From Lacihabitans soyangensis (GTDB taxonomy: Bacteria; Bacteroidota; Bacteroidia; Cytophagales; Spirosomataceae), in contig NZ_RJUF01000175.1 in assembly GCF_024343775.1 (NCBI RefSeq), positions 1 to 64,000 on the forward strand: a stretch of 64,000 bases of DNA, given 5' to 3'. The notes under the pieces were generated by a model. The model ran no database searches and was not told the DNA's origin. It was given only the letters and a program-made list of their open reading frames with translations. Shown piece by piece: positions 1-64,000 of the stretch (position 1 is the stretch's first letter; each line of letters begins with the position of its first letter). Position numbers and translations under genes: made by a program.

Positions 1-930
<930 letters not shown>

Positions 931-1127
931 TTAAATTTTTATTTTCAGTCTTTCTCAATCACAATGTTTCATCGACTCCCTTCGGCTAAGCTCAGGGAGC
1001 AGCTCAGATACCGCAAGGTGGGAGTGAATAGATAAGCATTAATGTCAAAAGAATTAGATGTCCATAGGACAATCAGAAGATATACCCGACGCAAGTTCCC
1101 CCACTGGGGGTTAGGGGGCTGTCATTC
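931..1127 (+). other. 23S-5S transcribed spacer
   Basis: Spacer of about 200 bases between the large rRNA and 5S. I see no tRNA in it. It holds two short hairpins: one with stem ctccc/gggag around 976-1000 and one with stem ccccc/ggggg at 1098-1110. These may help processing of the precursor, which is inference. Confidence 0.6.
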
Positions 1128-1236
1128 ATGGTGTCAATAGGGCGGGTGAACACCTCTTCCCATTTCGAACAGAGCAGTTAAGCCCCGCACCGCCGATGGT
1201 ACTTGGATCAAACCCGGGAGAGTAGGTAGATGCCAG
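1128..1236 (+). rRNA. 5S ribosomal RNA
   Basis: This sequence shows the 5S core 'cccatttcgaacagagcag' followed by 'ttaagccccgcaccgccga' and the closing 'gggagagtaggtagatgcca', which match 5S loops B, C and E. The length is about 109 nt, normal for Bacteroidota. It follows the 23S gene in the usual rRNA operon order. The ends were set by pairing the terminal helix (ggtgtc-like start with tgccag-like end) and may be off by a few bases. Confidence 0.95.
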
Positions 1237-1250
1237 TTTTTTATTATATT

Positions 1251-1283
1251 TAAACCTCAACGCGTAAGTGTTGGGGTTTTTTT
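1251..1283 (+). terminator. rRNA operon terminator
   Basis: Stem aaacctcaac pairs with gttggggttt (one G-U pair) around the short loop gcgtaagt, followed by a run of T. It sits 15 bases after the 5S gene, as expected for an intrinsic terminator of the rRNA operon. Confidence 0.85.
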
Positions 1284-1301
1284 GTATAAGGAGCTTCGTG
1301 G

Positions 1302-1320
1302 AGCGATTTTCCAAATCGCT
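1302..1320. repeat. Short perfect inverted repeat after the rRNA operon
   Basis: An 8-bp stem agcgattt/aaatcgct with a 3-base loop, about 20 bases beyond the rRNA terminator. It is not followed by a clear T-run, so it may be a dispersed REP-like remnant or a second weak stop signal. The rest of 1284-1466 holds nothing that I can recognise. Confidence 0.4.
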
Positions 1321-1466
1321 TGTTTGATAAATGATGAAACACTCAGCGTTTTTTATTACTTAGTGTTCTGTCATTATACAGCATATGTTGTTTTCAGATT
1401 TTTATTGTGCATTGATATATTTGCTGAGTATTTTATGGAGGCCATAATGTTTTTAATATGTTTTAA

Positions 1467-2123
1467 ATGGATAGAATTATGAAGTCAACTTTAGGTATTT
1501 TAAGTTTCATATTAACTACTACTATTTTTAGTTATTCACAATCGAATGACTGGAAGTTTGTAAAGAAAATAGATGGTATCTCTATATATCACCGTAAGGT
1601 AGGTAATGGAAACCTCAAGGATGTTAAGATTGAAACTACTTTTGATTCTAATTTAAGTACGATAGTAGAGGCTTTATTGGACGTACCTTCATTTAATAAG
1701 TGGATATATAAAGTTGAGTATTCTAAAACATTAAGAATAATAGGACCCAATCAAGTGGAATACCACAATAGAATAAATATGCCATGGCCAGCTGTCGACA
1801 GAGATATAGTGGCAATAAACAAAATATCACAAAATGCTGTGACTAAGGAAGTGATTTCTGAAGATGTATGCAATTGGAAAGGCTTACCTTTGGATAAGAA
1901 CTTTGTAAGAATTAAGGACTTCTATGCTAAGTGGACGTTAAATGTTGTAAATGGTGGTGTAAAAGGTACCTATATTTTCCATTCTGACCCTGGTGGTGAC
2001 TTGCCTGCTGCTATGGTTAATCTTTTTATAGATGAAGGCCCGTTGAATTCAATTAAAGGACTAAAGAAAATGATAGCTTTAGACAAATACAAAACTAGGA
2101 ATTCGCACGGTATTGTGAATTAG
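1467..2123 (+). CDS. START/SRPBCC-fold secreted protein
   Basis: The 218-residue product begins with a hydrophobic signal peptide ending near SYSQ (about residue 25), so it is probably exported. The body resembles START-domain proteins of the SRPBCC fold, which bind lipids or other hydrophobic ligands in a deep cavity. Visible family-like features are DGISIYHRK early on, the VEALLDVPSFNKWIYKV helix near 88-105, NRINMPWPAVDRDIV near 122-136, and the C-terminal GTYIFHSDPGGDLPAAMVN. Two in-frame ATGs are possible, at 1467 and 1479; the second leaves a more typical MKS signal-peptide start. The gene stands alone and converges on holB. The ligand is unknown. Confidence 0.75.
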   Translation: MDRIMKSTLGILSFILTTTIFSYSQSNDWKFVKKIDGISIYHRKVGNGNLKDVKIETTFDSNLSTIVEALLDVPSFNKWIYKVEYSKTLRIIGPNQVEYHNRINMPWPAVDRDIVAINKISQNAVTKEVISEDVCNWKGLPLDKNFVRIKDFYAKWTLNVVNGGVKGTYIFHSDPGGDLPAAMVNLFIDEGPLNSIKGLKKMIALDKYKTRNSHGIVN

Positions 2124-2132
2124 TAGCTTCTA

Positions 2133-3233
2133 CTACTTTATCAGTTTGGCTACACTTAGTGAAGTATCAAGAAATACGATTTTAGCTCTTACGTTTCTCT
2201 CAATTAGCATTTGTGCTTCTGATATAAGGTCGGAAATTTGTCCGATGTTTTCAAATTTAAATACTTTTGAGAACTTCTGAACAAATTGTAACTCATCCCC
2301 TTCTAGTTTAATCAAACTTTCTGTGCCAACGCATTGGAGGTAGATCTCTCGGATTATCTTTAAACCATAGTCAAAAAGGCCTTTTTGACTTTCTTTGGTT
2401 AATGCGTCAAATTCGTCGGCTAATGGAATTAATTTTCCCAAATCAAAGGCGTAGCAATATCTCATCCAATTGGCAAACCAAGTTTTTTCATTTTGGTCTT
2501 TTTGCTCAAGAATTTCAAGTGCCTTGTTGATATTACCCTCCGAGAGAAAGTAAATTTGTTTTGCTCTTTCTTCACTTAGGTTTCTTGATGTTGTGAGAAA
2601 TTGAGTCAACTCATCTGAATTGGAATTTCTTATAGCTACTCTTTGAGTTCGGGAAATAATTGTGGTTAATAATCTATTGATATTTGCTGTAACCAAGAGG
2701 AATATCGTTTTTTCAGGTGGTTCTTCTAATATTTTCAGTAAAGCATTTGCTGCTGACTGTCCCATGGCTTCTACCATCCATATTAAAACTATTTTATATC
2801 CACCTTCATATGATTTTAAACTTAGGTTCTGAATAATCTGACGAGACTCCTCTACGGGTATATTTCCTTGTTTGATGTCTATTTCTTCTAGCCATTCTGA
2901 TAGCGTACCGAATGGATTGTTTTGTATAAAAGAACGCCACTCTTTTATGAAATTTTCGGATAACACTTTCTTGCCACCAGCGGTTGGGTAGGCGAAAAGG
3001 AAGTCTGGGTGTGCTATTTTACTTATTTTTTGACAAGTCGGGCATATGCCACATGCATCTGTCTCTGACGGATTTATACAATTGATATAAGTTGCAAATG
3101 CCAAAGCCATAGGTAAAGCGGCACTACCTGCTTCCCCATCAAATAGTAATGCGTGTGCTACATGATTCGTTTTTACCGAATTTATGAGGTGTTTTTTGAT
3201 TTCGTTTAAGCCAGGAATTTCGGAAAAGAGCAT
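2133..3233 (-). CDS. holB: DNA polymerase III delta' subunit
   Basis: This is the clamp-loader subunit that helps load the sliding clamp on DNA. The 366-residue protein shows an AAA+ clamp-loader fold. A zinc module has C52, C61, C64 and C67. The family motif LLKILEEPP appears near 158-166, and a sensor-like NRLLTTIISRTQRV follows. The P-loop position reads GEAGSAALP (33-41) with no lysine, so it should not bind ATP in the usual way; delta' subunits are commonly degenerate here. The gene ends ten bases from the convergent START-like gene. It lies 7 bases after the GlmU-like gene and is probably co-transcribed with it. Confidence 0.9.
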   Translation of the reverse strand: MLFSEIPGLNEIKKHLINSVKTNHVAHALLFDGEAGSAALPMALAFATYINCINPSETDACGICPTCQKISKIAHPDFLFAYPTAGGKKVLSENFIKEWRSFIQNNPFGTLSEWLEEIDIKQGNIPVEESRQIIQNLSLKSYEGGYKIVLIWMVEAMGQSAANALLKILEEPPEKTIFLLVTANINRLLTTIISRTQRVAIRNSNSDELTQFLTTSRNLSEERAKQIYFLSEGNINKALEILEQKDQNEKTWFANWMRYCYAFDLGKLIPLADEFDALTKESQKGLFDYGLKIIREIYLQCVGTESLIKLEGDELQFVQKFSKVFKFENIGQISDLISEAQMLIERNVRAKIVFLDTSLSVAKLIK

Positions 3234-3240
3234 AAGGTGG

Positions 3241-4416
3241 TTATTTATTTTGTGAAATGTAGCTTAAAATTTCTATTTCGTCGGAACTAAGACTTTTTTC
3301 TCTTCTCGCCATGGTGGCATTGATAACTTCAATTGCTTTTTCGAATCTATAAGCTTGGTATCCCTCAGATTTGCCTCCCCAAGAGAAACTATCAATAAAT
3401 TTTTCTTGAAAATCAGACCCAAATATATTGCTCGAAACTCCCACAACCGTACCCGTGTTAAACATAGTACTTATACCTGCCTTAGAATAATCACCCATGA
3501 AGGTACCGCAGAATGTTTCGTGGGTGTCATATAAAGCCTTAATATCGTAATTGTATAGTTTAACCGTTTTGTAGTCGTTTTTGAGATTTGAATTATTGGT
3601 ATTTGCTCCGAGATTACACCATTCGCCTATATAAGAATTGCCCAGAAAACCATCATGTGCTTTGTTGGAGTAGCCGTGAAAAATACTATTTCCTACTTCC
3701 CCGCCAACTCTTGAAACTGGACCTAGAGTGGTATTAGGTCTAATTTTTGCTCCGAAAGCTACCATGGCATTTTCGCCTATGGACGCTGGGCCAATGATTA
3801 AACTTCCTTCTTGTATGACTGCATTTCTTCCAATATAAATAGGACCATTTTCAGCATTAAGTATGCTTGCTTTTATAGATGCTCCTTCTTCTATAAAAAT
3901 GTAATCTTCGTTATATACTGCTGTGTATTTGTCTTCAATTGGTGCAGACTTACGGCCGAGTGTAATTTTTTTGAAGTCAGCTGATATTTGAGAGCCGTTG
4001 TTCAAAAACAAGTGTGGTAACTCAGATATTATAGTAATTTCTGATTCTTTATACTCCATCGTATTTGTCTTAGACAAACTAATCTCTCCAAAAGTAAGCT
4101 TTTGAGAGGTGATAAGAGCCAAAAGTATCCCATTCGACATTAGAGCTTCATTCTCGCATAACTTTGAAATAGCATTTGCAAAATGTTCATTAGGCAAACA
4201 AGAAGCATTAATATAAATATTTTGCTCGGCGTAAGTGGTCGAGTATTTCTTAGAAAGATAGCCTTCCGTCAAGAATGAAATATCTGCATTCAGATATTTC
4301 TGCCACTTTTCGTCAATGGTTAGTGTTCCAACTCTTACGTTGCCAATTGGCCGAGTTAGGGTTATTGGTTTGAGTTGGTTCCTGAAGCTGGGCTGGTCAA
4401 AAAGTATTATGTTCAT
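3241..4416 (-). CDS. GlmU-like sugar nucleotidyltransferase/acetyltransferase family protein
   Basis: The 391-residue protein belongs to the Bacteroidota 'alternative GlmU' family. That family is thought to cover UDP-GlcNAc diphosphorylase and glucosamine-1-phosphate acetyltransferase roles in cell-wall precursor synthesis. The N-terminus has the nucleotidyltransferase-like LTRPIGNVRVG (23-33). Residues from about 160 to 340 form hexapeptide repeats of a left-handed beta helix (IGRNAVIQEGS, IGENAMVAFGA, IRPNTTLGPVSRVGGEVG). The segment SYIGEWCNLGANTNNSNLKND is highly characteristic. The start is an ATG 50 bases from the protease stop. The exact reaction is inferred from the family. Confidence 0.82.
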   Translation of the reverse strand: MNIILFDQPSFRNQLKPITLTRPIGNVRVGTLTIDEKWQKYLNADISFLTEGYLSKKYSTTYAEQNIYINASCLPNEHFANAISKLCENEALMSNGILLALITSQKLTFGEISLSKTNTMEYKESEITIISELPHLFLNNGSQISADFKKITLGRKSAPIEDKYTAVYNEDYIFIEEGASIKASILNAENGPIYIGRNAVIQEGSLIIGPASIGENAMVAFGAKIRPNTTLGPVSRVGGEVGNSIFHGYSNKAHDGFLGNSYIGEWCNLGANTNNSNLKNDYKTVKLYNYDIKALYDTHETFCGTFMGDYSKAGISTMFNTGTVVGVSSNIFGSDFQEKFIDSFSWGGKSEGYQAYRFEKAIEVINATMARREKSLSSDEIEILSYISQNK

Positions 4417-4466
4417 TCGAAAGGTTAATATTCCGAAGACAAAAATACTTTAAAATACTCTAATGT

Positions 4467-6050
4467 TTATTGTTTTTCTGAAATCTGAATAGCCATTTTT
4501 ACGGCATTGTAGGTATTTACGATACCTCCAGTATTGCTTAGTTCCGAAAAATCTTTTTTTGCCTTTTCGCCAGGCACATTCACTTCCTGACCTGTTAACT
4601 TAACTGTAGATTCAAGAATTATTGTCTTGATTTGTTTGGCAGTTAAAGCTGGGAAGTAAGATTTTAACAAGGCTGCTAAACCCGCTACTGCCGGAGATGC
4701 CATGCTCGTTCCTTGTTTTTCCTCGTATTTTGAGCCAGGAACCGTAGAATAGATGGCAACACCAGGTGCAAATACATCAACGCCTTTTTTGCCATAATTT
4801 GTAAAATCTGCCGGAAGGTTTTCTCCTTCTTCGAAATTTGAAGCACCTACTGTTATCCAGTTGCCAATTTCTGAGCCTGTTTTTAGGGTTCTTGTGGGAT
4901 AATGAACGTGCTCATCAATGTCTTCACTTTCGTTACCTGCTGCAGATACCAGAAGTACACCTTTCGACTCTGCATATTTCATAGCTTCATCTACCCAGAA
5001 TTTTTCTGGTGAGTATGGTTTTCCAAAACTCATGTTGATAATTTCGGCTCCATTGTCTACAGCGTATTTTATGGCATTGGCTACGTCTTTGTCTCTCTCA
5101 TCACCATTCGGTACGCATCTGATTGTCATAATACGTACATTATCAGCTACACCCTTTACGCCGATATTGTTGTTTCTGTTAGCTCCAACTATACCCGCTA
5201 CGTGTGTACCATGCATGGCATCAGGACCAGTTACTTCATTGTTACCATATTTTCCATATCCCAAAGTTTTGAGGTCGTCACCCACAATTTTTCTTGGGTC
5301 AAAATTTTCGTTTAAATTATAGTTCAATTCTTCCTCAAAATGGTTTACTCCGTCTTGAATGTCGGCCTTAGTGGCTCCCATGGCATTGAGATTTAACCAA
5401 ACTTGTTTTGCAGCTCTTACGTTTCTCTCTACATTTTGATCATCGATTTTTTGAACATCTTCTTTTGTTAAAGTACTTTTACCAATAGATTTGAGAAGGA
5501 TGTCCTCCGCTTGAGTAATTTTTTCAAGCATATTTTTGTACATCGGCAAGTACTGCGTGGCCTCTGACTTTTTCGAATCAATTTCGACCTTTAATTTTTC
5601 CATTAAAGCTAAGTCAGCCTTATTTTTCTTTTTGATTCTTTTGCTTGGCTTTTCTCCAAATTTTTCTGAAAGAGATTTATAGAGTCTTACAGACTCCAAT
5701 TGCTCTTGTTCGATGTCTTTTCCGTCTTTACCACCAATAAAATCCCATCCGTTTATATCATCTATAAATCCGTTGTTATCGTCGTCGATGCCATTGTTGG
5801 CGATTTCTTTGTTATTTACCCAAATTTTATCTTTCAGGTCTTCGTGTTTTATATCTATTCCAGAGTCTATAACACCAACAATCACCGTTTTAGAGGTCCT
5901 GTTTTTAAGTAATTCTGCGTATGCTTTTTCAGTACTCATTCCCCTTATTCCATCTTCGGAAAGATCTAGGTTGTGCCAGTTGAATTTAGTTTTTAAGCTT
6001 TGGCCATTAAGGTTGAAAACGATGAAAGAAAGAAAAATAAGTTTTTTCAT
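4467..6050 (-). CDS. Secreted subtilisin-like serine protease (S8 family)
   Basis: All three subtilase catalytic blocks are present, numbered from the longer frame opening at 6068: Asp68 in VIDSGID, His286 in HGTHVAGI and Ser455 in GTSMASP. I prefer the ATG at 6050 (MKKLIFLSF), which gives a clean signal peptide ending at NGQ and shortens the protein by 6 residues. An insert of about 200 residues, rich in Lys and Glu, separates Asp and His. It starts with the acidic NNGIDDDNNGFIDDINGWDF, a pattern common in Bacteroidota subtilases and possibly calcium-binding. There is no C-terminal secretion domain, so the enzyme is probably periplasmic or outer-membrane associated. Its substrate is unknown. 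Confidence 0.9.
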   Translation of the reverse strand: MKKLIFLSFIVFNLNGQSLKTKFNWHNLDLSEDGIRGMSTEKAYAELLKNRTSKTVIVGVIDSGIDIKHEDLKDKIWVNNKEIANNGIDDDNNGFIDDINGWDFIGGKDGKDIEQEQLESVRLYKSLSEKFGEKPSKRIKKKNKADLALMEKLKVEIDSKKSEATQYLPMYKNMLEKITQAEDILLKSIGKSTLTKEDVQKIDDQNVERNVRAAKQVWLNLNAMGATKADIQDGVNHFEEELNYNLNENFDPRKIVGDDLKTLGYGKYGNNEVTGPDAMHGTHVAGIVGANRNNNIGVKGVADNVRIMTIRCVPNGDERDKDVANAIKYAVDNGAEIINMSFGKPYSPEKFWVDEAMKYAESKGVLLVSAAGNESEDIDEHVHYPTRTLKTGSEIGNWITVGASNFEEGENLPADFTNYGKKGVDVFAPGVAIYSTVPGSKYEEKQGTSMASPAVAGLAALLKSYFPALTAKQIKTIILESTVKLTGQEVNVPGEKAKKDFSELSNTGGIVNTYNAVKMAIQISEKQ

Positions 6051-6126
6051 AAAATTGAAAATAATCATAGCCCTCAGTTGGGAGTTTTTTTGAATTAAAT
6101 GGTAAAATAACGATTTTTTGTTGGCT

Positions 6127-7257
6127 TTAGCTTAGAGCTTGGGCAAAATCTTCGATTAAATCTTCAATATTTTCGATTCCAACCGAAATTCTAAGCAGAT
6201 TACCGACGGAAACTGAATGTACTCCCTCTGCCGTTCTTCTGTGGTCGACTAAACTTTCTACACCCCCAAGGCTGGTGGCATGTTGAAATACCTTAAGTTT
6301 AGAGGCTACTGCTAAACAGTTCTTTTCATCACCTTTTATCAAAATCGACATCATACCTCCGAAACCATTGGTCATTTGTTTCTTTGCAATCTCATGATTC
6401 TGATGATTCACCAAGCCCGGATAATACACTCTTTCTATTTTGGGATGGGTACTTAAAAAATTGGCCAGTTCGGCGGCATTAGAGTTATGTTTGGCCATTC
6501 TCACAAAAAATGTGGAAAGGCTTCTGTTTAGAAGCCAACAGTCGTACGGAGATGGTACGCCACCTCCGATAGATTGGTAGTCTTTTATAGATTGAGCCTT
6601 GTCAGCCTCAAGTTTATCCCCCCAGATTACTGCTCCTCCCAAAATATCAGAATGGCCACCGAGATACTTTGTAGTTGAATGCATGACGATATCGGCTCCC
6701 AGAGCTAAAGGGTTGGTGAAATATGGAGAGGACCAAGTATTGTCTACAGCAGTCAGTATTCTATTTTGGGTACAAATGTCAGTTATGGTGGCAATATCAG
6801 CTATTTTAAGACAAGGATTGGAAGGGGACTCTATCCAAACAAGTTTGGTGTTAGGTCTGATGGCTTTTTCGATGTTTATTGAATTTGCCATATCCACAAC
6901 TGTATACTCAATGTTCCAATTTTTGTAAAGATTTTCTAAGATTACCCTGGTGCCATAATAGATATCATCGGGCAAAATCACGTGGGAGTTCTGACCTAAG
7001 GAATGAAAAATACTCATGGTGGCTGCTTGACCCGAAGCGAAGCAAGCAGCATCCGTTCCTTTCTCCAGAAGGGCGAGTTTATTTTCTAACAGTCTTCTGT
7101 TTGGATTGGAAGCCCTCGTATAAATGTCTCGTCCTTCAATAAAGTCTCCTTTAGGATCTCTACAAAATGTGGTACTTTGCACCAATGGCGGTACTACTGC
7201 ACCAGAGATTTCAGGGCTTATATGCTGATGAATAAGAGCTGTTTCTAAACTTGCCAT
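6127..7257 (-). CDS. Cys/Met metabolism PLP enzyme (cystathionine gamma-synthase/lyase type)
   Basis: The 376-residue enzyme belongs to the trans-sulfuration PLP family. It probably makes or splits cystathionine in the cytoplasm. Landmarks are the substrate loop YTRASNPNRRLLE near 46-58, the cofactor segment ASGQAATMS near 74-82, the PLP aspartate in VDNTWSSPYF, and the Schiff-base lysine K197 in STTKYLGGHSD. The C-terminal LRISVGIENIEDLIEDF is typical. Sequence alone does not separate cystathionine gamma-synthase, gamma-lyase, beta-lyase or methionine gamma-lyase. The gene stands between a protease and an OmpA-like gene, with no pathway neighbours. Confidence 0.88.
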   Translation of the reverse strand: MASLETALIHQHISPEISGAVVPPLVQSTTFCRDPKGDFIEGRDIYTRASNPNRRLLENKLALLEKGTDAACFASGQAATMSIFHSLGQNSHVILPDDIYYGTRVILENLYKNWNIEYTVVDMANSINIEKAIRPNTKLVWIESPSNPCLKIADIATITDICTQNRILTAVDNTWSSPYFTNPLALGADIVMHSTTKYLGGHSDILGGAVIWGDKLEADKAQSIKDYQSIGGGVPSPYDCWLLNRSLSTFFVRMAKHNSNAAELANFLSTHPKIERVYYPGLVNHQNHEIAKKQMTNGFGGMMSILIKGDEKNCLAVASKLKVFQHATSLGGVESLVDHRRTAEGVHSVSVGNLLRISVGIENIEDLIEDFAQALS

Positions 7258-7306
7258 AGAAGAATTTTTGTTGGCAAAGTTAAGAAATCAATAATATTAT
7301 CTGGTA

Positions 7307-8605
7307 TTAATTGCCAATTCTGTAGACGATTCCGTTGGGATTTGAGCCTGAAACAGAGGATGAGATAGTTATTTGATCCTCAGAAATTCCTTTTTCAATC
7401 AAAATGTCTCTCAAAGCATAGGCTCTGTCTTCGCCTAAAGTCCGATTTCCACCTGATAGTGGAGAAATTTTGATTGTTTTTGACGAATTTCTTAATTGAT
7501 TTACTATGCCATTTATCAGGGAAGAACTGGTGATTTCTGCACTGTTTTTCTTGAACACATTTCCGTTTATTGCACTCCATCCGCTCGGCGTTTTTATTTC
7601 ATCTGGCTTTGAGTCAGTAGACTTCTTTTCTAGCGGCTTTTCTATAGTGGTTTTGGTTTCTTTCTTTTCTGTTGTTGGCGTGGTTGTTTTCTTTTCAAGG
7701 GTTATAGGACTTTCAACCTTGAGCTTTTCCTGAGGTTTGGCAATCGTTTCTGGTTCAGTTTTTTTGATTTCCTCTGAAGATTCAACAGGGACAACGTTTT
7801 TTTCTACTGGTAATGCTGCAACCGCAGAGTCTGGTAGAAAATCTTCAGATTTTAGATCAGTTTCTGTTTTTTCGGTGACTATAGCTTGTTCGGTGGGAAC
7901 CTTAAATGTATTTTTTTTGGCGAATTTGGCATAATATAACACTGATAAGCCAGCGATACCTAAGATTAGCCAAGGCAATATTACCGCCCAGTTAGTTTTG
8001 CTCTCAGTTTTTACTTTTTCTTTCTGGTCTTTTATTGGAGGAACCGCTGCAGGTACAGGGTTGTTTGATGTCTTTTTGAACTGAAAAATATTACTAATGG
8101 CCGGTGGGAGTGCGTTTATAACTCCTTCGTTTATTTCTTTGAAGTGATTTCTCAAACCTGTCAAATCAAGATTTCCTTCTTTCATGGTTTTGCCAATAGA
8201 TCCCAAAACTATGGGTGCTGAAAGGCTCAACAAAGAAGCTGCACTGGTTTTTCGTACCTCAGAAATGCCAGAAATTTTCTCGACCAATTGTGGAACTTTA
8301 TTGCCCAGGAAATGTACCGAGATATTGTTTCCAATGGTGACAAGGAGCTGGGTTTTTTCAAAATTACTCGAAAACGACTCTATATTGTTCAAGATGTCGC
8401 CTGTATGTCCACCGTCATTAAGTACATTTATTATGTTTTTGAGATCGACATCCGAATGTGCGTATTTCAATAAACCCGCCAAGAATGAATTTAGGCTAAG
8501 GCCAAGGCCAGACTCCACGTCAGGGATGTTTTCTCCGAGAAAAGAAGCCAGGTTTTCTACAGTTTTAGCTGATATTGTGCCTTTTATTTTTGATAAAAAA
8601 TCCAT
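7307..8605 (-). CDS. DUF937 domain protein with membrane segment and OmpA-like C-terminus
   Basis: This 432-residue protein has three parts. Residues 1-180 resemble DUF937 (MDFLSKIKGTISAKTVENLAS, and SLSAPIVLGSIGKTMKEG). One transmembrane segment, AVILPWLILGIAGLSVLYY, lies near 207-225. A long Lys/Glu/Thr/Pro-rich linker of about 110 residues then leads to a C-terminal OmpA-like domain with GNRTLGEDRAYALRDILIEKGI near 392-413, the region that binds peptidoglycan in OmpA. The likely topology is cytoplasmic DUF937, inner-membrane anchor and periplasmic OmpA part. The linker could span the periplasm to the cell wall. Function is not established. Confidence 0.75.
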   Translation of the reverse strand: MDFLSKIKGTISAKTVENLASFLGENIPDVESGLGLSLNSFLAGLLKYAHSDVDLKNIINVLNDGGHTGDILNNIESFSSNFEKTQLLVTIGNNISVHFLGNKVPQLVEKISGISEVRKTSAASLLSLSAPIVLGSIGKTMKEGNLDLTGLRNHFKEINEGVINALPPAISNIFQFKKTSNNPVPAAVPPIKDQKEKVKTESKTNWAVILPWLILGIAGLSVLYYAKFAKKNTFKVPTEQAIVTEKTETDLKSEDFLPDSAVAALPVEKNVVPVESSEEIKKTEPETIAKPQEKLKVESPITLEKKTTTPTTEKKETKTTIEKPLEKKSTDSKPDEIKTPSGWSAINGNVFKKNSAEITSSSLINGIVNQLRNSSKTIKISPLSGGNRTLGEDRAYALRDILIEKGISEDQITISSSVSGSNPNGIVYRIGN

Positions 8606-8663
8606 TTTATTGTTTATTTAGAAATAGGTTTTGGTCATGAGATTGAGTTATTCAATCCACTCT

Positions 8664-8671
8664 CAAACTTA
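8664..8671 (-). promoter_or_regulatory. Possible -7 box (TAAGTTTG) for the DUF937/OmpA gene
   Basis: On the minus strand this reads TAAGTTTG, which fits the Bacteroidota -7 consensus TAnnTTTG, 59 bases before the ATG. No well-spaced -33 TTTG is seen, so the call is weak. Confidence 0.3.
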
Positions 8672-8794
8672 TATTTTGTGATTTCAATAAATTTACAAAA
8701 ACCATGCCCATTCAATACGAAAAAAGCCAAGAAATATTAGAGACCAATTTGCTTTTTGATTCATTTGAAATCGAAAGGGTCTAAAAAAAGAAAA

Positions 8795-8811
8795 TCTCCA
8801 AAAATTGGAGA
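8795..8811 (-). terminator. Intrinsic terminator for the lipoprotein gene
   Basis: Stem tctccaa/ttggaga with a 3-base loop. On the minus strand it is followed by a T-rich run (ttttctttttttag), placing it about 50 bases after the stop of the lipoprotein gene. Confidence 0.75.
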
Positions 8812-8858
8812 CTTCTTTTGATCACTAGGATTATTAGTTTAATTGCACTTAAGCCAAC

Positions 8859-9659
8859 TCATTTGCAGTCGAAGCTATAACTACACACTTCGACACTTTT
8901 TTTACCGCCTCTTGTGGAGACAGTTTCGGATTGAATTGGTAATCCGCTATTATTATACAAATATTCGATTTGGGTTTCTTGGTCAATTTTGCCTTTATCG
9001 TTGTAGACTTTTCCGGCTGTCATGTTGTTTTCTCCAAAATAAGAGAAGAAGTTGTTGGCTATACCAACAAAACCAAGAGCTGCTGTTTTGTAAACCTCCG
9101 GGAAAAACTGCTTTTTGTTATCATATTTTTCACCACTAAAGGCAATTGTCTCTAACTCGTCGTTGATGGAAGAATAAACCTTAGAGACATTATCATTTAC
9201 ATATTCAAGACGAGTTTTTCCGGAAACTTTTCTTCCAAATAATTCAACGGTAGTTTTGATACTGGAGAGTTTGTTGTTTTCATTATAAACAAATTCATTG
9301 GTCATGAATTGAATACCATTGATAGATACATTACTTTTGGTGATGATGTTATTGGCACCATAAACAAACTTAACAAGGTATTTTTCGGCTGTTCCTTCAG
9401 TAGTTATTTCCATAGACTCAGCCAAGTTTTTGTTGTTATACCTAAAAATCACAACTGTTGGAATAGAGTCTCGACTGAATACACGGATAAGTTTGCTACC
9501 TACCCATTCATAATTTCGGATGTTGCCTGTTGGACCATCTACCGACAATAGAGGGCATTTAGCATATTGACTGGCGGGGTCATTTTTTTTCTTTTTGCAA
9601 GAAAATATCAGCGAAGAAAAAAACAAAATCCCAATAAATAGTAATGTATTCTTTTTCAC
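8859..9659 (-). CDS. Hypothetical lipoprotein with tyrosine-rich repeats
   Basis: The 266-residue product starts with GTG and has a lipoprotein signal with lipobox LIFSC (Cys21) followed by KKKKND, so it should be anchored in an envelope membrane. The body consists of short beta-strand-like units such as FRYNNKNLAES, FVYGANNIITKS, FVYNENNKLSSI and YLYNNSGLPIQSE. These resemble the YD/RHS-like repeats of DUF4595-type Bacteroidota lipoproteins. Two cysteines close the protein (EVCSYSFDCK). It stands alone, with its own terminator after it. I do not recognise a function. Confidence 0.65.
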   Translation of the reverse strand: MKKNTLLFIGILFFSSLIFSCKKKKNDPASQYAKCPLLSVDGPTGNIRNYEWVGSKLIRVFSRDSIPTVVIFRYNNKNLAESMEITTEGTAEKYLVKFVYGANNIITKSNVSINGIQFMTNEFVYNENNKLSSIKTTVELFGRKVSGKTRLEYVNDNVSKVYSSINDELETIAFSGEKYDNKKQFFPEVYKTAALGFVGIANNFFSYFGENNMTAGKVYNDKGKIDQETQIEYLYNNSGLPIQSETVSTRGGKKSVEVCSYSFDCK

Positions 9660-9887
9660 ATATATAGTTTTATAAATTCACACAATAGCTTTAACTATCT
9701 GGTTACAAAAACTATACCGTATTCTTGATTTTAAGAATAGAATTACTATTTAAAGGGGTTATTCTTTGGTTATCTTATTGTTTATTAGGTTGTTATATAG
9801 CACAAAATATTTTTTTTATATTCTTATATTTATTTTGTTGGAATGCCGATTGTTTTAAATAGGTAACATTAAAATCTCTATTATTTA
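9660..9887. other. Intergenic region, no gene seen
   Basis: About 230 bases of AT-rich sequence between two minus-strand genes. I see no open frame, hairpin or repeat worth naming. Confidence 0.5.
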
Positions 9888-11384
9888 TTAATTAGGGATG
9901 TAATTTAGGTGTGTCAAATTCCGTGCCAAAAATTCGGAAGTGATTTTTGCGGATGATATCGCCAGCGGAATGCCACCTCCCGGGTGAACACTACCGCCTA
10001 CAAAAAATAGGTTCTGGATATCTTTTGAAAAATTGGGATGGCGAAGAAATGCAGCATATTTGTTATTGGAACTGTTACCATACAAAGCTCCCTGACTGCT
10101 CGATGTGTTTGTTTCTATTTTTACCGGATCAAGAATCCTTTCTGTTACAATGTGTGGTTCTAGGTCTACATGAAGAGTTCTTTTTACTTTTTCAAGAATC
10201 GCTTTTTTTGTCTTTTGTGTAATAGTTTCCCAGTTTTGCCCAGTATTTGAAGGTGCATTGATAAGAACAAACCAATTTTCAGAGCCCGCAGGAGCATCAG
10301 AGGCGATAATTTTACTGGTAATATTGATATAAATGGTGGGGTCGGTAAAAATATCTTTTTTCTCGAATTGATGTTCAAATTCTGTCTCATAGTTTTCACT
10401 AAATAAGATATTGTGTAGCCCCAACTCTTTAAATTCTCTATTGATTCCCCAATAAAATATCAGTCCTGAGCCGCTTTTTTCTTGGTTGAGGGTTTTCAAT
10501 GGAGGCTTTTGGTCAGGCATCAATTTAAGGTAGGTGGGGGTTACGTCCATGTTACTCACCACGGCATCAAAGTTTTTCACCGTTCCTTGGCTGGTTTTTA
10601 CAGCGGTTGCCAATTTATTCTCTACAATTATTCGCTCGACCTTGGTATTAAAATGAAATTTAACACCCAACTCAACAGCAAGCTTATGTAGAGCATCTGC
10701 TATATGGTACATCCCTTTTTCTGGCAAAAATGCCCCTATGTTATATTCCAAATGCGGAATAATGCTCATAGTGGCCGGTGTTTTATATGGACTTGAGCCG
10801 TTATAGGTAGCGTAGCGGTTAAACATCTGAACGGTCTTGGGATTAGAAAACGATTGTTTATTAAAGCCATGAAATGTCCCGAAAATACCCATTTTGAAAA
10901 TGTTCAGGTAACCACAGAAGGCATCTTTGCTGAGCCAAGTAGAAAGCTTGTGAAGACTTTTATGAATAAATAGCCCACTCAATATTTCATATTTAAATGC
11001 ACTATCATTAAGGTAATTAAGTATTCTTCCAGGCTTTTCTTTTAGTATTTGAGTTACCTTATTGTCGAAATCTTGGTTATCAGCCGAAACGGTCAGACGT
11101 GTTTGGTCTTCCCAAAAATATCGACAAACTTCATCTAGTTTTTGATAATTAAAATAGTCTTTAGGATTTTTGCCAGCGAGTTCGAAGAGTTCGTCAATGA
11201 GGCTGGGAAGTGTAAAAAGCGATGGGCCACCATCGAACCTAAATCCTTCAGAGTGGAATTCGTTAATTTTACCTCCGGGAGTGGCATTTGATTCAAAAAC
11301 TTCCACCTCATATTTCAAAATGGCGAGCCTTATGGCAACCGCCAAACCTCCCGGACCACAACCAATCACCGCTACTTTCTTCAT
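9888..11384 (-). CDS. crtI: Phytoene desaturase-type FAD oxidoreductase
   Basis: The 498-residue protein is a CrtI-family carotenoid desaturase. It carries the FAD-binding Rossmann motif VIGCGPGGLAVAIRLA at the extreme N-terminus and the family C-terminal signature FFVGGSVHPGGGIPLAI. The middle holds FDGGPSLFTLPSLIDELF, usual for CrtI enzymes. An upstream in-frame ATG at 11465 would add 27 charged residues before the Rossmann fold. The ATG at 11384 fits the family better and was chosen. No phytoene synthase, cyclase or hydroxylase gene lies nearby, so the exact substrate (phytoene, or a later carotenoid as in CrtD-like enzymes) is open. Confidence 0.85.
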   Translation of the reverse strand: MKKVAVIGCGPGGLAVAIRLAILKYEVEVFESNATPGGKINEFHSEGFRFDGGPSLFTLPSLIDELFELAGKNPKDYFNYQKLDEVCRYFWEDQTRLTVSADNQDFDNKVTQILKEKPGRILNYLNDSAFKYEILSGLFIHKSLHKLSTWLSKDAFCGYLNIFKMGIFGTFHGFNKQSFSNPKTVQMFNRYATYNGSSPYKTPATMSIIPHLEYNIGAFLPEKGMYHIADALHKLAVELGVKFHFNTKVERIIVENKLATAVKTSQGTVKNFDAVVSNMDVTPTYLKLMPDQKPPLKTLNQEKSGSGLIFYWGINREFKELGLHNILFSENYETEFEHQFEKKDIFTDPTIYINITSKIIASDAPAGSENWFVLINAPSNTGQNWETITQKTKKAILEKVKRTLHVDLEPHIVTERILDPVKIETNTSSSQGALYGNSSNNKYAAFLRHPNFSKDIQNLFFVGGSVHPGGGIPLAISSAKITSEFLARNLTHLNYIPN

Positions 11385-11563
11385 CAATTTGTCTACTTTT
11401 TTAGAAAACCAAAGATGGTCAACAATGTTTTTAGAATGGTTTTCTTTAATGATTTTTTTTAACAAAGTAACAAATAATGATGCTTGAGGTCAATTTTTAC
11501 AAAGTTTTTGGGTAAATTGCGAAATATTTAGATAAACCTTACAAAGAATTTTTTTCTTATCCC

Positions 11564-12727
11564 ATGGCCAAAATTTTAGTAATTGATGACGAAAAAACTA
11601 TCCGAGATGCTCTGAGAGACATTCTTGAATACGAAGGCTATGATGTAGACGAAGCTAAAGACGGTCAGGAAGGTCTAGACATGGTGCTGGCAAGCCTGTA
11701 CGATGTGGCTCTCTGCGACATAAAAATGCCCAAAATGGATGGTTTGGACGTTCTTCTAAAGGCAAAAGAAGAGGGTGTTATTACTCAGTTTGTGATGGTG
11801 TCGGCGTTTGGCAATGTCGAGAATGCCGTAGAAGCTACCAAAAGGGGAGCGTTTGACTTTATCACCAAGCCACCTGATTTGAATAGACTTTTGGTGACGG
11901 TTAGAAACGCCATAGAGAAAAGCAATGACGTAGAAGTTATAAAGACACTTAAGAAAAGGGTTTATAAACTTAACGAGATAGTTGGTGATTCGCCATTGAT
12001 CACCAAGGTGAAGGAAACCATAGATCGTGTAGCTCCTACAGAGGCAAGGATATTGGTAACTGGACCAAATGGTTCTGGTAAAGAGATGGTTGCGAAGCAG
12101 ATACATGAAAAAAGCAACAGACTTAAAAAGCCTTTGGTTGAGGTCAACTGTGCCGCCATTCCTTCTGAACTTATTGAAAGTGAGCTTTTTGGCCACGAAA
12201 AAGGGGCGTTTACCTCTGCCATCAAACAACGAATTGGTAAGTTTGAGCAAGCAGATAATGGTACTCTATTCTTGGACGAAATTGGTGACATGAGCCTTTC
12301 TGCTCAAGCGAAAGTGTTACGTGCTTTGCAGGAGCATAAAATTACGCGAGTTGGTGGCGAAAAGGAAATCAAGATAAACGTAAGGATTATAGCGGCGACA
12401 AACAAAGACCTTAAAAAGGAAATAGCTGAAGGAAACTTCCGTGAAGACCTTTACCATAGATTGAACGTAATTCCTATTTATGTACCGCCTTTGGCTGAGC
12501 GTAGGGACGATATTCCTTTGTTGGCGGATAAGTTTTTGGGAGATGTTGCTGAAGAATACGGCGATCAACCTAAGACATTTTCACCAGAAGCCATGGAATA
12601 TATGAAAAACCTCCCTTGGACTGGTAACGTTAGGGAGTTACGCAACGTGGTTGAGCGTTTGGTAATCATGTGCGATTCCCTGATAAGTGTGGATGAGGTT
12701 AAATTGTACGCTGGTTTAGGATTGTAA
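11564..12727 (+). CDS. Receiver-AAA+ response regulator (NtrC type) lacking a DNA-binding domain
   Basis: The 387-residue protein has a receiver domain (1-120) with acidic pocket D8/D9 and phosphoacceptor D52 in LCDIKMP. A sigma-54-type AAA+ domain follows: Walker A GPNGSGK at 167-173, Walker B LDE near 237-239, and an arginine-finger region EDLYHRLN. The loop that normally reads GAFTGA and contacts sigma-54 reads GAFTSA (214-219). The protein stops right after the AAA+ lid (NVRELRNVVERLVIMCDS), and no Fis-type helix-turn-helix follows. It may act on polymerase without binding a fixed enhancer. The cognate kinase is not in the window. A strong terminator follows. Confidence 0.88.
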   Translation: MAKILVIDDEKTIRDALRDILEYEGYDVDEAKDGQEGLDMVLASLYDVALCDIKMPKMDGLDVLLKAKEEGVITQFVMVSAFGNVENAVEATKRGAFDFITKPPDLNRLLVTVRNAIEKSNDVEVIKTLKKRVYKLNEIVGDSPLITKVKETIDRVAPTEARILVTGPNGSGKEMVAKQIHEKSNRLKKPLVEVNCAAIPSELIESELFGHEKGAFTSAIKQRIGKFEQADNGTLFLDEIGDMSLSAQAKVLRALQEHKITRVGGEKEIKINVRIIAATNKDLKKEIAEGNFREDLYHRLNVIPIYVPPLAERRDDIPLLADKFLGDVAEEYGDQPKTFSPEAMEYMKNLPWTGNVRELRNVVERLVIMCDSLISVDEVKLYAGLGL

Positions 12728-12749
12728 TTTTTGATCTTTAAGAATATGA

Positions 12750-12778
12750 AAAAAGAGTCGCTTGCGACTCTTTTTTTG
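12750..12778. terminator. Bidirectional intrinsic terminator
   Basis: Stem agagtcgc/gcgactct, flanked by A on the left and seven T on the right. It lies between the stop of the plus-strand regulator and the stop of the minus-strand glycosidase, so it can serve both converging genes. Confidence 0.88.
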
Positions 12779-12779
12779 C

Positions 12780-15287
12780 CTAATATTTTAGAAATATTGG
12801 ACCAAGAAGGCCGGAATTAACTGGTTTCCAGTTAGATGCATCGAAAGGTTTATATTGAATATCCACAATATTGATGTCGTAGAATTTCTTCCAGTTTACT
12901 TTGTTGATGTCCAAGTATTTTATCTGATTGGCAGATAGATTTCTTACCTTAATTTTTATTTCATTTTGAGTTTTTAGTATTCCTTCGGGTATTTCAAGAT
13001 TATAAGGTAAACTCCAAGCCGTGCCTATATTTATACCGTTAATCCATACTTCGGCGGTTTCACGAACATCGCCCAATTGGATTTGAGCTTGTTTGCCTAC
13101 CGCATTTTCAGGCAGAATAAAAGTTTTGTTATATTCTCCATAACCATTGTAAAAACTAGCTGCAGAATCTGCCAAAGTCCAGGATTTGAGCGTATTGAAA
13201 GTTTGAGGATTAGGTATTTTGGGTTTTCCTTCGGTAAAAACTAAGTTCCAGTTGGTACTCAAGTCCAAATTATTCGAATGACTTTTGATGGAATAAGGTT
13301 GGTTATTGTCTTTTTTGATGTTTGAGAAAAATAGAAATATGCTCTCTCCCGATTTTAATTCTAAGTTTACTTTTTTTGAGATTCCTGATTTTGGTGTTTT
13401 AATTTCGAACCAAGAATCGGTTTTGGGATTATATAAATAGGTGTATTTGTATTTGTTTTCGAAAGTCAATTCGCCCTTTTCAAATAACTGGTGTTGATTT
13501 GCAATGAAATATAAAAGGCCATCTTCGTAGTTTTTTCTTAAGTAATCCAATCCTTTTTCTTGAATGACCTCTCTCTTATCTGTCTGTGTTTTTAGTTTTG
13601 AAATAACCGATGTGCTTACGGTATTTTTAAGGCTGGCTAATTCCTTTTCGAAAGTTTTCTGATTTCTCTCTAAGTCCAAATATCCAGTAGTTTTCTGTGG
13701 TAAAGTTTGTTCGAAAATAGCTTTTATTCCCGTTGAATTTAACTTTTTAATCGCCTGCAATGTCTGAAGTGGCATGTATTCTACTTCTGGAATTATGATT
13801 GATTTATAATTTGACTTACTTAGTTTCTGTTCCGCCATTTGGGTTATTTGTAAATCTGATATAAAATCAAAATCGTATCCTGCTTTTTCCAAATCTTTCA
13901 AGAGTTGACGGTATTTATCATTGAAAATACCGTTCTTTTCTATGTTGTGCACATCCATCATATAAACTCCCTTCTTAGGTTTATGCCAAAGGTCTTGAAT
14001 GGGAAAGTACACCAAAACTTCATTGTCAGTCGTGCTTTTTTGGAGCAAATTCTGGCAGTTTTCTATGTATTTGTTGAGGAGCGGGAGTTCGTTCCAAAAG
14101 TGCGAGTTAAAATTGAAGTTGGTTGAGGCATAAAACATCCAACCTGGCCATGGGGCATCCAATGGCGTATAGTTGGCTCCATGATAGAAAACATGATTTA
14201 CTCCACCTAGAAATGACTCGTCAATGATGGGTTTAACTTGCGATAAACTCACTTTGAAATGATTCCCAAGCCAAGTGGCGGTTTCTGAACTCACCAGTTT
14301 TTTGCCAAAAATATTTGCTGGCGAAGAGGCCAGTTTGAGAACCATTTTGTTTGGTTTGCCAAATTGCTTTTCGCTGTATTCGGGGTCTTGTCTATAAAGC
14401 GGAATATCAAATGGTTTTGATCCAAAAAATTCGGTTTCAGGAATTGCATTGGCAGGGTATAAATCCAAAACATTGCCTGGAGAGCCATGCGATTCGTTTC
14501 GACTTAGTTTACCGTATTTTTTCGCAAAAGCAGCGTAAGGCTGTGTGAATTCCTCTAAAAGTAACTCTGAAATGGTCAATTGATAGTCAGAGTATATTTG
14601 TTTTTCTTCTTCTGTAAATGTCGTTTTGTTTTCGAAAATATTGAGATGTTCTCCTAGTTCATAGCCACGTTTGCTTTTAAATTTTTCGAAGAAATTCTCC
14701 GTCCAATCTGCTCCATAAACCTCGTAGGAATCATTATAAAATGCCCGAATACCGATATTGTTCTTTGCAAAAACGCTGTCGAATTTGGATAAGTAATGCT
14801 CTACATTGGCTTTGTCGAAGTGATCCAATACCAGGCCCTCAGCTCCAGGAGCAGCTCTTTTTACTTGTTGTTTGGTGATTTTTGGTTTTAGAATAGGAGC
14901 TCGGTCTGCTTCGTAAACTAACTCAAAAGTTTTAGCAGCATGCTCAGGTTTTATATCAATTCCGCCAAAAGGCCAGCCTGTGCCCAGCGTCATATCGATG
15001 CCTAAATTTAAATTCTGGGCTTCTTTTACGGTATATTCCAGCATTTCGAGCCATTTTGGGCTCAGAAAATGAATAAAATTCTGTTCTTCACCTTTTACGC
15101 CATAAATAGGAATAATGTGTAAACCGCCAAAACCTGCTTCTGCATATTTTTGAAGATTGGCTCTTAAGTCCGCCTTATTTACGGCACTTCCTTGCCACCA
15201 CCAATAAGCCCAAGGCTTGGCGGTATTTTGTGCAATGGTTTTTAGAGAGAATAGGTATAGGATTAAAACGAATTTACAGACTTTCAT
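12780..15287 (-). CDS. Secreted glycoside hydrolase, GH106/alpha-L-rhamnosidase-like
   Basis: The 835-residue protein has a signal peptide (cleavage near TIAQ, about residue 20). Its N-terminal block WAYWWWQGSAVNKADLRANLQKY, followed by GGLHIIPIYGVKG, matches the start of GH106-type alpha-L-rhamnosidase-like hydrolases. TLGTGWPFGG near 101-110 is another family mark. The C-terminal 130 residues resemble a galactose-binding jelly roll (VRETAEVWINGINIGTAWSLPYNLEIP). It probably trims plant or microbial glycans in the periplasm or outside. No SusC/SusD pair is nearby, so it is not in a typical polysaccharide locus. It is somewhat shorter than many GH106 members, and the sugar specificity is inference. 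Confidence 0.72.
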   Translation of the reverse strand: MKVCKFVLILYLFSLKTIAQNTAKPWAYWWWQGSAVNKADLRANLQKYAEAGFGGLHIIPIYGVKGEEQNFIHFLSPKWLEMLEYTVKEAQNLNLGIDMTLGTGWPFGGIDIKPEHAAKTFELVYEADRAPILKPKITKQQVKRAAPGAEGLVLDHFDKANVEHYLSKFDSVFAKNNIGIRAFYNDSYEVYGADWTENFFEKFKSKRGYELGEHLNIFENKTTFTEEEKQIYSDYQLTISELLLEEFTQPYAAFAKKYGKLSRNESHGSPGNVLDLYPANAIPETEFFGSKPFDIPLYRQDPEYSEKQFGKPNKMVLKLASSPANIFGKKLVSSETATWLGNHFKVSLSQVKPIIDESFLGGVNHVFYHGANYTPLDAPWPGWMFYASTNFNFNSHFWNELPLLNKYIENCQNLLQKSTTDNEVLVYFPIQDLWHKPKKGVYMMDVHNIEKNGIFNDKYRQLLKDLEKAGYDFDFISDLQITQMAEQKLSKSNYKSIIIPEVEYMPLQTLQAIKKLNSTGIKAIFEQTLPQKTTGYLDLERNQKTFEKELASLKNTVSTSVISKLKTQTDKREVIQEKGLDYLRKNYEDGLLYFIANQHQLFEKGELTFENKYKYTYLYNPKTDSWFEIKTPKSGISKKVNLELKSGESIFLFFSNIKKDNNQPYSIKSHSNNLDLSTNWNLVFTEGKPKIPNPQTFNTLKSWTLADSAASFYNGYGEYNKTFILPENAVGKQAQIQLGDVRETAEVWINGINIGTAWSLPYNLEIPEGILKTQNEIKIKVRNLSANQIKYLDINKVNWKKFYDINIVDIQYKPFDASNWKPVNSGLLGPIFLKY

Positions 15288-15369
15288 CAGCTTAAGTTGA
15301 TTGCAGTCGTAAATATAAAGAATGGATTTTTAATTACTGTTCTTTGGTGTCATGCTGTTGGGCTGTGTG

Positions 15370-15495
15370 CCGTGTTTATGGAACACGGATGACACGGATG
15401 TGACACGGATTTCTATTTTTTTTCAATGTTGAAATTATACTCAAACATTGCCAATAATGGTTAAAAGAAGTAATGTTCAGTATTCATCCGTGTCA
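15370..15495. repeat. Intergenic hairpin and inverted 'acacggat' repeats
   Basis: A perfect 7-bp hairpin (ccgtgtt/aacacgg, 15370-15388) runs into three direct copies of acacggat starting at 15383, 15392 and 15403. An inverted copy, atccgtgtc, lies at 15486-15494. The layout looks like a degenerate dispersed intergenic element of the kind seen in many Bacteroidota genomes. It lies between the glycosidase start and the purM stop; nothing else is seen in this 257-base gap. Confidence 0.6.
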
Positions 15496-15544
15496 AATCC
15501 CTCCAATCAGTGTTCTAATCAAATACTAGCTTAATCAAAACAAC

Positions 15545-16717
15545 TCAATACTCAAACACCCCAAAGTCACTAGAAATAGTCAATTTTTTAGTCTCTGAAG
15601 CCTCCACTCTCCCTACAATTTGGGCTGGAATACCGAAGCTTTCTGATATTTTGATGATTTCTTCGGCGTGTTCTGGCGAAAGGTAGACCTCAAGGCGGTG
15701 ACCCATGTTGAAGACTTTGTACATTTCAGACCAGGAAGTGCCAGATTGCTCTTGGATGAGTTTGAATAGTGGCGGAATAGGGAACAAGTTATCCTTTGTG
15801 ATATGTACATTGTCCACAAAATGAAGGACTTTGGTCTGTGCCCCGCCACTGCAATGCACCATGCCGTCAATTTTTCCTTTCAGTTTGGTAAGTATTTCTT
15901 TCACCACTGGTGCATAGGTACGAGTAGGAGAGAGTACCAGTTTTCCCACGTTCACCATCAAATTCTCAGAGATGGATATTTTATCTGTAAGGAGTTTAGA
16001 ACCACTGTAAACCAAGGAACTATGAATATCTTGGTCATAACTTTCAGGGTATCGTTCTGAATAGATATTGTCTAAAACATCATGACGAGCAGAGGTTAGG
16101 CCGTTGCTACCCATGCCTCCGTTGTATTCGGTTTCGTAAGATGCTTTTCCGTAAGACGCCAATCCAACGATAACATTTCCAGCCTTTATGTTGGCGTTGT
16201 CAATTACATCGGCTTTTTTCATGCGGGCAATAACGGTGGTATTGACGGTTATCGTTTTTACCAAATCTCCCACGTCTGCAGTCTCACCACCAGTGCTGTA
16301 AATTTCTACTCCATTTTCTCTGAGCATGGCCAAAACTTCCTCACTTCCATTGATTATTTCGGCAATTACTTCGCCAGGAATCTTGTTTTTGTTTCGGTCT
16401 ATTGACGACGACATCAATATTGGACCCGTAGCACCTACACAAAGCAGGTCATCCGTGTTCATGATGATAGAGTCTTGGGCAATGCCTTTCCAAACCGATA
16501 TGTCGCCTGTTTCTTTCCAATACAAATAGGCCAAAGAGGTTTTTGTACCTGCACCATCCGCATGCATGATGTTGCAATAGTCATCGTCTCCTCCCAAAAT
16601 ATCGGGTGAAATCTTACAAAAAGCTTTTGGGTAAAGGCCCTTGTCTAGTTTTTCGATGGCTTTGTGAACATCTTCTTTGGAGGCAGAAACGCCTCTTTGC
16701 ATATAACGGTCAGACAT
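15545..16717 (-). CDS. purM: Phosphoribosylformylglycinamidine cyclo-ligase (AIR synthase)
   Basis: This enzyme closes the imidazole ring in purine synthesis, converting FGAM to AIR with ATP in the cytoplasm. The 390-residue protein shows the PurM fold: HADGAGTKTSLAYLYWK near 52-68, the ATP-binding DSIIMNTDDLLCVGATGP near 82-99, STGGETADVGDLV near 140-152, and the C-terminal FNMGHRLEVYLSPEHAEEI. It is a little longer than the Escherichia coli enzyme, as is usual in Bacteroidota. The start ATG lies 60 bases after the wHTH gene stop, so it could be the last gene of the operon above it. No other purine gene is nearby. Confidence 0.92.
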   Translation of the reverse strand: MSDRYMQRGVSASKEDVHKAIEKLDKGLYPKAFCKISPDILGGDDDYCNIMHADGAGTKTSLAYLYWKETGDISVWKGIAQDSIIMNTDDLLCVGATGPILMSSSIDRNKNKIPGEVIAEIINGSEEVLAMLRENGVEIYSTGGETADVGDLVKTITVNTTVIARMKKADVIDNANIKAGNVIVGLASYGKASYETEYNGGMGSNGLTSARHDVLDNIYSERYPESYDQDIHSSLVYSGSKLLTDKISISENLMVNVGKLVLSPTRTYAPVVKEILTKLKGKIDGMVHCSGGAQTKVLHFVDNVHITKDNLFPIPPLFKLIQEQSGTSWSEMYKVFNMGHRLEVYLSPEHAEEIIKISESFGIPAQIVGRVEASETKKLTISSDFGVFEY

Positions 16718-16776
16718 AGTATAGAATTTGAGTGTGCAATTTACGGATTTTTGCGGTAATTATGGACTGCTACGCT

Positions 16777-17067
16777 CTAGGAGTTTTTGATAAATTGCTC
16801 CAAAACGCTCAAATGTTGTTCGAATGCCTTTCGCCCTTCGGCGGTTACAGAGTACAATGTGTTGGGCTTACGACCGATAAATTCTTTTTGAACTAAAAGA
16901 TAACCAGCTTCTTCTAAGGCTTTTACGTGTGTGGCGAGGTTGCCGTCGGTTAAGTTCAATAGTTCTTTGAGCGAATTAAAATTCACAGACTCATTGACCA
17001 TCAATACCGACATGATGCCCAAGCGAGCTTTGCTCTCAAAAGTTTTATTGAACTGTTCTAAAATCAT
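16777..17067 (-). CDS. Winged-helix transcriptional regulator
   Basis: The 96-residue protein is a compact winged helix-turn-helix of the MarR/PadR-like single-domain type: SKARLGIMSVLMVNE as the first helices, FNSLKELLNLTDGNLATHVKALEEAGYLLVQKEF as the recognition unit and wing, then a final helix. These regulators often control the membrane-protein gene beside them. Here the start overlaps the stop of that gene by 4 bases (ATGA), so the two are translationally coupled. The operator and signal are unknown. Confidence 0.82.
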   Translation of the reverse strand: MILEQFNKTFESKARLGIMSVLMVNESVNFNSLKELLNLTDGNLATHVKALEEAGYLLVQKEFIGRKPNTLYSVTAEGRKAFEQHLSVLEQFIKNS

Positions 17068-17687
17068 TTATCGTACTTAAAATACATCAATCCGCCATAT
17101 AAAATGTGTAAAAGGCCGAAGCCAATTACCCAAAACAAAAAGGTGTAACCTGTAAAAAATATACTCAACAGACCGAGTGCTATTTCGCACAAACCTAGCG
17201 AGAAAACATCTCTAACGGTATAGTTTGAGGCGAAAATCAAAGCCAATCCGTAAAATATTAAAGTAGATGAGGCGGCCATCCACATGTTGTTTTGCTGCAC
17301 CAAAGCCAGAGAATATATGGCTCCGGCTATCAAAGGAATGGTCAAATTTATCAATAATTTTTTAGATAGATTATTCCATACTTTCTCATTTGATCTTTTT
17401 GCTTTTCTAATGGTGAAATAAATCCCTCCAATCAAAGCACCCAGAAGTGTAAAAAGTGCTATTTTGAAAACGTAAAGTTTGAAGTCGCCTTCTAAATTGG
17501 CGGCATCGAGAATTCCTTGAGGGTTACTGTTGCCGGTGATTTCTACTTTTTTTGAATAAACCATAAAAGCTCCAACAAGTGCAATAATACCAGCAGAAAT
17601 ACCGGATAATCCACTCAATGACAAAAACTTAGACGATCGCTCCATGAGCGTTCTTATTTCTTTAAGGTTTTCGAGGTGCTCGTTCAT
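17064..17687 (-). CDS. Multi-pass membrane protein paired with the winged-helix regulator
   Basis: The 207-residue product has a short charged N-terminus (MNEHLENLKEIRTLMERSSKF) and about six hydrophobic segments, including SGLSGISAGIIALVGAFMVY, ALFTLLGALIGGIYF, LLINLTIPLIAGAIYSLALV and TGYTFLFWVIGFGLLHILYGG. It is an inner-membrane protein of unknown function. Similar membrane proteins are frequently encoded together with small winged-helix regulators in Bacteroidota. The stop overlaps the regulator start. Just 3 bases separate it from the dgkA stop, so the four genes from 18693 to 16777 look like one operon. Confidence 0.65.
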   Translation of the reverse strand: MNEHLENLKEIRTLMERSSKFLSLSGLSGISAGIIALVGAFMVYSKKVEITGNSNPQGILDAANLEGDFKLYVFKIALFTLLGALIGGIYFTIRKAKRSNEKVWNNLSKKLLINLTIPLIAGAIYSLALVQQNNMWMAASSTLIFYGLALIFASNYTVRDVFSLGLCEIALGLLSIFFTGYTFLFWVIGFGLLHILYGGLMYFKYDK

Positions 17688-17690
17688 CTC

Positions 17691-18044
17691 TTAAAATATT
17701 TTGGGTAAAAATATTATACATCCAACTACTGCGGCTGCAATGGCCAAAAACAAAACTCCAGCTGCTGCCATGTCTTTTACTTTGCCTATGAGCGGGTCTT
17801 GCTCGGTTTCAACTTTGTCGCAAAGTTTTTCTATGGCCGAATTAAACGCCTCGGCTGACCAAACCAAGGCCATCGCAAAAATGATGATGATCCATTCGTT
17901 TCGGTCAATATTGAGCCAATACCCTGCGAATATGACTAACAAAGTCGCTAGAAAATGAAACTGGGCATTGTTTTCAAACCTTACCAAATGTGCCATGCCT
18001 ACAAAGGCAAACTTAAAACTTCGAAGCATTTTTGATATTTTCAT
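17691..18044 (-). CDS. dgkA: Diacylglycerol/undecaprenol kinase
   Basis: The 117-residue inner-membrane kinase phosphorylates diacylglycerol or undecaprenol. The catalytic helix reads WSAEAFNSAIEKLCDKVE, matching the family EAxNxAIE motif, and is followed by GKVKDMAAAGVLF. Three transmembrane helices are visible (FLATLLVIFAGYWL, EWIIIIFAMALVW, AGVLFLAIAAAVVGCIIFL), and the length is the family norm. In Bacteroidota this family may recycle the undecaprenol carrier, which would link it to uppS elsewhere in the window (inference). Its start lies inside the end of the DUF1361 gene, a 32-base overlap in a different frame. Confidence 0.9.
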   Translation of the reverse strand: MKISKMLRSFKFAFVGMAHLVRFENNAQFHFLATLLVIFAGYWLNIDRNEWIIIIFAMALVWSAEAFNSAIEKLCDKVETEQDPLIGKVKDMAAAGVLFLAIAAAVVGCIIFLPKIF

Positions 18045-18693
18045 GCTTGAAAGATATTAAATTATAAAAAGACAAATATAAGCCAATCAGCACAATACTA
18101 AAAACCAAAGTAGTTTGTATGGCTAAAGGATTGCCAGTTTCTAAAACCGATTGTTTGATTAAGTGGGTTGGATTGGAGAATAAATCCCAGCTATTGAACC
18201 TTACGAATCGGCCAAGATATAGTCCAAAACCGCTCAAAATGGCACTACTGATGACGAGGAACCAGGCCACGGTATTCCCGAAAATCTTTTTGGATAAGAT
18301 TTGGAAATGATACATAGAATATAGACCAACAATAAGCCCGGTCAGTGCCGTTATAAAAATCCCCACAGCGTCAAACCACAGCAAATGTTTGGGTAAATGG
18401 CTCAAATGCATGAGGTCGGTTATGATGTAAGGTGAATTTGGGAAAAAGAGCAACCAAGTGGTCATAAGTGTTAGTATGGCCATTTTGATGCCCAGTTTCT
18501 GAAAACCATAATGGTCATGTAGTTTTTTCGCCAGAAAAATAAAAAGGATAGGAGTAATAGCCAAGAACAGGTTCCAAACTAGGAATAGACCCAAGAAAGT
18601 ACCTGTTTTATAAACTCTTATCATGAGTAATATGGAACATAAAGCAATCAGAATCAATACGCTGATGGTGGGTTTGCTTGGTTTTAAATTCAT
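18013..18693 (-). CDS. DUF1361 family membrane protein
   Basis: The product of about 226 residues has seven or so hydrophobic helices. The motif FFPNSPYIITDLMHLSHLP near 105-123 is characteristic of DUF1361 proteins, followed by FDAVGIFITALTGLIVGLYSMY and SGFGLYLGRFVRFNSWDLF. Function is unknown. I chose the ATG at 18693 (MNLKPSKP) over a TTG at 18726. Its 3' end overlaps dgkA by 32 bases, which suggests coupled expression. Confidence 0.75.
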   Translation of the reverse strand: MNLKPSKPTISVLILIALCSILLMIRVYKTGTFLGLFLVWNLFLAITPILFIFLAKKLHDHYGFQKLGIKMAILTLMTTWLLFFPNSPYIITDLMHLSHLPKHLLWFDAVGIFITALTGLIVGLYSMYHFQILSKKIFGNTVAWFLVISSAILSGFGLYLGRFVRFNSWDLFSNPTHLIKQSVLETGNPLAIQTTLVFSIVLIGLYLSFYNLISFKHENIKNASKF

Positions 18694-18841
18694 TTTGGAA
18701 TGTTTAAAAAGTACTTTGTTTTTCAAAGTAAACAGATAATTTTAGTTTTTCAAAATTTAATGTCTGATTTTTTTTAGAAAACAGTCTTTGCACTTGTTTT
18801 GCTTTTTAATCGCAAAGCATTAAATATTGCCCTAATGGGCG

Positions 18842-18849
18842 TATTTTTG
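18842..18849 (+). promoter_or_regulatory. Possible -7 box (TATTTTTG) for the thioesterase gene
   Basis: Fits the Bacteroidota TAnnTTTG consensus, with 20 bases between the box and the ATG at 18870. No convincing -33 box at the right distance. Confidence 0.35.
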
Positions 18850-18869
18850 TAAAAAAAAACAACAAACTA

Positions 18870-19385
18870 ATGCCAAAAGCAAAAAATGTAAAAGAATCGC
18901 TGACCATCATGACGGAGATGGTGATGCCCAACGATACCAATACCTTGGGGAATTTGATGGGCGGAAATTTGATGCGAATGATGGACGTGGCAGCCGCCAT
19001 AGCCGCACAAAAACACAGCAACAGAATTGTGGTGACAGCTTCGGTAGATAATGTATCTTTTGTGAATCCTATTCCACTGGGCAATGTGGTTACTTTGGAA
19101 GCCAAAATTACGAGAGCCTTCAATACTTCTATGGAGGTGGTAGTTGATGTGTTTTCGGAGAATATTCCGGCAGGGCAAAAAAGCAAAACGAATCAGGCAT
19201 TTCTAACTTTTGTGGCTGTGGATCAGTCTGGTAGACCGATTGAAATAGCCGAAGCCATTCCTGAAACAGAACTCGAACTAGAGCTATTCGAAGGAGCTCT
19301 AAGAAGGCGACAGTTACGATTGGTTTTGGCTGGCAGAATGAAGCCAGAGGAGGCTTCAGAGCTAAAAGCGATTTTCAAAATATAA
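18870..19385 (+). CDS. Acyl-CoA thioesterase, hotdog fold (YciA/BACH type)
   Basis: The 171-residue enzyme hydrolyses acyl-CoA to free acid and CoA in the cytoplasm. Residues 20-46 hold the family signature, PNDTNTLGNLMGGNLMRMMD followed by VAAAIAA; the Asn/Asp at its start are catalytic in this family. VDNVSFVNPIPLGNVVTLEAKITRAFNTSMEVVVDVFSEN continues the hotdog core. A C-terminal extension of about 40 residues (LFEGALRRRQLRLVLAG) goes beyond the core. The gene stands alone between divergent and convergent neighbours and ends in a strong terminator. Preferred chain length is unknown. Confidence 0.88.
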   Translation: MPKAKNVKESLTIMTEMVMPNDTNTLGNLMGGNLMRMMDVAAAIAAQKHSNRIVVTASVDNVSFVNPIPLGNVVTLEAKITRAFNTSMEVVVDVFSENIPAGQKSKTNQAFLTFVAVDQSGRPIEIAEAIPETELELELFEGALRRRQLRLVLAGRMKPEEASELKAIFKI

Positions 19386-19387
19386 AA

Positions 19388-19414
19388 AAAAGAGGCTGAT
19401 TGTTCGCCTCTTTT
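19388..19414. terminator. Bidirectional intrinsic terminator
   Basis: Stem aaaagaggc/gcctctttt with a 9-base loop, A-rich on the left and T-rich on the right. It lies directly after the thioesterase stop and 6 bases from the stop of the minus-strand charged-repeat gene, so it can serve both. Confidence 0.85.
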
Positions 19415-19419
19415 TCGTT

Positions 19420-19818
19420 TTAGTAAGAACCTCTTCTGCGGTCTTTTCTATCTTCTTTTCTATCTTTTACGTCCTCTTTTCTGTCTCGTTTATCTTCCAT
19501 CCTGTCCCTTTTATCCTCTCTGGCGTCTCTGACATCTTCTTTTCTATCTCTGATATCCTCTAATCTATCTTTTCGGCCACCGTTGTGAGCGGCATCCCAT
19601 TTATCTTCGCGTTTATCGCGAATATCTTCGGCTCTATCTCGTCTATCTTCAGCGGTGTCGCGTCTATCTTCGGCTCTGTCTTTTACATCTTCTTTACGGT
19701 CTCTTCGGTCTTCTTTTTTGTCTAATACTTTTCTTTTCTGTGGGTGTTGTGCAGAAGCGTAATTAGCGGTCAATACCAAGGCAAAAACGAAGGCGATTGT
19801 TTTAAAAAGAGTTTTCAT
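19420..19818 (-). CDS. Secreted charged heptad-repeat protein (xxEDxRD repeats)
   Basis: The 132-residue protein has a signal peptide (cleavage near YASAQ, residue 24). Almost everything after residue 32 is built from about twelve 7-residue units of the form xxEDxRD, for example RKEDVKD, RAEDRRD, TAEDRRD, RMEDKRD and RKEDRKD. One break (AAHNGG) lies in the middle. Alternating Glu/Asp and Arg/Lys at this spacing suggests a long single alpha helix or coiled coil, highly charged but nearly neutral overall. There is no catalytic motif. The start at 19818 is supported by the good signal peptide. Function is unknown; a periplasmic spacer, metal-binding or stress protein are possibilities only. Confidence 0.75.
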   Translation of the reverse strand: MKTLFKTIAFVFALVLTANYASAQHPQKRKVLDKKEDRRDRKEDVKDRAEDRRDTAEDRRDRAEDIRDKREDKWDAAHNGGRKDRLEDIRDRKEDVRDAREDKRDRMEDKRDRKEDVKDRKEDRKDRRRGSY

Positions 19819-19920
19819 GACTTTAATTTTTTTAAGTTTAACAAGTTTAATCCAGAACTGGAATTTTCGGGTATTGGATACTTAAAAAAGAAAAAGGTTT
19901 AAAGACTGGCAAAAAAAAAT

Positions 19921-19928
19921 TAGCTTTG
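19921..19928 (+). promoter_or_regulatory. -7 promoter box (TAGCTTTG) for tRNA-Arg
   Basis: Exact match to the Bacteroidota -7 consensus TAnnTTTG, ending 13 bases before the tRNA 5' end. This would give a leader of only several bases. The -33 box is weak (gtttaa near 19897). Confidence 0.5.
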
Positions 19929-19941
19929 CACTTTAATTTTT

Positions 19942-20013
19942 GGCTCCATAGTTTAATGGATAGAACGGAGGTTTCCGGTACCTCTGGTGTGGGTTCGATT
20001 CCCTCTGGGGCTA
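19942..20013 (+). tRNA. tRNA-Arg (anticodon CCG)
   Basis: 72 nt that fold into a full cloverleaf. The acceptor ggctcca pairs with tggggct, including two G-U pairs, and the D arm is gttt/gaac. The anticodon stem gaggt/acctc holds the 7-base loop ttccggt, giving anticodon CCG, which reads CGG (Arg). The T loop is ttcgatt, with one U-U mismatch in its stem. The 3' CCA is not encoded. Confidence 0.95.
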
Positions 20014-20093
20014 CTTATTTTTTTAGTTCTTTTTAAAACGCTAGCAAAATAGACAATACAAGTAGATGTTGTTATGTTTGAAAACCCAGATTT

Positions 20094-21092
20094 TTACCTC
20101 ACCACCACCGAATCAATAATCTCCTTAGAAATATAATTCTGGAAATGTGTTCTATCTGGATAGTTGTAAAAGTCTCCGGTGTATTTGTTCTTTCCAGAAA
20201 AGTCATGCAAGTTATTTTTGAAATATTTTTTCAAGATGTCATAGTCCTTCTTGTCTAGCTTTTGCTGGTCATAAAGTGGCGTTAATACTACTGTATATTG
20301 CGTCTTATGTTTTTCTAAAATCACTGCGATTTCTTTTATCATAACCTCTTCTTCTTCCGATATTTGAGGGCTTCTATATTGTTGATTTTGTGGTCTTTCG
20401 TACATAAAACCAGCTTTTTTGAGGGAATCAAGTCGGTGCTTGTAATCGTAATTAGACTGTACGTAACTGTATTTTCTTATTTCCTCGGCTGAACATACAT
20501 GGTTGAAGTCGTTGGTTTTTACATCTAGTTTGCTGTTTACAAACGAACTGACTTTTTCACCTTCTCCCATCAATATCTTTAGTTTCTCAAGGCTAAAATT
20601 TGAAAAAAAACTTACGAGATGTTTATAATAGTAATAAAACTTGCTCTCCTTCAATATTAAGTAATGATCCATCGGGCTCGCTTTGGCTTCTCCGTCAAAA
20701 GTATAGTCTGTGTCTAGGTAAATGACTACGTTTTTTAGGTCATATTTTTCTGCTTCGAGGTATTTGAGCTTGGCAAGAATTCCACCAATGGGTTCGTTCC
20801 AGTTGGCATAATGGAAAAACCTCGACCCAGGTAATTTACTCTCCAAGTAGCAGCCATAAATACTGCAGCTGCGACTACTCCCAAAAATAAAAGAGTTGTA
20901 GTTTTTGTCTGTGGCCAAGAGTTTTTTGGTAGATATATCGCTGAGCTGTTGAAAGTTATATTTCCATGCAAAATTATTTTTATGCTCAAAGTCTGAGTAA
21001 ACATCTCTTTTGATATAGAAAAACAAAGCCAAAGCAGCCAAAACAGCAATCGGCGAAATGAAAAGAGCGAACTTTTTTATAAAGTTTTTCAT
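20094..21092 (-). CDS. SGNH-like membrane-anchored protein paired with an MBOAT acyltransferase
   Basis: The 332-residue protein has an N-terminal signal anchor (FALFISPIAVLAALALFFYI). A nucleophile-like motif FIFGSSRSCSIYG has Ser72/Ser73, and a C-terminal YPDRTHFQN has Asp313 and His316. The spacing GSS ... DxxH is the layout of SGNH/GDSL esterases and of the AlgJ/AlgX/DltD partners of MBOAT proteins. I infer that it completes O-acylation of an envelope or secreted glycan in the periplasm. It lies 3 bases after the MBOAT gene and is certainly co-transcribed. The acceptor is unknown; no polysaccharide synthase is close by. Confidence 0.7.
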   Translation of the reverse strand: MKNFIKKFALFISPIAVLAALALFFYIKRDVYSDFEHKNNFAWKYNFQQLSDISTKKLLATDKNYNSFIFGSSRSCSIYGCYLESKLPGSRFFHYANWNEPIGGILAKLKYLEAEKYDLKNVVIYLDTDYTFDGEAKASPMDHYLILKESKFYYYYKHLVSFFSNFSLEKLKILMGEGEKVSSFVNSKLDVKTNDFNHVCSAEEIRKYSYVQSNYDYKHRLDSLKKAGFMYERPQNQQYRSPQISEEEEVMIKEIAVILEKHKTQYTVVLTPLYDQQKLDKKDYDILKKYFKNNLHDFSGKNKYTGDFYNYPDRTHFQNYISKEIIDSVVVR

Positions 21093-21095
21093 CTG

Positions 21096-22544
21096 TCAGA
21101 ATTGGAAATAAATAAACTCCTGTTGTGAACCCGCAAATAAGAACATAATCACTATTAAAGCATAGTAAAATGCATAACGCAGTGCAGGCTTCCATTTGCT
21201 CCCAAACTTTTGGAGGGCGTATTGCTGCTCTCTGCCGAGCCATTCCACGACCATAAATCCGGCTACAAAAGCCAAAGTAATCATAGCTTTGTTGATTCCT
21301 TCAAATTTTGGAACGGTGAAAAAACTTGCCGAAAAGAGTTCAGAAATGTAACTAAAGGCGTGAGATACACTTTCGGCTCTGAAAAATATCCAAGCCAAGA
21401 GTGTAAAATGAAAAGTAACGAACATTTGCCCTAATTCCTTAAAATTCGGAAAGAGCCTACCTTGGGCCACAGTTTCGAGATTGTTTCTGTTATTTTGCAA
21501 TATCAAAAGCGGCAAAAATAGTAGAGCATTTATACCTCCCCAGATGATAAAAGTCCAGCTGGCTCCATGCCAAAATCCGCTCACAAGAAATATTATGAAC
21601 GTATTCCTGATTTTCTTGGCCAAGCTGCCCTTACTTCCGCCAAGTGGGATATAAAGGTAATCTCTGAACCAAGTGGAGAGCGAAATATGCCATCTACGCC
21701 AAAATTCTGCAATGTCTCTCGAAAAGTAAGGGAAGGCAAAGTTACGTAAAAGTTCCATGCCAAACAGACGAGCTGTGCCAAGTGCCACATCAGAATATCC
21801 AGAGAAATCGCAGTAAATTTGAAATGTAAAAAATAATGCTCCCAAATATAGAGAGCTGCCACCGTAGTCTTCAGAATTGTTAAAAAACATATTGGCGTAC
21901 TGGGCACAATTGTCGGCAATCACTATTTTTTTGAATAATCCCCATAGAATTTGTTTCAAGCCATCTACTGCCCTGGCATAGTCAAAAACTCGTTTCTTTT
22001 GAATCTGAGGTAATAAGTGAGTGGCTCTTTCTATTGGCCCGGCTACTAAAAGCGGGAAAAAACTCACAAAAACCGAGTATTCTACAAAATCCCGTTCGGG
22101 TTTGATTTTGTCTTTATAAATATCAATGACATAAGACAATCCGTGAAAAGTATAAAAAGAAATACCTATTGGCAAGATTACTTTAAGGGTATCAAAATGT
22201 GTATCAACTCCAGCCGCCGAGAGACCAACAGATAGAGAATCCATGAAAAAATTATAGTATTTAAAAATACCCAAAAAGCCCAAATTGATACCTATACTTA
22301 TCCAAAGCCACGCTTTTTTCCAATATTGTGTACTGGCCTCATATGTTTTTATGCCCGAATAGTAGTCTAGAAATGTGGAGAACATCAGCAAAAACAGAAA
22401 ACGGTAGTCCCAACAGCCGTAAAAAAAATAACTGGCCACCAGAAGTAGCAAGTTTTGATGATTTAATTTTTTATTGAAAACAAACCAATAAAGAAAGAAA
22501 ACTATCGGGAGAAAAATACCAAAACTTACTGAATTAAAAAGCAT
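21096..22544 (-). CDS. MBOAT family O-acyltransferase (AlgI/DltB-like)
   Basis: The 482-residue multi-pass inner-membrane enzyme moves acyl groups, usually acetyl, across the membrane to a sugar or other acceptor. Family hallmarks are FQIYCDFSGYSDVALGTARLFG near 237-258, FWRRWHISLSTWFRDYLYIPLGGSKG near 277-302, and SGFWHGASWTFIIWGG, where His326 is the expected catalytic residue. Length and topology fit AlgI. The SGNH-like partner follows within 3 bases. The region upstream (22545-22858) has no gene or clear signal, so the promoter is not defined. The acceptor is unknown. Confidence 0.9.
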   Translation of the reverse strand: MLFNSVSFGIFLPIVFFLYWFVFNKKLNHQNLLLLVASYFFYGCWDYRFLFLLMFSTFLDYYSGIKTYEASTQYWKKAWLWISIGINLGFLGIFKYYNFFMDSLSVGLSAAGVDTHFDTLKVILPIGISFYTFHGLSYVIDIYKDKIKPERDFVEYSVFVSFFPLLVAGPIERATHLLPQIQKKRVFDYARAVDGLKQILWGLFKKIVIADNCAQYANMFFNNSEDYGGSSLYLGALFFTFQIYCDFSGYSDVALGTARLFGMELLRNFAFPYFSRDIAEFWRRWHISLSTWFRDYLYIPLGGSKGSLAKKIRNTFIIFLVSGFWHGASWTFIIWGGINALLFLPLLILQNNRNNLETVAQGRLFPNFKELGQMFVTFHFTLLAWIFFRAESVSHAFSYISELFSASFFTVPKFEGINKAMITLAFVAGFMVVEWLGREQQYALQKFGSKWKPALRYAFYYALIVIMFLFAGSQQEFIYFQF

Positions 22545-22858
22545 TTTGGGCTAAGTTCATTATGAGTTTTATCAAAACATCATTTTATTGTTGGTTTTGA
22601 TATCTAATTTGATTTTTAGAATTTGCTGAGTGCAAAATTAGGAAAAAATATTAAGACTGCTTTCAATTGAAAAATCGAGTTGTTTTCCGTTAAAAAGAAA
22701 TTCGAGATGACAATGTCTATACATTTTTGGTTTCAATCTTCGAATTTTAAGCACTTTTTAAAAGATTAATAAAATATTTTAAAAAAAATGAAAAGCTACT
22801 TCATTAAACCGAAAAATCCCTTTATTTTTAGGCAAATTAAATATTCAACCATAGAAAT
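22545..22858. other. Divergent intergenic region, no gene seen
   Basis: 314 AT-rich bases between the minus-strand MBOAT gene and the plus-strand GMC gene. It must hold promoters for both operons. I see a near-match -7 box (tatttttag near 22822-22832) before the GMC gene but nothing firm. Confidence 0.45.
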
Positions 22859-24598
22859 ATGAATGATTTTCAGATAAAAGAACAGGCCAATGTTTACGAT
22901 GTCGTTATAGTTGGTTCAGGTGCTGGTGGTGGCATGGCGGCTTATCAATTGAGCAAGGCAGGGGCAAAAGTTTGTCTTCTTGAAGCCGGTGGTTATTTTG
23001 ACCCAGCTGATCCGAAGTATATCAACCAACTCAAAGGTCCTTGGGAATCGCCTCGTCGCGGTGCGAGTACACTTCGTCCTTTTGGAGACTTTGATGCTGC
23101 ATGGGGCGGTTGGGAGATTGAAGGCGAACCTTACACACGCAAGAAAGGTACAGAGTTTGACTGGTTCAGGTCGAGAATGTTGGGAGGTAGAACCAATCAC
23201 TGGGGCCGTATTTCACTGCGTTTCGGACCGAAAGATTTTAAAAGAAAAAGTATTGATGGCCTAGGCGACGACTGGCCAATTAGCTATGATGATTTAGCTC
23301 CATATTATGACGAGGTCGATAAACTGATTGGAGTTTTCGGTACAAAAGAGGGCCTATCAAATGACCCGGACAGTTTGTTTCTACCAGCTCCTAAGCCTCG
23401 TTTGCACGAATTAATGCTTATGGAAGCCAATAAAAAAACAGGCGTTTTGACCATTCCATCTCGTATGTCTATGCTTACCAAGCCTATCAATGGTCGTGGA
23501 GAATGTTTTTACTGTGGACAATGCAGCAGAGGATGTATGGCTTATGCAGACTTTTCGTCTTCATCGGTTTTGGTGATTCCTGCCATGAAAACTGGCAACT
23601 TGACATTGATAAATAACGCCATGGCTCGTGAGGTAATAACAGACGAAACCGGAAAGGCCACTGGAGTTTCATATGTCAATAAATACTCATTAGAAGAAAG
23701 TACTGTTAAGGGTAAAATAGTTATTTTGGCCGCAAGTGCTTGTGAGTCAGCTCGTTTGTTGTTGAATTCTAAATCAGGTAATCATCCTAATGGTTTGGCC
23801 AATGCTTCAGGAATAGTGGGTAAATACTTACACGACAGCACAGGAGCAAGCAGAAGTGCATTTATACCACACTTGACCAACCGAAAAAGATACAACGAAG
23901 ATGGCGTGGGTGGTATGCACGTATATTCTCCATGGTGGTTAGACAACGCCAAACTTGATTTTCCCCGTGGTTATCACATTGAGTATGGTGGAGGCCAGCG
24001 TATGCCGGGCTACGGTTTCGGTTTCGGTATGGAAAATGTCAACGGTAAATATCCTGACAGAAACGGTAAAATGAAGGAAGCAGGTGGCTACGGTGCCTCG
24101 CTGAAAGACGATTATAGATTTTTCTATGGTACTGACATCGGTATGGCCGGTAGGGGAGAGGCCATTGCCCGCGAAGACAACTATTGCGAAATAGACCCAA
24201 ATGTAGTGGATAAGTATGGAATCCCTGTATTACGATTCAACTATAAATGGAGCGAGCATGAGGTAAAGCAAGCCAAGCACATGCAGGATACTTTTGAGGA
24301 GATTATTCATGCCTTAGGTGGAATTCCAAATGGTACTAAACCTGGAGCAGATACCAATTATGGATTGGCTGCCCCAGGCCGAATTATTCACGAAGTAGGT
24401 ACGGTTAGAATGGGTACCGATCCTTCAAAGTCTGCATTGAATAGCCAATGCCAAGCCCACGATGTCAAAAACTTGTTTGTGGTTGATGGAGGTCCGTTTG
24501 TTTCTCAAGCTGACAAGAACCCTACTTGGACCATCTTGGCTTTGTCGCTTAGGGCTTCGGAGTACATCATGAAAGAAGTAAAAGCTAAGAATTTGTAA
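22859..24598 (+). CDS. GMC family FAD oxidoreductase with a four-cysteine cluster
   Basis: The 579-residue flavoprotein probably oxidises an alcohol or sugar. Features in order: FAD Rossmann motif VVIVGSGAGGGMAAYQLSKAG near 15-35; LGGRTNHWGRISLRFGP near 108-124; a cluster C216-x2-C219-x2-C222-x3-C226 (CFYCGQCSRGC); catalytic His511 in IIHEVGTVRMG; and Asn554 in KNPTWTILALSLRASEYI, taking the place of the second His/Asn of GMC enzymes. It has no signal peptide of its own. The next gene encodes a small subunit with a twin-arginine signal, so export as a folded complex is likely. No cytochrome c subunit is encoded here. The substrate is unknown. Confidence 0.88.
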   Translation: MNDFQIKEQANVYDVVIVGSGAGGGMAAYQLSKAGAKVCLLEAGGYFDPADPKYINQLKGPWESPRRGASTLRPFGDFDAAWGGWEIEGEPYTRKKGTEFDWFRSRMLGGRTNHWGRISLRFGPKDFKRKSIDGLGDDWPISYDDLAPYYDEVDKLIGVFGTKEGLSNDPDSLFLPAPKPRLHELMLMEANKKTGVLTIPSRMSMLTKPINGRGECFYCGQCSRGCMAYADFSSSSVLVIPAMKTGNLTLINNAMAREVITDETGKATGVSYVNKYSLEESTVKGKIVILAASACESARLLLNSKSGNHPNGLANASGIVGKYLHDSTGASRSAFIPHLTNRKRYNEDGVGGMHVYSPWWLDNAKLDFPRGYHIEYGGGQRMPGYGFGFGMENVNGKYPDRNGKMKEAGGYGASLKDDYRFFYGTDIGMAGRGEAIAREDNYCEIDPNVVDKYGIPVLRFNYKWSEHEVKQAKHMQDTFEEIIHALGGIPNGTKPGADTNYGLAAPGRIIHEVGTVRMGTDPSKSALNSQCQAHDVKNLFVVDGGPFVSQADKNPTWTILALSLRASEYIMKEVKAKNL

Positions 24599-24625
24599 TC
24601 GTTCTTGATTTTAAAAACTAAAAAA

Positions 24626-25273
24626 ATGAAAAGAAGAGATATTCTAAAAAATATAGGTTTAGGAACGGCCGGAGTGATGGTTTCAGGGGAAGCAATCAGT
24701 CAGGTAAAACCGAAAACTGCACCAGTCAAAGAAATACCAGAAGCCCAGAACGGCAAATTGCGTGATGAGATTATTCATGACAATAAACTCAAGGCAGCTA
24801 AGTTTTTCACTGCTGCAGAAATGGCCTCCATTACGGTATTGTCTGATATTATTATTCCGGCAGATGCCAAGTCGGGCAGTGCTAGTCAAGCGGGTGTACC
24901 GGCGTTTATTGAGTTCATTGTCAAAGACATGCCTCAGCACCAAACGCCTATGCGTGGTGGTTTGATGTGGCTCGATACGCAGTCTAAAAAGATGTTTTCG
25001 AAGAAATTTGTGGCTTTAACACCCGCAGATAGACTTAAAGTAGTGGATTTGATTGCCTACCCAAACAAGGCAAAAAAGGAGCACTCGCAAGGCGTTAGTT
25101 TTTTCAATTTAATGAGAAATCTTACTGCAACGGGCTTTTTTACAACCGAAATGGGCGTAAAAGACTTGGGCTATATGGGCAACACGCCTAATAAGTGGGA
25201 TGGTGTACCAGAAGAAGTTTTAAAACAATATAATCTTAGCTATTCAGAATGGGAAAAGCATGCAGCAAAATAA
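24626..25273 (+). CDS. Gluconate 2-dehydrogenase subunit 3-like protein with Tat signal
   Basis: The product of about 215 residues starts at the ATG at 24626 (MKRRDILKNIGLG); the frame opens earlier but only with a TTG. The N-terminus is a twin-arginine signal (KRRDILK, then GLGTAGVMVSGEAIS). The body matches the small-subunit family of membrane-bound sugar dehydrogenases: FFTAAEMASITVLSDIIIPADAKSGSASQAGVPAFIEFIV near 55-95, and FFNLMRNLTATGFFTTEMGVKDLGYMGN towards the end. Such subunits fold with the FAD subunit and carry it through the Tat pathway. It lies 28 bases after the GMC gene and overlaps the receptor gene by 25 bases. Confidence 0.83.
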   Translation: MKRRDILKNIGLGTAGVMVSGEAISQVKPKTAPVKEIPEAQNGKLRDEIIHDNKLKAAKFFTAAEMASITVLSDIIIPADAKSGSASQAGVPAFIEFIVKDMPQHQTPMRGGLMWLDTQSKKMFSKKFVALTPADRLKVVDLIAYPNKAKKEHSQGVSFFNLMRNLTATGFFTTEMGVKDLGYMGNTPNKWDGVPEEVLKQYNLSYSEWEKHAAK

Positions 25274-27312
25274 TAGGCTATGCTTTTTTATTTTTAAATT
25301 TTCAAATTGGTTTCGCTCAAGCAGATTCAACCATACTGCTGGGTGAAACCATTGTCAAAGGATTTGAAACCAATCAAAGTATACTAAAAACTGGAGCCTC
25401 AGTAAGCAAAATAGTTCAACGAGACATCGAACGTTTCGACAACACCACGCCACTGGAGGTGCTCAATACTCAAGCGGGCGTTAGACTAGAAGAGCGTTCA
25501 CCAGGTAGTTATCGTTTGGCTATACGTGGTAGTTCACTACGTTCGCCATTTGGAGTACGCAATGTCAAAGTTTACTGGAACAACATACCTATTACAGATG
25601 GGAATGGGCAGAGTTATTTCAATCAGTTGGACATTAATAGCATTGGCTCAATTGAAATCCTCAAAGGCCCATCGGGAAGTATTTATGGAGCAGGAATTGG
25701 CGGAGTGCTGAATCTCCAAACCAAGAATGCCGTGGCCGGAAATGCTGTAAGTACAGGTATGCATATAGGAAGTTTCAACACTTTAAATTCGTTTTTATCC
25801 TACCAACACGGAACGAGCAAGAACAATTTGTTTTTGAATTTTTCAACGAACAAAACCGACGGTTATAGAGAAAACTCCGCTATGAATCGCCAAACGCTGA
25901 ACTTGAGCAATACTTTTTTCTTGAAAAAACATAGTCTCAGTGTTTTTGGGTTACTTTCTGATCTTGATTATCTCACCCCGGGAGGGCTTACCTTGGCTCA
26001 AATGGAAGCCAATCCAAAATCGGCAAGACCCAAGACTGCGGCTACACCTGGAGCATTAGAACAAAAAGCGGGCATACATCAGAAAATTGCTGTCGTTGGA
26101 GCTTCTGATACTTGGAGTCTAGGTCAAAGTTTTGAACTCACTTCTTCGGTATTCTACACGGCCAACGCTTTGCAGAATCCGTTCATAACCAATTACGAGC
26201 AGCGAAATGAGCAAACGACGGGTTATAGATTTGTGCTCTCCAAAAGTATCGACAATCTCAAGTTTTGGGTAGGTTCTGAGGGGCTCAGGACTAATTCGAG
26301 TTTTGAGGTTTACGATAATAATTTCGGTCAAAAAAGTAAGCAGCGATACACAGATAAGATAAATTCAGGTCAAAATTCTGTCTTTTTTCAAGGACAATGG
26401 TCTCTTCCTTTTGAATTTGTACTAACCTCTGGTTTTAGTCTAAATTCCCAGAAATACAATTTTGAAAGAGTTCCTACACTACCTTCTGTCGCCAAAATTG
26501 ACATTTCAGACGAGCCAGTTGTTCCTTTTTCACCTAGAGTTTCGCTTCTCAAAGGTTTGGGTAAAAGTACCTCGGTTTTTGTTAATTTGAGTAGTGGTTT
26601 TTCTTCTCCAACGGCTCAAGAGTTAGTGGCTTCGGTACAAAACGCTCCAAATTTTGAGTTGTTAAAGGCAGAAAAGGGCTTCAACAAAGAAATAGGCTTG
26701 AGGCATAGAACAAATTCATTTTGGAATACTGAACTGGTCTTTTTTCAACAAAACATAAAAAATGGACTGGTGAGAAATCTGACTGCTACGGGCAATGAAT
26801 ACTTTCTGAACACCGGTGAGATTTTGCAAAATGGTATAGAATTTTCGAATACCATGGCCTTACAAAAAACAAATGACACTGAATTTATAAAGGAGGCTAA
26901 TGTTAGTTTAAATGTTATTTATAACGATTTTAGCTATCAAAAGTTCATCTCTGGTGCTAGTGATTTTGGTGGAAAGGAACTGCCTGGGGTATCAAAATAC
27001 AATGGTTTCCTGAAAATTGACGTAAAACAGCAAGAAGGATTTTTCTTAAACTTTGACTTGAACTATTTGTCTAAAATGCCTTTGAATGATCTCAATTCAG
27101 TTTATGCTGAGGAGGCTTTTCTCTCTCAACTAAGGCTAGGTTTTACGCGGTCAATTAGAAAAATAGATTTCAAAATTTATGCTGGAGTTGATAATTTACT
27201 CAACGAAAAATACTCCGCTGGTTTTGATTTTAATGCCTTCGGCAATAGATTTTATAATCCATCGCCACCTCGAAACTTTAACGGTGGCCTAAAACTTGAC
27301 TTTAAGTTTTGA
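25249..27312 (+). CDS. TonB-dependent outer-membrane receptor
   Basis: The 687-residue protein has a signal peptide (cleavage near GFAQA, residue 24) and a plug domain. ETIVKGFETNQS resembles a TonB-box region, LEVLNTQAGVRLEERSPGSYRLAIRGSSLR is the plug, and NSIGSIEILKGPSGSIYGAGIGGVLNLQTK is the classic end-of-plug motif. A beta-barrel follows, ending in NPSPPRNFNGGLKLDFKF with the terminal aromatic residue expected for BAM insertion. It lacks the carboxypeptidase-like N-domain of SusC proteins and has no SusD partner, so it looks more like a siderophore, cobalamin or small-molecule receptor. Its start lies inside the end of the preceding gene. The ligand is unknown. Confidence 0.9.
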   Translation: MGKACSKIIGYAFLFLNFQIGFAQADSTILLGETIVKGFETNQSILKTGASVSKIVQRDIERFDNTTPLEVLNTQAGVRLEERSPGSYRLAIRGSSLRSPFGVRNVKVYWNNIPITDGNGQSYFNQLDINSIGSIEILKGPSGSIYGAGIGGVLNLQTKNAVAGNAVSTGMHIGSFNTLNSFLSYQHGTSKNNLFLNFSTNKTDGYRENSAMNRQTLNLSNTFFLKKHSLSVFGLLSDLDYLTPGGLTLAQMEANPKSARPKTAATPGALEQKAGIHQKIAVVGASDTWSLGQSFELTSSVFYTANALQNPFITNYEQRNEQTTGYRFVLSKSIDNLKFWVGSEGLRTNSSFEVYDNNFGQKSKQRYTDKINSGQNSVFFQGQWSLPFEFVLTSGFSLNSQKYNFERVPTLPSVAKIDISDEPVVPFSPRVSLLKGLGKSTSVFVNLSSGFSSPTAQELVASVQNAPNFELLKAEKGFNKEIGLRHRTNSFWNTELVFFQQNIKNGLVRNLTATGNEYFLNTGEILQNGIEFSNTMALQKTNDTEFIKEANVSLNVIYNDFSYQKFISGASDFGGKELPGVSKYNGFLKIDVKQQEGFFLNFDLNYLSKMPLNDLNSVYAEEAFLSQLRLGFTRSIRKIDFKIYAGVDNLLNEKYSAGFDFNAFGNRFYNPSPPRNFNGGLKLDFKF

Positions 27313-27316
27313 TATA

Positions 27317-28165
27317 ATGGAGGCTCAATTTGAGAATTTCGAGATACATGGCCATAGAGGATGTCGGGGTTTAATGCCCGAAAACACTATTCCTGCCTTC
27401 AAAAAAGCTCTTGAGCTTCGTGTGGATTATCTTGAATTAGATGTCGTTATTTCGAAAGATAATAAAGTGGTTGTTTCTCATGAACCATTCTTTAATTCCA
27501 CTTTCTCAACTAAGCCCAATGGTGAGCCAATTGTTTCAGACAACGAGACCAACCTCTACGCGATGAATTATGGGGAAATTCGGTCATACGATGTGGGCTT
27601 GAGGGGCAATCCTAGTTTTCCTGAACAATTCAATGTGGCTGCTTATAAACCTTTACTTTCTGAGGTCATTGATTTAGTGTCGGATTTTCAAACCGCATTC
27701 TTTTCGAATTCGGTTGGTCTGAATATAGAGCTTAAGAGCCTTCCAGTCGAATATCACATTACGCAACCAGAGCCTTCTGAGTTTGTATTTTTGGTTTTAA
27801 ATGACCTTAACTTGGTTGATAGTCAAGTAAATATAGTTTTGCAAAGCTTTGATGTTACCGTTTTGCAAATTTTGAAGGCTCAACGTCAATCTTCTCGATA
27901 TTTTGAGATTTCTTTTCTAGTGGAGCCTGAAGACAACAACGAAATTGATTTCAATCTTGAAAAGCTCGGATTTAAACCCGATATTTGGAGTCCAAATTTT
28001 AGTGTTTTGTCAAAAACTAAGGTTGATTATCTGCACCAAAAAGGTATAAAAGTAATACCTTGGACGGTGAATGAAGTGGCCGACATGAACAAAATGCGTG
28101 ACTTGGGTTGTGATGGCCTCATAACGGATTACCCAAATAGAGCCATAGAATACATCAAAAAATAA
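27317..28165 (+). CDS. Glycerophosphodiester phosphodiesterase
   Basis: The 282-residue enzyme splits glycerophosphodiesters to glycerol-3-phosphate and an alcohol. Near the start, IHGHRGCRGLMPENTIPAF carries the catalytic His13-Arg14 and Glu22-Asn23 (numbered from the ATG at 27317). LELDVVISKDNKVVVSHEP follows with metal-binding acidic residues and the second catalytic His. The C-terminal VIPWTVNEVADMNKMRDLGCDGLITDYPNRA is the normal end of the TIM barrel. No signal peptide is seen, so it is probably cytoplasmic. The start ATG lies 4 bases after the receptor stop; the frame is also open from a TTG at 27296. It is part of the 22859-30333 run. Confidence 0.9.
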   Translation: MEAQFENFEIHGHRGCRGLMPENTIPAFKKALELRVDYLELDVVISKDNKVVVSHEPFFNSTFSTKPNGEPIVSDNETNLYAMNYGEIRSYDVGLRGNPSFPEQFNVAAYKPLLSEVIDLVSDFQTAFFSNSVGLNIELKSLPVEYHITQPEPSEFVFLVLNDLNLVDSQVNIVLQSFDVTVLQILKAQRQSSRYFEISFLVEPEDNNEIDFNLEKLGFKPDIWSPNFSVLSKTKVDYLHQKGIKVIPWTVNEVADMNKMRDLGCDGLITDYPNRAIEYIKK

Positions 28166-28173
28166 GTTTTATT

Positions 28174-29691
28174 TTGAGCTTAATTACAGAAGTAGTAGGA
28201 TTTTTTATCAAAAGACGAAGGTCTCGTATCGATCATTTCAAAATGTATCCGGTGGAGACCCAAAGCGAACAGTTTTTTAGTTTAATAGACCGAGCAAAGT
28301 TTACGGAGTTTGGTCTTAAATATAATTTTGCTAGCATCACCACAATCAAAGAATTCCAAGAAAGAGTACCCGTGGTGACTTACGAAGAGCATTATCCGTG
28401 GATAGAGCGAGTAATGCGTGGGGAAAAAAACATCCTATGGCCATCCGAAATAAACTGGTTCTCCAAATCATCTGGTACCACAAATTCAAGAAGTAAGTTT
28501 ATTCCTGTATCAGAAGAATCTCTCGAGGAGTGTAATTATCGTGGAGGCAAGGATATGCTGACTTTGTATTTTGATAATAAAATAGATTCTCAGCTTTTTG
28601 ACGGCAAAAGTATCTCTATTGGAGGTTCTTTGCATCCAAATCCGTTCAATACTCCTGCTATGACAGGAGATATTTCGGCCATCATTACCCGCAACATGCC
28701 CAAATGGGCCGAAATGTTCCGAATACCGCCACCCGAAATTGCCCTGTTGGAACGCTGGGAAGACAAAATGGAACGCATGATTGAGATCTGTTCTAAAGAA
28801 AACGTCACGGGCATTGCGGGAGTACCTACTTGGACAGTGGTGCTGATAGAAAGTATTGTTGAACGTATGGGAGCCAAAAATGCACTAGAAGTTTGGCCGA
28901 ATTTTGAGGTATTTTTTCACGGTGCTGTTTCATTTACGCCCTACAGAAGCCTTTTTAGAGATAGACTTTTTCCAAGCGACAAGGTCAATTATTTTGAGAC
29001 TTACAACGCCTCGGAAGGTTTTTTTGCCATTCAAGACGACTTCGCTTTGCAAGATCAAATGCTACTAATGCTTGACTACGGTGTTTTTTACGAATTTTTG
29101 CCTGTGGAAGAGTGGGAAAAGGAATTCCCCAAAGCACTGACTCTAGATGAGGTGGAGTTGGAGAAAAGTTACGCTATGGTTATTTCTACCAATGGTGGTT
29201 TATGGCGTTACAAAATCGGTGACACGGTAAAATTTACCTCGAAATATCCTTTTAGAATAAAAATTACAGGTCGTACCAAACATTTTATTAATGCTTTTGG
29301 GGAGGAATTGATGGTAGAAAACGCTGACCAAGCTCTTACTGTTGCGGCAGCTAATGCCAAGGTAGATTTGAAAGAATACACCGCTGGGCCAGTTTACATG
29401 GATTCTGACAGCAAAGGTGGGCATGAATGGATCATTGAGTGTTCACAATTGCCTGAAAATTGCGATCAATTTATAGAAATATTAGACAATAAATTGAGAG
29501 AAGTTAACTCCGATTACGATGCTAAGAGACAGAATGACATTGCCTTGGTTAAACCCAAGGTTCATTTTGTAGCCAGCGGCACTTTCTACACTTGGATGGA
29601 AAAACGTGGGAAACTCGGTGGACAACACAAAGTGCCAAGACTGAGCAATTCGAGAGAATATTTAGAGGAGATTTTGGAAATCATAAAATAA
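28174..29691 (+). CDS. GH3-family acyl-adenylating amidosynthetase-like protein
   Basis: The 505-residue protein belongs to the GH3 family, best known from plants where it joins amino acids to auxin or jasmonate through an acyl-adenylate. The bacterial members have no settled role. Visible features are INWFSKSSGTTNSRSKFIPVS near 108-128 (ATP-binding P-loop-like motif), YNASEGFFAIQDD near 273-285 (second ATP motif), and NGGLWRYKIGDTVKF near 340-354 (third motif). The start appears to be TTG at 28174, since MSLITEVVGFFIKRR matches the usual N-terminus and no ATG is near. It follows the phosphodiesterase by 8 bases. The substrate is unknown. Confidence 0.88.
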   Translation: MSLITEVVGFFIKRRRSRIDHFKMYPVETQSEQFFSLIDRAKFTEFGLKYNFASITTIKEFQERVPVVTYEEHYPWIERVMRGEKNILWPSEINWFSKSSGTTNSRSKFIPVSEESLEECNYRGGKDMLTLYFDNKIDSQLFDGKSISIGGSLHPNPFNTPAMTGDISAIITRNMPKWAEMFRIPPPEIALLERWEDKMERMIEICSKENVTGIAGVPTWTVVLIESIVERMGAKNALEVWPNFEVFFHGAVSFTPYRSLFRDRLFPSDKVNYFETYNASEGFFAIQDDFALQDQMLLMLDYGVFYEFLPVEEWEKEFPKALTLDEVELEKSYAMVISTNGGLWRYKIGDTVKFTSKYPFRIKITGRTKHFINAFGEELMVENADQALTVAAANAKVDLKEYTAGPVYMDSDSKGGHEWIIECSQLPENCDQFIEILDNKLREVNSDYDAKRQNDIALVKPKVHFVASGTFYTWMEKRGKLGGQHKVPRLSNSREYLEEILEIIK

Positions 29692-29700
29692 TTGGGTGAA

Positions 29701-30333
29701 ATGAAAGCAGTAATTGTTGGTTCTACCGGCTTGGTTGGAAGTTGTTTGCTTGAGCAATTAGACGAGGATAAAGCTTTTACTGAGATTCTTTCTTTGGTTA
29801 GAAAAAAGACGGGTAAGCCTTATAATAAAGTCAAAGAGGTCGAAGTAAATTTTGATAATTTGCCAGAGGAAGTCTTTGTGAATTCGCAGATAGTTTTTTG
29901 CTGTTTAGGTACTACTATCAAAAAAGCTGGGAGTCAGGATGCTTTCCGAAAAGTGGATTTTGAATATCCACTCGAAACCGCAAAAATGGCTATAGATAAA
30001 GGTGTAAACAGCTTTGCGATTGTAACAGCCATGGGTTCTGATGCTACTTCTTCTATTTTTTATAACAGAGTCAAAGGTGAAATAGAAAATGCATTGACGG
30101 ACTTGAAATTTGACCGATTGGGTATTTTTCGGCCTTCAATGTTGCTTGGTGAAAGAACCGAAACAAGAATAGGAGAGCGGATTGGCCAAATTGTAATGAA
30201 CTTTTTCGGTTTTTTAATCCCGAAAAACTACAAGGCTATACACGGTCATAAGGTAGCGACAGCTATGATTCAATTTGCCAAACAGACCAATTCTTCTGGT
30301 AAAAAAGTTATTTTATCTGGCGAAATGTATTAA
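29701..30333 (+). CDS. NAD(P)-binding Rossmann protein (HTATIP2/epimerase-like)
   Basis: The product of about 210 residues opens with the dinucleotide-binding motif VIVGSTGLVGSCLLEQL. CCLGTTIKKAGSQDAFRKVDFEY, AIVTAMGSDATSSIFYNRVKGEIE (with the short-chain dehydrogenase-like Tyr/Lys pair) and IFRPSMLLGERTETR follow. This is the atypical short-chain family near human HTATIP2/TIP30. The ATG at 29701 is preferred over an upstream TTG at 29692. It is the last gene of the six-gene run, and its stop overlaps the stop of the convergent DUF3276 gene by 4 bases. The substrate is unknown. Confidence 0.82.
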   Translation: MKAVIVGSTGLVGSCLLEQLDEDKAFTEILSLVRKKTGKPYNKVKEVEVNFDNLPEEVFVNSQIVFCCLGTTIKKAGSQDAFRKVDFEYPLETAKMAIDKGVNSFAIVTAMGSDATSSIFYNRVKGEIENALTDLKFDRLGIFRPSMLLGERTETRIGERIGQIVMNFFGFLIPKNYKAIHGHKVATAMIQFAKQTNSSGKKVILSGEMY

Positions 30334-30686
30334 TCCCATTTATAGCTGGAGCCTAACAAATCTTCATCATTTCTTTTACTGTGATGTTTTTCATGAAAAT
30401 CGTCCTCGGAGTTTTTGAACTGTTCAAAATCCACATGAGGCATCAGTTCTGATTTGATATGATCTACCGTTTCTTGCAGAGCTTCCACTACTTTGTCGAA
30501 ATCTTCTTTATAGATAAAAAGTTTACTTTTCTCATAAACAAAGTCTCCGTCTTTTTGAAATCGACGGCTTTCGGTGACAGTGAGGTAATAGTCGTTTGAA
30601 CGGGTGGCCCGTACATCAAAAAAATAGGTTCTTTTTCCTGCTCTGATTTTCTTTGAAAAAATCTTCTCTTGCTCTTCTCTTTCCAC
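30330..30686 (-). CDS. DUF3276 PUR-family nucleic-acid-binding protein
   Basis: The 118-residue protein belongs to the bacterial PUR-alpha-like family found in Bacteroidota and spirochaetes. The conserved N-terminal block EREEQEKIFSKKIRAGKR leads into TYFFDVRATRSNDYYLTVTESRR, forming the PUR repeat, with KLFIYKEDFDKVVEALQETVDHI as the following helix. Members bind single-stranded DNA or RNA in vitro; the cellular role is unclear. The start is GTG, chosen because the family begins MEREEQE. It is a single-gene unit converging on the Rossmann gene, with a 4-base overlap of the stops. Confidence 0.88.
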   Translation of the reverse strand: MEREEQEKIFSKKIRAGKRTYFFDVRATRSNDYYLTVTESRRFQKDGDFVYEKSKLFIYKEDFDKVVEALQETVDHIKSELMPHVDFEQFKNSEDDFHEKHHSKRNDEDLLGSSYKWD

Positions 30687-30887
30687 GGGATGTATTTTTA
30701 TGGGGTTTGTTAGTGTTCCAAAAATAAGTTTTTATTCATATAAATAAAAAATATTAAGCCAAAAAAACGGGTGGATTTGCCTAGAAAACATAAAAAAATA
30801 AATATTTTTTTGTACTTTGTAAGTAAGATTGAGCAAAAGTCCCTTTTGACGGCAATAAAATTTAAATAAATCTATTCTTTTGCAAAT

Positions 30888-31406
30888 ATGGATTTGAAGT
30901 ATAAACGTATTCTGAATTACATTACTTACACGTTTTTTGTAATGTTTTTTGCAGGAAAATTACACGCACAAAAAGTAGAAATTGGTAAGACTTTCAAAGG
31001 TAAGGCGTCCTATTATCACAAGAAGTTTAGCGGTAGAAAAACAGCAAGCGGCGAACGACTAAACAACAGTGGTTTTACTTGTGCACATAAGTATTTTCCT
31101 TTTGGTACAATGATTGAAGTAGAAAACCCAGTAACTAAAAAATGGGTGGTAGTAAGAGTAAATGATAGAGGGCCTTTCTCAAAAAGCCGAGTTTTAGACC
31201 TTTCTTACGAAGCCGCTAAGATGTTGGGTATGATCAGTAAAGGCATAATGAGTATCAATGCCAAGGTGGTTGGAAAAGATGGAGAGATTTTATTGTACAG
31301 AGAGGGAAGTACAGAAGATAATTTTCAACAGATTTTTTCTAAAGACAGTTTACAAGTAGTAGTGCCTTATTTGCCCGAAACCTCGGCCTCGAAAAAAAAG
31401 AATTAA
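30888..31406 (+). CDS. rlpA: RlpA-like septal ring lytic transglycosylase
   Basis: The 172-residue exported protein has a signal peptide ending near KLHAQ (residue 28) and one double-psi beta-barrel. GKASYYHKKFSGRKTASGERLNNSGFTCAHKYFPFGT and VVVRVNDRGPFSKSRVLDLSYEAAKMLGM are the canonical RlpA motifs, including the Asp of NDRGPF. RlpA enzymes cleave naked glycan strands at the septum. The usual SPOR domain is absent, so septal targeting must differ. The start of the next gene follows its stop directly, with no gap. Confidence 0.88.
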   Translation: MDLKYKRILNYITYTFFVMFFAGKLHAQKVEIGKTFKGKASYYHKKFSGRKTASGERLNNSGFTCAHKYFPFGTMIEVENPVTKKWVVVRVNDRGPFSKSRVLDLSYEAAKMLGMISKGIMSINAKVVGKDGEILLYREGSTEDNFQQIFSKDSLQVVVPYLPETSASKKKN

Positions 31407-32315
31407 ATGCAGAAATTAGATTTATCTAAAATAAGAGAATACGGCAACCTAGATTTTTTGTCGAAACAATTGGTGGAAGGATTTATCACAGGCCTTCACA
31501 AATCTCCTTTTCATGGGTTTTCGGTTGAGTTTGCTGAACATAGACTTTACAATTCGGGCGAAAGTACGCGACACATAGACTGGAAGGTTTTTGGCAAAAC
31601 TGATAAGCTTTTTGTGAAGCGATTTGAGGAAGAAACCAATTTGAGGTGTCATTTGCTACTTGATGTGTCTTCGTCGATGTATTATCCTATCAAAAACAAC
31701 GGCAAGCTTAGTTTTTCGACACTTGCCGCAGGTACTTTGGCCAATATGCTTCAGAGGCAACGCGATGCGGTGAGTTTGGTGACTTTTTCTGATAAAATAG
31801 AAACGCACACCGAGTGTAAGTCAACCACCACTCACATCATGAAGATTTACCATGAGCTGGAGAAAGTGCTGAATCGCAAACAAACGCTTCAAAAAACCTC
31901 GGTAGTAGAGACATTGCACGAGATTGCCGACAAAATTCATACTCGCTCGCTCGTTGTGATTTTTAGTGATATGTTTGAAAATATGGACGACATGGAGAAG
32001 ATTTTCTCAGCCATGCAACATCTCAAGCATAACAAACATGAGGTCCTATTATTCCATGTTACCGACAAGAAGACGGAATTAGACTTTGATTTTGACGAAC
32101 GACCTTATGAGTTTATAGACTTAGAGTCTGGTGAAAAAGTAAAGATTCAGCCCTCACAAGTCAAAGAAAAATACATAGCCGTTTTGGAGGATTTTCACCA
32201 TGAACTAAAAATAAAGTGTGGTCAGTACAAAATTGACTACATTGAAGTGGACATAGAGCAAGGTTTCGACCAAATTCTCTCATCTTTTTTGGCGAAAAGA
32301 GCTAAGATGAGATAA
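31407..32315 (+). CDS. DUF58 protein with von Willebrand-type metal site
   Basis: The 302-residue cytoplasmic protein carries the DUF58 signature RHIDWKVFGKTDKLFVKRFEEETN (55-78) and a MIDAS motif D86-x-S88-x-S90 in LLDVSSSMYY. Another acidic site lies in LVVIFSDMFENMDDME. In many bacteria, DUF58 proteins are encoded with MoxR ATPases and vWA membrane proteins and act in envelope or complex assembly. Here no moxR is nearby; the partner is RlpA, whose stop abuts its start. This protein lacks transmembrane segments. The link to cell-wall work is inferred from position. Confidence 0.85.
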   Translation: MQKLDLSKIREYGNLDFLSKQLVEGFITGLHKSPFHGFSVEFAEHRLYNSGESTRHIDWKVFGKTDKLFVKRFEEETNLRCHLLLDVSSSMYYPIKNNGKLSFSTLAAGTLANMLQRQRDAVSLVTFSDKIETHTECKSTTTHIMKIYHELEKVLNRKQTLQKTSVVETLHEIADKIHTRSLVVIFSDMFENMDDMEKIFSAMQHLKHNKHEVLLFHVTDKKTELDFDFDERPYEFIDLESGEKVKIQPSQVKEKYIAVLEDFHHELKIKCGQYKIDYIEVDIEQGFDQILSSFLAKRAKMR

Positions 32316-32380
32316 AGAATCTCAATCGAACTTTTGTATTTTTGAATTACATTTCTTTATTTGGTCAAAATAATTTTCAA

Positions 32381-32587
32381 ATGAAAGTAGAGAATACGTT
32401 AAATGACTATGTGATAAGTCTTCCGAAAAGTATTTTTGGAACAAAATATATAGATAAGCTCCTTTCAGATCTCAGACTAATTGAGATTTCTTCTAAAACT
32501 AAAGGCAAGGAAAGTGACGTAAGTGAATTAGCTTCTTTAATTGACTCCGAGTGGTGGAATACGAATAAGGACAAATTTGCCAAATGA
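32381..32587 (+). CDS. Putative antitoxin of a PIN-domain pair
   Basis: A 68-residue acidic protein starting at ATG 32381 (MKVENTLNDYVISLPKSIFG); the frame opens 39 bases earlier from a TTG. The C-terminal half (KGKESDVSELASLIDSEWWNTNKDKFAK) looks like the flexible, toxin-binding tail of small antitoxins. The stop overlaps the toxin start by 4 bases (ATGA), as is usual for antitoxin-toxin gene pairs. I do not recognise the DNA-binding fold, so the antitoxin call rests on size and position. Confidence 0.65.
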   Translation: MKVENTLNDYVISLPKSIFGTKYIDKLLSDLRLIEISSKTKGKESDVSELASLIDSEWWNTNKDKFAK

Positions 32588-32997
32588 AAGATTTGGTTAT
32601 TGATACCAATAAACTTATTTCTGCTTTAATAAGTCCTAACGGAAGAACAGCCGAGAAGATTATAGATCTTTCAAGTCAGTTTAGATTGAATGCTTGTCAT
32701 TTCCTTTATGTAGAAATATTCGCACATAAAAATAAAATACTTAAAGCGAGTAGATTAACTGAGCCTGAACTTTTAGAATTGATGTTAGGGGTTTTCAATA
32801 AAGTTACATTTGTAAGTGAGATTCATATTTCCAAGGAAAATTGGCAAAAGGCTACTTTATTATGTGAAGAAAAAGATCCTAAAGATATACCTCACGTAGC
32901 CTTATCTTTATTTTTAAAATGTGAACTCTGGACAGGAGATGAAAAACTCAAACAACATTTGATTAGTAAGGGCTTTGTGGATGTATTTGAATTCTAA
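32584..32997 (+). CDS. PIN-domain ribonuclease, putative toxin
   Basis: The 137-residue protein has a PIN fold. VIDTNKLISALISPNGR carries Asp7 and Asn9, YVEIFAHKNKIL carries Glu44, KDPKDIPHVALSLFLKC carries Asp101, and LWTGDEKL carries Asp119. These are the four acidic metal-binding positions of PIN nucleases, which cut RNA. All are intact, so the protein should be active. It resembles the 'PIN family toxin component' group found beside short antitoxins. No terminator or mobile-element border is seen around the pair. Confidence 0.82.
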   Translation: MKDLVIDTNKLISALISPNGRTAEKIIDLSSQFRLNACHFLYVEIFAHKNKILKASRLTEPELLELMLGVFNKVTFVSEIHISKENWQKATLLCEEKDPKDIPHVALSLFLKCELWTGDEKLKQHLISKGFVDVFEF

Positions 32998-33112
32998 TTA
33001 TTAATTTTTAGTTATATTTTACCACCTATAATATCAAAATATCCAATCATAAACTTTCTGTGGCTTCTAATTTGGATTGACATCTATTTTTGACAAAAAA
33101 ACAAAAATAGAA

Positions 33113-33433
33113 ATGTTATTAACTACTACTCAAAGTATTGAAGGTCGTTCGATTGTGGAATACAAAGCCATTGTTACGGGTGAAACCATTATTGGAGCCA
33201 ACATTTTTAAAGACTTTTTAGCAGGTATCCGCGATATCGTGGGTGGCCGTTCGGGTTCGTATGAGCGTGTATTGCGTGAAGCCAAAGATACTGCCATGGC
33301 CGAAATGATTGACCGTGCTCGTAGATACGGAGCAGATGCAATAGTGGGTATAGATCTCGACTACGAAACAGTGGGCAAAAACGGTGGAATGTTGATGGTT
33401 TCGGCCTCAGGCACCGCCGTGAAATTGAGCTAA
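33113..33433 (+). CDS. YbjQ family protein (DUF74)
   Basis: The product of about 106 residues starts at ATG 33113 ([17 protein letters not shown]). The frame opens 36 bases earlier from a non-ATG codon. It shows the YbjQ core: [41 protein letters not shown], then [20 protein letters not shown] and a closing [13 protein letters not shown]. Members form pentamers and have been called heavy-metal-binding from structure, but the role is not settled. It is a single gene; its stop converges on the epimerase gene ten bases away. Confidence 0.88.
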
Positions 33434-33442
33434 ATTCGAGAT

Positions 33443-34750
33443 TTAGTCCAAACTCCTAATCATTTCCATACATGCCCTTGCGTTGTGGTAGGGGCATTTC
33501 CACATTCCTACTTTATCCATATTTGTGAGAGCCTGGCCATTGCCGTTAACACCCCAGTACCATTCTCCAGTGCTTGAAATGAGGTTTTTCTTGATAAACT
33601 CCCATGATTTCTGAGCTTGAATGAAGTATTTTGGGTCTTTTGATATTTGAAAGCTATTGTAAAAACCTACCATAGCTTCGGCTTGTGGCCACCAATCTTT
33701 TTGGGTTTTTATGTGACCATGTTCTGTTTCATAATACATTCCTCCGTCGGTGTCAATGCCTCTTTGGGCGGCATCACTCAGCCCTAACGAAAAGGGTTTT
33801 ATTTTCTCAATCCATTGTTGGTCGTGCATTACTTCTGCAGTTTCAAGTAACAGCCAAGAGGCCTCTATGTCATGGCCGTATGATATTATTTCAGATCGTG
33901 GTTGCCAATCGTCTGTTAAAAAGAGAATTTGAGTTTGGGTCTTTTTGTCGATGATATGTTCTGTGAAATCGTTTAAGAGTCCATAAAGTTGCTTTTTTAG
34001 AAATGGGTCCTTCCAAACTCTGTAAAGGTTGGTGTAGGGTTCAATGATGTGTAGGTGGGTGTTCATTGATTTTTTTTGATCGGTTTTTCCTTGCGTTATG
34101 ACCTTGTCGTCGGTCAGTTTCCAATCTTGTGTTGCTACCTCAAAATACCCGCCATGATTTTTGTCAAATCCATGTTTTTCTATGAGTTTGAAAAGTTCGA
34201 TGGCCGAGTTTAGTGCATTTTTGTCTCCAAATGCTCTGTAGTATTCAGAAAGTCCGTAGAGCATAAAGCCCTGGCCGTACATCTGCTTATGTTTTTCTTT
34301 TGGCTTTCCCAAGTAATCCACTGACCAATATCCACCACCATGTTGTTTGTCCCAAAAGTACTTCATCAAATATTCATAAGCCCTTTTTGCCGTCATTTTG
34401 TATTCGGGCTTTGGGTTGTGGATGTATGCCGACGAAAATGTCCATAAAATACGGCTATTCAGTACCAAACCTTTATCCGCTTTCGGAAAAACCACATCAT
34501 TGCCATCTATTTTTCCAATGAACCCACCATTTTCATGGTCAATGGTGTTCTTTATCCAATAATTCAGTATGTTATCTAATTCGAGAGAGATTTCTTTTTT
34601 TAAAACCTTTTTCTGATTTTCTAGAGAATCAGCTGTCAATTTTGAGGATTTACTAAGTAAGTTATTTTCTATTTTGGACTTTGCGTAGATGCTTTTTCCT
34701 GTAAAATCAATTGAAAACAAGAATAAAAGAATGATCAATTTGGATTTCAT
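33443..34750 (-). CDS. Secreted AGE-family sugar epimerase/isomerase
   Basis: The 435-residue enzyme belongs to the N-acylglucosamine 2-epimerase family (alpha6/alpha6 barrel), which includes cellobiose 2-epimerases. Conserved blocks are DHENGGFIGKIDG near 71-83, KQMYGQGFMLYGLSEYYRAFGD, NTHLHIIEPYTNLYRVWKD, SYGHDIEASWLLLETAEV (probable catalytic His) and WWPQAEAMVGFYNSFQ. It carries a signal peptide (IILLFLFSIDFTGKSIYAKS), unlike most cytoplasmic members, so it probably works on oligosaccharides in the periplasm. Its start overlaps the VCBS-lipoprotein stop by 4 bases (ATGA), so the two are translationally coupled. Confidence 0.85.
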   Translation of the reverse strand: MKSKLIILLFLFSIDFTGKSIYAKSKIENNLLSKSSKLTADSLENQKKVLKKEISLELDNILNYWIKNTIDHENGGFIGKIDGNDVVFPKADKGLVLNSRILWTFSSAYIHNPKPEYKMTAKRAYEYLMKYFWDKQHGGGYWSVDYLGKPKEKHKQMYGQGFMLYGLSEYYRAFGDKNALNSAIELFKLIEKHGFDKNHGGYFEVATQDWKLTDDKVITQGKTDQKKSMNTHLHIIEPYTNLYRVWKDPFLKKQLYGLLNDFTEHIIDKKTQTQILFLTDDWQPRSEIISYGHDIEASWLLLETAEVMHDQQWIEKIKPFSLGLSDAAQRGIDTDGGMYYETEHGHIKTQKDWWPQAEAMVGFYNSFQISKDPKYFIQAQKSWEFIKKNLISSTGEWYWGVNGNGQALTNMDKVGMWKCPYHNARACMEMIRSLD

Positions 34751-37700
34751 AAGATTACTTTTTTAAAATTGTTCAATTCAAAACTCCTAGCTTTGCCGGA
34801 GTTGATTCCGACTATCAATTGATTGTTAATCATTTTTAAACCCCTAACATCGCCTTTAACTCCTAAGCTCGAATGATAAACAAAGTTTCCTTTTTTATCA
34901 TTTAAATATACTTGCATATAATTGGCGTCAATATTTCCGAGTCTTACACGTCCTTTTGACTGATTTCCTCCCAGAATTAAATCTTGAAAACCATCTCCGT
35001 TGAGGTCTGCATTTTCAATTGCATAAATAGGGGCAAACTGGGCTTGAATTGGCAAAGCTTTTACTTTGAAAACTCCGTTATCGTTTTCAAGAATTATACT
35101 TTCTAGAGTATTTATCTCCAGTTTTTTAATGTCTTTGCCTTTAAAATCGGCCAAAACTTCATCGATTCTAGCTGTGGAGTAGGCCTCATGAGTAATGTAT
35201 TTTTTCTTCAAGCTCACTATTTGGTCAGAGATTTCATCACGGCTGTAGGCTGGGTAGTTTTTGCCTTGGGTATAATAGGCCAAAATGGGGTCAATTTTGC
35301 CATTATCGTCAAAATCTTGATAAAAAAGGCTAACTGGTTCTGCGGAGCTGGCTTTTAGTTGGGAGTTGAATCCTTGATTGCCCACTATCAGGTCCTCATC
35401 GCCATCCTTATCAAAATCTCCGGCTTTTACACTAGACCATGCACCTATCATTTTGGCAGTTTCGTTGTCAAGTTTAGAAAAAATGCCATTGTTGTTTTGT
35501 AAAATCTGAATTCCGGTCCATTCTCCCACAATCACCAAATCTACCCAGCCATCTTTGTTAAAATCTGTGCTGGTAATATCTGTTACGATTCCTAAATTGT
35601 CAAAAATAGTGTCGTCTACTTTTATGAACTTGCCAGAGTCATTTCTGTACAATCTGCTTGGATTAGAAATCGGGAAATTCCACGGAACAATTGAGCCTCC
35701 TACTACCAAGTCAAGGTCACCATCTTTGTCAAAGTCTATGGTCTCTAAGCTGGAATCGGCATAGGGTGTATCTACTAGAGCATCAAATGATTTGGAGAAA
35801 TTGCCTTTTCCGTCATTGATATATACTCGGTTTTGAAGCATCAAATCGTTTGGTAAATATTCATATCCGCCGCTAGTCACTATCAAATCGAGGTCACCAT
35901 CTTTCTCAATATCTATAAAGGCAGCGTCGGTGTCGGTGCAAAGTTCGTCTTGTTTGAAAACAGGTTGTTCTTTTTTGTTAAAGAGCCCATTGGATTGCTG
36001 AATAAATAGTTCAGATGGAAATCCTTTTCCGCTTCCAATAAATACATCCTCCAGTCCATCGCCATTAACATCGCCTTTGGTAATTCTTGGGCCTTGGTAG
36101 GAGTACATTTGTGGCAAAAGGATTTGTCTTGAGAAATCGTTCAGAGCCATTTGATTGTGAGTGAAATCCAAGGCATTTTTTTCAACGAAATATGAGGATG
36201 TAGAAGGTAATGACTGAGCAATTGAATTAGGACTGTAACTTATTTTTAGTGTCTGATTGGCCTGAATATTAGTTTGTTTTTGAACCTTTCCGTCAGGCCA
36301 AACGATAACTAAACTGTCCACTTTGTTGTTAACTCCCAAACCAAAAATTAGATTTGCCTGCGTACTGCTTTGGTAGCCATGAATTGGTGTGAATTCCTGA
36401 AATTGCCTTAGGTTGTTGGCATAAACATAAAATTTTGCTCCCGTTTTTCTCGAATCGTTATAGTTGATACTCAGGAAATTCCCGATCTTGCTTTCGGTGC
36501 TGAGGTTTTTGAAAATAAAGGATTCTTCGTTGAGGTTGTTGGTAACAATTTCTAGGTCGCCATCGTTGTCCAAATCCACCGAAATGGTGCCATTGGTGAT
36601 AACGGCCTCTTCAAAACCCCAATCTTTTTGTTTATTTGTAAAAGTTAGATTTTTGTTATTTTGAAAAATATAGTTTGGTGTTTTGGTCGAAGGCATTTTT
36701 TTGATTACCTCCATAATATTTGTACCAGATTGTTGCCCTTCGTCGGCATAATATTTCATAAAATCCATGTTGGTGTAGTCTCTCAAGTAGCCATTCGACA
36801 CAAAAACATCTTTGTAGCCGTCATTGTCGTAATCGGCAAAAAGCACCGACCAAGACCAGTCTGTATTCGATAAGCCAGCCAATTGACCTATTTCACTAAA
36901 AGTGCCGTCGCCGTTGTTTAGTTGCAGCATATTTCTCATGATCGAGGGCTGGATTCCATTTTTAAGCATCGATAAATACGCTTCATATTTTTCTGGTCCG
37001 AAGAGCAATTTTTGCCTTTTGTTATCTTCTGGAAGCATATCTGTGGTAATGATGTCAGGCAATAGGTCGTTGTTTATATCACCAACTTCATTTCCCATGG
37101 AGAAATAGCTCGTGTGATTGGTTTTAGACTTTATTTCGTCTGTGAATGTGCCGTTTTTATTGTTGATATACAGGTAATCCTCTTCTAGATAATCATTCGA
37201 GACATAAATATCAGTCCAACCGTCATTGTTTAAGTCGGCGGTATGGATGCCCAATCCAAATCCTATCGGATTGCCTTTTATTCCTGCGGCTATGCTCACA
37301 TCCTCAAATTTGCCTTGATTATTTTGCATAAGTCGGTCGCCAGCCAATGAATCCCGCATAAAATGAACCGCTTGAACATCGAATCGCTTAAAATCCTTCA
37401 CGTTATGGTTGAGAATATAGGCATCCAAGTCGCCGTCTTTGTCATAATCAAAAAAAGCTGCTTGGGTACTGTAAGTTTTTAAATCAAGTCCATATTCAGC
37501 GGCTTTGTCTGTAAAAGTGAGGTCTTTGTTATTGATATATAGTTTGTTGCCTCGGAGTTCCGGATTGTCAATATTTGCAGAAACAGAAACATAAATGTCT
37601 TGGTAGCCATCGTTGTTAATGTCCACCACACTTACGCCAGTTTTCCACTCTCCATTATATTTTATTCCACTTTTTTCGGTAATGTCCTCGAATTTAAGGT

Positions 37701-37965
37701 CACCTTTGTTGATATAAAGTTTGTCTGTCCCTTGGTTGGCTGTATAGTAAAGGTCTTGCAAACCGTCGTTGTTGAAGTCTGCTGATGCTACACCGCCGCC
37801 ATTGTAGAAATATTCGTAATTAAGTACGTTGTCTATTTCATTTTCGGTTATTTGGTTCACAAAGTCGATGTTGGTATCGCCTGAACTCAACTTCTCAAAA
37901 AGCTGGTTTTTGTTTTTGCAAGAAATCAATAAAGCGAAAAAAGAGAGCGTAAAAAGATATTTCAT
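34747..37965 (-). CDS. VCBS/FG-GAP repeat lipoprotein with ASPIC/UnbV domain
   Basis: The 1072-residue protein has a lipoprotein signal (lipobox LISC, Cys16). Many calcium-binding FG-GAP/VCBS units follow, of the form DFNNDGLQDLYY, DINNDGYQDIYVS, DYDKDGDLDAY, DLDNDGDLEIV and DFDKDGDEDLIVG. A central ASPIC/UnbV-like domain lies near 495-575 (GAKFYVYANNLRQFQEFTPIHGYQSSTQANLIFGLG, then SLVIVWPDG). Two or three seven-bladed propellers seem likely. These proteins are abundant in Bacteroidota, often beside SusD proteins or sugar enzymes, and are thought to bind glycans at the cell surface. Coupling to the epimerase gene suggests a shared substrate. Confidence 0.85.
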   Translation of the reverse strand: MKYLFTLSFFALLISCKNKNQLFEKLSSGDTNIDFVNQITENEIDNVLNYEYFYNGGGVASADFNNDGLQDLYYTANQGTDKLYINKGDLKFEDITEKSGIKYNGEWKTGVSVVDINNDGYQDIYVSVSANIDNPELRGNKLYINNKDLTFTDKAAEYGLDLKTYSTQAAFFDYDKDGDLDAYILNHNVKDFKRFDVQAVHFMRDSLAGDRLMQNNQGKFEDVSIAAGIKGNPIGFGLGIHTADLNNDGWTDIYVSNDYLEEDYLYINNKNGTFTDEIKSKTNHTSYFSMGNEVGDINNDLLPDIITTDMLPEDNKRQKLLFGPEKYEAYLSMLKNGIQPSIMRNMLQLNNGDGTFSEIGQLAGLSNTDWSWSVLFADYDNDGYKDVFVSNGYLRDYTNMDFMKYYADEGQQSGTNIMEVIKKMPSTKTPNYIFQNNKNLTFTNKQKDWGFEEAVITNGTISVDLDNDGDLEIVTNNLNEESFIFKNLSTESKIGNFLSINYNDSRKTGAKFYVYANNLRQFQEFTPIHGYQSSTQANLIFGLGVNNKVDSLVIVWPDGKVQKQTNIQANQTLKISYSPNSIAQSLPSTSSYFVEKNALDFTHNQMALNDFSRQILLPQMYSYQGPRITKGDVNGDGLEDVFIGSGKGFPSELFIQQSNGLFNKKEQPVFKQDELCTDTDAAFIDIEKDGDLDLIVTSGGYEYLPNDLMLQNRVYINDGKGNFSKSFDALVDTPYADSSLETIDFDKDGDLDLVVGGSIVPWNFPISNPSRLYRNDSGKFIKVDDTIFDNLGIVTDITSTDFNKDGWVDLVIVGEWTGIQILQNNNGIFSKLDNETAKMIGAWSSVKAGDFDKDGDEDLIVGNQGFNSQLKASSAEPVSLFYQDFDDNGKIDPILAYYTQGKNYPAYSRDEISDQIVSLKKKYITHEAYSTARIDEVLADFKGKDIKKLEINTLESIILENDNGVFKVKALPIQAQFAPIYAIENADLNGDGFQDLILGGNQSKGRVRLGNIDANYMQVYLNDKKGNFVYHSSLGVKGDVRGLKMINNQLIVGINSGKARSFELNNFKKVIL

Positions 37966-37993
37966 CTAAGCTAAAAACTGTTTTAATAATCTT

Positions 37994-38001
37994 CAAAAAT
38001 A
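37994..38001 (-). promoter_or_regulatory. Possible -7 box (TATTTTTG) for the VCBS/epimerase operon
   Basis: On the minus strand this fits TAnnTTTG, 29 bases before the ATG of the VCBS lipoprotein. No clear -33 box is seen. Confidence 0.35.
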
Positions 38002-38171
38002 AGGCTTTTCTTTGTCTTTATTCTGGATTTTGTACTTAAAAATGTCTTTATTCGACCTTATATGTGAATTTTGAAAAAGATAAATTAGCTGTTTTCTGTT
38101 TTTCAACTAAACTTATTGATTTCAATCGGGTTGTTTTTAATGAACGATTTTCATAACACTCCAAATAGCGT

Positions 38172-38179
38172 TACTTTTG
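38172..38179 (+). promoter_or_regulatory. Possible -7 box (TACTTTTG) for mutS2
   Basis: Fits TAnnTTTG, 25 bases before the mutS2 ATG. The -33 position has no clean TTTG. Confidence 0.38.
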
Positions 38180-38204
38180 TAAAAAAAATCAATAAAACTA
38201 CGGG

Positions 38205-40628
38205 ATGTTATACCCTCAAAATATAGAGTTAAAGATAGGTTTCGACAAAATTAGGGCCTTAGTAGCCGAAGAATGTGTTAGTTCGCTAGGTCGTTCGTTC
38301 GTGGATAAAATCCGGTTTTCCGACCGCTTCGATATTATTAAAAGAATGATTGATCAAACGGCAGAATTTAGGCTAATTCTGCAACTGGAATCATCTTTCC
38401 CAAATCAAAATTACTTGGATGTCATTCCCTTTCTCAAGAGGGCGGCTATTGTCGGTTCTTATTTAGACGAAGAAGAGTTTTTTGATATAAAACTTTCTCT
38501 AACCACCATTCAGCAAATCATTCATTTTTTTAAAAACAAAGAGGAAGGTCGTTGCCCTCAGTTGCGTGGGTTGATGCAAAATACACTTCCTGCAGACAAG
38601 CAAGATGGATGGAGTGACTTGATAGCACAAATCGGTGGCGTGATAGACGAAAAAGGAAAGGTCAAGGACAATGCCTCCAAGGAGCTTTACGAAATTAGAA
38701 GAAAGTTATCAGTAGAGCAAAACAACGTAAAACGTACTTTAGAGCGGATTTACAGAACTGCCAAAAACTCTGGCTGGATAAGTGAAGACATGAGTTTGGC
38801 TTACCGAAATGGCCGATTAGTTTTACCTCTTTTGGCCGAACACAAACGCAAACTTCAGGGTTTCGTTCACGACGAATCTACCTCAGGGCAGATTGCCTTT
38901 GTGGAACCAGGAGAAGTTTTGGAGGCTAACAATGAAATCCGAGATTTAGAGATAAAGGAGCGAAGGGAAGTTATTCATATTTTGGAAAATTTAACTTCTG
39001 CTTTGAGACCGCATATTACGGATCTTGAAAAGTCTTACCATTTTCTTGGTCTGATGGATTTTATCAGAGCAAAGGCCAAGTTGGCTCAAAAAATAGACGC
39101 CACAAGCCCACTTCTGCTCAACGAAACTATTGTTGATTGGACAAAGGCAGTGCATCCACTGCTGTTTTTGGCACATAAAAAACAGAATAAATCTATTGTT
39201 CCACTCAGGGTAGTTTTAGATAGTACGAATAGAATTTTGGTTGTATCGGGACCAAATGCAGGCGGAAAATCAGTGATGCTGAAGACCATCGGATTGATTC
39301 AATATATGGCTCAGTGTGGTCTTTTGGTGCCCGTTTCGCCGGATTCGAAAGTCGGAATTTTCAAAAGTGTTTTTATAGATATTGGCGATGAACAAAGTAT
39401 TGAAAATGACCTCAGTACCTATAGTTCACACCTGACCAATATGCGTGAGTTTTTGGTGCATTCTGATAAGCACACTTTGTTTTTGATAGATGAATTCGGA
39501 ACGGGCACAGAGCCGAGTTTAGGTGGAGCTATAGCAGAGTCCATTTTAGAAAATCTACTGAAAAATCGTGCTTTTGGCGTGGTAAACACTCACTATACCA
39601 ACCTCAAAATATTTGCAGACAAAAACGAAGGCCTTATAAATGGAGCCATGAAGTTTGATGCCGAGCATTTGGATCCACTTTATGAGCTCGAGATGGGCCA
39701 ACCCGGCAGTTCATTTGCCCTAGAAGTGGCTCAGAAAATCGGCTTACCAAGGCATATTATTGACAATTCGAAACGAAAGTTGGGTAAAAGTCAGGTCAAC
39801 TTTGAGAAATTGCTCAAAGAACTGGAGATTGAGAAGAAGGTGTTTGCCGAACAAAATGCTTTGCTCAAAAAAGAAACCAGCGAACTTAAACAAAAGATTG
39901 AGCAGTACAACGCCCTCAAAAATTTCTTGGATAGCGATAAAAAACGAATTCTGAATGAGGCCAAAGAAAACGCCAAAACACTACTCAAAGACGCCAATAG
40001 GCAGATAGAGAGTACGATAAGGGAAATAAAAGAAAACAAAGCCGAGAAAGAAACCACCAAAGTGGTGAGGCAAATGTTGGAGGAATTCAAGGAAGAAAAA
40101 CTCAAACCCGAAAAACCTCAGGTTCAAAAACAAACAGCTGATGTATTCCAGAAAGCGGATGGCAAAATTGCCCAAGGCGATTTTGTAAGAATAATTGGAC
40201 AAGATACTTTTGGTCAGGTGGTTAGTTTGAATGGGAAGGATGCAGAGGTATCTCTCGGTGAGTTAAAATCCAATATCAAACTTAATCGTTTAGAGAAGGT
40301 TTCGAAGAAAGAATTTAAGTCTGCTAATAAAGAAACTCCTCGAGAAAACCTGAAAGGTATTGACATCAATGAGAAAATGACACAGTTTAGTTTTAATCTT
40401 GACATTCGTGGGAAAAGGGGCGAGGAGGCTCTTCATGAGGTCGATTTATTGATGGATGATGCCATATTTCTTGGTTATCCTCAACTAAGGATTGTTCATG
40501 GCAAAGGCGACGGGATATTAAGAAACTTGGTAAGGACCCACTTAAAGCATTATAAATCAGTAAAAAAGATGTCAGACGAACACGCAGACCGTGGAGGTCA
40601 AGGCGTAACTATTGTGGATATGAAGTAG
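38205..40628 (+). CDS. mutS2: MutS2 ATPase/nuclease with Smr domain
   Basis: The 807-residue protein is a MutS2 homologue, a cytoplasmic ATPase acting on branched DNA or on collided ribosomes, depending on the species. There is no mismatch-recognition domain at the N-terminus. The MutS core has Walker A GPNAGGKS at 349-356, then DIGDEQSIENDLSTYSSHLTNM and LIDEFGTGTEPSLGGAIAESIL. A long coiled coil (about 520-650, rich in Glu/Lys) follows. A KOW-like segment and a C-terminal Smr domain with LDIRGKRGEEALHEVD and LRIVHGKGDGILRN complete it. Length and domain order are normal. Two tandem-repeat arrays start right after its stop. Confidence 0.94.
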   Translation: MLYPQNIELKIGFDKIRALVAEECVSSLGRSFVDKIRFSDRFDIIKRMIDQTAEFRLILQLESSFPNQNYLDVIPFLKRAAIVGSYLDEEEFFDIKLSLTTIQQIIHFFKNKEEGRCPQLRGLMQNTLPADKQDGWSDLIAQIGGVIDEKGKVKDNASKELYEIRRKLSVEQNNVKRTLERIYRTAKNSGWISEDMSLAYRNGRLVLPLLAEHKRKLQGFVHDESTSGQIAFVEPGEVLEANNEIRDLEIKERREVIHILENLTSALRPHITDLEKSYHFLGLMDFIRAKAKLAQKIDATSPLLLNETIVDWTKAVHPLLFLAHKKQNKSIVPLRVVLDSTNRILVVSGPNAGGKSVMLKTIGLIQYMAQCGLLVPVSPDSKVGIFKSVFIDIGDEQSIENDLSTYSSHLTNMREFLVHSDKHTLFLIDEFGTGTEPSLGGAIAESILENLLKNRAFGVVNTHYTNLKIFADKNEGLINGAMKFDAEHLDPLYELEMGQPGSSFALEVAQKIGLPRHIIDNSKRKLGKSQVNFEKLLKELEIEKKVFAEQNALLKKETSELKQKIEQYNALKNFLDSDKKRILNEAKENAKTLLKDANRQIESTIREIKENKAEKETTKVVRQMLEEFKEEKLKPEKPQVQKQTADVFQKADGKIAQGDFVRIIGQDTFGQVVSLNGKDAEVSLGELKSNIKLNRLEKVSKKEFKSANKETPRENLKGIDINEKMTQFSFNLDIRGKRGEEALHEVDLLMDDAIFLGYPQLRIVHGKGDGILRNLVRTHLKHYKSVKKMSDEHADRGGQGVTIVDMK

Positions 40629-40720
40629 GGTATTTGGTTATTGCTGAACTGGGTACTGGTTTATTGGTAAATTTGTTACTGGTTTACTGTTGAATTGGTT
40701 ACAGGTCTTTGGTCAGGCCA
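40629..40720. repeat. Tandem repeat, 23-bp period, four imperfect units
   Basis: Units begin at 40629, 40652, 40675 and 40698 and share a core like ggtactggtttattg. By eye, units 1-2 match at about 16 of 23 bases and units 2-3 at about 18 of 23; the last unit is weak. The array starts at the first base after the mutS2 stop codon. Confidence 0.6.
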
Positions 40721-40739
40721 ACTGTGTCTCTAAGCTCAT

Positions 40740-40900
40740 TCCGTAAAAATCAGCGTTGCTTTCATCAGCGTCATCAGCGTGCCATATAGAATTATCTCGC
40801 TAATGTAATCCGCGAAAGTCAGCGTTGCTTGTATCAGCGTCATCAGCGTGCCATTTAGAATTATCTCGATCATTTAATCCGGGAAAATCAGCGTTGCTTG
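40740..40900. repeat. Tandem repeat, 69-bp period, two full units plus a 23-base partial
   Basis: Units start at 40740 and 40809 and match at about 60 of 69 positions by eye. A third start at 40878 keeps only the first 23 bases. Each unit contains tcagcgttgctt and the double motif atcagcgtcatcagcgtg. A short palindrome gatagctatc follows near 40905. No open frame crosses the array on a believable scale, and no T-run terminator is present. The rest of 40629-41085 holds only the promoter of the pspC gene. Confidence 0.8.
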
Positions 40901-41042
40901 TTTTGATAGCTATCGGAACTTCATTAGCATGTAATATAGGGCCACTGCAAATTAAATTTCAAATACCATAATCAAAAAATACACCTCATCATTATTTCTA
41001 TCCATTCATGTACTTTGTTATGCATAGTACCTTGTCGTATGT

Positions 41043-41050
41043 TAGTTTTG
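41043..41050 (+). promoter_or_regulatory. Possible -7 box (TAGTTTTG) for the first pspC gene
   Basis: Fits TAnnTTTG, 35 bases before the ATG at 41086. A TTTG lies at 41014-41017, a spacing of 25 bases, longer than the usual 19-20. Confidence 0.4.
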
Positions 41051-41085
41051 AATCATCAAACAAAACAAAATAAACAAATACAAAT

Positions 41086-41295
41086 ATGAAAAAGCTATTT
41101 AGAATTAAAGGAAATGAGTCGATGTTGGGTGGTGTTATGGCCGGTATGGCTGAGTATTTTGGTATCGATGTTACGCTGGTGAGAGTTTTGGCCGTGGGTG
41201 CCTTTTTTACACCAGTACCTGTAGTGTTCATGTACCTTATCTTGTGGGCTATTATGCCTGTGAAACAAGAGACGTTCGCTACTTTGGCACAATAA
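41086..41295 (+). CDS. PspC domain membrane protein
   Basis: The 69-residue inner-membrane protein consists almost only of a PspC domain: FRIKGNESMLGGVMAGMAEYFGIDVTLVRVLAVGAFF, then a second hydrophobic helix VPVVFMYLILWAIMP. In enterobacteria, PspC senses envelope stress with PspB and PspA; here no pspA or pspB is nearby. A second PspC-like gene lies at 61992-62195. The role in this organism is unknown. Confidence 0.88.
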   Translation: MKKLFRIKGNESMLGGVMAGMAEYFGIDVTLVRVLAVGAFFTPVPVVFMYLILWAIMPVKQETFATLAQ

Positions 41296-41368
41296 TAATT
41301 AGGGTTTAATAGATCAAAATGGCTTGGGGCATTGCTCCAGGCTATTTTCATTTTAGGCTTTTCCAAAT

Positions 41369-41599
41369 CTATTTTTTCAACTTGGTTACTCTAAAATAAC
41401 TATATACTAACGAAATAGCTACCCAAATTCCCAGCTTGTTGAGCGTCAGGATAGACTGAAACCAGTTTTCTAAATTAGCCAAAAACGGCTCTTGGGTTAG
41501 TTTATCAAAGCCGATATCTAACACGAAACTGATGAGCATAATTATGACAATAAATTGCAAAGCCTGAATAACGATACTTTTTATAACAGTTGACTCCAT
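41369..41599 (-). CDS. Small two-helix membrane protein, unknown
   Basis: A product of about 76 residues (MESTVIKSIVIQ...) starting at ATG 41599; the frame opens earlier without a better start. Hydrophobic segments ALQFIVIIMLISFVLDIGF and LGIWVAISLVYSYF suggest two membrane helices with a short periplasmic or cytoplasmic loop. I do not recognise a family. It lies between the pspC gene and the OmpA-like gene on the opposite strand. Confidence 0.5.
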   Translation of the reverse strand: MESTVIKSIVIQALQFIVIIMLISFVLDIGFDKLTQEPFLANLENWFQSILTLNKLGIWVAISLVYSYFRVTKLKK

Positions 41600-41703
41600 A
41601 ATTCTTTTTACACAAATTTCATGTTTTTCAACCAAAGAATTTGATTTCTGCTGAAATAATTTTCAGGTTTTCGTTAGATTTGAAAAATATTAAAATCATT
41701 GGC

Positions 41704-42660
41704 ATGAGATTCCTACTACTTATTTTTTGTGGTTTATGTTTAAATCAAGTATCCGCTCAAAATCAAGCTTTTTATTACTTCGATAAAGGCTTTGATGAGT
41801 TTTCGGGTAACTTCCCAGCTTTAGGAATCGAAGGCGACAAAGGAGAGTTTTTGGAGGAGGTGGTAGAGAAGTTTGGTAAAGAAAAACGAAAGGTGTATCG
41901 TTTTCCAAAAAGCTCGGGTTTGGTTTTTGACAACACCAAAATCAAGAATTTCATTAATGGATCTTACGGGATTGAGATGTATTTCAGGTACGACGATGGT
42001 AGTATGCTGCTCTATGGGCAACTTTTGGGAGATCAGCTGATTTCTAGTCAGGGTAAATACGTACATCTGGTAACCACCCGAAATGTCCAAACCAAGCAAA
42101 TGAATGTTTTTGTAAACGGAAAACTCACACTTAATTTTTCGGATACTGGCAACAATCTGGAAATTGATGATAAATCTCAAGTAAGTTTTTTTTCTCAGGA
42201 AGGAACTCCAACCACTGCTGGTGCAGTGGCTATGATCAAACTATATGATTTTTTTATTGATGAGAAAAATGCATCCAATCTGTTTCAAATTTTTTCTGAA
42301 CAAAATAATATTGTCGGCTTTAATCCAAAGGGTATTCTGAAGAACCTGTATTTTCTTAAAAGTCAGGATGTTATATTGCCAGAGTCCATTCCTGAGCTTG
42401 AAAATATTTTCGCATTTTTAGAAAATAATCCCAAGGCCAAAATAGAACTGCAAGGCCATACCGACAACCAAGGAGATTTTAACCTCAACCTAACACTCTC
42501 GAGAAATCGAACTTTGGCGGTTAAAAACTTTTTGGTAAAGAAAGGTATTGACGACAAGCGAATCAGCACCCGGGGTTTTGGAAGTACGAAACCAATCGCC
42601 AGCAACGAATCCGAAGAAACTCGCCGGAAAAATAGGAGAGTAGAGCTGATAGTTTTATAG
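41704..42660 (+). CDS. OmpA-family protein with lectin-like N-terminal domain
   Basis: The product of about 318 residues starts at ATG 41704 (MRFLLLIFCGLCLNQVSAQ), giving a clean signal peptide; the frame opens 63 bases earlier. Residues 20-190 look like a concanavalin/LamG-type beta sandwich (YGIEMYFRYDDGSMLLYGQLL, MNVFVNGKLTLNFSDTG). The last 110 residues are an OmpA domain: IELQGHTDNQGDFNLNLTLSRNRTLAVKNFLVKKGID and RKNRRVELIV, which bind peptidoglycan. It is probably a periplasmic or outer-membrane protein tethering something to the wall. The ligand is unknown. Confidence 0.82.
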   Translation: MRFLLLIFCGLCLNQVSAQNQAFYYFDKGFDEFSGNFPALGIEGDKGEFLEEVVEKFGKEKRKVYRFPKSSGLVFDNTKIKNFINGSYGIEMYFRYDDGSMLLYGQLLGDQLISSQGKYVHLVTTRNVQTKQMNVFVNGKLTLNFSDTGNNLEIDDKSQVSFFSQEGTPTTAGAVAMIKLYDFFIDEKNASNLFQIFSEQNNIVGFNPKGILKNLYFLKSQDVILPESIPELENIFAFLENNPKAKIELQGHTDNQGDFNLNLTLSRNRTLAVKNFLVKKGIDDKRISTRGFGSTKPIASNESEETRRKNRRVELIVL

Positions 42661-42690
42661 TATTGTATAAATTGGATTTAAGTGTACTGA

Positions 42691-43644
42691 TTAGGTAAAG
42701 CTCAATTTGCTCAAATCAACATTGCCACCACTGAGGATTATTCCAACTTGTTGATTTTTAAACAATTCCTTGTTTTTGATGAGTGCTGCCAAAGGAACGG
42801 CACACGAAGGTTCGATAATAATTTTTAGGTTTTCAAAGACAAGCTTCAGTGCGGCCATAATTTCATCATCATTTACTAAAAGTATATCCGTTACGGTATC
42901 TTTTATGATGCCCAAAGTTTTTTCCGAGAGGTTGGTTAACAGCCCGTCGGCAATCGTTTTGATATAAGGAGCCTTTTCCACTTTGCCCGATTTGAAAGAT
43001 AAAACAGCATCAGCGGCACCTTCGGGTTCTCCGGCGTACACTTTTGCTTTTTTGCAGAAATACTTTGCACTAAGCCCTGTTCCGCTTAAAAGTCCACCAC
43101 CACCAACAGGTGCAAGTATGGCGTCTAAGTCTGGATATTCTTCCAAAAGTTCCTTAGAAGCAGTTGCTTGGCCAGCTATAACGTCATAGTTATCAAATGG
43201 ATGTATGAATTTGGCACCTGTTTTTTCTATTATTTCTTTAACGCCATTTTCTCTTGCTTCTAGGGTTGGTTCACAGAAAATCAATTCGGCACCAAGGCCT
43301 ATCACCCCATTTACTTTAGGTTTTGGTGCATTATTTGGCATGACAATGTAGGCTTTTACGCCTAACATTTTAGCCGCAAGAGCTACCGCCTGAGCATGAT
43401 TTCCCGATGAATGGGTACAAACTCCATTCTTTACTTCATCTTTCTCTAGACTTAAGGCTGCATTTATTCCACCTCTTGCTTTGAATGCACCTATTTTCTG
43501 AAGATTTTCACATTTAAAGAACACTTCAGCACCACATATTTCGTTGATTTTATCAGATGACAAAACGGGTGTTCTGTTTATGTAAGGTCTGATTCTTTCA
43601 TGTGTGGTGACTATATCAAGTTTTGACGGAACTTCGTGAAGCAT
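42691..43644 (-). CDS. Threonine dehydratase-like PLP enzyme
   Basis: The 317-residue enzyme belongs to the fold-type II PLP family (threonine/serine dehydratase or serine racemase). Lys55 in KIGAFKARG is the Schiff-base residue. HSSGNHAQAVALAAKMLG is the substrate loop, PVGGGGLLSGTGL binds the phosphate, and SGGNVD near the end supports the PLP ring. The regulatory ACT domain of biosynthetic IlvA is missing, so this is the short catabolic or racemase-like form. The gene is single, facing the OmpA-like gene tail to tail. Confidence 0.88.
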   Translation of the reverse strand: MLHEVPSKLDIVTTHERIRPYINRTPVLSSDKINEICGAEVFFKCENLQKIGAFKARGGINAALSLEKDEVKNGVCTHSSGNHAQAVALAAKMLGVKAYIVMPNNAPKPKVNGVIGLGAELIFCEPTLEARENGVKEIIEKTGAKFIHPFDNYDVIAGQATASKELLEEYPDLDAILAPVGGGGLLSGTGLSAKYFCKKAKVYAGEPEGAADAVLSFKSGKVEKAPYIKTIADGLLTNLSEKTLGIIKDTVTDILLVNDDEIMAALKLVFENLKIIIEPSCAVPLAALIKNKELFKNQQVGIILSGGNVDLSKLSFT

Positions 43645-43753
43645 ATTTTGAACTTATTGTATTTAAAATCAATTATCAATTTAACATTATCATTCCATTA
43701 AATCTGTCACAAAAGGATTATTTTTGTGGTCAAATCTGTGGAGATACAAAAAT

Positions 43754-44776
43754 ATGCGAATATTAACACTTTTATTTATTTCTTGCAGCTTATTTGCAAA
43801 AGCTCCAAAAGACGTAAATCTCAAAAATCCGCCTCCCAGAATTATTAGAACTTGCTGCTCGTTTGGAGTAGATGTTAAAGTGGCAGGGATGCCTTTTATC
43901 AAATATACCGAAGTTACGTCTCCCGAACTTATTGGCGAACACAAATATTTGGGTAATAAAGCCGAGAATAACGGTATTATTTACACCCAAAAGGGCGGTT
44001 TTATTGACATGGGTCACTTGAGGGACATTGCTGACTTTACAGCATTTGTATACCTCTATATTCAAAAAGAACGGCATAATGTTGTTTTTTCATTGAAACT
44101 TGGCAATGAGGGCGGTATGAAAACTTTGAATTTCAATGTGCCTGAAAATTTGACCGACGAGGACCTCGTTCATTTGGCTGGAAAAATAGCCTATGACCTT
44201 TCTGTTTGGCATGAAATATCCACTTCCTATGGAGCCTCGTTTATTCCATTGGTGCCAGAGCGTTATTCTAGTTTTTCGGTAGAAGATGCCTATTCCAACT
44301 TACTTGGTGTACACTTGGGCATGCAGTCTATATTGGCCGATGGCGAATATGAGGCCGAAATGACAAAGAATGTGAAGGCAACTTTAGATGGTTTAGATGC
44401 CGTAAAAAATAGAGAAAGTACGATAGCCGCCATGAATGCGGTCAAAGACATTTGGTGGTCAGGGAAAGCCAAATTACCTAGTCGTAAGGTTTTGATAAAA
44501 CGTCAGTTTGACGTATACGACTGTGTTTTCCCAATGTTAGTAGATGCGGAATCGGCACAAAATAGCGACCAGAACAAAGTTTGCGTGCCACTTTTAAGTT
44601 CTGGTAACTTACCGCTGAACAACTACTACTCTTTGAGTATAAAGGCCAATTTTAAAATTCCCGTGGAGAAGGTTTTTGGTACTCATGTCAAAGAAAAAAA
44701 AACCATCACACAGTTAGATTTTCCTTCTTTGATAAAATATGCTGAGGTAGAAACTTTCAAGACCACTGCAGACTAG
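43754..44776 (+). CDS. DUF4056-like exported protein
   Basis: The product of about 340 residues starts at ATG 43754 (MRILTLLFISCSLFAKAP) with a signal peptide. IIRTCCSFGVDVKVAGMPFIKYTEV near 28-52 and GGFIDMGHLRDIADFTAFVYLYIQKE near 81-106 resemble the conserved core of DUF4056 proteins. HEISTSYGASFIPLVPERYSSFSVEDAYSNLLGVHLG follows. The two adjacent cysteines and the His/Asp/Glu-rich blocks might bind a metal, but this is a guess. It stands alone upstream of asnS, and its role is unknown. Confidence 0.65.
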   Translation: MRILTLLFISCSLFAKAPKDVNLKNPPPRIIRTCCSFGVDVKVAGMPFIKYTEVTSPELIGEHKYLGNKAENNGIIYTQKGGFIDMGHLRDIADFTAFVYLYIQKERHNVVFSLKLGNEGGMKTLNFNVPENLTDEDLVHLAGKIAYDLSVWHEISTSYGASFIPLVPERYSSFSVEDAYSNLLGVHLGMQSILADGEYEAEMTKNVKATLDGLDAVKNRESTIAAMNAVKDIWWSGKAKLPSRKVLIKRQFDVYDCVFPMLVDAESAQNSDQNKVCVPLLSSGNLPLNNYYSLSIKANFKIPVEKVFGTHVKEKKTITQLDFPSLIKYAEVETFKTTAD

Positions 44777-44840
44777 AATTTAAGATAATTTTCTCATTTA
44801 ATTATCCTCGTTTTGCATAGTAAATACCCCTCGAAATCCT

Positions 44841-44848
44841 TAATTTTG
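44841..44848 (+). promoter_or_regulatory. Possible -7 box (TAATTTTG) for asnS
   Basis: Exact TAnnTTTG consensus, 36 bases before the asnS ATG. A TTTG at 44812-44815 is 25 bases further up, a longer gap than the usual 19-20. Confidence 0.42.
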
Positions 44849-44884
44849 CAGGAATTTTAAATCGATATAAAATTTTCGTAAAAT

Positions 44885-46327
44885 ATGCAGATTAAAGATA
44901 TTCTCCAACTTTCGCCCGAAAGTCAAAGTGTAATAGTAAAAGGTTGGGTAAGAACCAAACGTGGTCAAGCCAATATCGTCTTCATAAATCTAAATGACGG
45001 CTCTACTATAAAAAATATTCAGGCGGTTGTTGAAGACGGTAAGATTGACGAAGAAACACTCAAAAAAATATCAACGGGAGCTTGTATAGCAGTTTCGGGT
45101 ACTTTGGTGGCTTCTGCTGGCTCAGGTCAAGCAGTTGAGGTTTTAGCTCAAAGTATAGAGATTTATGGTACAGCTGACGAAACTTTTCCGATGCAGCCGA
45201 AAAAACATAGCCTTGAATTTCTTCGAGAAAAAGCCCATTTGCGTTTCAGAACCAATACATTCGGAGCAATTTTTAGAATAAGACACGCTCTCGCTTTTGC
45301 TGTACACAAGTATTACAACGACAACGGGTTCTTTTATTTACACACCCCCATCATTACGGCCTCCGATGCCGAAGGTGCTGGTGAAATGTTCAGAGTGAGT
45401 AGTTTCGAGCCCAACGCCGCTCCTAAAAATGAGGACGGTTCGGTAGATTTTAGCCAAGATTTCTTCGGTAGAGAAACTTCATTAACCGTATCCGGACAGT
45501 TGGAGGGCGAATTGGGTGCCATGGCTCTTTCAAAAATATATACTTTTGGACCAACTTTTAGAGCTGAAAATTCCAACACTACCCGTCACTTGGCGGAGTT
45601 TTGGATGATTGAGCCGGAGGTTGCGTTTTATGATTTGGAGGACAACATGAATCTCGCCGAGAGTTTTGTGAAATACGTAATTCAGTATGCCTTGGATAAC
45701 TGTAAGGACGATTTGGAGTTTCTTCAAAATCGACTTTTGGAAGAAGAAAAATCAAAACCTCAAAACGAACGTTCGGAGTTGACATTATTGGAAAAACTGA
45801 AGTTTGTGGTTGAAAATGACTTCGAAAGACTTACTTACACCGAGGCTATAGATATTTTATTAAAATCTAAGCCAGCACAAAAGAAGCAGTTTCAATACGA
45901 AGTAGGCTGGGGTATAGATCTTCAGTCAGAACACGAACGTTATTTGGTAGAGAAGCATTTCAAAAAGCCAGTTATACTTACCAACTATCCGAAGGACATA
46001 AAAGCTTTTTACATGAAGCAAGATGAAGTGTCTGATGCGACTCCGGGTGCAACAGTTAGAGCCATGGATGTTTTATTCCCTGGCATTGGCGAAATAATCG
46101 GTGGTTCTCAAAGAGAAGATAACTACGAGAAATTGATGACCCGCATTAACGAGGTAGGTATAGATCCAGAAAACCTTTGGTGGTATTTAGATACCCGCAA
46201 GTTTGGTTCTGCCCCACACTCAGGATTTGGTCTTGGTTTTGAGCGTTTGGTGCTTTTTGTGACTGGCATGGGTAACATCCGTGATGTAATTCCTTTCCCA
46301 CGTACACCGAAAAATGCTGAATTCTAA
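44885..46327 (+). CDS. asnS: Asparaginyl-tRNA synthetase
   Basis: The 480-residue class II synthetase charges tRNA-Asn. It has an N-terminal OB fold ([25 protein letters not shown]). The catalytic core shows [18 protein letters not shown], the motif 2 region [29 protein letters not shown], and motif 3 [17 protein letters not shown]. Length is normal. nuoH starts 3 bases after its stop, so the two are in one transcript. Confidence 0.96.
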
Positions 46328-46330
46328 GCA

Positions 46331-47419
46331 ATGGTTGTAGCCTTACTTATTTTCCTTGCCGTCATAGGTGCCAATGTTATCGTGAGTGTATATCTCGAAC
46401 GAAAACTCTCTGCATTTATTCAAGACAGACTTGGTCCGATGGAAGTAGGTAAGTGGGGCCTTTTACAATTGTTTGCTGACTTAATGAAACTATTTCAAAA
46501 GGAGGACATCATACCATTTACGGCAGACAAGAGACTTTTTAAAGCAGCACCTTTTCTTATTTTTGCAGCTATTTTTGCAGGCTTTGCTCTTATACCTATC
46601 AATAAATTGCTTCAAGGAGCTGATTTGCAGTCAGGAGTATTTGTTTTGATAGGTGTTATTTCACTAGATATAATAGGTATTTTGATGGCGGGATGGTCCT
46701 CAAATAACAAGTATGCGTTGTTGGGCTCCATGCGTTCGGTTGCCCAAATTCTTTCGTATGAAGTACCCATTGGTTTATGTATTCTTTGTGTAGCTATAAC
46801 GAGTGCTAGCCTTAATTTGCAGGAAATAATCGGCTTGCAAGGCATTTTTTCTAATGAGCCCAATTACCTTTTTGGAATAAAAGCCTTGGGAATAGAAACC
46901 ACAAATGTGGGTGGTTTTTTGACCTGGAATATTTTTAGAAATCCATTTTTATTCATTGTTTTCATTGTTTTTGTGATTTCAGGCTTAGCTGAAGCCAATA
47001 GAGCTCCTTTCGATTTGCCCGAGGCAGAGTCCGAATTGATTGCCGGTTTTCATACAGAATATTCGGGTTTTCGTTGGGCTATCATATTCTTAGCGGAATA
47101 TGGCATGATGCTATTGTTGGCATTTATGGCTACAATTTTGTTTTTGGGAGGATGGAATACGCCATTGCCAAATATTGGCTCATTAAAATTGGCTGATTGG
47201 ACATCAGGAAAAGATGGATCAATAGCCATGCACCTTTGGGGGGCTTTCTGGATATTTTCAAAGGCTTATTTCGGTATGTTAGTTCAGATGTGGGTAAGAT
47301 GGACCTTGCCTCGCCTCAGAATCGATCAGCTCATGTATCTGTGTTGGAAAGTTTTGACTCCTTTGTGTCTTATATTGGTCCTAATTTCAGCCTTTTGGAG
47401 AATTCTAATGATTTGGTGA
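46331..47419 (+). CDS. nuoH: NADH-quinone oxidoreductase subunit H (NuoH)
   Basis: The 362-residue multi-pass protein is the complex I subunit that forms part of the quinone site. ERKLSAFIQDRLGPMEVGKWGLLQLFADLMKLFQKED near 23-59 is the family signature; the acidic loop EANRAPFDLPEAESELIAGFHTEYSGFRWA near 221-250 is the quinone-channel motif. It is separated from all other nuo genes: the neighbours are asnS and a hypothetical gene that starts right after it. Whether a second nuoH exists elsewhere cannot be seen here. Confidence 0.93.
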   Translation: MVVALLIFLAVIGANVIVSVYLERKLSAFIQDRLGPMEVGKWGLLQLFADLMKLFQKEDIIPFTADKRLFKAAPFLIFAAIFAGFALIPINKLLQGADLQSGVFVLIGVISLDIIGILMAGWSSNNKYALLGSMRSVAQILSYEVPIGLCILCVAITSASLNLQEIIGLQGIFSNEPNYLFGIKALGIETTNVGGFLTWNIFRNPFLFIVFIVFVISGLAEANRAPFDLPEAESELIAGFHTEYSGFRWAIIFLAEYGMMLLLAFMATILFLGGWNTPLPNIGSLKLADWTSGKDGSIAMHLWGAFWIFSKAYFGMLVQMWVRWTLPRLRIDQLMYLCWKVLTPLCLILVLISAFWRILMIW

Positions 47420-47420
47420 A

Positions 47421-47981
47421 ATGGCGAAATTAATCGAAAAAGATCTTGAAGAAGCCATATTAGCCTTACCAACAAAAGAAAAAAATAAGATTCTGATTAG
47501 ACTTATTGACAAAAATAAGGTTTTGGTTGAGCAACTACATTTTAAACTGTTAGAACATCCAGAGATAGATCTAAAGCTACGTCAGGATTCAGTAGCTGAT
47601 CAAATAGAAAATCTTAAAAGATATAATGCAATCAAATCAAAAGAGCTACTGACTTTACAAAGAAGCTATTTTGCACAGATTTCCCACCACAAAAGAATCA
47701 CTAGTGACAAGGTGGGTGAGGTACGTTTAAGTCTTAAGTTGATTTTGAAGTTTGTAACTGATTATTCGCTGGTTTTCAACAAACCTGACCTGAAATATAA
47801 CCACAAACTGAATGAATATAATATCAAAAAAATGTTGCTTTTGCTCAAAAACCTTAAAGGAATTCACGAGGACTATCAAATAGAATTTGTGGATGACATT
47901 AATACTATTCTTGATTTCTTTTATAATGGTATTCATGCAGGCTTGGCCAAGAGCCTTGCTTTGCCTCGATATATTGACTAA
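47421..47981 (+). CDS. Hypothetical helical cytoplasmic protein
   Basis: The 186-residue product has no signal peptide or membrane segment and is rich in Leu, Lys and Glu, with long predicted helices (LIEKDLEEAILALPTKEKNKILIRLIDKNKVLVEQLHFKLLE, and YNIKKMLLLLKNLKGIHEDYQ). The N-terminus resembles small Bacteroidota proteins of unknown function such as DUF6155, but I am not sure. The ATG lies 1 base after the nuoH stop and the stop lies 2 bases before proB, so it is clearly transcribed with both. Confidence 0.6.
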   Translation: MAKLIEKDLEEAILALPTKEKNKILIRLIDKNKVLVEQLHFKLLEHPEIDLKLRQDSVADQIENLKRYNAIKSKELLTLQRSYFAQISHHKRITSDKVGEVRLSLKLILKFVTDYSLVFNKPDLKYNHKLNEYNIKKMLLLLKNLKGIHEDYQIEFVDDINTILDFFYNGIHAGLAKSLALPRYID

Positions 47982-47983
47982 AA

Positions 47984-49018
47984 ATGAAAAGACCCCTATT
48001 AGTTTTAAAGTTTGGAACGGCCTCCATTACGAAACCATCAGGCGAGCCTGATGTAGCTATAATAGACGAGATTGCACGCCAGGCCGCTATCTTGCATAAA
48101 AAATATAGAATCATTATTGTGTCTTCAGGAGCGGTGGGTGCTGGAAAACATTTTGTGCAAAATTATGAAGGCACTATAAGCCAAAGAAAGGCAGCTGCGG
48201 CCATTGGAAATCCACTTTTATTAAAAATGTACGACCAAGCTTTTCAGAAATACAATATCAATGTTGCCCAAAGTCTTCTGGAAAGACAGCATTTTGCCAA
48301 CAGACAGCAGTTTTTGCAACTAAAGGAAACCTACGATGAACTTTGGAAAAGTAATATAATTCCGATAGCCAACGAAAACGACGTAGTGAGCAATCGGGAG
48401 CTAAAGTTTTCTGATAATGATGAATTAGCTACTTTAATTGCCGGCGGGTTTGGAGCCCAAGTTCTCATGCTTTGCACGGCTTCTGGTGGTTTACTGAATA
48501 AAGAAGGCCAGTTGGTGAATCAAGTGGAAAAAATTGATGAGGAAATTCTGGGAATGGTGAGTAAATCCAAAACAGCTTTAGGTCTGGGTGGAATGGCTTC
48601 GAAGCTTACATTTACTCATTTGGCCAACAAAATGGGTATAAAAGTTATTATATTCGGAATGAAGGTGGTAGACGGCATATTGAATGCCATTAACGAAAAA
48701 GCAGGGACGACATTTTTGCCTCAAGATGCCAATTTATCAGCTAAAAATAAATGGATTGCGAGTGGTGCTATCTCGGTGGGTAGTGTGACCATTGACGCAG
48801 GAGCGAGTAAAGCACTTCTTAATCGCAAAAGTCTTCTTGCCGTAGGTATTACGAGTTTTGATGGAGAATTTGAATCGGGTGAGTTGGTTGAAATATTAGA
48901 TGAAACCAAACAAATACTGGCGGTAGGTAAAGCAAAAATATCCTCTCAAATTCTACAAGAAAACCTTAAAGTGCAGAATTTGATCTTTATTCATGCAGAT
49001 GACATTGTATTGATATAA
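47984..49018 (+). CDS. proB: Glutamate 5-kinase
   Basis: The 344-residue enzyme phosphorylates glutamate in the first step of proline synthesis. The kinase domain shows LVLKFGTASIT near 5-15, IIVSSGAVGAGK near 43-54, PIANENDVVSNRELKFSDNDELATLIAGGFGAQVLML (ATP/substrate site), and GLGGMASKL. A C-terminal PUA-like domain (about 260-344) follows, as in full-length ProB. proA is not in the window. The gene closes the asnS-nuoH-hypothetical-proB run. Confidence 0.92.
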   Translation: MKRPLLVLKFGTASITKPSGEPDVAIIDEIARQAAILHKKYRIIIVSSGAVGAGKHFVQNYEGTISQRKAAAAIGNPLLLKMYDQAFQKYNINVAQSLLERQHFANRQQFLQLKETYDELWKSNIIPIANENDVVSNRELKFSDNDELATLIAGGFGAQVLMLCTASGGLLNKEGQLVNQVEKIDEEILGMVSKSKTALGLGGMASKLTFTHLANKMGIKVIIFGMKVVDGILNAINEKAGTTFLPQDANLSAKNKWIASGAISVGSVTIDAGASKALLNRKSLLAVGITSFDGEFESGELVEILDETKQILAVGKAKISSQILQENLKVQNLIFIHADDIVLI

Positions 49019-49022
49019 AAAA

Positions 49023-49046
49023 AGCCTTTGGCATTAACCAAAGGCT
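49023..49046 (-). terminator. Intrinsic terminator for the ompH end of the BamA cluster
   Basis: Stem agcctttgg/ccaaaggct with a 6-base loop. A T-run follows only on the minus strand (ggctttttttta), so it mainly ends the minus-strand cluster; it may also slow proB transcripts on the other strand. Confidence 0.8.
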
Positions 49047-49071
49047 TCGTCTATTCTAAAAAATCTAAAAA

Positions 49072-49644
49072 TTATTTTTTCGGAGTTGTAGAAGCTGGGG
49101 CAGCGTCTTTGGTTTCAGCAGGAATCGGAACACCCATTTTCTTGAATACCAAGTTGGTAATGTTATCAGTTTCTGGAGCAACTAAGATTACTGGTGTCGT
49201 GCCATATCCAGCGTCAGAGTTTAAAACATACGTGTATCCATTCTCTTTAGCTACTGCATCGATCGCGGTTTGGATTTTATCCATAACCGGTGCAATCATT
49301 TCTTGTTGCTTACGAGAAAGAGCTGTCTCTGCATTCTGTTGTAACTCTTGCAATTCATTTTGTTTGTTTTGCAAAGTTTTCTCTTTGTCTGCTTTGATAA
49401 CTGCTGACATTGAAGCTGCATTTTTTTGATAGTCTTCAAACATTTTTTGAGCTTCGGCTAATTTATCTTGATAAAGTTTGTCATACTGAGCTTTTTCTGT
49501 AGATAATTTCGCTTGAATATCCTTAGAATCTGGTAGGTTTTGAAGGATAAACTCTATATTGGTATAACCTATCTTAAGATTCTGAGCGTTTGTTGAAATA
49601 CTTGCTAAAATTGTTAAAGCAATTACAAATAGTTTGATTTTCAT
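49072..49644 (-). CDS. OmpH/Skp-family periplasmic chaperone
   Basis: The 190-residue protein has a signal peptide (cleavage near STNAQ, residue 21). The Skp fold follows: IGYTNIEFILQNLPDSKDIQAKLSTEKAQYDKLYQDKLAEA begins the long coiled-coil arms, and AKENGYTYVLNSDAGYG closes the head. Skp trimers hold unfolded outer-membrane proteins for BamA. A low-complexity tail (ETKDAAPASTTPKK) ends it. It is the last gene of the cluster, after a second OmpH protein. Confidence 0.88.
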   Translation of the reverse strand: MKIKLFVIALTILASISTNAQNLKIGYTNIEFILQNLPDSKDIQAKLSTEKAQYDKLYQDKLAEAQKMFEDYQKNAASMSAVIKADKEKTLQNKQNELQELQQNAETALSRKQQEMIAPVMDKIQTAIDAVAKENGYTYVLNSDAGYGTTPVILVAPETDNITNLVFKKMGVPIPAETKDAAPASTTPKK

Positions 49645-49673
49645 TTCTGTAGTATTAATAAAATTAAATTGGT

Positions 49674-50192
49674 TTACTTTTTAAGATTTAATCCAAGCTC
49701 GTCCATTATAAAATCTGTATAATCGTGCTTAGGGTCAGCATAAAACATACTCATGTCAGATGCTTTGTCAAAGATAAAACTAAGTTTATATTTTCGAGCT
49801 ATTTTTTCGGATGTTTTGTATATTTCGTCCAATATTGGCTTCAATATCTCCTTTTTCTTCTGAAATAGCTGTCCATTCAATCCGAAAATACTGTTGTTTA
49901 ATGTTCTCAGTTCTTCTTCTTTTTTGTCAATTTCAGCCAGTTTTTCTTTTTTCATATCGGCCGTCAGAAGTATTTCTTCTTGCTGATATTTCTGTTTCAT
50001 TTTTTCTACATCTGCATATTTGGCCTGAATGTCTTTCGTCCATTTTTCTGCAAATTGATTCATTTCTTCATTTGCTTTCTTATATTCTGGCATTTTGTTC
50101 ATGATATATTCCGTATCAATGTAGCCAAATTTTTGAGCAATGGACTGGAAACCTCCGAGCATCAAAAGTAAAAAAAATATTTTCAATTTCAT
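49674..50192 (-). CDS. Second OmpH/Skp-family periplasmic chaperone
   Basis: The product of about 172 residues starts at ATG 50192 (MKLKIFFLLLMLGGFQSIAQ) with a signal peptide. FGYIDTEYIMNKMPEYKKANEEMNQFAEKWTKDIQAKYADVEKMKQKYQQEE forms the coiled-coil arm; RKYKLSFIFDKASDMSMFYADPKHDYTDFIMDELGL is the conserved end. Two tandem ompH genes after bamA are normal for Bacteroidota. The gap to bamA is about 110 bases. Confidence 0.88.
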   Translation of the reverse strand: MKLKIFFLLLMLGGFQSIAQKFGYIDTEYIMNKMPEYKKANEEMNQFAEKWTKDIQAKYADVEKMKQKYQQEEILLTADMKKEKLAEIDKKEEELRTLNNSIFGLNGQLFQKKKEILKPILDEIYKTSEKIARKYKLSFIFDKASDMSMFYADPKHDYTDFIMDELGLNLKK

Positions 50193-50302
50193 TTTTTTTA
50201 GATTTAGTCCTTTTTGTTTTTTATTCAACGGTTTCGTGTTCTTAAGACGAAATTCTTTGTCTAGAGTTTATAATTCTATCTCGGATTAACAGAATTTTAA
50301 CA

Positions 50303-52906
50303 TTATCGAATCTGCTGACCAATACTAAATGTAAAGGCTTTTCTACCTTGATTTTGTAGGCCAGGGATTGGGTCAAAACCGTAACCATAGTCGATTCCGA
50401 GTAAACCAAAGGCTGCCATGAATACTCTGGCACCAATACCGGCCGAGCGTCGTAACTTAAACGGGTTGTAGTCTTTGTAACTACCCCAGCTGTTACCCGC
50501 TTCGGCAAATCCCAAGACAAATATGGTGGCCTGAGGGTTAAGAGAAACCGGATAACGCAACTCTAATGCGTATTTGCTATATATAATTCCACCCGTCCTA
50601 GAGAAAGTCCCTGTTGCTTGAGCTGCCTCTACTTTTTCGTTATAAGTAGCCTCATATACTACACCTTCGTCGTAACCTCTTAATCCGATCAATTCGACAC
50701 CGATACTGTTGGTGTTTTGGAGACCCATACCTGCTCCACCTATTACGAATCTACCAAATGGACTATAGCCAGTGCTTGAGTTATATTTACCCAAGAAACC
50801 CATGTTTCCTTTGGCGTGGAAGATCAACTTGCCAAAAACAGGGGCATACCAGTCAGCGTCAAACATCCACTTGTGTCCTTCTATCCACAGTTTTCCTGAC
50901 TTCTGTGTACCAAATAATGAATACGGTGGGTTGAAAGTTGTATTTAATGAAATGTTGGAACCGCTTCTTGTAAACTGAGGGTTGTCAAGGCTATATCGAG
51001 AGACGTTAAAGCCCAGCGATACATCATGAGCTTGACCATTTCTAAAGTTTGAAAGCAAGAAACTATTTTCTACATCATAATACTGATATGAAAATGCGGT
51101 ACTGAAGTTAAAGTTTCTATCTGGCCAGTTAAGTCTCTTGCCATAAGTCACTGATCCACCTGTATTTCTAAAAAATCCTTGATATAGTGCTGAATTAAAT
51201 CCACCCCCCAAAAATGGATTATTGAATGAATTGCCTTGAAGACGTTGCATTCTTTCTGCAATTTTGCTATAATCTTGCACAGAGTGGAATAAGCTTACCG
51301 AGAATGAGTTTGGTTTTTTACCTCCCAACCAAGGCTCTGTAAAAGACATAGAGTAATTTTGGAAACCACCATTGGCTTGAAACCTAATAGAGAATCTTTG
51401 ACCGTCGCCCTTTGGAAGTGGTTTGTATTCTCTAAGATTAAGTATTTTGCGTATGGCAAAGTTGTTAAATACAATACCAAACGTACCGATTATTCCCTGT
51501 ATGCCACTCCAACCACCCGAAAGTTCGATGTTGTCATTGGATTTTTCTTCTACATTATATTCAATATTGACAGTGCCGTCATTTTGAGGAACCGGTTTAG
51601 GGTCAATTTTTTGAGGGTCAAAATAGCCCAATTTCGAGAGCATCTGTACCGTTTCTACCAAGTCAGTTTTGCTGAACTTTTGTCCTGGCTTAGTTAGGAT
51701 TTCACGAAGGACCACATGGTCACTGGTTTTGGTATTGCCGTTTAGAATAATCTTATTGATAGTGGCTTGCTTGCCTTCGGTGATTCTCATTTCGATATCA
51801 ATAGAGTCGCCATCTATGGCGGTTTCTATCGGTTGACAGCTAAAGTATAAATATCCGTCATCCATGTAATAAGAACTTACGTCTTGCTGAGGCTTTCCAT
51901 TTATTTTTTTCTCAAGTTCCTCAGGATTGTATAAATCACCTTTTTTAACATCTAGGATCAAGGCAAGAGTATCCGAATTTCTCAGATAATTACCCGTCCA
52001 GGTAATATTTCTATAGTAAAATCTATTCCCTTCGGTAACATTCAAAACAATGTTGATGTTCTTGTCATCTACTTCATATATAGAATCGCTAACAATCTGT
52101 GCGTTCCTATATCCGTTTTTATTCAAGAAACTGATCAGTTTTTCTTTGTCTTCTTTATATTTCTTCGTAACGAATTTTGAAGGTGTAAATATTCTCAAAG
52201 GTGCTTTTTCTTTCGTTCCTTTCATTTTAGAGAGTACCTTCCATTCGGGCAATTCCTTGATTCCGTTTAGCTGGATATCGTTTATTTTTACTTTTGATTT
52301 TTTGGAGATGTTAAACACCAAAGCAGCGTTATTTACCCGTACGGTATCAGCGATTTGTTGAACCTGAACTGCACAATTTCTAAACCCTTTATCCAAATAG
52401 TGCTTTTTAACGATGTTCTGAATGTTTTTAACCATGGCATCAGTAATTACCTTGCCTTTATAGGTTTTTATTTTCTCCTCAATCGTCTCTTTTTCTCCTT
52501 TTCTGATACCGTTCAGTACTATCTTGTTGAGTCTTGGTCTTTCTTTTAAAGCTAGTTCGAGAAATACGGTTTTACCCTCCACTTTTGTGATGTTAATGGA
52601 TACATCCTCTATAATACCTTGGTCCATCAGTCTTTTGATGGCTGTCGAGATTCGCTCCCCTGGGATTTTTATCTCATCGTTTACATTCAGACCTGAAACA
52701 GATATCAGTGTGTTTGGGTCAAGGAATTTGGCACCTGTTACTACAATGCCACCAATAATATAATCTTTTGGACTAGTGTAATCTACCAAGGCTTCCTCAG
52801 ATACCGTTCTGTTTAAACGCGGAAGACCTACTCTTTGGGCTTTTGCAACGATGTGCACTGCAAAAATTAGGACTGTTAATATGAATAGTTTTAAAGAATT
52901 CCTCAT
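50303..52906 (-). CDS. bamA: Outer-membrane protein assembly factor BamA
   Basis: The 867-residue protein inserts beta-barrel proteins into the outer membrane. It has a signal peptide (cleavage near VAKAQ) and five POTRA domains over about 50-440, with recognisable units such as GLNVNDEIKIPGERISTAIKRLMDQGIIEDVSINI and TKPGQKFSKTDLVETVQMLSKLGYFDPQKI. A 16-strand barrel follows, containing GLRGYDEG, the conserved loop motif, and ending in FTFSIGQQIR. It overlaps uppS by 4 bases (ATGA). The GTG-free start ATG at 52906 is firm. Confidence 0.95.
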   Translation of the reverse strand: MRNSLKLFILTVLIFAVHIVAKAQRVGLPRLNRTVSEEALVDYTSPKDYIIGGIVVTGAKFLDPNTLISVSGLNVNDEIKIPGERISTAIKRLMDQGIIEDVSINITKVEGKTVFLELALKERPRLNKIVLNGIRKGEKETIEEKIKTYKGKVITDAMVKNIQNIVKKHYLDKGFRNCAVQVQQIADTVRVNNAALVFNISKKSKVKINDIQLNGIKELPEWKVLSKMKGTKEKAPLRIFTPSKFVTKKYKEDKEKLISFLNKNGYRNAQIVSDSIYEVDDKNINIVLNVTEGNRFYYRNITWTGNYLRNSDTLALILDVKKGDLYNPEELEKKINGKPQQDVSSYYMDDGYLYFSCQPIETAIDGDSIDIEMRITEGKQATINKIILNGNTKTSDHVVLREILTKPGQKFSKTDLVETVQMLSKLGYFDPQKIDPKPVPQNDGTVNIEYNVEEKSNDNIELSGGWSGIQGIIGTFGIVFNNFAIRKILNLREYKPLPKGDGQRFSIRFQANGGFQNYSMSFTEPWLGGKKPNSFSVSLFHSVQDYSKIAERMQRLQGNSFNNPFLGGGFNSALYQGFFRNTGGSVTYGKRLNWPDRNFNFSTAFSYQYYDVENSFLLSNFRNGQAHDVSLGFNVSRYSLDNPQFTRSGSNISLNTTFNPPYSLFGTQKSGKLWIEGHKWMFDADWYAPVFGKLIFHAKGNMGFLGKYNSSTGYSPFGRFVIGGAGMGLQNTNSIGVELIGLRGYDEGVVYEATYNEKVEAAQATGTFSRTGGIIYSKYALELRYPVSLNPQATIFVLGFAEAGNSWGSYKDYNPFKLRRSAGIGARVFMAAFGLLGIDYGYGFDPIPGLQNQGRKAFTFSIGQQIR

Positions 52907-53682
52907 TTATTTGTTTTTATCTGATCTCCTGTTTTTCCGAATCTTCTCTCTCTTTGTTGATATGTTTTAATAGCATCCTTCAAATGCTCCTTTCTAAAGT
53001 CAGGCCAAAAAACGTCGTCTAAGAACAGAAGTTCTGCGTAGGCAGACTGCCAAAGTAGGTAATTGCTTATTCTATGGTCTCCTCCGGTTCTTATAAGAAA
53101 GTCAACGTCAGGGTCTGGATATGTGGACAAAAACTTGTTAAACATGCTTTCGTTAATATCTTCTATTTCGATTTCGTTCGTTTTTACTTTGGTAGCTATT
53201 TGTTTAATAGCTTGTACTATATCCCATTTTCCGCTGTAACTTAATGCTAGACTAAGTACTAAACCAGTGTTATTTTTGGTTTTTTCAATACCTGCTAACA
53301 TCTCATTCCTAGCGTTTTTCGGTAACATTTCTAAGTCGCCAATACACTTAAGTCTGACATTGTTTTTATGTAAACTTGGTATTTCGTCACCAATGGTTTT
53401 TATCAATAGACTCATTATCCCGTCAACTTCGGCCTTGGGTCTTCCCCAGTTTTCGGTTGAAAAAGTATAAAGTGTTAGGTGTCCAATACCCAGCTCAGCA
53501 CAGCCCTCAACGGTATCACGAACAGCCGCAATGCCGTGGTGGTGGCCAAAAATACGCATGGCACCTTTGCTCTTCGCCCATCTTCCGTTACCATCCATGA
53601 TAACGGCTATATGCTTGGGTAAATTGTTTAAATCGATGTCTTCCAAAAAAAATAGTGTTTGTCCGTTTGAAAAGGACTGCAA
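52903..53682 (-). CDS. uppS: Isoprenyl transferase (undecaprenyl diphosphate synthase)
   Basis: The enzyme makes the C55 lipid carrier for peptidoglycan and surface glycans. HIAVIMDGNGRWAKSKG (catalytic Asp30), HLTLYTFSTENWGRP, and FLIRTGGDHRISNYLLWQSAYAELLFLD are the cis-prenyltransferase blocks; the usual SGE before RISN reads GGD here. No ATG precedes the first motif. The frame opens with TTG at 53682, and another TTG at 53646 (giving EDIDLNNLPKH) is equally possible and closer to family length. Its stop overlaps the bamA start by 4 bases, so the lipid-carrier and BAM genes are coupled. Confidence 0.93.
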   Translation of the reverse strand: MQSFSNGQTLFFLEDIDLNNLPKHIAVIMDGNGRWAKSKGAMRIFGHHHGIAAVRDTVEGCAELGIGHLTLYTFSTENWGRPKAEVDGIMSLLIKTIGDEIPSLHKNNVRLKCIGDLEMLPKNARNEMLAGIEKTKNNTGLVLSLALSYSGKWDIVQAIKQIATKVKTNEIEIEDINESMFNKFLSTYPDPDVDFLIRTGGDHRISNYLLWQSAYAELLFLDDVFWPDFRKEHLKDAIKTYQQRERRFGKTGDQIKTNK

Positions 53683-53785
53683 AAATACAAAAAAGATAAA
53701 GGAATAAAAAGCAGTGTATCTAATAAAGCAAAAATATAGTTTTAATTGATTTCGAGGGGCTTATTGGTACGTGAATGGTCTGGAA

Positions 53786-54538
53786 TTATCTTCCCGGAGG
53801 GCAATGTACTTTATAAAAAAGATAGCTTACTGAAAACGAAATGTGGAAATATTTGTCTTTCTGCAAGGTATTCGGGTATTCTAATAAAGTTATGTTTGAG
53901 TCCGAGCCGTCTTGGGCAATGTAATAATTCTGTACCTCTCCATTGGTTGGATTGAAACCAAAGCCATCGAAGGTGTCTGCATTTTTTTTACGTAGTAATA
54001 CACGCGTACTAAATTCAATACCAAAGTTCCACTTACCGTTGATGATTTTTTTGTAGCCAATGCCGAAAGGCAAAACAGGATCGGGGCCGGAAATATTTGC
54101 GTTTTGTTTTGATATCAATCTGGTAGTATATTTTCTAGTAAGAAACTGCATATTCCCTAGACCACCAAACAAATAAGGCGTCCATTGATGTTCATAGCGG
54201 CCATTGTGGGTTCTGAAATTCAAAAAGTTATATTCAATCTGTCCGTTGTAATCCCATAGTGTATTGTTGAATTTTAGCCCTCTGTATTGGTTCAAAACAT
54301 TTCCAGACTTTCGGTCATTGCCATGCACAAAACCGATCATAGCGTTTGCTTTTATGGAGATAACCTTCGAAGCATTGTATCTCACAAAAACATTACTTCC
54401 TATACTTGGATTAAGAACTCTGAATGTTGGTTGTAAGTCACCTTTATAGTAGGTCGGACCCAGACCAGCACCAATCTCAAGTTTTTGTGCTACAGAAAAA
54501 TAAGAAATAGAAAGAAAGAATAGTGTTTTTTTGAACAT
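53786..54538 (-). CDS. DUF6089-type outer-membrane beta-barrel protein
   Basis: The product of about 250 residues starts at ATG 54538 (MFKKTLFFLSISYFSVAQ) with a signal peptide. LEIGAGLGPTYYKGDLQPTFR begins the barrel, and amphipathic strands continue (WNFGIEFSTRVLLRKKNADTFDGF), with a turn at FGIGYKKIINGK. Members sit in the conserved NadK-UppS-BamA neighbourhood of Bacteroidota, which suggests a part in envelope assembly, but the function is unknown. It follows a related barrel gene with 64 bases between. Confidence 0.75.
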   Translation of the reverse strand: MFKKTLFFLSISYFSVAQKLEIGAGLGPTYYKGDLQPTFRVLNPSIGSNVFVRYNASKVISIKANAMIGFVHGNDRKSGNVLNQYRGLKFNNTLWDYNGQIEYNFLNFRTHNGRYEHQWTPYLFGGLGNMQFLTRKYTTRLISKQNANISGPDPVLPFGIGYKKIINGKWNFGIEFSTRVLLRKKNADTFDGFGFNPTNGEVQNYYIAQDGSDSNITLLEYPNTLQKDKYFHISFSVSYLFYKVHCPPGR

Positions 54539-54602
54539 ACCTCTAGTTTGCGACAGCAAAGTTCCTGTTTTTTCTCTGAAATAAAAAAAGGTAGAGGTTA
54601 AA

Positions 54603-55649
54603 TCATTTAATTACAGGGCATTTGATGTTGTTGCTCAAGACGTAACTTAGTGTAAACTGGGTAAGAATATAGCTGTCTATTCTCTTAGTACCTCTCTTGG
54701 ATGAGTAGGGATAAATTTGTTCTGCGTTAGTAGAGGGTGCAATTCCGGCCGTACTAAAACCCAACTGGGATGCTGCTTGAATAAAATTTTGTAGACGCAA
54801 ATCTCCCGAATTTGCCGTGTAATCTTCACCAGCTCTGTAGCTAAAGCCTGCTGCATCGGTACCATAATTTGAAACCATTAAAGACTTCGATGGATAGGTA
54901 GTGTTGCCAACATCATCAAGATAGTCGAATGGTGTAAGTCTTAAACCTGCTTCGGCTGTAAAATCGAAGTTGGAATTTATTTTAACCCTTAGACCCAAAG
55001 CTATTGGCATAACTGGTTGCACGAGAGAATATGTTTTCACGGTGCTTCCCGGAATACCTTGTCCGGAGGTGTTCAACGGCTTTAATGCCTCCCATGGTGC
55101 TTTAGCCGGTAATCCTGTGGCAGGATCAAACCCTACTTCTCCTCTGGCTTTTGGATTATGTCCAAATATGCCAATACCTATGGCACCGTAAGGCATGATG
55201 TTACTCCTGCCTTTTGCACCTTTTCCATATTGAGGAAGTATATTGAAAATGCCTGAAAGCGTAAATTCTTGCAAATCGTTTCTGAAGCTCAAGTTTCGAA
55301 CATAGTTTGCGGCCATTTTTTCTAGGTTTCTTGAGGCAAAAGTATAATCATCGCCATAAATTCTTGCGTAGGTGTAAGACACCCTTGCAGCTGCGTTTGC
55401 ATTCAAAAATCTTGTATAGTTTATACTTCCATTCCAACGAACGTTAGTGTAAATACCATAATAAAACTTCGAATACGGAGCTAAGTCCCCAAAATAGTGC
55501 GAACTACCACCACCAATTCCCACGGTGGCGTATTGGTTAAGGACGCTTTTCTTACTAAAAAGGCCGTTTTTTTGAGCTAGTGCATTAGTAGATACAAGCA
55601 TCATTAATACCAAAACGACGTTGTAATATTTACTTATGGGTTTCAACAT
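54603..55649 (-). CDS. Second DUF6089-type outer-membrane beta-barrel protein
   Basis: The 348-residue protein has a signal peptide (cleavage near NALAQ, residue 25). VGIGGGSSHYFGDLAPYSKFYYGIYTNVRWNGSINYTRFL opens the barrel; RVKINSNFDFTAEAGLRLTPFDYLDDVGNTYP-like residues near 225-253 form the family-specific part. It ends in ILTQFTLSYVLSNNIKCPVIK, with aromatic strand ends. Compared with the next gene it is longer and only partly similar, so the two may have diverged in function. It lies 66 bases after the nadK stop. Confidence 0.78.
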   Translation of the reverse strand: MLKPISKYYNVVLVLMMLVSTNALAQKNGLFSKKSVLNQYATVGIGGGSSHYFGDLAPYSKFYYGIYTNVRWNGSINYTRFLNANAAARVSYTYARIYGDDYTFASRNLEKMAANYVRNLSFRNDLQEFTLSGIFNILPQYGKGAKGRSNIMPYGAIGIGIFGHNPKARGEVGFDPATGLPAKAPWEALKPLNTSGQGIPGSTVKTYSLVQPVMPIALGLRVKINSNFDFTAEAGLRLTPFDYLDDVGNTTYPSKSLMVSNYGTDAAGFSYRAGEDYTANSGDLRLQNFIQAASQLGFSTAGIAPSTNAEQIYPYSSKRGTKRIDSYILTQFTLSYVLSNNIKCPVIK

Positions 55650-55715
55650 GGTGTTTCCTAGTTTTTTCGAATTTGTTCTAAAACGATTTCTAATTCGTTT
55701 TTATTGAATATTTTT

Positions 55716-56603
55716 TTAATTTCTGTTTCTGATATCGTCGCCCCAATTTAGTTTCTTGCGGAGTGTGCTTAAGAAACTCATTCCGTCAATCTTCACTAGT
55801 TTGGCTTTGAAAGTCTCCATGCTGATGTTAATTTCACCCACATCGTCACCAATTATTTTGGCTCTCGAGTCCATCGATACCAAGAAATTCTTGCTGCGAC
55901 TTTCTACTTTCAAAGTAATTTTGCTTTGGCTAGACACTATTATTGGTCTAACAAATAAGTTATGAGGGCAAATGGGTGTGATGATAAAGTTTTCAGACTT
56001 TGGCATCACAAGTGGCCCACCACAACTTAAATTATAACCAGTAGAACCCGTTGGTGTTGCCACCATGAGGCCGTCTGCCCAGTAACTATTTAAAAACTCA
56101 CCGTCTATGTACGCATGAATAACTATCATAGACGAAGTATCGGTTTTCGAGATAGCTATTTCATTCAGAGCAAAATTCATGCCTGATTCAAAAAAGTCAT
56201 TATTAGCCTCAGTATGCAGCATGAGTCTTTCATCTATTTTGTACTGTTTGGCCAAAATCTTCTTGATGGTTTTCTTGATATTTTGTGGCTGAATGTCAGT
56301 TAAAAAACCTAACCTACCAAAGTTAATACCCAATACAGGGATTTCATTGCTCGCTACTAAACCCAAAGTTTCCAAAAAAGAACCATCTCCACCCAAACTA
56401 AAGGCTATGTCAATGTCTTGTAAGTCTTGTGCATTTTTAAAAATATTGGTGTCGTCAAATTGAATTTGAGCTTCATGCAGAATTTCTGTAAATGAATCGG
56501 ATACTTGGTAGGCGATGTCATTGCTCTTTAATTCGTCAAAAATCTCTTGTATAGCAGCCGAAGAGTCTGATTTAAAAACTCTTCCGTGAATGGCAAATTT
56601 CAT
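55716..56603 (-). CDS. nadK: NAD kinase
   Basis: The 295-residue cytoplasmic enzyme phosphorylates NAD to NADP. SLGGDGSFLETLGLV carries the catalytic GGDG with Asp73; VLGINFGRLGFLTDIQP follows. The NE/D motif region reads FALNEIAISK, and DGLMVATPTGSTGYNLSCGGPLV is the second family signature. Length is normal. It follows the CBS-ACT gene by 12 bases and leads into the DUF6089 genes, as in other Bacteroidota. Confidence 0.95.
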   Translation of the reverse strand: MKFAIHGRVFKSDSSAAIQEIFDELKSNDIAYQVSDSFTEILHEAQIQFDDTNIFKNAQDLQDIDIAFSLGGDGSFLETLGLVASNEIPVLGINFGRLGFLTDIQPQNIKKTIKKILAKQYKIDERLMLHTEANNDFFESGMNFALNEIAISKTDTSSMIVIHAYIDGEFLNSYWADGLMVATPTGSTGYNLSCGGPLVMPKSENFIITPICPHNLFVRPIIVSSQSKITLKVESRSKNFLVSMDSRAKIIGDDVGEINISMETFKAKLVKIDGMSFLSTLRKKLNWGDDIRNRN

Positions 56604-56615
56604 AAAATAGGTATT

Positions 56616-57272
56616 TTAGATGCTCAAATATTTCATTAAAAGGTCGTAGCGATCCTTTTCAATGTTTGTAACCGGCTCAGAGGCAAAGTAAGATACTACG
56701 TCATAGCCATATCTTTCTAGTGAGTTGACCACTCCGCTAATCTGGGCAATATCAAGCTTAAGGGTCAAGTGTAATTGGTTCTGGCTGTCATTGGACAGAA
56801 ATAAACTTATAATTTTGGCATATTCGTACTCAATTATTTTCGAAATCTCACTCAAGGAATACTCCTTTTGATGTAGATTGATTTCTATTATGCCGCCATT
56901 GTCATTTAATGCCAATGTTTCAATAAATCTTTCATTGGCCTCTTTTTTTTCGATAACGCCAAGAAATACGTCGGTGCTATCAAATACTGGAAGAAGTTCA
57001 AACGAGGTTTGAGAAAAAAGTTTTATAAGTTCTAGAATTGGTAGATTTGAGTCGATTTTGAGCTCGACCATTTCGGGTCTGATATCCTCGAGAAGGGTGT
57101 CATAGTTATAATTCAGAAGAAATTCTTCTGAAAAGAAACCTGAAAAGTTGTCATCGCATACGTATGGTAAATGTGTATTTTTACATTCGCCCATGAGTTG
57201 TAATGCTCTGTCTACATTATCTGTTTGTTTCAAAACAGGTATATTGCTATCTATAAGTTCTTTGGCTACCAT
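56616..57272 (-). CDS. CBS-pair protein with C-terminal ACT-like domain
   Basis: The 218-residue protein has two CBS repeats (about 1-120: IPVLKQTDNVDRALQLMGECKNTHLPYVCDDNFSGFFSEE, and LPILELIKLFSQTSFELLPVFDSTDVFLGVIEKKEA). An ACT-like domain (about 140-205: GGIIEINLHQKEYSLSEISKIIEYEYAKIISLFLS, then LHLTLKLDIAQISGVVNSLERYGYDVV) follows. Such modules bind adenine nucleotides (CBS) and amino acids (ACT). No catalytic domain is present. It precedes nadK by 12 bases and is the first gene of the cluster, so it may sense nucleotide state for these genes (inference). Confidence 0.85.
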   Translation of the reverse strand: MVAKELIDSNIPVLKQTDNVDRALQLMGECKNTHLPYVCDDNFSGFFSEEFLLNYNYDTLLEDIRPEMVELKIDSNLPILELIKLFSQTSFELLPVFDSTDVFLGVIEKKEANERFIETLALNDNGGIIEINLHQKEYSLSEISKIIEYEYAKIISLFLSNDSQNQLHLTLKLDIAQISGVVNSLERYGYDVVSYFASEPVTNIEKDRYDLLMKYLSI

Positions 57273-57718
57273 GAGGTAGATATTATTTTGATGCTGTTTC
57301 GAAAATATTTTTTAGCTTCACTTGTTTTACAAAGCAATCTAGCCAGTTGTACCTTTTGTGTGTTAGAATATTTGTATGTTCAATTCTCATCTTAAATAGA
57401 CGAAATTTGTTCAATTTATGGTTTACATAACTTTAGCGTCATCGAATCTTTCAGAACCAAAATAATAGGCATGGATTTTAATATCCGTATCCTAATCCTT
57501 TAAGCCACCTTTGTTTCTTTAGCATACTGAACTTTAATTCTTTATTTTCTAAAAATGGTGGTAAGTCCAATATTCAAATAGCTAATAAAGATTCCCGAAA
57601 AGCTAAAAATAAAATGTTATGCATCAGCCCTGATTGCTTCCCAATTATTCAAAGTTCGACATAAATACGTAACATTCGAGCTTATAATAGTGAAAAAACG
57701 AAAAAATTGCCAATAATG
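57273..57718. other. 446-base intergenic region, no gene seen
   Basis: Between two minus-strand genes. I found no credible open frame, tRNA, terminator-grade hairpin or TAnnTTTG box on the minus strand. It must contain the promoter of the envelope cluster, but I cannot place it. Confidence 0.45.
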
Positions 57719-58456
57719 CTATAAATCATTTAAAAAATCACTGATTTGTTTTTCAGATTCAGCTACAATTTCCTCTGCTGTTTTTCCTTTTGTTTCTATT
57801 GGATTTAGAGTTGTCCAAGACATTTTTGTGAAACTTGTTAATGGAAATATACCTTTCGGGTTAAATTTTCCAGTGTTCACTATAGCTATCGGAACGACAT
57901 CAGCTCCCGGACATTTCTTGAGTAAAGTCGCAACCCCACCAACCGCAAAAGGTTTTAATTTGCCAGTTCTGGATCGTGTGCCTTCTGGGAATATCACACC
58001 TGAATAGTTATTTTCAAATATGTATTTGGCAAATCGGATAATTTCTCCGATGGCCTGTTTCGGGTCGTTTCTATTAATTAAGGCAGCTTTACCTACTCTC
58101 AAATTGTAAGAAATACTCGGAATCCCTTTTGAAAGTTCAGCTTTTGAAATGAACAATGGTGTGTTTTTTCTCAAAAACCAAATGATACCAGGGATATCAA
58201 ACATACTCTGATGGTTTGAAATGAAAATAATGGTTTTATCAGTTGATAACTTGACTTTTTGAGAGTAGGAAATACTAGAGCCTGTTAAATACCAGCCATA
58301 TACTATCCAAAAGTTCAACCATTCCACTGTTTTCTGATGTGCTTTTTGACCAAATAACTCATATGCAACAAATTGTATCGGATGAAAAACAACCAGAAGG
58401 ATGCCAAAATATACGATATAAATAGAGCCGAGTATGAGGTCAAGAATCTTTTTCAC
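57719..58456 (-). CDS. plsC: 1-acyl-glycerol-3-phosphate acyltransferase
   Basis: The enzyme of about 245 residues acylates lysophosphatidic acid in phospholipid synthesis at the inner membrane. The catalytic NHQSMFD motif has His82 and Asp87 (counted from the GTG start), and VIFPEGTRSRTGKLKPFAVGG is the substrate motif. An N-terminal membrane helix is present (ILDLILGSIYIVYFGILLVV). I chose GTG at 58456 (then KKILDLILG); the frame is open to a TTG at 58474 that overlaps a possible TAAATTTG -7 box (58472-58479, minus strand). It is divergent from the acyl-ACP desaturase gene. Confidence 0.9.
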   Translation of the reverse strand: MKKILDLILGSIYIVYFGILLVVFHPIQFVAYELFGQKAHQKTVEWLNFWIVYGWYLTGSSISYSQKVKLSTDKTIIFISNHQSMFDIPGIIWFLRKNTPLFISKAELSKGIPSISYNLRVGKAALINRNDPKQAIGEIIRFAKYIFENNYSGVIFPEGTRSRTGKLKPFAVGGVATLLKKCPGADVVPIAIVNTGKFNPKGIFPLTSFTKMSWTTLNPIETKGKTAEEIVAESEKQISDFLNDL

Positions 58457-58547
58457 TGAACTTTTTTTGTGCAAATTTAAGGCTATTTTTTTTAATGATG
58501 GAAGTAAATTGGGTTTTGAATTCTGTCTAAGTTTTTGTTGCTTTCGG

Positions 58548-58578
58548 ATTGAAGGGTGTTTATTTTTATTTACTTTTG
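58548..58578 (+). promoter_or_regulatory. Promoter of the acyl-ACP desaturase gene
   Basis: A -33-like ATTG (58548-58551), then 19 bases, then TACTTTTG (58571-58578), matching the Bacteroidota pattern TTTG-N19-TAnnTTTG with one change. The ATG follows 24 bases after the -7 box. This is the best-formed promoter in the window. Confidence 0.58.
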
Positions 58579-58602
58579 TCCATTATTTAAATAGAAAAAT
58601 TT

Positions 58603-59586
58603 ATGAAATCGCCACTTTCGAGAATTGAAGTGATGAAGTTTGTAGGAGAGAAGTTGGATAGCTTGATAGAGGAATTTCTCAATCCGATAGAAACAAACTG
58701 GCAGCCAACTGATTTTTTGCCTGATTCTACTAAAGAGAATTTTACAACGGAAATAAAGGAACTACAAGAGTCTTGTAGGGAGCTTCCTTATGATTATATG
58801 GCAGTTTTGGTGGGAGATTGTGTCACTGAGGAGGCTCTACCAACATATTCATCGTGGTTGATGGCTGTGGAAGGTGTGAATCAAGTGGAACAGCAGCAGT
58901 CTGGTTGGACCAAATGGGTGAGATGGTGGTCTGCAGAGGAAAATAGACATGGAGATTTGTTGAACAAATATTTGTATTTGTCGGGAAGGGTGAATATGAA
59001 AGAAATGGAAACTTCTACGCAGTGGCTAATAGCGGATGGTTTTGATATTGAGACAGATACCGATCCTTATAAAAACTTTGTTTACACCTCTTTTCAAGAG
59101 TTAGCCACGAATGTTTCGCACCGTAGAACAGCTACTTTGGCCAAGAAGTTTGGCAATAGTCATCTATCAAAAGTATGTGGCGTAATAGCAGCAGACGAAA
59201 TGCGTCATGCCAAGGCTTATAAAACTTTTGTGCAGCGTTTCTTCGAGGTGGATCCTTCAGAAATGATGATTGCTTTTGAATACATGATGAAAAAGAAAAT
59301 CGTAATGCCTGCTCATTTTTTACGTGAAACGGGGCAAAAAATGGGAGATGTTTTTTCTCATTTTTCTGATTCTGCTCAACGTTTGGGTGTTTATACCACC
59401 ATGGACTATATTAAAATTTTGGAGGATTTGTTGGTAGATTGGAAGATTGATAAGATTTCAGAGCTAAATGACTCTGCCGAAAAAGCCAGAGATTATTTGA
59501 TGGCTTTACCAAACAGATTGAAAAGAATTGCTGATAGAACCAAGGTTCCAGAGCTCGAATATGAATTTAGTTGGATTACTAGATAA
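58603..59586 (+). CDS. Acyl-ACP desaturase (soluble, di-iron)
   Basis: The 327-residue soluble enzyme puts a cis double bond in acyl-ACP chains using a di-iron centre. The ligands appear as E112-E113-N-R-H116 (EENRHGDLLNKYLYLSGRV) and D198-E199-M-R-H202 (ADEMRHAKAYKTF), the two EExxH-type motifs of plant-type stearoyl-ACP desaturases. Further ligand glutamates lie in CVTEEALPTY and FTSFQELATN-like positions. Divergent placement with plsC suggests that both tune membrane lipid make-up. A clear promoter precedes it and a strong terminator follows. Confidence 0.92.
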   Translation: MKSPLSRIEVMKFVGEKLDSLIEEFLNPIETNWQPTDFLPDSTKENFTTEIKELQESCRELPYDYMAVLVGDCVTEEALPTYSSWLMAVEGVNQVEQQQSGWTKWVRWWSAEENRHGDLLNKYLYLSGRVNMKEMETSTQWLIADGFDIETDTDPYKNFVYTSFQELATNVSHRRTATLAKKFGNSHLSKVCGVIAADEMRHAKAYKTFVQRFFEVDPSEMMIAFEYMMKKKIVMPAHFLRETGQKMGDVFSHFSDSAQRLGVYTTMDYIKILEDLLVDWKIDKISELNDSAEKARDYLMALPNRLKRIADRTKVPELEYEFSWITR

Positions 59587-59606
59587 GATTTAATTTTAAG
59601 AATGTG

Positions 59607-59634
59607 AAAAGTACTGGCTTGTTTCAGTACTTTT
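59607..59634 (+). terminator. Intrinsic terminator after the desaturase gene
   Basis: A 10-bp stem aaaagtactg/cagtactttt around an 8-base loop, followed by further T. It starts 20 bases after the desaturase stop. Confidence 0.88.
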
Positions 59635-59695
59635 TTCATTTTATAGTAGTTGTGTAGGATGTTTTCTGTTTTAATATCATCATAATTTTTAAAAA

Positions 59696-60055
59696 ATGTT
59701 CCTAAAGAAATTGCACGATTTGTTTTACCTGAAACCACATTTTACGATATTTTTAACTGTTGTTATAGCCATTTTGTGTTTTATTCCTTCGGAAAGAATT
59801 CCAGATGTAACTGATGACAAAACTGCTCATTTTGTGGCATTTGCAATCTTGGGTTTTTCCTGGTTTATGTTTTTGAAAAATTACGTAAAAGTAGCTATTG
59901 GGCTTTCTTTCTTTGCTGTTTTTATTGAGGTTGTTCAATATCTGTTACCGGTAAGTTTTCATAGAGCCTTCGACCTATTAGACATACTGGCGGATATTTT
60001 GGGTATTTTTATAGGATTTGCTGTAGCTTTTGTGTTTAACAAGGTGGTTAAATAA
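59696..60055 (+). CDS. VanZ-like small membrane protein
   Basis: The 119-residue protein has four hydrophobic helices. SERIPDVTDDKTAHFVAFAILGFSWFMFL near 28-56 and FFAVFIEVVQYLLPVSFHRAFDLLDILADILGIFIGF near 71-107 hold the VanZ family's conserved His, Glu and Asp positions. VanZ proteins affect teicoplanin sensitivity in Gram-positives, but the role in Bacteroidota is unknown. It stands alone and ends in a bidirectional terminator shared with aspS. Confidence 0.82.
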   Translation: MFLKKLHDLFYLKPHFTIFLTVVIAILCFIPSERIPDVTDDKTAHFVAFAILGFSWFMFLKNYVKVAIGLSFFAVFIEVVQYLLPVSFHRAFDLLDILADILGIFIGFAVAFVFNKVVK

Positions 60056-60056
60056 A

Positions 60057-60086
60057 AAAGAGCTAAATCTTTCGAAATAGCTCTTT
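60057..60086. terminator. Bidirectional intrinsic terminator
   Basis: Stem aaagagcta/tagctcttt around a 12-base loop, A-rich on the left and T-rich on the right. It lies directly after the VanZ-like stop and about 25 bases from the aspS stop, serving both. Confidence 0.85.
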
Positions 60087-60110
60087 CTTGGGATGTAAAT
60101 TAGGCGAGGT

Positions 60111-61862
60111 TTACTTCGCCGTCACATTTATATATAATTCTTTCAACTGCAAATCAGAAATACTTGACGGAGAGTCAATCATCACATCTCTACCGCTATT
60201 GTTTTTAGGGAATGCAATGAAGTCTCGAATTGATTCAGCTCCACCGAATAACGAAACCAATCTATCAAAACCGAAGGCTAAACCTGCGTGAGGAGGTGCA
60301 CCGTATTCAAAGGCCTCCATCAAGAAACCAAATTGTTTCTTGGCTTCATCGTCAGAAAATCCAAGAATTTCGAACATTCTCTGCTGCAATGGTTTCTGGA
60401 AGATCCTTACCGAACCACCACCGACCTCAGTGCCATTGATTACCATGTCATAAGCATTGGCTCTCACTTTTCCTAAGTCTGAGTCTAATAAAGGTACGTC
60501 TTCTGGTTTTGGTGCTGTGAATGGATGGTGCATCGCAAACCAACGGTTTTCTTCTTCGCCAAACTCCAAAAGTGGGAAGTCAACTACCCAAAGGACTTTA
60601 TATTCGTTTGGATTTCTAAGGCCTAATCTGTTACCCATTTCCAAGCGAAGTTCGTTCAATTGCTTTCTTGCTTTATCAGCCTGGCCTGAAATGATTAAAA
60701 TCAAGTCACCAGCTTTGGCATTGAATTTTTCTCCAATAGCTTTTAGGTCTTCTTCAGAATAAAATTTATCTACTGATGATTTGATTGTTCCATCAGCATT
60801 GAACCTGATATAAACCAATCCTTTGGCACCAATTTGAGGGCGTTTCATCCACTCTGTCAGTTCATCTATTTGCTTTCTGGTATATTCTGCACAGCCCGAT
60901 GCGTTTATTCCTACCACCAATTCGGCGTCGTCAAAAACTTGGAATCCTTTGTTTTGAACAAGCTCGTTGAGCTCTACAAACTTCATGTCGAATCTAATGT
61001 CTGGCTTGTCGCAACCGTAGAATTTCATAGCATCGGCATATGTCATTCTCGGCACTTCTGGAAGGTCGATTTCTTTTACCGTTTTAAATAGATGTTTGAT
61101 TAATCCCTCAAACATATTCAAAACATCTTCTTGTTCTACGTACGACATCTCACAGTCAATTTGCGTAAATTCAGGTTGACGATCCGCCCTAAGATCCTCG
61201 TCTCTGAAACACTTAACTATTTGATAGTATCGGTCAAAGCCCGAAATCATCAACAGTTGTTTGAAGGTCTGAGGCGATTGTGGCAAAGCGTAAAATTCAC
61301 CTGGATTCATTCTACTTGGCACCACAAAATCTCTTGCTCCCTCAGGGGTTGATTTTATCAACACCGGCGTTTCAACTTCTATAAATTGCTGAGAATCAAG
61401 GAAAATTCTTGTTTGTTGAGCCACTTTATGTCTCAAAAGTAGGTTTTGACGAACGGGATTTCTTCTCAAATCCAGATAGCGATATTTCATTCTAAGCTCA
61501 TCACCACCGTCTGTTTCGTCCTCTATAAGGAATGGAGGTAGTTTAGCAGGGTTCAAAATCTCGATATTTTTAACCAAAATTTCTACCGCTCCTGTGTCTA
61601 TCTTGTCATTCTTAGATAACCTCTCTATTACTTTTCCTTCGGCCTTTATTACAAATTCTCTTCCAAGAGTTCTCACTTTGTCCAATACATCAGCCGTGGT
61701 TTTTCCTTCTTCGAAAATCAATTGAGTAATGCCATATCGGTCTCTTAAATCTACCCAAACCATGCCACCTTTGTCTCTTACTTTCTGAACCCAGCCACAC
61801 AAAGCAACTGATTCGCTAAGATTAGAAATTCGAAGTTCTCCACAGGTATGTGTCCTTAACAT
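60111..61862 (-). CDS. aspS: Aspartyl-tRNA synthetase
   Basis: The 583-residue class II synthetase charges tRNA-Asp. It has an N-terminal OB fold ([44 protein letters not shown]). The core holds [25 protein letters not shown], the motif 2 region [25 protein letters not shown], a bacterial GAD insert, and motif 3 [17 protein letters not shown]. The ATG at 61862 is chosen over an in-frame ATG at 61913, because the family starts at [10 protein letters not shown]. Whether it is discriminating or not cannot be read here; asnS is present, so a discriminating enzyme would suffice. Confidence 0.96.
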
Positions 61863-61889
61863 GCTTTTTATTTTTTTTGAAATTGGCTG

Positions 61890-61897
61890 CAAAATTA
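61890..61897 (-). promoter_or_regulatory. Possible -7 box (TAATTTTG) for aspS
   Basis: On the minus strand this fits TAnnTTTG exactly, 28 bases before the aspS ATG at 61862. A TTTG upstream is 13 bases away, too close for a normal -33 box. The box lies inside the longer aspS frame, which supports the shorter start. Confidence 0.42.
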
Positions 61898-61991
61898 GTG
61901 AATTCTTTTCCAAATGCCTTGAGATTTGGCAAAATGTTGTAGGTCAATTGGTTGTTGCAACTGATGAAAGTGGTTCTTGAAAATAGGAATC

Positions 61992-62195
61992 TTAAATAAT
62001 GATGGAGTCTTCCTTAGGGATTATAAATGCTAAAATGAGGTATACAATAATCAAGGATCCGAAGCTGAAAAATGTGGTTAAGGCTACAAGGATCCGAACA
62101 ATGGTAGGGTCTAAGTCGAAATATTTGCCCAAACCCCCACATATACCCAAAAACATTGCCTCTTTTCCTATTGTTCTTCTAAGTTTCTTTTCCAT
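61992..62195 (-). CDS. Second PspC domain membrane protein
   Basis: The product of about 67 residues starts at ATG 62195 (MEKKLRRTIGKEAMFLGICGG). The PspC core reads LRRTIGKEAMFLGICGGLGKYFDLDPTIVRILVALTTFFSFG, then a second helix LIIVYLILAFIIP. An upstream extension of the frame overlaps the terminator at 62230-62255 and is unlikely to be translated. It is related to, but clearly different from, the PspC protein at 41086. Confidence 0.87.
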   Translation of the reverse strand: MEKKLRRTIGKEAMFLGICGGLGKYFDLDPTIVRILVALTTFFSFGSLIIVYLILAFIIPKEDSIII

Positions 62196-62229
62196 TTGAT
62201 TATTAAATGTTTGACTAAAATTAACAAAA

Positions 62230-62255
62230 AAACCTCTTGGTTGTCCAAGAGGTTT
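62230..62255 (-). terminator. Intrinsic terminator between the small membrane gene and pspC
   Basis: A perfect 11-bp stem aaacctcttgg/ccaagaggttt with loop ttgt. On the minus strand it is followed by a T-run. It ends the 62280-62693 gene, and the pspC start lies only 35 bases later, so pspC needs readthrough or a promoter close to the stem. Confidence 0.88.
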
Positions 62256-62279
62256 CAAATATTTTTTCGGGGAAGGTAA

Positions 62280-62693
62280 TTACCAACCAAATGGATTTAT
62301 TAGACCACCAATGCCTAAGAAAAGTGTGGCAATTAGACATCCGATAAATGCTTTTTTTACTTGATCTCTGTCATTGTCAGTAATAAAATAAACCAACGCC
62401 AGGCCAATCACACCAAGGCAGCATCCCCACCAGAAACCACCCAAAAGAGGCATGTCTTTCACTGCGTTGAGGTTTGTTGTAGAAGTTTCATCTAACAATT
62501 CTACATTGGATAATAATTCTGAATTTGATTTTTGAAGCTCAGCTAAAGTCACTTCGGGATTAGCCTCTATGAAGGCTTCTATTTTTTGAATTTTTTCAAA
62601 TTCTTTGTCTGAAATAGTCTTTTCAAACTCGGTGTTGGCCCAAAGGCTTGAAAATGTAAAGGTTACGATTAGGCTTAAAACTACTCTCTTCAT
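62280..62693 (-). CDS. Small exported/membrane protein, unknown
   Basis: The 137-residue protein has a signal peptide (cleavage near LWANTE, residue 20), then an acidic helical stretch (FEKTISDKEFEKIQKIEAFIEANPEVTLAELQKSN) and two membrane helices in the C-terminal half (GGFWWGCCLGVIGLALVYFI and AFIGCLIATLFLGIGGLINPF). A CC pair lies at the start of the first helix. The end, GGLINPFGW, is distinctive, but I do not recognise a named family. It has its own terminator. Confidence 0.6.
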   Translation of the reverse strand: MKRVVLSLIVTFTFSSLWANTEFEKTISDKEFEKIQKIEAFIEANPEVTLAELQKSNSELLSNVELLDETSTTNLNAVKDMPLLGGFWWGCCLGVIGLALVYFITDNDRDQVKKAFIGCLIATLFLGIGGLINPFGW

Positions 62694-62746
62694 TGTTAAT
62701 TAGTGTTTTTTTTAAAGATGTATTTTGTTTTGAATTGGTTGCATTG

Positions 62747-63277
62747 TTAATGTAAAGTCATTAAAGAATATCCCAGACTTTGGAAATGGCTTAATGCCAG
62801 AATAGCTCCGTGAGCTACACTTATGTTACTGTTACGTTTGTAGTCGACCAATTTCCGCATTCTTAGTGATTGGCCACAAACATAGAATTTTACGCCGTTT
62901 TCTGCAAGTTTATTTATAACTTCCGTGTTTGGGTTTTTCTCTTTATACTCAGTCAAAAAGGATTCATCGCTCAAAACGGTAGGAGTGGCCTGAAAATGTA
63001 TGACGACCGCAATCTCCAAATTCTCTTTTTTTACGCCAGCCAAACCGTGCAGGTTTATAAATCTTGCCACAGATTCAAAACCAGGATTCATTTCGGTAGT
63101 TTGGTTTTTGGGAGCTGAGGTGATATCAAAAACTACCTTATATTTTTTATTGGGATCTACCAATTGTTCAGCCTCAGGTATTGGGAAGACCCCACCAAAT
63201 GAATCAATTTCAGGAAATTGTCTTTGCGAAAATGCTGATAATGAAGCTACAAGAAGGAAGGGTAGAAGGAATTTCAT
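62747..63277 (-). CDS. DsrE/DsrF-like periplasmic protein
   Basis: The 176-residue protein has a signal peptide (LLPFLLVASLSAFSQ). Its core resembles the DsrE/DsrF/TusD fold: KYKVVFDITSAPKNQTTEMNPGFESVARFINLHGLAG, AVVIHFQATPTVLSD, and LAENGVKFYVCGQSLRMR, where the cysteine of VCGQS is the family's sulfur-relay position. Exported members of this type are common in Bacteroidota and their function is not established. It is divergent from the pirin gene. Confidence 0.8.
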   Translation of the reverse strand: MKFLLPFLLVASLSAFSQRQFPEIDSFGGVFPIPEAEQLVDPNKKYKVVFDITSAPKNQTTEMNPGFESVARFINLHGLAGVKKENLEIAVVIHFQATPTVLSDESFLTEYKEKNPNTEVINKLAENGVKFYVCGQSLRMRKLVDYKRNSNISVAHGAILALSHFQSLGYSLMTLH

Positions 63278-63390
63278 ATCTTAGTCTGTTTATTTTGACT
63301 AAAAATAGGAAAACTATTTGATGATTTTAAAATATTAGGAACTAATTAACAATTAAATATGTATTAACATTAAATACAAATGTAAATTTT

Positions 63391-64000
63391 ATGAAAACAA
63401 TATTTAAAGCAGCCAACGACAGAGGACACGCCAACCATGGTTGGTTAGATTCTTATCATACATTTAGTTTTGCGAATTATTATAATCCACAATGGGAGCA
63501 TTTTGGAGCCTTGAGAGTTCTAAACGACGATCATGTTTCAGGCGGGATGGGATTTGGAAAACACCCACATGACAATATGGAGATTGTTTCGATACCGCTC
63601 GAAGGTGCTTTGGAACACCAAGACAGTATGGGCAACAAGACCGTGATTCGCAAAGGCGAGGTACAGATTATGTCTGCCGGTACAGGGGTGGCTCATTCTG
63701 AAAAAAATGAGGATTCTAAAAATCCAGTGAAGTTTTTGCAGATTTGGGTATTTCCTGAAAAACGAAATATAGCCCCAAGATATGAACAAAAGGTGTTTGA
63801 TTTGGCGGGTAGAAAAGATAAGTTTCAAACCGTAGTTTCACCTTTAGGTACGTCTGATGAAGGCATAAAAATGAACCAGCAGTCGTGGTTTACTCTGACA
63901 GATTTGTCGGCCGAAAAATCTTTGACATACGAGCTGAAAAATGCCCAAAATGGCGTTTATGTCTATATTTTGGAAGGTTCGGCAGAAATAGCAGGTAAAT
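63391..64000 (+). CDS. Pirin family protein (cut by the window end)
   Basis: Translation from ATG 63391 gives 203 residues before the window ends, with no stop. KTIFKAANDRGHANHGWLDSYHTFSFANYYNPQ and FGALRVLNDDHVSGGMGFGKHPHDNMEIVSIPLEGALEHQDSMGN are the pirin hallmarks. The four metal-binding residues of the N-terminal cupin are present: His58, His60, His102 and Glu104 (in GVAHSEKNE). Some pirins are quercetin dioxygenases or redox-sensing regulators; the role here is unknown. The missing part should be about 35-40 residues of the second cupin. Confidence 0.92.
   Translation, partial: MKTIFKAANDRGHANHGWLDSYHTFSFANYYNPQWEHFGALRVLNDDHVSGGMGFGKHPHDNMEIVSIPLEGALEHQDSMGNKTVIRKGEVQIMSAGTGVAHSEKNEDSKNPVKFLQIWVFPEKRNIAPRYEQKVFDLAGRKDKFQTVVSPLGTSDEGIKMNQQSWFTLTDLSAEKSLTYELKNAQNGVYVYILEGSAEIAGK

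Follow-up and report, generated by a model that had tools for sequence, protein, structure and literature searches.

A probable genus-level composite operon carrying a core GH3-family N-acyl-amide synthetase

Six plus-strand genes lie tightly packed in the stretch of DNA analyzed here (the window, 64,000 nucleotides), which belongs to a 5.65 Mb draft genome, and they raise the question of whether their products, a GH3-family enzyme among them, serve one pathway. We consider it rather probable that these genes make up a composite operon at the level of the genus, one that carries a core N-acyl-amide synthetase, and that their products do not have to form a single pathway. Such an operon would combine four units that are kept apart in relatives: a GMC dehydrogenase with its small subunit, a TonB-dependent receptor, a glycerophosphodiester phosphodiesterase (GDPD) with GH3, and a Rossmann protein.

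Organization of the six-gene run

The proteins were assigned by Pfam and NCBIfam profile searches, with a PDB search covering GMC, receptor, GDPD and GH3, and start codons were picked from the sequence and from orthologues. The six genes are as follows.

22859..24598, + strand: GMC-type FAD dehydrogenase (Pfam GMC_oxred_C, 5.7e-21; PDB search, 6a2u/8grj, 1.6e-44)
24626..25273, + strand, ATG start: Gluconate_2-dh3 small subunit with the Tat-like signal MKRRDILK (PF13618, 5e-35; ORF from 24605)
25249..27312, + strand, ATG start: TonB-dependent receptor, PqqU/YncD-like (6v81, 2.4e-41; 9c4o, 3.1e-41)
27317..28165, + strand, ATG start: GDPD (PF03009, 5.2e-35, ORF from 27296; 3ch0, 3.1e-59)
28174..29691, + strand, TTG start: GH3-A, acyl-adenylating amide synthetase, OlsH-related (PF03321, PF23571, PF23572)
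29701..30333, + strand, ATG start: Rossmann NAD(P)-binding protein, Semialdhyde_dh/HIM1-like (PF01118, 1.8e-9; PF08732, 1.1e-7; ORF from 29692)

All six ORFs were confirmed on the plus strand in the order originally predicted, and the Pfam, NCBIfam and PDB names agree. Gaps of 27 bases (GMC/small subunit), 4 bases (receptor/GDPD), 8 bases (GDPD/GH3) and 9 bases (GH3/Rossmann) separate the genes, and the small subunit and receptor genes overlap by 25 bases, an overlap also present in locus L005. The run is presumably co-transcribed, judging from the sequence. On the plus strand between 22401 and 30900, the Bacteroidota-type promoter motif, which we take to be TTTG-17..21-TAnnTTTG, gave 0 matches, and a looser form gave 2, both intragenic, against 0.9 expected; the scan says little, because no promoter was found in front of GMC either. 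Upstream of the operon, an MBOAT O-acyltransferase gene and a neighbor with no NCBIfam match lie divergently at 20094-22544.

The GMC sequence shows a CxxCxxCxxxC stretch and a C-terminal H...NPT, and its gene adjoins a Tat small-subunit gene, the arrangement of a GMC/Gluconate_2-dh3 pair. Together with the Tat-exported small subunit, GMC would form a periplasmic FAD sugar/alcohol dehydrogenase. A twin arginine was present in 17/17 small subunits recovered (7/24 loci yielded no small subunit). Among open-licence PMC papers, none turned up on GMC together with a gluconate 2-dehydrogenase subunit 3. The receptor, with its hydrophobic, signal-like N-terminus, would be a PqqU-like outer-membrane unit taking up some ligand.

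The GDPD scored 122.2 bits on PF03009 against the required 23.6, and would cleave a glycerophosphodiester. Signal calls by a crude hydrophobicity rule on 28 GDPD proteins of family loci left three without a signal-like N-terminus: the window's, L023 (not adjoining GH3) and L030. Among the six genomes with the full run, an export signal was absent from GDPD in five (the window's own, G555, G556, G559 and G560), where the GHRG motif follows the likely ATG within a few residues and leaves no room for a signal, with the G555 start less sure since its frame remains open further upstream; the GDPD of the sixth, G207, has a short hydrophobic start scored as a signal by the rule. The GDPD of the genus member carrying GDPD-GH3 only (L122) retains a clear signal, so that, unexpectedly, loss of export goes with membership in the run. 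The GDPD of the run, apparently exported in most relatives, would be cytoplasmic here and may share a compartment with GH3.

Gene order in the genus and the wider family

We compared gene order in ten genus genomes, all of which carry GH3 (10/10). The full six-gene run was present in 6/10 (the window's own, G207, G555, G556, G559 and G560, counting G559 although its contig ends inside GMC), with 58-96% gene-by-gene identity to the window, and this repetition shows that the run is more than chance packing. The remaining genomes hold partial sets: GMC, small subunit, receptor, GH3 and Rossmann with GDPD absent (G254); receptor-GH3 followed by DUF3276, RlpA and DUF58, with GMC, GDPD and Rossmann missing (G558, G554); and GDPD-GH3 only (G557). 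The run was therefore built stepwise and partly dismantled within the genus. A Rossmann homologue lies downstream of GH3 in 7/10 genus genomes and after GH3 in 0/38 family loci outside the genus (L006-L043). GH3 proteins of 87-96% identity came from three Lacihabitans records and two MAGs, one carrying the label Leadbetterella and the other Spirosoma fluviale.

We then examined 41 genomes of the family, two of them from the genus and 39 outside it. GMC matches (E<=1e-120) occurred in 39/41, with 73-92% identity outside the window; receptor matches (E<=1e-50) in 31/41, the best per genome at 35-61% identity outside the window, where those at 35-45% may not all be orthologues; and GH3 matches (E<=1e-20) in 41/41, two to four per genome. 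Across other family genera GMC is the more conserved protein (73-82% identical, vs 54-68% for GH3). Excluding G314 (no window-type GH3) and G295 (no GMC and no receptor), 37 genomes outside the genus were informative, and in 37/37 the listed GMC and receptor matches were either on a different contig from GH3 or separated from it by about 140 kb or more, although many of these genomes are drafts whose contig ends could conceal a link. On a shared contig, the shortest distances to GH3 were about 143 kb for GMC (G301) and about 314 kb for the receptor (G309); where all three shared a contig (G305, G313, G114, G029, G233 and G292), neither lay within 0.8 Mb of GH3.

These results bear directly on the idea of one dedicated pathway, in which a ligand imported by the receptor would be oxidized by the periplasmic dehydrogenase, processed by GDPD and GH3 once in the cytoplasm, and reduced or oxidized by the Rossmann protein. 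The tight packing, the 25-base overlap and retention of the run in 6/10 genus genomes speak for such a pathway, as does a GDPD with no export signal in 5/6 runs, which would share GH3's compartment; against it, the genes are far apart in every informative family genome outside the genus, and within the genus pieces are absent while the rest is kept. We therefore regard a single pathway as unlikely. The original prediction, that the run could import and modify a small molecule, is not supported as one pathway; at the family level related genomes scatter the genes, the very observation it had named as speaking against itself.

Two pairs recur in the family. Outside the genus, the best 22 of 42 GMC matches in the family (L156-L177) have the small subunit beside or joined to GMC in 21/22 cases, the lone exception ending at a contig edge. 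Across 40 family loci, the window's among them, the position immediately upstream of GH3 was taken by GDPD in 26 and by some other same-strand ORF in 11; it was a divergent gene in 2 and a contig edge in 1. On this gene order, GDPD-GH3 and GMC-small subunit are the only units kept together in the wider family, and the operon of the genus (probably Lacihabitans) is, on the same comparison, real but young, its parts being apart in relatives. The composite reading draws on the full run in 6/10 genus genomes, the partial sets in others, the scatter across the family and the recurrence of these two pairs. It has to accommodate the 14/40 family loci in which GDPD is not GH3's direct upstream neighbor, and the fact that separate units have come together in a single operon, with two genes overlapping by 25 bases, could in its own right point to shared function. 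A six-gene arrangement this recent cannot be taken for the ancestral GH3 pathway, which removes a false lead.

The GH3 enzyme, its neighbors and membrane lipids

The GH3 protein scored 194.9, 75 and 101.4 bits on its N-terminal, middle and C-terminal domains, each over 23.6, and carries the motifs SSGTT..K, YNASE and GLWRY.IGD. In an alignment of 98 of 100 loci (L069 and L089 excluded), S99-S-G-T-T103, K108, A279-S-E-G282, R345-Y346 and G349-D350 were invariant (98/98), and Y277 (95/98), N278 (94/98) and W344 (97/98) nearly so. In the PDB search, the closest solved relatives were plant GH3 enzymes only.

The statement that bacterial GH3 lacks a settled role is outdated: a planctomycete GH3, OlsH, was reported in 2025 to make N-acyl-ornithine from ornithine and free fatty acids (excerpts of PMC12493201). 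According to the same excerpts, almost 90% of that paper's search matches fall in Bacteroidota, where its authors anticipate the use of other amino acids, consider N-acyl-ornithine synthesis unlikely and leave the question of the homologues open; the GH3 question is thus still live in Bacteroidota. Among open-licence PMC papers judged by title, PMC12493201 was the only relevant one on bacterial GH3 products; in the excerpts of PMC12927429, on a Bacteroidota strain, "GH3" stands solely in the reference list and ornithine lipids are assigned to OlsF.

The window's enzyme would use ATP to activate a carboxylic acid, a fatty acid being the likeliest, and would then join it to an amine, for which an amino acid is the likeliest; the product would be an N-acyl amino acid. 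Gene order, families, scatter and intact motifs were read directly from the genomes; that GH3 probably joins fatty acids to amino acids we infer from OlsH and plant GH3. Plant-hormone-type conjugation found no support in the gene context, although plant GH3s are the sole solved relatives.

We investigated the distribution of the enzyme. PF03321 was present in 278/291 order genomes, and the window GH3 itself matched 131/148 order genomes at E<=1e-130, one match each. At E<=1e-60 it matched 85/247 phylum-sample genomes, 61/85 of the same class; the 20 unmatched genomes listed were all outside the class, with a further 142 unmatched beyond those listed. The window's own genome (G000) holds a second GH3 copy on contig C8 (L003, 7773-9338), divergent from what we take, by reading the sequence, to be metallophosphoesterase-like and glycosyltransferase-like genes.

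Comparing gene order around GH3 in Cytophagales, as originally suggested, showed that GDPD recurs inside the family and lptB, partly with recJ, outside it. With ORFs called by a simple length rule throughout, we found directly upstream of GH3 in 40 order loci of other families lptB in 23, a divergent gene in 9, another ORF in 6 and a contig edge in 1 (L069 having no intact GH3 ORF), and in 20 class loci lptB in 6, a divergent gene in 7 and another ORF in 6 (L089 left unassessed). In the GH3-A tree (98 proteins; a quick tree with midpoint root), the family formed one group of 40 (SH-aLRT 99), and labels permitting one small intervening ORF (GDPD 27, lptB 30) required 5 changes for GDPD against 23.6 for shuffled labels, and 15 for lptB against 25.8. 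From the neighbor counts and the tree, therefore, the GDPD link belongs to the family and the lptB link to other lineages.

This neighborhood raises the possibility that GH3-A acts in outer-membrane lipid biogenesis coupled to LptB. In its favor, lptB is the commonest upstream neighbor outside the family, in order and class loci, and one representative scored 380.5 bits over 240 on TIGR04406. On the other side, recJ, a DNA-repair exonuclease gene (one representative, TIGR00644, 543.7 bits over 396.9), precedes lptB in 15/29 loci, so that the lptB-GH3 setting may be a housekeeping cluster, and the window's genome carries lptB on another contig (C195). Direct recJ-lptB-GH3 succession occurred in 11/40 order and 4/20 class loci (L051, L055, L063, L064, L070-L073, L077-L079 and L084-L087), spanning several of the order's families plus a single family of the class. 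We further searched 30 chosen genomes, comprising all 13 without GH3 and 17 with it, mostly from two small-genome families and some of them incomplete. LpxC was found in 11/17 GH3-positive and 7/13 GH3-negative genomes, LptB in 13/17 and 10/13, and GlsB above its cut-off in 1/30, the window's (GH3-negative G033 gave a weak match under the cut-off); within this set, GH3 co-varied with none of LpxC, LptB and GlsB. Coupling to LptB is thus quite unlikely, and we rejected a link to LPS via lptB on the lack of co-variation with LpxC or LptB. Three genomes of 0.9-1.1 Mb (G053, G108 and G194) have GH3 and no LpxC or GlsB match, G053 having no LptB match either.

A further alternative is that the product of GH3 is an ornithine lipid, as with OlsH, or a glycine lipid. 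OlsH is the sole NCBIfam match of GH3 and covers nearly the whole protein; however, GH3 reached 394.9 bits against an equivalog cut-off of 620 (the second GH3, 331.6 bits). On C173 the genome also carries adjacent GlsB and GlsA genes, which scored 484.2 bits over a cut-off of 300 and 400.6 bits over 260, and therefore a separate glycine-lipid route. The lack of a GlsB match in 16/17 GH3-positive chosen genomes argues against a glycine-lipid pathway that both share, though not against a replacement of that pathway by GH3. We consider this alternative very unlikely, and set aside glycine and ornithine lipids as the product on the failed OlsH cut-off and the separate GlsB-GlsA pair.

Beyond the composite operon, we tentatively propose, as a possibility short of probable, that GH3-A is a core Bacteroidia acyl-amide synthetase, one copy per genome, making an uncharacterised lipid (an N-acyl amino acid or some other amide) with no dependence on lipid A or glycine lipids, and retained in some genomes of ~1 Mb, which in Lacihabitans would have been wired to a receptor ligand and a relocated cytoplasmic phosphodiesterase. 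The lasting interest lies in the GH3 clade itself rather than in the six-gene run. Nearly universal in the order sample, often adjoining lptB and present in some genomes that lack LpxC or GlsB, the clade offers a clean target within a family that is very common in Bacteroidota and whose substrates there are left open in the excerpts of PMC12493201.

Comparison with known systems

The GDPD matches the glycerophosphodiester phosphodiesterase 3ch0 over residues 7-275 of 282; 25/28 family-locus GDPDs have a signal-like N-terminus, whereas the window's has none. The receptor's best solved relative is the PQQ TonB-dependent transporter PqqU/YncD, to which it aligns from residue 70 to its end (70-687). 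The PqqU signature is an aromatic residue at 99, R304 and R365 (excerpts of PMC12124388). Phenylalanine occupies position 99 in 27/27 aligned sequences (family and genus), whereas Arg is absent from the R304 and R365 columns in 27/27; an Arg stands within four columns of R304 in 7/27 and of R365 in 13/27, and the gappy alignment there leaves some doubt. On the NCBIfam PqqU model the receptor scored 189.7, far below the cut-off of 1200. With two of three signature residues missing, PQQ import is unsupported.

FAD glucose dehydrogenase and the fructose dehydrogenase large subunit are the closest solved relatives of the GMC catalytic subunit. As in those enzymes, a Tat small subunit adjoins GMC and would export it as its partner; in contrast, a cytochrome gene is absent among the six genes.

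The GH3 enzyme is, by its profile matches, related to OlsH, the lyso-ornithine lipid synthetase of Singulisphaera acidiphila, yet no OlsH by the equivalog rule. In planctomycetes OlsH has OlsI in the same operon. By domain family, ten window proteins scanned gave no alpha/beta-hydrolase match. The two enzymes share three nucleotide motifs and are similar in length (505 aa for GH3, 526 aa for OlsH in the excerpts of PMC12493201), with the HMM match spanning residues 13-504. Aligned by motif, the motif I serine of GH3 corresponds to OlsH S115, a residue that those excerpts describe as required.
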